Below, piece after piece: positions 1 through 13,118 of a stretch of DNA of 13,118 nt. The position numbers were made by a program, and so were the translations under genes. Each line of letters starts with the position of its first letter. Positions within the stretch are counted from its first letter, which is position 1. The stretch comes from Chloroflexota bacterium (GTDB lineage Bacteria > Chloroflexota > Limnocylindria > Limnocylindrales > Limnocylindraceae): contig CANKMK010000004.1 in the NCBI GenBank assembly GCA_947483025.1, positions 1-13,118 of the forward strand, in the 5' to 3' direction. A model generated the notes under the pieces. That model ran no database searches. It was given only the letters and a program-made list of their open reading frames with translations, and was not told the origin of the DNA.

Positions 1-1
1 C

Positions 2-79
2 TCCAAGCGCCGAGAGGTTGAGGTGCGTCAAGATGCGCTGTGGGGACCAATCACAATTCTGCAGGGGGTGAGCGAATGA
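2..79 (+). CDS. scpA: Segregation and condensation protein A, C-terminal end (partial)
   Basis: An open frame enters from the left edge and ends at the TGA at 77-79. Its last 25 residues include KRREVEVRQDALWGPITI, which resembles the winged-helix C-terminus of ScpA, where a short basic helix is followed by a V-x-V-x-Q strand and a final hydrophobic strand. ScpA is the kleisin subunit that bridges SMC heads and binds ScpB in the bacterial condensin complex. The stop overlaps the scpB start in an ATGA tetranucleotide, the usual scpA-scpB arrangement, and this supports both the identity and the scpB start. Only the tail is visible, so the call rests on context plus a short match. Confidence 0.8.
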   Translation, partial: SKRREVEVRQDALWGPITILQGVSE

Positions 80-732
80 GCGAAGAGGGACAGAGCGTTG
101 CCGCAGCGCCGTGGGTAGCCACGGTCGAAGACCTTGAGGCTCTCCTCTTTGTCGTCGACCGTCCGATTACCCGGCGAGAGGCCGCGAAGCTGCTTGAGGC
201 GTCTAAGGGTGATCTTGATCGCCTCGTAACTGCGCTCACCGAGAACCTTGCGCAGCGCGGAATCACCCTGATCACCCATGGAGACGAGCTCCAACTCGCC
301 AGCGGCGCGGAGCAGGCCCGAGCGGTCCTCGCCTGGGTTGGCACTGGCGGCTCTGACCTCACGGCGGCCCCACTCGAGACACTCGCCGTTATCGCGTATC
401 GCCAGCCAGTAACCAAGGGCGGCATTGAAGAGATTCGCGGCGTCGACGCGGACTACGCGCTGCGCGTGCTCCTGGAGCGCGGGCTCATTGAGGAGGCCGG
501 GCGTTTGGAGACTGCCGGACGCCCAATTCGCTACGCGACCACGCTTGAATTCCTTCGCCGATTCGGTCTCGGATCGCTCGCCGATCTGCCCGCACTTGAG
601 GGCGATGCCGAGGCACTGCGCCACATGGACTTGCGCAGCGAGGCCCTTGATTCAGCAGCATCTGGCGAATTGACGGATCCAGATTCCGATGCGCCGAGCA
701 CACCTGCGCAAGAGGACGCCGCAACTGACTGA
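76..732 (+). CDS. scpB: Segregation and condensation protein B
   Basis: The 218-residue product is ScpB, the winged-helix dimer that joins SMC and the ScpA kleisin in the condensin complex for chromosome compaction and segregation. The family signatures are clear: an N-terminal winged helix (about residues 17-90, starting VEDLEALLFVVDRPIT), then LETLAVIAYRQPVTKGGIEEI (100-120), RGVDADYALRVLLERGLIEE (121-140) and GRPIRYATTLEFLRRFGL (148-165). After about residue 175 comes an acidic, low-complexity tail rich in D, S, A and T, which is common in this family. I chose the ATG at 76 because it overlaps the scpA stop (ATGA) and follows a purine-rich GGGGGTGAG; a GTG at 40 in the same frame would overlap scpA by 40 bases. 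Confidence 0.95.
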   Translation: MSEEGQSVAAAPWVATVEDLEALLFVVDRPITRREAAKLLEASKGDLDRLVTALTENLAQRGITLITHGDELQLASGAEQARAVLAWVGTGGSDLTAAPLETLAVIAYRQPVTKGGIEEIRGVDADYALRVLLERGLIEEAGRLETAGRPIRYATTLEFLRRFGLGSLADLPALEGDAEALRHMDLRSEALDSAASGELTDPDSDAPSTPAQEDAATD

Positions 733-1573
733 TCTGATTCGGGTCAACGTCCTCGTTGCCGAACGCTCTGGTCTCTCCCGTCGCGGTGCCGACACGGCCA
801 TCGCCGGGAACCGTGTCACGACAGCGGGGCGAGCCGTCGCACTCGGCGAGCGCCTGGATGCGCTGGCTCCACTCGAGCTAGATGGCAAAACTCTGGTAGC
901 GAAGCCTCGGCCAACAGTAGGGAGCGGGGATGAACTGGGTGGCGCCGAAGTGTTCGCCTGGTACAAGCCTGTAGGCGTCACCACGACGCACGCTGATCCA
1001 TACGCCACGGTGACGTTGCCACAAGCGCTAACGCCGGCGCTCGGCGCTGAACGTGCCGCGCGCATGCTCTCGATCGGACGACTCGATCGCGAGAGCGAAG
1101 GTCTCCTGCTCCTTACCGAGGAGCGGCGCGTTGTTTCTCCCCTGGCGCACCCTCGTGCCGGACTGCGCCGAGCGTACGCGGCGGCAACGAACGCCATGGT
1201 CGGTGAGGCGGAGTTCCAGCGGTTGCGTGCAGGTATTCGACTCACAGATGGCTGGGCACATGCCATCGAGGCGCGGGGCGTTCACCGCGACGATGATCTC
1301 CCAGAAGATGTTCGCTCGGGCGACATGGATCCTGGCCAGTGGAGTTTCATCTCCATCGGTGAGGGTCGACACCATGAGGTGCGCCGCCTCTACGGCGCAA
1401 TCAGCCATCCAGTTCTGCGACTGATCCGCGTCGGGTATGGCCCGGTACGCCTTGGTGGACTTACCCCTGGTGAACTACGGCTCATCACCGAATCTGAACG
1501 CGCAGACTTGACGCGCGCTCTAGTTGCAGCCCCAAAGAGCAAGTCGCGGCCGGTCGCACCTGCGAGCAGATAG
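689..1573 (+). CDS. rluB: RsuA/RluB-family 16S/23S rRNA pseudouridine synthase
   Basis: This enzyme isomerises a specific uridine in rRNA to pseudouridine. An S4 RNA-binding domain (about residues 17-60, with LSRRGADTAI and NRVT) is followed by the synthase fold: KPVG at 93-96, the catalytic motif GRLDRESEGLLLLT (130-143, catalytic Asp133), and the late signature HHEVRRLYGAISHPVLRLIR (228-247). The 294-residue length fits the RsuA/RluB/RluE/RluF group. The scpA-scpB-rluB order common in Gram-positive lineages favours RluB, but the target uridine cannot be read from sequence. The start is uncertain: the ATG at 689 overlaps scpB by 44 bases without a good Shine-Dalgarno, and the S4 domain begins only near residue 17, so a non-ATG start nearer 725-734 is possible. 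The stop shares a base with the cmk start. Confidence 0.9.
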   Translation: MRRAHLRKRTPQLTDLIRVNVLVAERSGLSRRGADTAIAGNRVTTAGRAVALGERLDALAPLELDGKTLVAKPRPTVGSGDELGGAEVFAWYKPVGVTTTHADPYATVTLPQALTPALGAERAARMLSIGRLDRESEGLLLLTEERRVVSPLAHPRAGLRRAYAAATNAMVGEAEFQRLRAGIRLTDGWAHAIEARGVHRDDDLPEDVRSGDMDPGQWSFISIGEGRHHEVRRLYGAISHPVLRLIRVGYGPVRLGGLTPGELRLITESERADLTRALVAAPKSKSRPVAPASR

Positions 1574-2274
1574 TGCGCATCGCCATCGATGGCCCAGCCT
1601 CTAGCGGCAAGAGCAGCGTTGGCCGACTTGTTGCGGAAGAGCTTGGCATCGGATTTCTTGACACAGGTTTGCTCTATCGGGCGATTACCCGGCGAGCAAT
1701 CGACCTTGGCTGGTTCCCTGCGCCAACGACTGCGGCCGATGTGGCTGGCACTGCATATGATCAGGTACGTCGTGACCTTACAGAGTTAGCTCGCGCCACC
1801 GACGCGCAGGGGAGTGGATTGAGTTTCACCATGGCGGTCGGGGGCGTGTCTCTTTCGGAGACACAGCTTGAGGCTACAGACGTTGAGCTGTACGTTCCCG
1901 CGGTTGCATCCATTCCGAGTGTCCGAGATGCCCTCCGCGCGGTGCAGCGAAACGTTGCAGCCCGTGGTGGATCGGTCCTCGCCGGCCGTGACATTGGCAC
2001 GGTCGTGCTCCCAGACGCAGAGTGCAAGATCTACCTCGATGCTACGGCGGAGGCACGGGCAGCTCGACGCTCCCTGCAGCGCGGCTATACGGTCGGCTCT
2101 GCAGAGCATCAAGCGATCCTTGCAAGCCTGATTGTGCGTGACGCAGAGGATCGGGCCCGCCCCGTAGCTCCGCTCATTGCCGCGGCGGATGCCATCACCA
2201 TCCATACCGACGAGATGCTGCTTGCGGATGTCGTCAAACAGGTTGTGGCTGAGGCACGCAAGGTCACACGATGA
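1573..2274 (+). CDS. cmk: Cytidylate kinase
   Basis: The product phosphorylates CMP and dCMP with ATP in pyrimidine salvage and nucleotide recycling. The N-terminus holds a P-loop, GPASSGKSS (residues 7-15), followed by DTGLLYRAI (30-38), the nucleoside-binding segment that usually reads DTGxxYRA. GRDIGTVVLPDAECKIYLDA (138-157) is the diagnostic CMP-kinase block, and the lid region lies around RRSLQRG and RDAEDRARP (165-197). The 233-residue length is normal. It starts with GTG at 1573-1575 inside TAGTG, sharing one base with the upstream stop, and its own TGA overlaps the next ATG (ATGA), so expression is probably coupled on both sides. Confidence 0.95.
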   Translation: MRIAIDGPASSGKSSVGRLVAEELGIGFLDTGLLYRAITRRAIDLGWFPAPTTAADVAGTAYDQVRRDLTELARATDAQGSGLSFTMAVGGVSLSETQLEATDVELYVPAVASIPSVRDALRAVQRNVAARGGSVLAGRDIGTVVLPDAECKIYLDATAEARAARRSLQRGYTVGSAEHQAILASLIVRDAEDRARPVAPLIAAADAITIHTDEMLLADVVKQVVAEARKVTR

Positions 2275-2921
2275 CGATGGAGCGTATTCCGCTCGGCATG
2301 CGCCTCTCGGAGCGCTTCGGCCGCTGGGCGATGCAGCGCTTGGCGGGCGAGATTGTCGTAAGCGGCCTGAATCGAATTCCAGCGACTGGGCCGGTGCTGC
2401 TCGCCTCAAATCACATCTCGTGGGTTGACCCGGTCCTCCTCGCTTGCTGGCTCACCCCAGCGACCGGTCGCCCGATGACCTGGATGGGGAAGGCGGAGGC
2501 GATGCGCTGGCCGCTGGTTGGCTGGTTCCTGCGGGTCAATGGTGTCTTTGGGGTGCGACGCGGTGCCGCCGACCTCGAAGCCTTCCGGCTGGCCGAACGA
2601 ATTCTCAGCGAGGGGCGCATCCTTGGGATCTACCCAGAGGGGACACGCTCGCCTGACGGCATCCTTCGCCCCTTTCGCGATGGGGCCGCCCTCCTCGCGC
2701 TGCGGAGCGGAGTCCCTGTTCTGCCAGTCGCGGTCACGGGCACAGATGGTCTCTGGCGGAAGGGCTCTCTGATCCCGCGTCGCGTCCCTCGGGTCACGCT
2801 GACCATTGGGGAGGCGGTGGTGATTCCACGCGCCGAGGGGTCACGACCTGAGCTCTCGTCGGTGAGCGGCGCCATCCACGACGCCGTCGCGGCCCTCCTC
2901 CCTGAGGCGAATCGGCCCTAG
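2271..2921 (+). CDS. plsC: PlsC-type 1-acyl-sn-glycerol-3-phosphate acyltransferase
   Basis: This is a membrane-associated acyltransferase of the LPLAT/AGPAT family, which transfers an acyl chain to lysophosphatidic acid to give phosphatidic acid. All four family blocks are present: motif I NHISWVD (residues 47-53, the H-x4-D catalytic pair), motif II around GVFGVRRG (91-98), motif III YPEGTRS (121-127) and motif IV VPVLPVAVTG (148-157). The 216-residue length is typical for short bacterial PlsC. The ATG at 2271 overlaps the cmk stop. gpsA, which makes glycerol-3-phosphate for the same pathway, lies about 2.4 kb downstream in the same gene run. Other acyl acceptors cannot be excluded from motifs alone. 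Confidence 0.92.
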   Translation: MTMERIPLGMRLSERFGRWAMQRLAGEIVVSGLNRIPATGPVLLASNHISWVDPVLLACWLTPATGRPMTWMGKAEAMRWPLVGWFLRVNGVFGVRRGAADLEAFRLAERILSEGRILGIYPEGTRSPDGILRPFRDGAALLALRSGVPVLPVAVTGTDGLWRKGSLIPRRVPRVTLTIGEAVVIPRAEGSRPELSSVSGAIHDAVAALLPEANRP

Positions 2922-2934
2922 GGGCGGGGTGGGC

Positions 2935-2940
2935 GATAAT
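2935..2940 (+). promoter_or_regulatory. Putative -10 element for leaderless ispH transcript
   Basis: GATAAT, a near-consensus -10 hexamer, ends exactly 6 bases before the ATG at 2947, with GCCCGC between. Transcription would begin at or next to the start codon, giving a leaderless mRNA. No convincing Shine-Dalgarno lies between plsC and this ATG. A closely similar arrangement precedes the gene at 10077. No clear -35 box is visible. Confidence 0.45.
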
Positions 2941-2946
2941 GCCCGC

Positions 2947-3903
2947 ATGGGGAGTGTCGAGAACATCATCATCGCGAAGCGCACTGGCGTCTGCTATGGC
3001 GTCCGTGAGGCCATAGACAAGGCCAAGGTCGCCCGTGCCGCTGGGAAAGAGACCCACACCCTGGGGCACGTCGTACACAACGAAGGGCTGATCGCCGACC
3101 TGCGCGCACGCGGGATCGAGAACGTCGACCACCTCGATGAGGTTGCTTCGGGGACCGCTGTCGTCATTCGCGCCCATGGGGTTACCCCAGAAGTCCTCGG
3201 TCGTGCAGCAGAGCGCGGCCTTGAAGTGATTGACGGCACCTGCACCTGGGTAACGCAAGAGCATCGCGAGCTTGCTCGACTGGTAGAGGAGGGGTACGAG
3301 ATCGTTCTCCTTGGTACGCCAAATCACCCGGAGGTTGTTGGCCTCCTTGGCTTTGCTCCAAACGCCATCCTTGTTGATGAAGAGGAGGACTGGGCAGCCA
3401 TTCCGCGCCGCAAGCGCATGGCCCTGATTACGCAATCTACCCAACCACCGTGGAAGTTTGAGCGCTTGGCAGCGTTCCTTGTGTCGCGCTGCCACGAACT
3501 GAAGGTGATCAATACGGTGTGCCCAGTCACCATTCGCCGTCAGGAGGACACCATTGCGATCGCACGCGAGGTGCAGCTCATGATCGTCGTTGGCGGCACA
3601 CGGAGCGCAAACACAAAGGAGCTCACGCGTCTCTGCGAGATCAGCGGCACACGAGCAGTGCAAATTGAATCAGCACAGGGGCTGACCGACCCGGCCCTCT
3701 TCACGAACGTGCATACCGTCGGTATCACTGGTGGAACGAGCACGCCCATCGAAGACCTTGAGCGCGTCGCGCTCAAAATTGCCGAACTTGGGGGTACCGA
3801 CCGCGTCCGTGCGGATGCGGCCTCTATTGCTCGAGCAGCCCTAGAGGCCGCCGCCACGCCGCAGTACCGCACCACATCAATTACCAGCGGCACACCAGCA
3901 TGA
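2947..3903 (+). CDS. ispH: 4-hydroxy-3-methylbut-2-enyl diphosphate reductase (IspH/LytB)
   Basis: IspH is the iron-sulfur enzyme of the last MEP-pathway step, reducing HMBPP to IPP and DMAPP, the precursors of all isoprenoids including carotenoids and retinal. The three cluster cysteines are visible: C16 (RTGVCYGV), C99 (DGTCTWV) and C192 (NTVCPVT). Substrate-contact residues also fit: H41 in GHVVHN, H77 in RAHGV, the catalytic Glu129 in PNHPEVVG, the SANTKEL segment (220-226) and GITGGTSTP (259-267). Two extra cysteines (C182, C230) are not family-defining. The 318-residue length is normal. I prefer the ATG at 2947 over an in-frame GTG at 2929 because the conserved fold starts six residues after it. 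The stop overlaps der in ATGA. Confidence 0.95.
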   Translation: MGSVENIIIAKRTGVCYGVREAIDKAKVARAAGKETHTLGHVVHNEGLIADLRARGIENVDHLDEVASGTAVVIRAHGVTPEVLGRAAERGLEVIDGTCTWVTQEHRELARLVEEGYEIVLLGTPNHPEVVGLLGFAPNAILVDEEEDWAAIPRRKRMALITQSTQPPWKFERLAAFLVSRCHELKVINTVCPVTIRRQEDTIAIAREVQLMIVVGGTRSANTKELTRLCEISGTRAVQIESAQGLTDPALFTNVHTVGITGGTSTPIEDLERVALKIAELGGTDRVRADAASIARAALEAAATPQYRTTSITSGTPA

Positions 3904-5357
3904 GCGAGGACGAGCTAGAGGTAGAGGTCGAGGTCGAAGCCTCACCGCGCCGGCTGCCGCTCGTTGCGCTGGTCGGTCGCCCGAATGTCGGAAAGAGCAC
4001 GCTGTTCAATCGATTCGTTGGTGAACGACGTGCGGTCGTTGAAGATCGCGCCGGCACGACCCGCGATCGACTGATCGGCATCGTTGAGTGGAATGGGATG
4101 CGCTTCCGCGTAGTTGATACGGGGGGCATGCAGCCCGCGGTTGGCGATCCGATTGAGATTGGAGTGCAAGATCAGGCGCGCATCGCGGTTGATGCCGCCG
4201 ACCTGATCCTTCTGCTCGTTGATGCAGCCACCGGTCCGAACCCTGGCGACGCGGAGGTTGCGCAGCTGCTGCGCCGCAGCGGTAAGCCGATCATCCTGGT
4301 TGCGAATAAGGCGGACAACATTGAACGCGATCGCGCCGCTCAGGAGTTCTCCATCCTTGGGTTTGATCGACTCCACACGGTGAGCGCGCAACACGGCATC
4401 GGTTCTGGCGACCTCCTTGACGTCATCGTTGAGCGACTCGAAGCGCTGCCAGAGGATGCGGGTAGCGCCTATGTCGAGGGCGAGGTAACCGTCGCGATCG
4501 TCGGTCGGCCGAACGTCGGCAAGTCGAGCCTCCTCAACAAGCTCATTGGAAGTGAGCGCACGGTAGTGAGCGCGGTGGCCGGCACAACCCGCGATGCCAT
4601 CGACGAGACACTGCTGCATGCAGGGCGTCAGATCACCCTCGTCGACACCGCGGGTATTCGCAAGCGTGGCAAGGTTGCCTCGGGCCCTTCGGCAGACAAG
4701 TGGGCAACCGTCCGCTCCGTGCGCGCGCTCGATCGCGCCGATGTCGCCCTGCTGCTGATCGACGCGTCGACCGGTCTTCAGGCCCAAGATCTGCACATTG
4801 CTGGCTCAGTCATCGATGCAGGGAAGGGCCTCGTGCTGGTGTTGAACAAGTGGGACCTCATTGAGAAAGATGGCTTCACCTTCGACGAGATCGAGGGGAA
4901 GCTTCGTCGCCAGGCGCCATTCCTCGATTTCGCTCCACTCGTCTCGATCTCAGCGGTGACTGGGTTGCGCGCGACAAAGGTGCTCGACGCTGCGGTCGCC
5001 GCTGCCGACGCCCGGAATCTGCGCATCCCGACCGGCGTGCTAAATCGCCTGATCGCCGAAGCGGTAGCCCGTCAGGAGCCGGCTCACAGCGGCAGCAAGC
5101 GCCCAAAGATCCTCTACGCGGCTCAGGCCTCCACACCACCCCCAACCTTCGTCGTCTTCGCACGAAACGCCGCCCAGGTGCACTTCACCTGGCAGCGCTT
5201 CCTCGAGAATCAGATCCGTGAGAAGTACCCCCTCATGGGTACGCCGATCCGCATCGTCGTACGAGAGCGGGAGGCCGAAGAGGGGCGAGAGCGCGGACGC
5301 TCCTCGAAGTCAACGAAGCGGGCACCCGCAAAGGCGAAGCCAGCCTCACGCGCATGA
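3900..5357 (+). CDS. der: Ribosome biogenesis GTPase Der (EngA)
   Basis: Der is an essential tandem GTPase for assembly of the 50S ribosomal subunit. The first G domain has the P-loop GRPNVGKST (residues 26-34), DTGG (73-76) and NKAD (136-139). The second repeats these as GRPNVGKSS (202-210), DTAG (249-252) and NKWD (316-319). A KH-like domain follows from about 375 to 460. The first 20 residues are an unusual acidic stretch with repeated E-V units (ELEVEVEVEA), encoded by a short imperfect GAGGTC-type DNA repeat. The last 30 residues are basic and rich in K, R and A, plausibly contacting rRNA. The ATG overlaps the ispH stop, and the TGA overlaps the gpsA start. Confidence 0.97.
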   Translation: MSEDELEVEVEVEASPRRLPLVALVGRPNVGKSTLFNRFVGERRAVVEDRAGTTRDRLIGIVEWNGMRFRVVDTGGMQPAVGDPIEIGVQDQARIAVDAADLILLLVDAATGPNPGDAEVAQLLRRSGKPIILVANKADNIERDRAAQEFSILGFDRLHTVSAQHGIGSGDLLDVIVERLEALPEDAGSAYVEGEVTVAIVGRPNVGKSSLLNKLIGSERTVVSAVAGTTRDAIDETLLHAGRQITLVDTAGIRKRGKVASGPSADKWATVRSVRALDRADVALLLIDASTGLQAQDLHIAGSVIDAGKGLVLVLNKWDLIEKDGFTFDEIEGKLRRQAPFLDFAPLVSISAVTGLRATKVLDAAVAAADARNLRIPTGVLNRLIAEAVARQEPAHSGSKRPKILYAAQASTPPPTFVVFARNAAQVHFTWQRFLENQIREKYPLMGTPIRIVVREREAEEGRERGRSSKSTKRAPAKAKPASRA

Positions 5358-6370
5358 GCACCATCCGCATTCTCGGCGCAGGCGCATGGGGGACCGCCCT
5401 TGCACTCCTCTGGAGCCAAGAGCAGGGCGAGGGGCGCCCAGCCCCGGTTGTTGAACTGCTCGCTCGAACGGCCGACGAGGCGGCACTCCTTCGCAGCGCC
5501 CGCATCAACACGCGACGTCTCCCTGGCATCGAATTGCCCGCGGCGATCAACATCTTCAGCACCACCGACCTCCTCGCTTCGCTGAGTGCCGAAGACACTT
5601 TTGTCGTAACAGTTCCCTCCGCGGAACTCGATCCAGCAACAGCCAAGCAGATTGTGCAGGCCGCCGGAGAGGCCCCCATGGTCATCGCTTCAAAAGGACT
5701 GTCGCTGAATGGCGCTCGGCCGTCAGAGCTCCTAATCGCTGCTGGCGCAGACGCGGAGCGTCTCGCAGTCTTGTCTGGCCCAAACCTCGCCAGCGAGATT
5801 GCGATTGGCAAGCCGGCAGCAGCGGTGCTGGCGGGGCCAACGCAGCTTGTCGAATCGCTGCGCACGCGGCTGGTGCGACCGACACTCCGTCTCTACAGCA
5901 CCGATGACGTGGTCGGCGTTGAGATCAGCGGTGCACTGAAGAATGTCATCGCCATCGCCGTGAGCGGCGTTCGCGCGCTCGGATACGGTGAGAATGCTGC
6001 GGCGGCGCTCCTGTCGCGTGGCGTTGCTGAGATGGCGCGCCTCGCGGAGGCATGCGGTGGCCGCACCGAGACCGCCTGTGGGCTCGCCGGTGTTGGCGAC
6101 CTCGTGGTGACTTCGTCGAATACCGGTTCGCGCAACGCAAAGCTCGGTGCGCTCCTCGCCAGCGGCATGAGCGTGCAGGCTGCCGTCGACAAGATTGGCG
6201 CAACGGTGGAAGGGATCGGGACGGCACACGGTGCACTGCAGCTCGCAGCTGCGCACAAGTTGGAGATGCCGATCACCGCAGCAGTCGTTGCGGCACTCGA
6301 TGGGGGAACCACCATTGAGGCCCTTGCGCGTGCGCTGCTCGGTCGCTCACCAGCGGGGGAGTGGCGCTAG
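5354..6370 (+). CDS. gpsA: Glycerol-3-phosphate dehydrogenase [NAD(P)+]
   Basis: GpsA reduces dihydroxyacetone phosphate to sn-glycerol-3-phosphate, the backbone for phospholipid synthesis. The dinucleotide-binding loop LGAGAWGTA is at residues 7-15. ASKGL (112-116, with Lys114), LSGPNLASEIA (140-150), GALKN (193-197, with catalytic Lys196), the segment CGLAGVGDLVVT (242-253) and SSNTGSRN (254-261) are all family signatures. The 338-residue length is typical. It overlaps der by four bases (ATGA) and is followed after 35 bases by a tRNA gene. Together with plsC it forms a small phospholipid module inside this housekeeping run. Confidence 0.96.
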   Translation: MSTIRILGAGAWGTALALLWSQEQGEGRPAPVVELLARTADEAALLRSARINTRRLPGIELPAAINIFSTTDLLASLSAEDTFVVTVPSAELDPATAKQIVQAAGEAPMVIASKGLSLNGARPSELLIAAGADAERLAVLSGPNLASEIAIGKPAAAVLAGPTQLVESLRTRLVRPTLRLYSTDDVVGVEISGALKNVIAIAVSGVRALGYGENAAAALLSRGVAEMARLAEACGGRTETACGLAGVGDLVVTSSNTGSRNAKLGALLASGMSVQAAVDKIGATVEGIGTAHGALQLAAAHKLEMPITAAVVAALDGGTTIEALARALLGRSPAGEWR

Positions 6371-6376
6371 CCTTCC

Positions 6377-6385
6377 TGATAGACT
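6377..6385 (+). promoter_or_regulatory. Putative extended -10 of tRNA-Pro
   Basis: TGATAGACT fits an extended -10 (TG-n-TAnnnT) and lies 20 bases before the tRNA 5' end, which would give a short 5' leader for RNase P to remove. No matching -35 is seen. The same hexamer TAGACT also occurs upstream of nrdR. Confidence 0.35.
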
Positions 6386-6405
6386 GCCGAAACTTTGGAC
6401 CCACT

Positions 6406-6482
6406 CGGGGCGTAGCGCAGCTTGGTAGCGCGCTTGCATGGGGTGCAAGAGGTCGCTGGTTCGAATCCAGTCGCCCCGACCA
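6406..6482 (+). tRNA. tRNA-Pro (anticodon GGG)
   Basis: A complete cloverleaf folds by eye. The acceptor stem is CGGGGCG with CGCCCCG, and TA at positions 8-9 is followed by a D arm with GCGC/GCGC. The anticodon stem CTTGC/GCAAG encloses the loop ATGGGGT, so the anticodon is GGG at 6440-6442. A T arm has loop TTCGAAT closed by GCTGG/CCAGT. The discriminator is A and the CCA end is encoded (6480-6482). The 77-base length and the C1-G72 first pair are typical of bacterial tRNA-Pro. It reads proline codons CCC and CCU. Confidence 0.97.
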
Positions 6483-6497
6483 CATCTTGAGCAATAG

Positions 6498-6527
6498 AAA
6501 AGGCCCGGGGTTTCCCCCGGGCCTTTT
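6498..6527. terminator. Bidirectional intrinsic terminator
   Basis: A perfect 13-bp inverted repeat, AAAAGGCCCGGGG and CCCCGGGCCTTTT, surrounds the 4-base loop TTTC. The GC-rich stem is flanked by A and T runs, so it can work on either strand. It sits between the end of tRNA-Pro and the end of the opposing rhodopsin gene and is well placed to stop both transcripts. Confidence 0.9.
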
Positions 6528-6565
6528 CCTGTATCCGAACCCGACGGTTTCCCATCGGAAGGGGA

Positions 6566-7312
6566 TTACTTCGAAGAACCGTTCTTCAGGGTTGCGATCT
6601 TCCAGATGAGGAGACCGTAGCCCGGCTTGGCCAGGATGTCGGCAATCGTGTATCCGACCTGCTTCAGCACGAGGCCGTCCTGGGCCGTAAGGCCAAGGTT
6701 GCCTGCGATTGCTGGAAGAAGGTAGGCGATTGGGTAGACGCCCCACGTCGCGATAAGCACGACGCGAAGGATCTTGAAGATCCCCTGGATGTCCTTGCTC
6801 TGCTTCTTGATCGAGGCATCGATGCCGCCGAACAGGTCGCGGAGGATCAGGACGAAGAAGACTGAGCTGATCGCGCCCCAGATGGTGCGCGGTGAAGCCA
6901 AGTCAACCGACGTGATGTTCGTCATCTCGCCGACGTAGCCCGTTGCGATCATCAAGAACGCATAGAGCACGTTTCGCTTGATGAGCGTGCTCTCAAGCTT
7001 CTTGTCGAGCTTGAGTACGAGCACGAGCTCAGCAACGAGGAGTGGCACCGTCAGGAGCCAGTCCACGTATCGATACGCCTCGTTGAACGGAACTGCTCCG
7101 CCCGAGGTGCCGAAGGCAACCCACGAGTCGAAGATTCGGATGTAGTGGTAGAACGCGATCAGCACAACTACGGCTGAGAGCGTAACCGCCATCCGGTTCC
7201 CCTCCTTCAGAGCTCCGCGTGCGGAGACGAAGAAGAAGAAGCTTGCGCCCATCGCCGCGATGGCGAGGGACATAAAGTTGTAGACCAACTGATAGGCATC
7301 TGCTGCGCTCAT
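6566..7312 (-). CDS. Type-1 microbial rhodopsin, xanthorhodopsin/actinorhodopsin-like proton pump
   Basis: This is a 248-residue, seven-helix retinal protein that should pump protons out of the cell in light. Retinal would bind Lys229 in helix G (ADILAKPGYG). Helix C reads RYVDWLLTVPLLVAE and carries Arg81, the proton acceptor Asp84, Thr88 and the donor Glu95. This D-T-E pattern is that of proteorhodopsin-type proton pumps. His56 (FYHYIRIF) matches the histidine paired with the acceptor in proteorhodopsin and xanthorhodopsin, and Asp225 is the second counter-ion. Leu92, at the proteorhodopsin-105 tuning site, predicts green absorption. Helix F has WGVYP (190-194). The ATG at 7312 follows a strong GGGAGGT (7321-7327); a longer in-frame extension would cross the whole intergenic region and is rejected. 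It is divergent from a carotenoid gene cluster. Confidence 0.96.
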   Translation of the reverse strand: MSAADAYQLVYNFMSLAIAAMGASFFFFVSARGALKEGNRMAVTLSAVVVLIAFYHYIRIFDSWVAFGTSGGAVPFNEAYRYVDWLLTVPLLVAELVLVLKLDKKLESTLIKRNVLYAFLMIATGYVGEMTNITSVDLASPRTIWGAISSVFFVLILRDLFGGIDASIKKQSKDIQGIFKILRVVLIATWGVYPIAYLLPAIAGNLGLTAQDGLVLKQVGYTIADILAKPGYGLLIWKIATLKNGSSK

Positions 7313-7336
7313 CAATGGACCTCCCTTTTTGCTTCT

Positions 7337-7354
7337 GCGACCTCTTCGGGTCGC
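7337..7354 (-). promoter_or_regulatory. Hairpin in the rhodopsin 5' leader
   Basis: GCGACC and GGTCGC form a perfect 6-bp stem with a 6-base loop. On the rhodopsin mRNA the stem would end 9 bases before the Shine-Dalgarno, where it could affect mRNA stability or ribosome access. There is no T tract, so it is not an obvious terminator. Confidence 0.4.
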
Positions 7355-7363
7355 TGTGGATAA
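7355..7363 (-). promoter_or_regulatory. Perfect DnaA-box consensus (TTATCCACA)
   Basis: The minus strand reads TTATCCACA, the classical DnaA-box 9-mer, directly against the leader hairpin and beside the TATCGCAA half-sites. Only one box is seen, so this is not an origin. It could be a DnaA regulatory site or a chance match. Confidence 0.35.
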
Positions 7364-7397
7364 GTATCGCAAGTTTTGGGACCAGATGTTGCGATAC
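7364..7397. promoter_or_regulatory. Inverted repeat GTATCGCAA/TTGCGATAC
   Basis: A perfect 9-bp inverted repeat has arms at 7364-7372 and 7389-7397, separated by 16 bases. Two related direct half-sites follow, TACCGCAA (7395-7402) and TTTCGCAA (7405-7412), ten bases apart. The cluster lies midway between the divergent rhodopsin and carotenoid-cluster starts, which suggests binding sites for a regulator. The regulator is unknown. Confidence 0.5.
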
Positions 7398-7413
7398 CGC
7401 AATGTTTCGCAAC

Positions 7414-7433
7414 TGTTACAAGATTCTGTAACA
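7414..7433. promoter_or_regulatory. Operator-like palindrome TGTTACA-N6-TGTAACA
   Basis: Two perfect 7-bp arms are separated by AGATTC, a 20-bp two-fold symmetric site with half-site centres about 13 bases apart. The size and symmetry are those of a dimeric helix-turn-helix operator. It lies between the divergent starts, 62 bases upstream of the ATG at 7496. A weak candidate promoter for the plus strand (TTCGCA at 7406-7411 and TAACAA at 7429-7434, 17-base spacing) overlaps it, so binding could repress that promoter. Confidence 0.5.
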
Positions 7434-7495
7434 AACAACACTTTCCACGGGTCCGCGGGAGGCGCTAGGCTGCGAGGGAGGGAAAGGGAGGAGCC

Positions 7496-7885
7496 ATGCC
7501 AGCGATCACAGAGCTCACACGCATCGAGCCGGTCCACTTGGCACGCCTGGAGGCGCACGGGATCTTTACCACGGGCCTTTTGCTTGAGCGCACTGAGACC
7601 CCAACCCGGCGCCAGACCCTGGCAGACCAGACCGATGCTTCGACCGCCGACGTTGCTGAGTGGCGTGATGAAGCGCTCCTGCTCAATCTCGCCTTCCTGG
7701 GGCCTGCGGAGCACGAGCTTCTGGCTCAGGCAGGCTTTGGTGGCGTCGAAACCCTCGCTGCAGCCCCGTGGGAGCAGTTCCAGGCTGCGGTGATCTCAAC
7801 CGCACAGACACTCGGCCTCCCGCTCCCTGACCCGCTCTCACTCCGCTCGTGGTGGGAGCAGGGGCAGGTCCTCGCCGACGCGTGA
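7496..7885 (+). CDS. DUF4332-like small protein
   Basis: The 129-residue soluble protein resembles DUF4332, a family built of helix-hairpin-helix-like repeats. Two repeated units can be seen: a first with ELTRIEPVHLARLEAHGIFTTGLLL (about residues 6-30) followed by RRQTLADQTDASTADVAEW (38-56), and a second with LAFLGPAEHELLAQAGFGGVETLAA (65-89). In each, a short helix, a G-containing turn and a following helix match the "L..hGI.T...LL" rhythm. No catalytic residues are evident, and the biochemical role of the family is unknown to me. The ATG follows a strong purine-rich GGGAGGAG. It is the first gene of the plus-strand cluster, and its stop overlaps the next start (GTGA). Confidence 0.7.
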   Translation: MPAITELTRIEPVHLARLEAHGIFTTGLLLERTETPTRRQTLADQTDASTADVAEWRDEALLLNLAFLGPAEHELLAQAGFGGVETLAAAPWEQFQAAVISTAQTLGLPLPDPLSLRSWWEQGQVLADA

Positions 7886-8511
7886 AGCCCCTCCGCCGCC
7901 TCTTGCGGCGGCTCCTCCTCGCCCTCGCCTCAGCAGCCCTGGCGATTGGCGCAACGACAGCCATCTTCCTCACCCCGCCGGTCGTGCACCCCCTCTTGTC
8001 GGTGAGCGACGCCCATATGGTGCTCGGGGTGGAGCCGAAGGTTGCTGAGGCCCTCTCAGACGCCCTAGTAGGGGACCTGCTCACAGACGGCGCCTTCGAC
8101 GCCCCGCTCGGCGACAGACCACTTCTCTCGGCGGGAGAGCGCTCCCACCTTGCCGATGTCGGCAGCCTCCTACGAGCCGTACTGGTTGCTGGCCTCGGCG
8201 GGCTACTCGTGTTGGCCCTCGCCAGAGCCCGCCGTCGCGCCTGGCTTCGCGTGGCGATTCGTGACGGCGCAGCACTCATCGCGGGCGGAGCTCTCTTGGC
8301 CGCCGCCGCCTTCGCGCTGGCCTTTGATGCCACGTTCTCCTTCTTCCACGGCCTCTTCTTTGCCGCTGGCACCTGGACCTTTAATCCCGCCACGGACCGG
8401 TTGGTGCAGCTCTATCCCGAGCCCTTCTGGGTTCTGGCGGCGCTCCTCTTCTGCCTGGTGCTCGCGGTGGGCTCGTTCACTGCCTATCGCATGACCGCGC
8501 GAACAAGGTGA
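7882..8511 (+). CDS. DUF1461/TIGR01906-like integral membrane protein
   Basis: The 209-residue product has four predicted membrane helices (about 10-32, 97-115, 128-150 and 181-203) and a basic N-terminus (KPLRRLLRR), placing the start in the cytoplasm. Three stretches match what I recall of DUF1461: LLSAGERSHLADVGSLL (81-97, the E-x2-H-x-x-DV pattern), FFHGLFFAAGTWTFNP (154-169) and RLVQLYPEPFWVL (173-185). The function of this family is not known. I chose the GTG at 7882 because it overlaps the upstream stop as GTGA and puts the basic residues directly before the first helix; an ATG at 7849 would overlap the previous gene by 37 bases. The stop overlaps the start of the next gene. Confidence 0.75.
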   Translation: MKPLRRLLRRLLLALASAALAIGATTAIFLTPPVVHPLLSVSDAHMVLGVEPKVAEALSDALVGDLLTDGAFDAPLGDRPLLSAGERSHLADVGSLLRAVLVAGLGGLLVLALARARRRAWLRVAIRDGAALIAGGALLAAAAFALAFDATFSFFHGLFFAAGTWTFNPATDRLVQLYPEPFWVLAALLFCLVLAVGSFTAYRMTARTR

Positions 8512-10061
8512 TGGGCGCGCTCTACCTCGCCGTCATCGGGCTTTCGGCGATCGGTGTGCACGGCCTGGTTAAACGCTTCTCGCTACCGGTTTCTCGCCAC
8601 GTGCTGCTTCCGGTCACGGTCGTCACCACTGTGGCCTTCCTGCTCGTTGATGCGGTCGGAATCTGGCGCGGCTGGTTTGCGACACCACTCTCGTCGACGC
8701 TGCTGATGCTTCCTGGCCGCGGTGCACTTGATGCAGGGCTGCCGATTGAGGAGGTTGCACTCCTTGCAGCACTCGCCGCTTTGGTGGTGGTGCTAATGAG
8801 CATTCGCAGGCCTCGCCCGATGAAGGGGGAGGGAGAGCTCTCGTTGCAGCGCATCGGTGCCGCCGCCCTTTGCGGAACGCTCGTCACAGCCGGGGCGCTC
8901 GTCGCAAACATCGGCGGCGAATACACAGCGGCCACCGCAGGGCTCGCCGCAGGAGCACTGCTGCTGACCGCACCACTCCTTGCTCGCAGCCACGCGAGTC
9001 GCTTGAGCGTTGCAATCTTCTTGGGGCTGACGCTCGTCTTCGACAACATCATGTGCGCAGCAGGTCTCTTTCACTATGCCAGCGCACCGCGCTCGGGGGT
9101 GATGCTGGGTTACGCGCCGGTCGAAGATATCCTCTATGCAGCGGCGTTTGTGCTCTTCGCTGTGCAGCTCACAGCATCCGCACGTGCAGCGAAGGGGCGC
9201 TGGTGGCGGTTGCTGCTGGCCTCCCGCCCTGTTTCGTGGATCAACACCGCGCTCCCATTTGCGGGGGGTGCACTCGCAGCTGGAGCGGGGGAGGCCGTTG
9301 GCGCGTGGTTCCTGCCGCTGGTGATCTGGTGGGGCGTTGCGTACAACCTGTATCTCTATGGGGTCAACGATCTCTATGACCTAGCGACAGATCGCAAGAA
9401 TCCGCGCAAGGGTGGCGCTGAGGGTGCTCTTCTGCAGGACGGTGATCTGCCAACGCTCCGGTCGCTTCTTCTCGTCTCATCATGCACAGCGGCGCTCTTC
9501 TTGCTGACGGGTACCAATGCGGTGCCGATCGCCTGTCTCATCGGCATCGTCTTTGCCACCATGTACAGCGCACCGTGGTTCCTCCGCGCTCGCGCGATTC
9601 CGATCTTCGACGCGGTCATCTCTGCCACGCACTTTGTGGTCCCTGCGGTTGCCGGGCTTGCACTGGGCGGTAAGTTTCAGCAGGCCTGGGTTGCGCCGCT
9701 CGCCGCCTTCTTCTTCTGGAACATGGGGAGCCATGTGGTTGGAGCGTTGCAAGATGTCGATGCGGATCGCCGTAGTCGGATTGCTACGGTCGGAACACTT
9801 CTCGGCGTTCGTGGCGGGGGCCTCTTCGCCATCTCGCTTTATGCAGTGGCGGGGCTCTTGCTGCTCGTACAAGGCGAACCGCTCCAGCGCATCGGGGCGC
9901 TCTTGCCGCTTGCGAGCATCCTCTCGCTCCTACCGCTGATCGCAGGCCGCCCAACCCATGAGGCGGCACGCGCCGCATGGCGCCGATTTATGTTGCTGAA
10001 TCTCTTCCTTGGCGCTGGTGCCGCCATGTTGATCATCCGTAGCCTCGTCGGCGCTGCGTAG
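8511..10061 (+). CDS. Fused lycopene cyclase (two CrtYc/d- or CrtYe/f-type domains) and UbiA-type prenyltransferase (lycopene elongase-like)
   Basis: A 516-residue, multi-helix membrane protein with three domains. Domain 1 (about 1-98) carries LPIEE (77-81), the heterodimeric lycopene cyclase motif. Domain 2 (about 115-222) carries FDNI (177-180), HY (188-189) and YAPVED (201-206), the matching second half. Domain 3 (about 235-516) is UbiA-type: GVNDLYDLATDRKNPRK (284-300) is the first Asp-rich motif in the form seen in lycopene elongases, and LQDVDADRRSRIATVGTLLG (413-432) is the second. Separately, such proteins make C50 carotenoids (elongase plus CrtYe/Yf) or beta-carotene (CrtYc/Yd). The ATG at 8511 shares one base with the upstream stop; a GTG at 8508 adds one residue. 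Which carotenoid is made cannot be read from motifs. Confidence 0.88.
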   Translation: MGALYLAVIGLSAIGVHGLVKRFSLPVSRHVLLPVTVVTTVAFLLVDAVGIWRGWFATPLSSTLLMLPGRGALDAGLPIEEVALLAALAALVVVLMSIRRPRPMKGEGELSLQRIGAAALCGTLVTAGALVANIGGEYTAATAGLAAGALLLTAPLLARSHASRLSVAIFLGLTLVFDNIMCAAGLFHYASAPRSGVMLGYAPVEDILYAAAFVLFAVQLTASARAAKGRWWRLLLASRPVSWINTALPFAGGALAAGAGEAVGAWFLPLVIWWGVAYNLYLYGVNDLYDLATDRKNPRKGGAEGALLQDGDLPTLRSLLLVSSCTAALFLLTGTNAVPIACLIGIVFATMYSAPWFLRARAIPIFDAVISATHFVVPAVAGLALGGKFQQAWVAPLAAFFFWNMGSHVVGALQDVDADRRSRIATVGTLLGVRGGGLFAISLYAVAGLLLLVQGEPLQRIGALLPLASILSLLPLIAGRPTHEAARAAWRRFMLLNLFLGAGAAMLIIRSLVGAA

Positions 10062-10064
10062 TAC

Positions 10065-10070
10065 TACTAT
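10065..10070 (+). promoter_or_regulatory. Putative -10 element for leaderless moaB transcript
   Basis: TACTAT (TAnnnT) ends 6 bases before the ATG at 10077, with GCCCAG between. This is nearly the same layout and spacer as before ispH (GATAAT, GCCCGC, ATG). No Shine-Dalgarno is seen. No clear -35 is present. Confidence 0.42.
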
Positions 10071-10076
10071 GCCCAG

Positions 10077-10559
10077 ATGAGTGATACGCCGCGCACGATT
10101 CTGGTGCTCACCGTCAGCGATTCGATCCATGCTGGCGAACGGGAAGACAAGGCGGGCACCCTCGCCGCTGCAGCCCTCGTAGCCCACGGCTGGGAGGTGC
10201 AGCGTGCACAGGCACCCGACGAGCTGGATGCCATCCGCGCGGCGCTTGAGCAGCACATCGGCACCGTTGACGTCATCTTGACCGCTGGCGGAACGGGGCT
10301 GAGCTCGCGCGATGTCACCCCAGATGCGACTGCCCCGCTCCTGGAGCGGGTGATTCCAGGGATCCCTGACGCGATTCGCATGCTCGGGCGCTCCCAGACG
10401 CCTGCGGCGATCCTTTCGCGCGGTGTGGCGGGCGTGGCGAAGGGGACGCTCATCGTGAATCTCCCGGGAGGTAGTGGTGCCGTACGCGACGGCCTGGCCA
10501 TCCTCCTCCCCGTACTTGAGCACGCCAGCGACGCAATCGGCGAGCGCGACCGCTCCTAG
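10077..10559 (+). CDS. moaB: MoaB/MogA-like molybdenum cofactor biosynthesis protein
   Basis: The 160-residue protein has the MoaB/MogA fold that adenylylates molybdopterin before metal insertion. Diagnostic blocks are TAGGTGLSSRDVTPDAT (residues 69-85), SRGVAGVAKGTLIVNLPGG (114-132) and SGAVRDGL (133-140). The start ILVLTVSDSIHAGEREDKAG (8-27) also matches. Length fits the MogA/MoaB single-domain group rather than MoeA; MoaB and MogA cannot be told apart safely here. It lies 15 bases after the carotenoid fusion gene, with its own apparent leaderless promoter, so it may not belong functionally to that cluster. No other cofactor genes are in view. Confidence 0.9.
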   Translation: MSDTPRTILVLTVSDSIHAGEREDKAGTLAAAALVAHGWEVQRAQAPDELDAIRAALEQHIGTVDVILTAGGTGLSSRDVTPDATAPLLERVIPGIPDAIRMLGRSQTPAAILSRGVAGVAKGTLIVNLPGGSGAVRDGLAILLPVLEHASDAIGERDRS

Positions 10560-10597
10560 TCAGGCTCGGCGACGGGCTTCGCCCACAAGATCGTGTG

Positions 10598-10603
10598 TAG
10601 ACT
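10598..10603 (+). promoter_or_regulatory. Possible -10 (TAGACT) upstream of nrdR
   Basis: TAGACT fits TAnnnT and matches the hexamer before tRNA-Pro. It lies 64 bases before the nrdR start and would give a leader of roughly 60 bases. No -35 match stands out. Confidence 0.3.
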
Positions 10604-10611
10604 CTCCCCAG

Positions 10612-10644
10612 CACCGCTACCTGCGGTGGCCCCGCGTCTTGCGG
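10612..10644 (+). promoter_or_regulatory. Two small hairpins in the nrdR leader
   Basis: CACCGC-TACCT-GCGGTG (10612-10628) and CCGC-GTCTT-GCGG (10632-10644) could form consecutive stem-loops, each with a 5-base loop, ending 9 bases before the Shine-Dalgarno GAGGAGG. There is no T tract. They may be chance in GC-rich DNA. Confidence 0.3.
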
Positions 10645-10667
10645 AGCAGAGGTGAGGAGGAGCGAGG

Positions 10668-11171
10668 GTGCGTTGCCCGTCGTGCAAGGAGCCGGATACG
10701 CGCGTCGTTGATTCGCGCGACCTCGATGACGGCGCCGTCATTCGTCGCCGCCGCGCCTGTCGCATCTGTGGCACCCGCGTCACCACCTACGAGCGCGCCG
10801 AACTCGCCAAGCTCTACGTGATCAAGCGTTCCGGCGAGCGTCAGGAGTACGACTCACAGAAGCTTCTCGAAGGGCTGCGCCGTGCGCTCACTCGTCGCCC
10901 GGTGCCCGTTGATGCCCCAGAGCGCGCCGTTGAGGCGATCGAGGTGCAGATTCGAGCGAGCGGCGCCACCGAACTCTCCTCTGCGCGCATCGGCGCATTG
11001 ACGATGGCGGCGCTTCGCGAGATTGACCAGATCGCCTACATCCGCTTCGCGAGCGTGTATCAGTCGTTTGAAGACCTCGAAACATTGAAGCGTGAAGTAG
11101 ATGAGCTGCTCACCGAGAAGAGCGCAGGGAAGGGGAAGCGTCGCATCCGCGCCGTGGAGGCCGAGGTATGA
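10668..11171 (+). CDS. nrdR: Transcriptional repressor NrdR
   Basis: NrdR represses ribonucleotide reductase genes in response to ATP/dATP. The N-terminal zinc ribbon has C3-x2-C6 and C31-x2-C34 with the basic DNA-binding stretch IRRRRACRICGTRVTTYER (25-43). An ATP-cone domain follows (about 49-139), with VIKRSGERQEYDSQKLLEGL (51-70) and RFASVYQSFEDL (126-137). The last 20 residues are basic then acidic and not conserved. At 167 residues it is near the usual 150-160. The start is GTG at 10668, seven bases after GAGGAGG, and the MRCPxC beginning is invariant in the family. The stop overlaps dcd (ATGA). No ribonucleotide reductase gene is in view. Confidence 0.96.
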   Translation: MRCPSCKEPDTRVVDSRDLDDGAVIRRRRACRICGTRVTTYERAELAKLYVIKRSGERQEYDSQKLLEGLRRALTRRPVPVDAPERAVEAIEVQIRASGATELSSARIGALTMAALREIDQIAYIRFASVYQSFEDLETLKREVDELLTEKSAGKGKRRIRAVEAEV

Positions 11172-11782
11172 GCGTGCTCTCTGACCGCGACATTCTGACC
11201 GCCATCTCGGCAGGCGAGATCGCGATTGCGCCATTTGATGAGGTAGATGTGCAGCCGGCCTCGGTCGACCTTCACCTCGACGGCACGTTCCGTGTCTTTC
11301 GCAACAATCGGTACGGATTCATTGACCCGCGCGTAGAGCAGCCAGATCTCACCGAGATTGAACGCGTTGCCGATGGGGAGCAGTTCATGTTGCATCCAGG
11401 TGAGTTTGTGCTCGGCCAAACGCGCGAGAAGATTTCGTTAGGGAACTCGCTGCTCGGACGGCTTGATGGCAAGTCGTCACTCGGGCGACTCGGTCTGCTG
11501 ATTCACTCCACCGCTGGCTACGTCGATCCAGGTTGGGTCGGGAACCTCACGTTGGAGCTGGGCAACGTTGCTCGTCTCCCAATTGCGCTCTACCCAGGGA
11601 TGCGCATTGGCCAGATCTCGTTCCACCGCATGTCCTCAGAGGTTGATCGTCCATATGGGAGCAGCGAGCTGCGCAGCCGCTACCAGGGCCAAACAGAGCC
11701 AACAGCATCCGCAGCGCACGTTGGCTTTGATGATGAGCAACAGGCGCAGGACGGAGCGAGGGTTACCAAACCTCGTGACTGA
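11168..11782 (+). CDS. dcd: dCTP deaminase, probably bifunctional (dUMP-forming)
   Basis: Dcd converts dCTP to dUTP for thymidylate synthesis; the bifunctional form also cleaves dUTP to dUMP. The start MSVLSDRDIL, VQPASVDLHLDG (28-39), GKSSLGRLGLLIHSTAGYVD (101-120), PGWVGNLTLELGN (121-133, with the likely catalytic Glu130) and PYGSSELRSRYQGQ (162-175) are family blocks. The STAGYVDPGW-GNLTLELGN pattern and the YGSS-x-YQGQ tail resemble the bifunctional enzymes I recall from actinobacteria, so I infer both activities. About 25 residues after the conserved tail are unconserved and acidic. It overlaps nrdR by four bases, so a nucleotide-pool regulator and enzyme are co-expressed. Confidence 0.93.
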   Translation: MSVLSDRDILTAISAGEIAIAPFDEVDVQPASVDLHLDGTFRVFRNNRYGFIDPRVEQPDLTEIERVADGEQFMLHPGEFVLGQTREKISLGNSLLGRLDGKSSLGRLGLLIHSTAGYVDPGWVGNLTLELGNVARLPIALYPGMRIGQISFHRMSSEVDRPYGSSELRSRYQGQTEPTASAAHVGFDDEQQAQDGARVTKPRD

Positions 11783-12611
11783 ACGTCGCAGCATTGAACT
11801 GGGTGGCATCACCGTCGACCTACTCCGCATCGGAACCTTCTGGAGCGATGCAGGGGCAATCTTCGGCCCAGTGCCCCAGGAGACCTGGGCGCCGATGGTC
11901 GCGAACGAACTTGATGCGCGATCCCGCCTCTTGCAGGCGCTCAATATTCTGCACATCAGCGATGCCAGCGGTGGGGTGCTTCTAGAGACTGGAGCAGTGC
12001 CAGCAGGCGCGTACGTGAGCGATGCGGATACCGATTCACGCTCTGCTCGTGAGGCGTTGGTCAGCGCTGGAATCGATGTGGAGCGCATCGCCAGCATTGT
12101 GCCGAGCCACCTGCACCGCGATCATGCCGGCGGGCTTGTTGACCAGCACGGCGACGCTGCGTTTCCCATGGCCCAGATCGTTGCCCCCGAGCGCGAGATC
12201 GCGGCGGTGGCGAGTGGGTCGCTTCGTGCACGCGCCGCCTACGACGTTGCCGGTCTGACGCGACTCTTTGGCGCCACAGCGCCGCGCTCATTCGACGGCG
12301 CCCTCGACCTAACTCCAACGATCTCGCTGCGCCGACTGGGCGGCCACACACCAGGCTCCCAAGCCACGATTGTGCGCGGGCGCGAACGCACCCTCCTCTT
12401 TCTCGGAGACCTCTTCATGCGCCCCTGGCAGGCGAACCCACGCTGGGTGACCGCGTACGACGACGAGGCGTGGGTCTCTGTTGATGCGAAGGCCTCCATC
12501 TTTGCTGAGGCGGCGGCGGGTGAGTGGCTGGTGGCTATGAGTCACGAGGTGCAGGCGCCAGTTGGCCGGATCGTTGCCGACCGCGACCGCTTCCGGTTCG
12601 TTAGCGAGTAG
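11775..12611 (+). CDS. Metallo-beta-lactamase-fold hydrolase
   Basis: The 278-residue protein carries a full set of MBL-fold metal ligands: SHLHRDHAGG (111-120; H112, H114, D116, H117), HTPGS (H191), FLGDLF (D212) and SHE (H257). This predicts a binuclear metal hydrolase. The overall layout recalls lactonase-type MBL proteins, but the substrate is unknown. The early strand motif that usually reads DTG is ETG here (71-73). I chose the GTG at 11775, which overlaps dcd by 8 bases and puts the conserved fold (RSIELGGITVDLLRIG) at the start; the spacing to GCGAGGG is long (12 bases). ATGs at 11730/11733 are possible, but their added residues look unrelated to the fold. Confidence 0.85.
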   Translation: MTERRSIELGGITVDLLRIGTFWSDAGAIFGPVPQETWAPMVANELDARSRLLQALNILHISDASGGVLLETGAVPAGAYVSDADTDSRSAREALVSAGIDVERIASIVPSHLHRDHAGGLVDQHGDAAFPMAQIVAPEREIAAVASGSLRARAAYDVAGLTRLFGATAPRSFDGALDLTPTISLRRLGGHTPGSQATIVRGRERTLLFLGDLFMRPWQANPRWVTAYDDEAWVSVDAKASIFAEAAAGEWLVAMSHEVQAPVGRIVADRDRFRFVSE

Positions 12612-13116
12612 GGAGCAGCTCCTCGACCAGTGCGGCGGCCGCCTCGCGCGTTAGTGGCCCCGTCACGACGCGAAGGACGCGCCCATCAGCATCGAGAATC
12701 AGTTTGGTTGGGATCCCACCAGCTCCAGCGGCGCGGAATAGCTCACTGTTCACGTCGACCAGGAGTAGGTAGCCGAGCTGGTAGCGCTCGGCATACGCCG
12801 CAACGGTGGACGAGAGTTCGCCGACCGAGATGCCAATCACCTGAAGACCGCGATCACCGTACGTCGCAGCGAGCGTGCGCAGCACGGGAGTCTCCTGCTG
12901 GCAGGGCGGGCACCAGGTGGCAAACAGGTCAACGATCACCAGTCGTGCGGCGGGTAGTGCCGCCTGTGCGTCTGCAAAGACACCTCCACCCGCGACCGGC
13001 TGCGCTGCAGGGATCCTGAACGTTGCGCCAACCTCAATCCCCGTGGCGTTTGGATCAACGATGTAGAGGTCGCTCGGCGTTGTGGCGCCTGCTGGGATAT
13101 TCGTTCGTGACAGCAG
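12601..13116 (-). CDS. TlpA/ResA-like thioredoxin-fold protein (5' end outside window)
   Basis: The frame runs from beyond the right edge to the TAA at 12601-12603, giving at least 171 residues. The thioredoxin active site WCPPC lies in IVDLFATWCPPCQQETPVL, and the cis-proline loop is GGIPTKLILD, as in TlpA/ResA proteins that act outside the membrane in disulfide reduction or cytochrome maturation. About 58 residues before the active site are visible (LLSRTNIPAGATTPSDLYIV...), including a VGATFRIP stretch in place of the more usual APDF start. A GTG at 12937-12939 is in frame but would cut the fold, so I treat the gene as partial. Its 3' end overlaps that of the MBL gene by 11 bases, tail to tail. 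Confidence 0.88.
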   Translation of the reverse strand: MLSRTNIPAGATTPSDLYIVDPNATGIEVGATFRIPAAQPVAGGGVFADAQAALPAARLVIVDLFATWCPPCQQETPVLRTLAATYGDRGLQVIGISVGELSSTVAAYAERYQLGYLLLVDVNSELFRAAGAGGIPTKLILDADGRVLRVVTGPLTREAAAALVEELLPTR

Positions 13117-13118
13117 CA

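Follow-up and report, generated by a model that had tools for sequence, protein, structure and literature searches.

A CrtYe-CrtYf-CrtEb gene fusion near a xanthorhodopsin-family rhodopsin gene in small-genome Chloroflexota encodes a putative single-chain C50 carotenoid synthase

The window, the whole 13,118-nucleotide stretch of Chloroflexota DNA analyzed here, contains a three-domain fusion gene, CrtYe-CrtYf-CrtEb (8511..10061, + strand), recognized from its open frame, domain profiles and motifs. The frame runs without interruption and comprises 516 aa counted from ATG 8511, the A of which is the final base of the stop codon of the upstream Lit-like gene (TGATG); an alternative start, GTG 8508, would lengthen the product by one residue, and fusion residue numbers given here count from this GTG. 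Domain 1 (D1, 8511..8843, +), a CrtYe-like cyclase half, carries LPIEE (residues 78-82; 8739-8753), while domain 2 (D2, 8844..9191, +), a CrtYf-like cyclase half, carries FDN (178-180; 9039-9047) and PVED (204-207; 9117-9128). Domain 3 (D3, 9192..10058, +) is a UbiA prenyltransferase of the lycopene-elongase group, placed by Pfam UbiA, NCBIfam PRK13105 and a tree, and possesses two Asp-rich motifs on the + strand, NDLYDLATD (NDxxDxxxD; residues 287-295; 9366-9392) and QDVDAD (QDxxxD; 415-420; 9750-9767). The first-pass annotation, made from the sequence alone, had described just such a 516-residue frame with LPIEE, FDN, PVED and both Asp-rich motifs and no internal stop. Between the cyclase halves lies an extra hydrophobic stretch (8853..8909, +, about residues 116-134 with limits set by eye), where hydropathy peaks at residue 126 and exceeds the threshold at residues 118-130. 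Upstream, a DUF4332 protein identified by domain match (7496..7885, +) opens a DUF4332-Lit-fusion run, followed by a Lit-family membrane protein (7849..8511, +; Pfam Lit over, TIGR01906 under cut-off) that overlaps the fusion start. A xanthorhodopsin-family rhodopsin, a light-driven proton pump by family, is encoded on the opposite strand (6566..7312, -).

Profile searches agree with the earlier proposal that a UbiA domain of elongase type shares one chain with the two halves of the cyclase. Pfam places UbiA over its cut-off (E 1.3e-16) and Lycopene_cyc slightly below (E 1.7e-5, 25.8 bits against a cut-off of 27), with no match over D1, and NCBIfam CarR_dom likewise falls short (36 bits; cut-off 39.4). 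D1 is recognized instead by hhalign profile comparison, which assigns it to CrtYe (96.7%, E 4e-10) versus CrtYf (0.3%), and D2 to CrtYf (99.3%, E 1.4e-20) versus CrtYe (1.9%); these assignments are not fully independent, because the Ye and Yf reference rows were chosen via D1 and D2 profile matches. PRK13105 is passed by 4 bits (221 versus a cut-off of 217); for comparison, the same profile scores 454 bits in L016, 438 in L049 and 265 for a UbiA-GT2 protein (G077). D3 belongs to the UbiA family by Pfam, and its two Asp-rich motifs are evident in the alignment. A search by sequence for a solved structure of the fusion gave no match at E up to 0.1.

The architecture recurs in 50 proteins aligned over 93% or more of the query, with 6 more from a second search, these 56 relatives being 44-97% identical to their respective query. 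Across 57 rows (56 further protein clusters plus the window sequence), 18 key residues are invariant. These include the PxE(E/D) motif, which we take to be the motif of each cyclase half, present in both halves (P79, E81, E82 and P204, E206, D207), together with D179, N280, N287, D288, D291, D295, N298, R300, K301, Q415, D416 and D420; F178, N180 and P299 deviate in one row each, and position 418 is variable. Values of dN/dS of about 0.07-0.38 per domain, from five pairs, indicate purifying selection in every domain. An assembly artefact or a frameshift joining separate genes, a concern raised in the first-pass annotation, can be set aside as having a negligible chance of being correct, since the fusion recurs in the 56 additional clusters and at loci that were assembled independently.

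The fusion is present in 18 of the 177 class genomes and, among surveyed genomes, is restricted to small-genome relatives of Aquidulcis/Limnocylindrus. Among 400 phylum genomes, drawn evenly, 19 match, and 5 of these, each about 1.1-1.2 Mb, carry the full fusion. Neither these 400 genomes nor protein searches (about 8000 candidates scored in each, most rows lacking an organism name) yielded a triple fusion recognizable outside the lineage. Two-part Yf-Eb frames exist elsewhere (P0058, L049 and, by match range, probably G553), and a fusion of this kind is already known from Dietzia (lbtBC). For the CrtYe-CrtYf-CrtEb triple fusion, our literature search found no paper.

To place the fusion among its unfused counterparts, we fetched 65 loci from other bacteria via UbiA peptides. 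D2-like and D3-like genes occur in all 65 and a D1-like gene in 55, and in each of those 55 the three are adjacent in the order D1-D2-D3. Because the order of the neighboring genes equals the domain order, the single chain is best explained as a crtYe-crtYf-crtEb operon whose genes fused colinearly, as read from gene order. Six class members with larger genomes (G034, G035, G036, G044, G077, G082) keep separate genes in the same order, while in a seventh (G086) the gene set is divided between two contigs. The same three families in the same order make up crtYe-crtYf-crtEb of Corynebacterium glutamicum (decaprenoxanthin), and the same families make up crtE2-crtYg-crtYh of Micrococcus luteus (sarcinaxanthin), according to excerpts of PMC6393565 and PMC6669644. 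In these actinobacteria, however, the proteins are separate, whereas the Chloroflexota protein is a single polypeptide that includes the additional hydrophobic stretch, and a rhodopsin gene lies near its gene. In the Dietzia sp. CQ4 system (C.p.450), as excerpted from PMC6393565, one cyclase half is fused in frame to the elongase (LbtBC) and LbtA is separate, so that two of three parts are joined there and all three here. Single-chain CrtYcd cyclases (Sulfolobus, Algoriphagus and the fungal cyclase-phytoene synthase) also hold both halves in one chain, according to the excerpt of PMC2889829, but they are C40 cyclases that lack an elongase domain.

These comparisons suggest that the fusion is a single-chain C50 carotenoid synthase converting lycopene to a cyclic C50 carotenoid, the product most likely serving the nearby rhodopsin, a reading to which we assign a probability of roughly three in four. 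D3 would add a C5 unit from DMAPP to both ends of lycopene, and D1 and D2 would form one active site, using PxEE and PxED, that closes the rings after elongation, possibly with channeling of the intermediate between domains. The product would resemble C.p.450, decaprenoxanthin or sarcinaxanthin. An additional hydrophobic helix separating D1 from D2 may let two N-out/C-in half-cyclases share one chain, and the C-in end of D2 would then join directly to an N-in UbiA domain. Characterized CrtYe/Yf/Eb and LbtA/LbtBC sets convert lycopene to cyclic C50 carotenoids in E. coli, and lycopene build-up has been observed with separate C50 genes, both as given in the excerpt of PMC6393565. With the whole predicted lycopene-to-cyclic-C50 step in one gene, a single clone could test both the product and whether fusion lowers that build-up. 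Lycopene supply is plausible from gene content, as phytoene synthase is found in 13 of 15 genomes and a CrtI-family desaturase adjoins crtB in L083. We know of no pigment reported from these uncultured bacteria.

The first-pass annotation had favored a C50 product, a view strengthened by the specifically CrtYe/CrtYf-like character of the halves and by a domain order equal to that of C50-cluster operons; it had also offered an alternative in which the UbiA domain has another substrate and the cyclase makes beta-carotene. In a wider form of this alternative, the UbiA domain could instead have little activity, and the two halves would cyclize lycopene directly to a C40 product (beta- or gamma-carotene). 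A C40 product is the weaker reading, and we consider it unlikely, although several observations lean its way. The fused UbiA domains form a single clade (SH-aLRT 99) that, in a quick tree with long branches, is separate from the one uniting actinobacterial CrtEb with UbiA-GT2; the long branch and the 4-bit margin over the PRK13105 cut-off mean that the D3 substrate could have changed. Elsewhere in the fusion genomes a second UbiA gene adjoins a second CrtI-family gene, and elongation could therefore be the work of another enzyme. Beta-carotene would also be usable as a retinal precursor by a rhodopsin host, and the cyclase comparison covered the C50-type halves CrtYe and CrtYf. Against a C40 product, D1 and D2 match genes that adjoin an elongase-type gene, which, for loci picked through their UbiA part, demonstrates association rather than exclusivity, and the key UbiA motif residues are invariant throughout the alignment. 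Searches of these incomplete MAGs for enzymes that would use beta-carotene likewise found none: Blh gave no match in the 177 class genomes, the same search matching 4 of 49 actinobacterial-type genomes, and RPE65 gave none in 15 genomes. No CrtY-type cyclase scored above cut-off in the 15 genomes; PF05834 matches in 12 of them are all below cut-off, and the one examined, in L151, coincides with the second CrtI at its FAD end. A cyclase from Cryobacterium Blh loci was considered as a C40 reference and dropped, the cyclase beside Blh in L162 being CrtY-like by eye and loci L162-L165 giving no D1-D3 match.

The connection between the putative C50 synthase and the rhodopsin rests on linkage and co-occurrence. 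A xanthorhodopsin-family rhodopsin is present in all 18 fusion genomes, and in 17 it lies divergent to the fusion within about 1.3 kb, across three different gene neighborhoods; in L014 and L154, neither DUF4332 nor Lit separates the two genes. In the class set of 177, each of the 19 genomes with a rhodopsin also has C50-type genes. Xanthorhodopsin (XR; 3ddl) and Kin4B8 (8i2z) are of the same family and share the antenna-site Gly and Tyr with the window rhodopsin (Gly146 and Tyr197; XR Gly156 and Tyr207), residues that are conserved in all 19 distinct aligned rhodopsins (XR excluded from the count). These two rhodopsins bind salinixanthin or 3-hydroxylated C40 xanthophylls. The window rhodopsin differs from XR at several other positions. 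Among XR positions taken as ligand contacts (148, 157, 184, 191, 194, 197, 205, 208 and 211), it agrees at 148 and 205 and differs at 194 and 197 and by having A for F at 157, D for R at 184, I for N at 191, L for M at 208 and A for M at 211. The nearby rhodopsin, the missing retinal-forming enzymes and the lineage-wide conservation were all absent from the first-pass annotation.

We propose that the C50 pigment serves the divergent pump as antenna or protection. A narrower role, which concerns function only and leaves the proposed chemistry intact, is photo- or oxygen protection of the membrane, with the rhodopsin a light-related neighbor that binds no pigment; we regard this as possible but doubtful. 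The differing XR contacts are compatible with it, as are six class genomes with C50-type genes but no rhodopsin match. Neither a C50 gene nor Blh was found beside rhodopsin in 30 Microbacteriaceae loci, with short 1.5 kb flanks and one Cryobacterium Blh as the Blh probe; these were the best 30 matches among 114 rhodopsin genomes of 398 searched, and Cryobacterium (G181) is presumably itself a member of the Microbacteriaceae. Pigment binding is favored instead by the invariant Gly and Tyr, marks of carotenoid-binding rhodopsins in the excerpted PMC12308411, and by the rhodopsin-fusion pair being kept together while other neighbors change. As Kin4B8, a different rhodopsin, does not bind epsilon-ring carotenoids according to the same excerpt, an epsilon-ring product would speak against an antenna role.

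A retinal-related role, compatible with the proposed chemistry, would have the cyclic C50 product (also) act as a retinal precursor, its asymmetric cleavage by a putative oxygenase explaining the proximity to rhodopsin. Such cleavage was proposed for Aurantimicrobium minutum, a strain that makes retinal and that, in the excerpt of PMC7734400, pairs a xanthorhodopsin-like pump (XLR) with crtYe/Yf/Eb and no blh, as here, although its crt genes are separate and it is an actinobacterium rather than a member of the Chloroflexota. The shared gene set, the C50-type genes of every rhodopsin genome in the class and the absence of Blh matches fit this idea, but no cleavage enzyme was found among those sought (Blh and RPE65, in incomplete MAGs), retinal could be taken up from water, and the six genomes with C50-type genes and no rhodopsin match count against it; we think it a long shot. 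That enzyme and rhodopsin form one light-harvesting module, with a hydroxylated cyclic C50 carotenoid as antenna, perhaps also cleaved for retinal, is a speculative extension that we hold rather improbable; if true, we know of no earlier case in nature of a C50 carotenoid acting as antenna to a xanthorhodopsin. The location of the fusion near an antenna-type rhodopsin makes testable which carotenoid feeds such rhodopsins and where retinal comes from without blh. The gene fusion is placed on the branch leading to small freshwater genomes, for which the excerpted text of PMC13212565 singles out the gain of rhodopsin as the most notable acquisition linked to habitat.

An open frame at 8511-10061 on the forward strand encodes 516 amino acids; its ATG and the stop codon of the Lit-like gene upstream share a base (TGATG). 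An alternative GTG start at 8508 adds one residue, and fusion residues are numbered from that GTG. Pfam places UbiA at residues 249-498 (E 1.3e-16) and Lycopene_cyc at residues 139-221 (E 1.7e-5, just below cut-off), with no Pfam match in domain 1 (D1, the CrtYe-like half), while NCBIfam gives a PRK13105 prenyltransferase match of 221 bits (cut-off 217) and a lycopene cyclase domain match of 36 bits, below the cut-off of 39.4. The first-pass annotation had claimed a single chain containing both lycopene cyclase halves and a UbiA-type elongase. All of the motifs it named are found in this frame, and the claim is borne out by the open frame, the domain and profile matches, and the conserved motifs.

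In a profile comparison whose CrtYe and CrtYf rows were taken from the matches of D1 and of domain 2 (D2, the CrtYf-like half), D1 matched CrtYe at 96.7% (E 4e-10) versus 0.3% for CrtYf, and D2 matched CrtYf at 99.3% (E 1.4e-20) versus 1.9% for CrtYe, so that each half is, by profile, specific for its own counterpart. To compare gene order, we used 80 genome loci, the best of 199 matched via two UbiA peptides; by record title, L001-L015 are from Chloroflexota, and L016-L080 are actinobacterial apart from L018 (from an Acidobacteria MAG) and L019 (Sporosarcina). Across L016-L080, D2 and domain 3 (D3, the UbiA elongase-type domain) match genes in 65/65 loci and D1 in 55/65. As loci were picked via UbiA, D3 is present by selection, and the adjoining D1 and D2 genes are the actual finding. 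The order is D1-D2-D3 in all 55 loci with D1, no further D1 match was seen, and the 65 include a single locus, L049 (Kocuria rosea), that has D2 and D3 in the same frame. Such operons carry the gene names CrtYe/CrtYf/CrtEb (PMC6669644, PMC6393565). Given this order and the specific profile matches, the fusion is a crtYe-crtYf-crtEb operon joined colinearly into one gene. The known Dietzia lbtBC fusion joins one cyclase half with the elongase, whereas the window's chain joins three parts.

Hydropathy and charge suggest how the membrane could accommodate such a join. Three separate CrtYe and four separate CrtYf sequences each have about three hydrophobic stretches, with peaks merging or splitting in some, and their positive loops, judged by eye, suggest an N-out/C-in arrangement. 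Two such halves in one chain would require an extra membrane crossing, and an extra hydrophobic stretch (peak at residue 126) does separate the fusion's cyclase halves, preceded by a positive loop (101-117). The joint between CrtYf (C-in) and UbiA (N-in) would require none.

The fusion is a conserved protein and no accident. The fusion query listed 63 proteins, 50 of which span at least 93% of it, and a search with a divergent member as query gave 6 further full-length proteins. In an alignment of these 56 proteins plus the window, 18 positions are invariant (57/57): P79, E81 and E82 in D1; D179, P204, E206 and D207 in D2; and N280, N287, D288, D291, D295, N298, R300, K301, Q415, D416 and D420 in D3. 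F178, N180 and P299 each deviate in one row of 57, and position 418 is variable. The dN/dS of the window versus five relatives is ~0.07-0.38 in each domain, with two estimation methods mixed.

We surveyed 177 genomes from a single class, that of G001, which we take to be Limnocylindria from where Aquidulcis belongs. The fusion profile is matched by 26/177 and the fusion is present in 18/177, including some titled Candidatus Aquidulcis and Candidatus Limnocylindrus; the assemblies of these 18 span 0.8-1.2 Mb. Sixteen of them have parts of all three domains in one frame, with D1 incomplete in G013 and G015 and the C-terminus cut by contig ends in G006 and G007; in G123 and G126 the contig ends just past the D2-D3 junction. 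Six of these matches were flagged as reading through one stop, which is the gene's own end in the three examined (L011, L014, L154). Seven larger genomes (2.0-3.7 Mb; G034, G035, G036, G044, G077, G082, G086) carry separate genes; the UbiA match in G019 is weak. The full fusion occurs in 5 of 400 phylum genomes, each ~1.1-1.2 Mb. The 17 fused UbiA domains in the tree group together in a single clade (SH-aLRT 99), most simply explained by one origin. The three-domain fusion is thus real, conserved and lineage-specific. One locus, L002, is labelled Thermoflexus hugenholtzii JAD2, yet the proteins encoded around its fusion share 84-98% identity with those of the window; the label looks like a misnomer. 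In G077, the one separate-gene genome given a domain search, the elongase forms a fusion of its own with a family-2 glycosyltransferase (L144:4477-6555, reverse strand), as in P0061, P0062 and P0064; a single chain of this kind may produce glycosylated C50 carotenoids.

The fusion most probably acts as a C50 carotenoid synthase in a single chain, its product, ring type, channelling and the use of its pigment by the rhodopsin being predictions from sequence. Phytoene synthase is present in 13/15 genomes, adjoined by a CrtI-family desaturase in L083, and no CrtY-type cyclase scored above cut-off in the 15. Assignment of the elongase step to the fusion is genuinely complicated by a second UbiA, which is seen in 14/18 fusion genomes and as fragments in another 2. 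It is followed by a second CrtI-family desaturase at L151:6659-9186 and L152:6186-9004 (the L152 partner by opening residues only), and the pair may represent another carotenoid branch. The L151 copy scores similarly with PRK13595, PRK13105 and PRK12875, below all three cut-offs, and is therefore perhaps another elongase branch.

Divergent from the fusion lies a rhodopsin gene (6566-7312, reverse strand) whose closest PDB matches are psXR (9wfa) and xanthorhodopsin (XR, 3ddl). Its Asp84, Glu95, His56 and Lys229 agree with XR residues that we take to be the acceptor, donor, histidine partner and Schiff base. Its Gly146 and Tyr197 correspond to XR Gly156 and Tyr207, which mark a carotenoid site (PMC12308411). 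All six residues are invariant in 19 distinct aligned rhodopsins (XR not counted), and several other XR positions differ, including 157, 184, 191, 208 and 211. PF01036 matched 19/177 class genomes, namely the 18 fusion genomes and G077. In 17/18 the rhodopsin and the fusion (in G013 and G015, its N-terminal piece) share a contig and are divergent, within ~1.3 kb of each other, counts that are not independent because the genomes are related; in G005 the fusion contig begins within DUF4332 and a different contig carries the rhodopsin. By sequence match, DUF4332 and Lit lie between the two in 12 genomes (gaps of G013, G015 and G126 left out). In L014 and L154 the rhodopsin directly adjoins the fusion amid other neighbours, and the pair is therefore the conserved unit. 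In the window, the DUF4332 and Lit-like genes (7496-8511) overlap each other and run into the fusion. In L154:1-7149 (G125), a divergent 515-aa fusion lies directly by the rhodopsin, followed by an NhaA-like sodium/proton antiporter gene (by eye), placing proton pump, pigment enzyme and putative antiporter in a row.

Freshwater Chloroflexi were reported to have xanthorhodopsin-like and carotenoid genes, with a carotenoid antenna suggested (Mehrshad et al. 2018, PMC6169038); that main text contains no words beginning lycopene or crt. Rhodopsin gain in Limnocylindraceae has been described (Serra Moncadas et al. 2026, PMC13212565) in a main text without carotenoid or lycopene. Among the papers listed by the literature searches, no title or displayed abstract described a three-part fusion or, in Chloroflexota, a C50 gene close to a rhodopsin. 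What is added here is the link between the fusion and an antenna-type rhodopsin in a lineage whose searched genomes yielded no known retinal-forming enzyme. Blh (PF15461) had no match in 15 genomes nor in the 177 class genomes, the same search being positive in 4/49 genomes with actinobacterial-type loci, all four Cryobacterium by locus title; the RPE65 family had no match in the 15 (control positive in 2/14). This absence in every genome searched is notable, though MAGs are incomplete. Aurantimicrobium minutum has the same gene combination, a xanthorhodopsin-like pump and crtYe/Yf/Eb without blh, yet was shown to make retinal, with a cyclic C50 carotenoid that is cleaved asymmetrically as the proposed source (Nakajima et al., PMC7734400). 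The window's lineage belongs to another phylum, and its C50 genes are physically linked to the rhodopsin. One Cryobacterium genome groups rhodopsin, a CrtY-like lycopene cyclase (by eye) and Blh at L162:7155-10570 and carries its C50 operon at a different locus (L027), and so has two separate cyclase systems.
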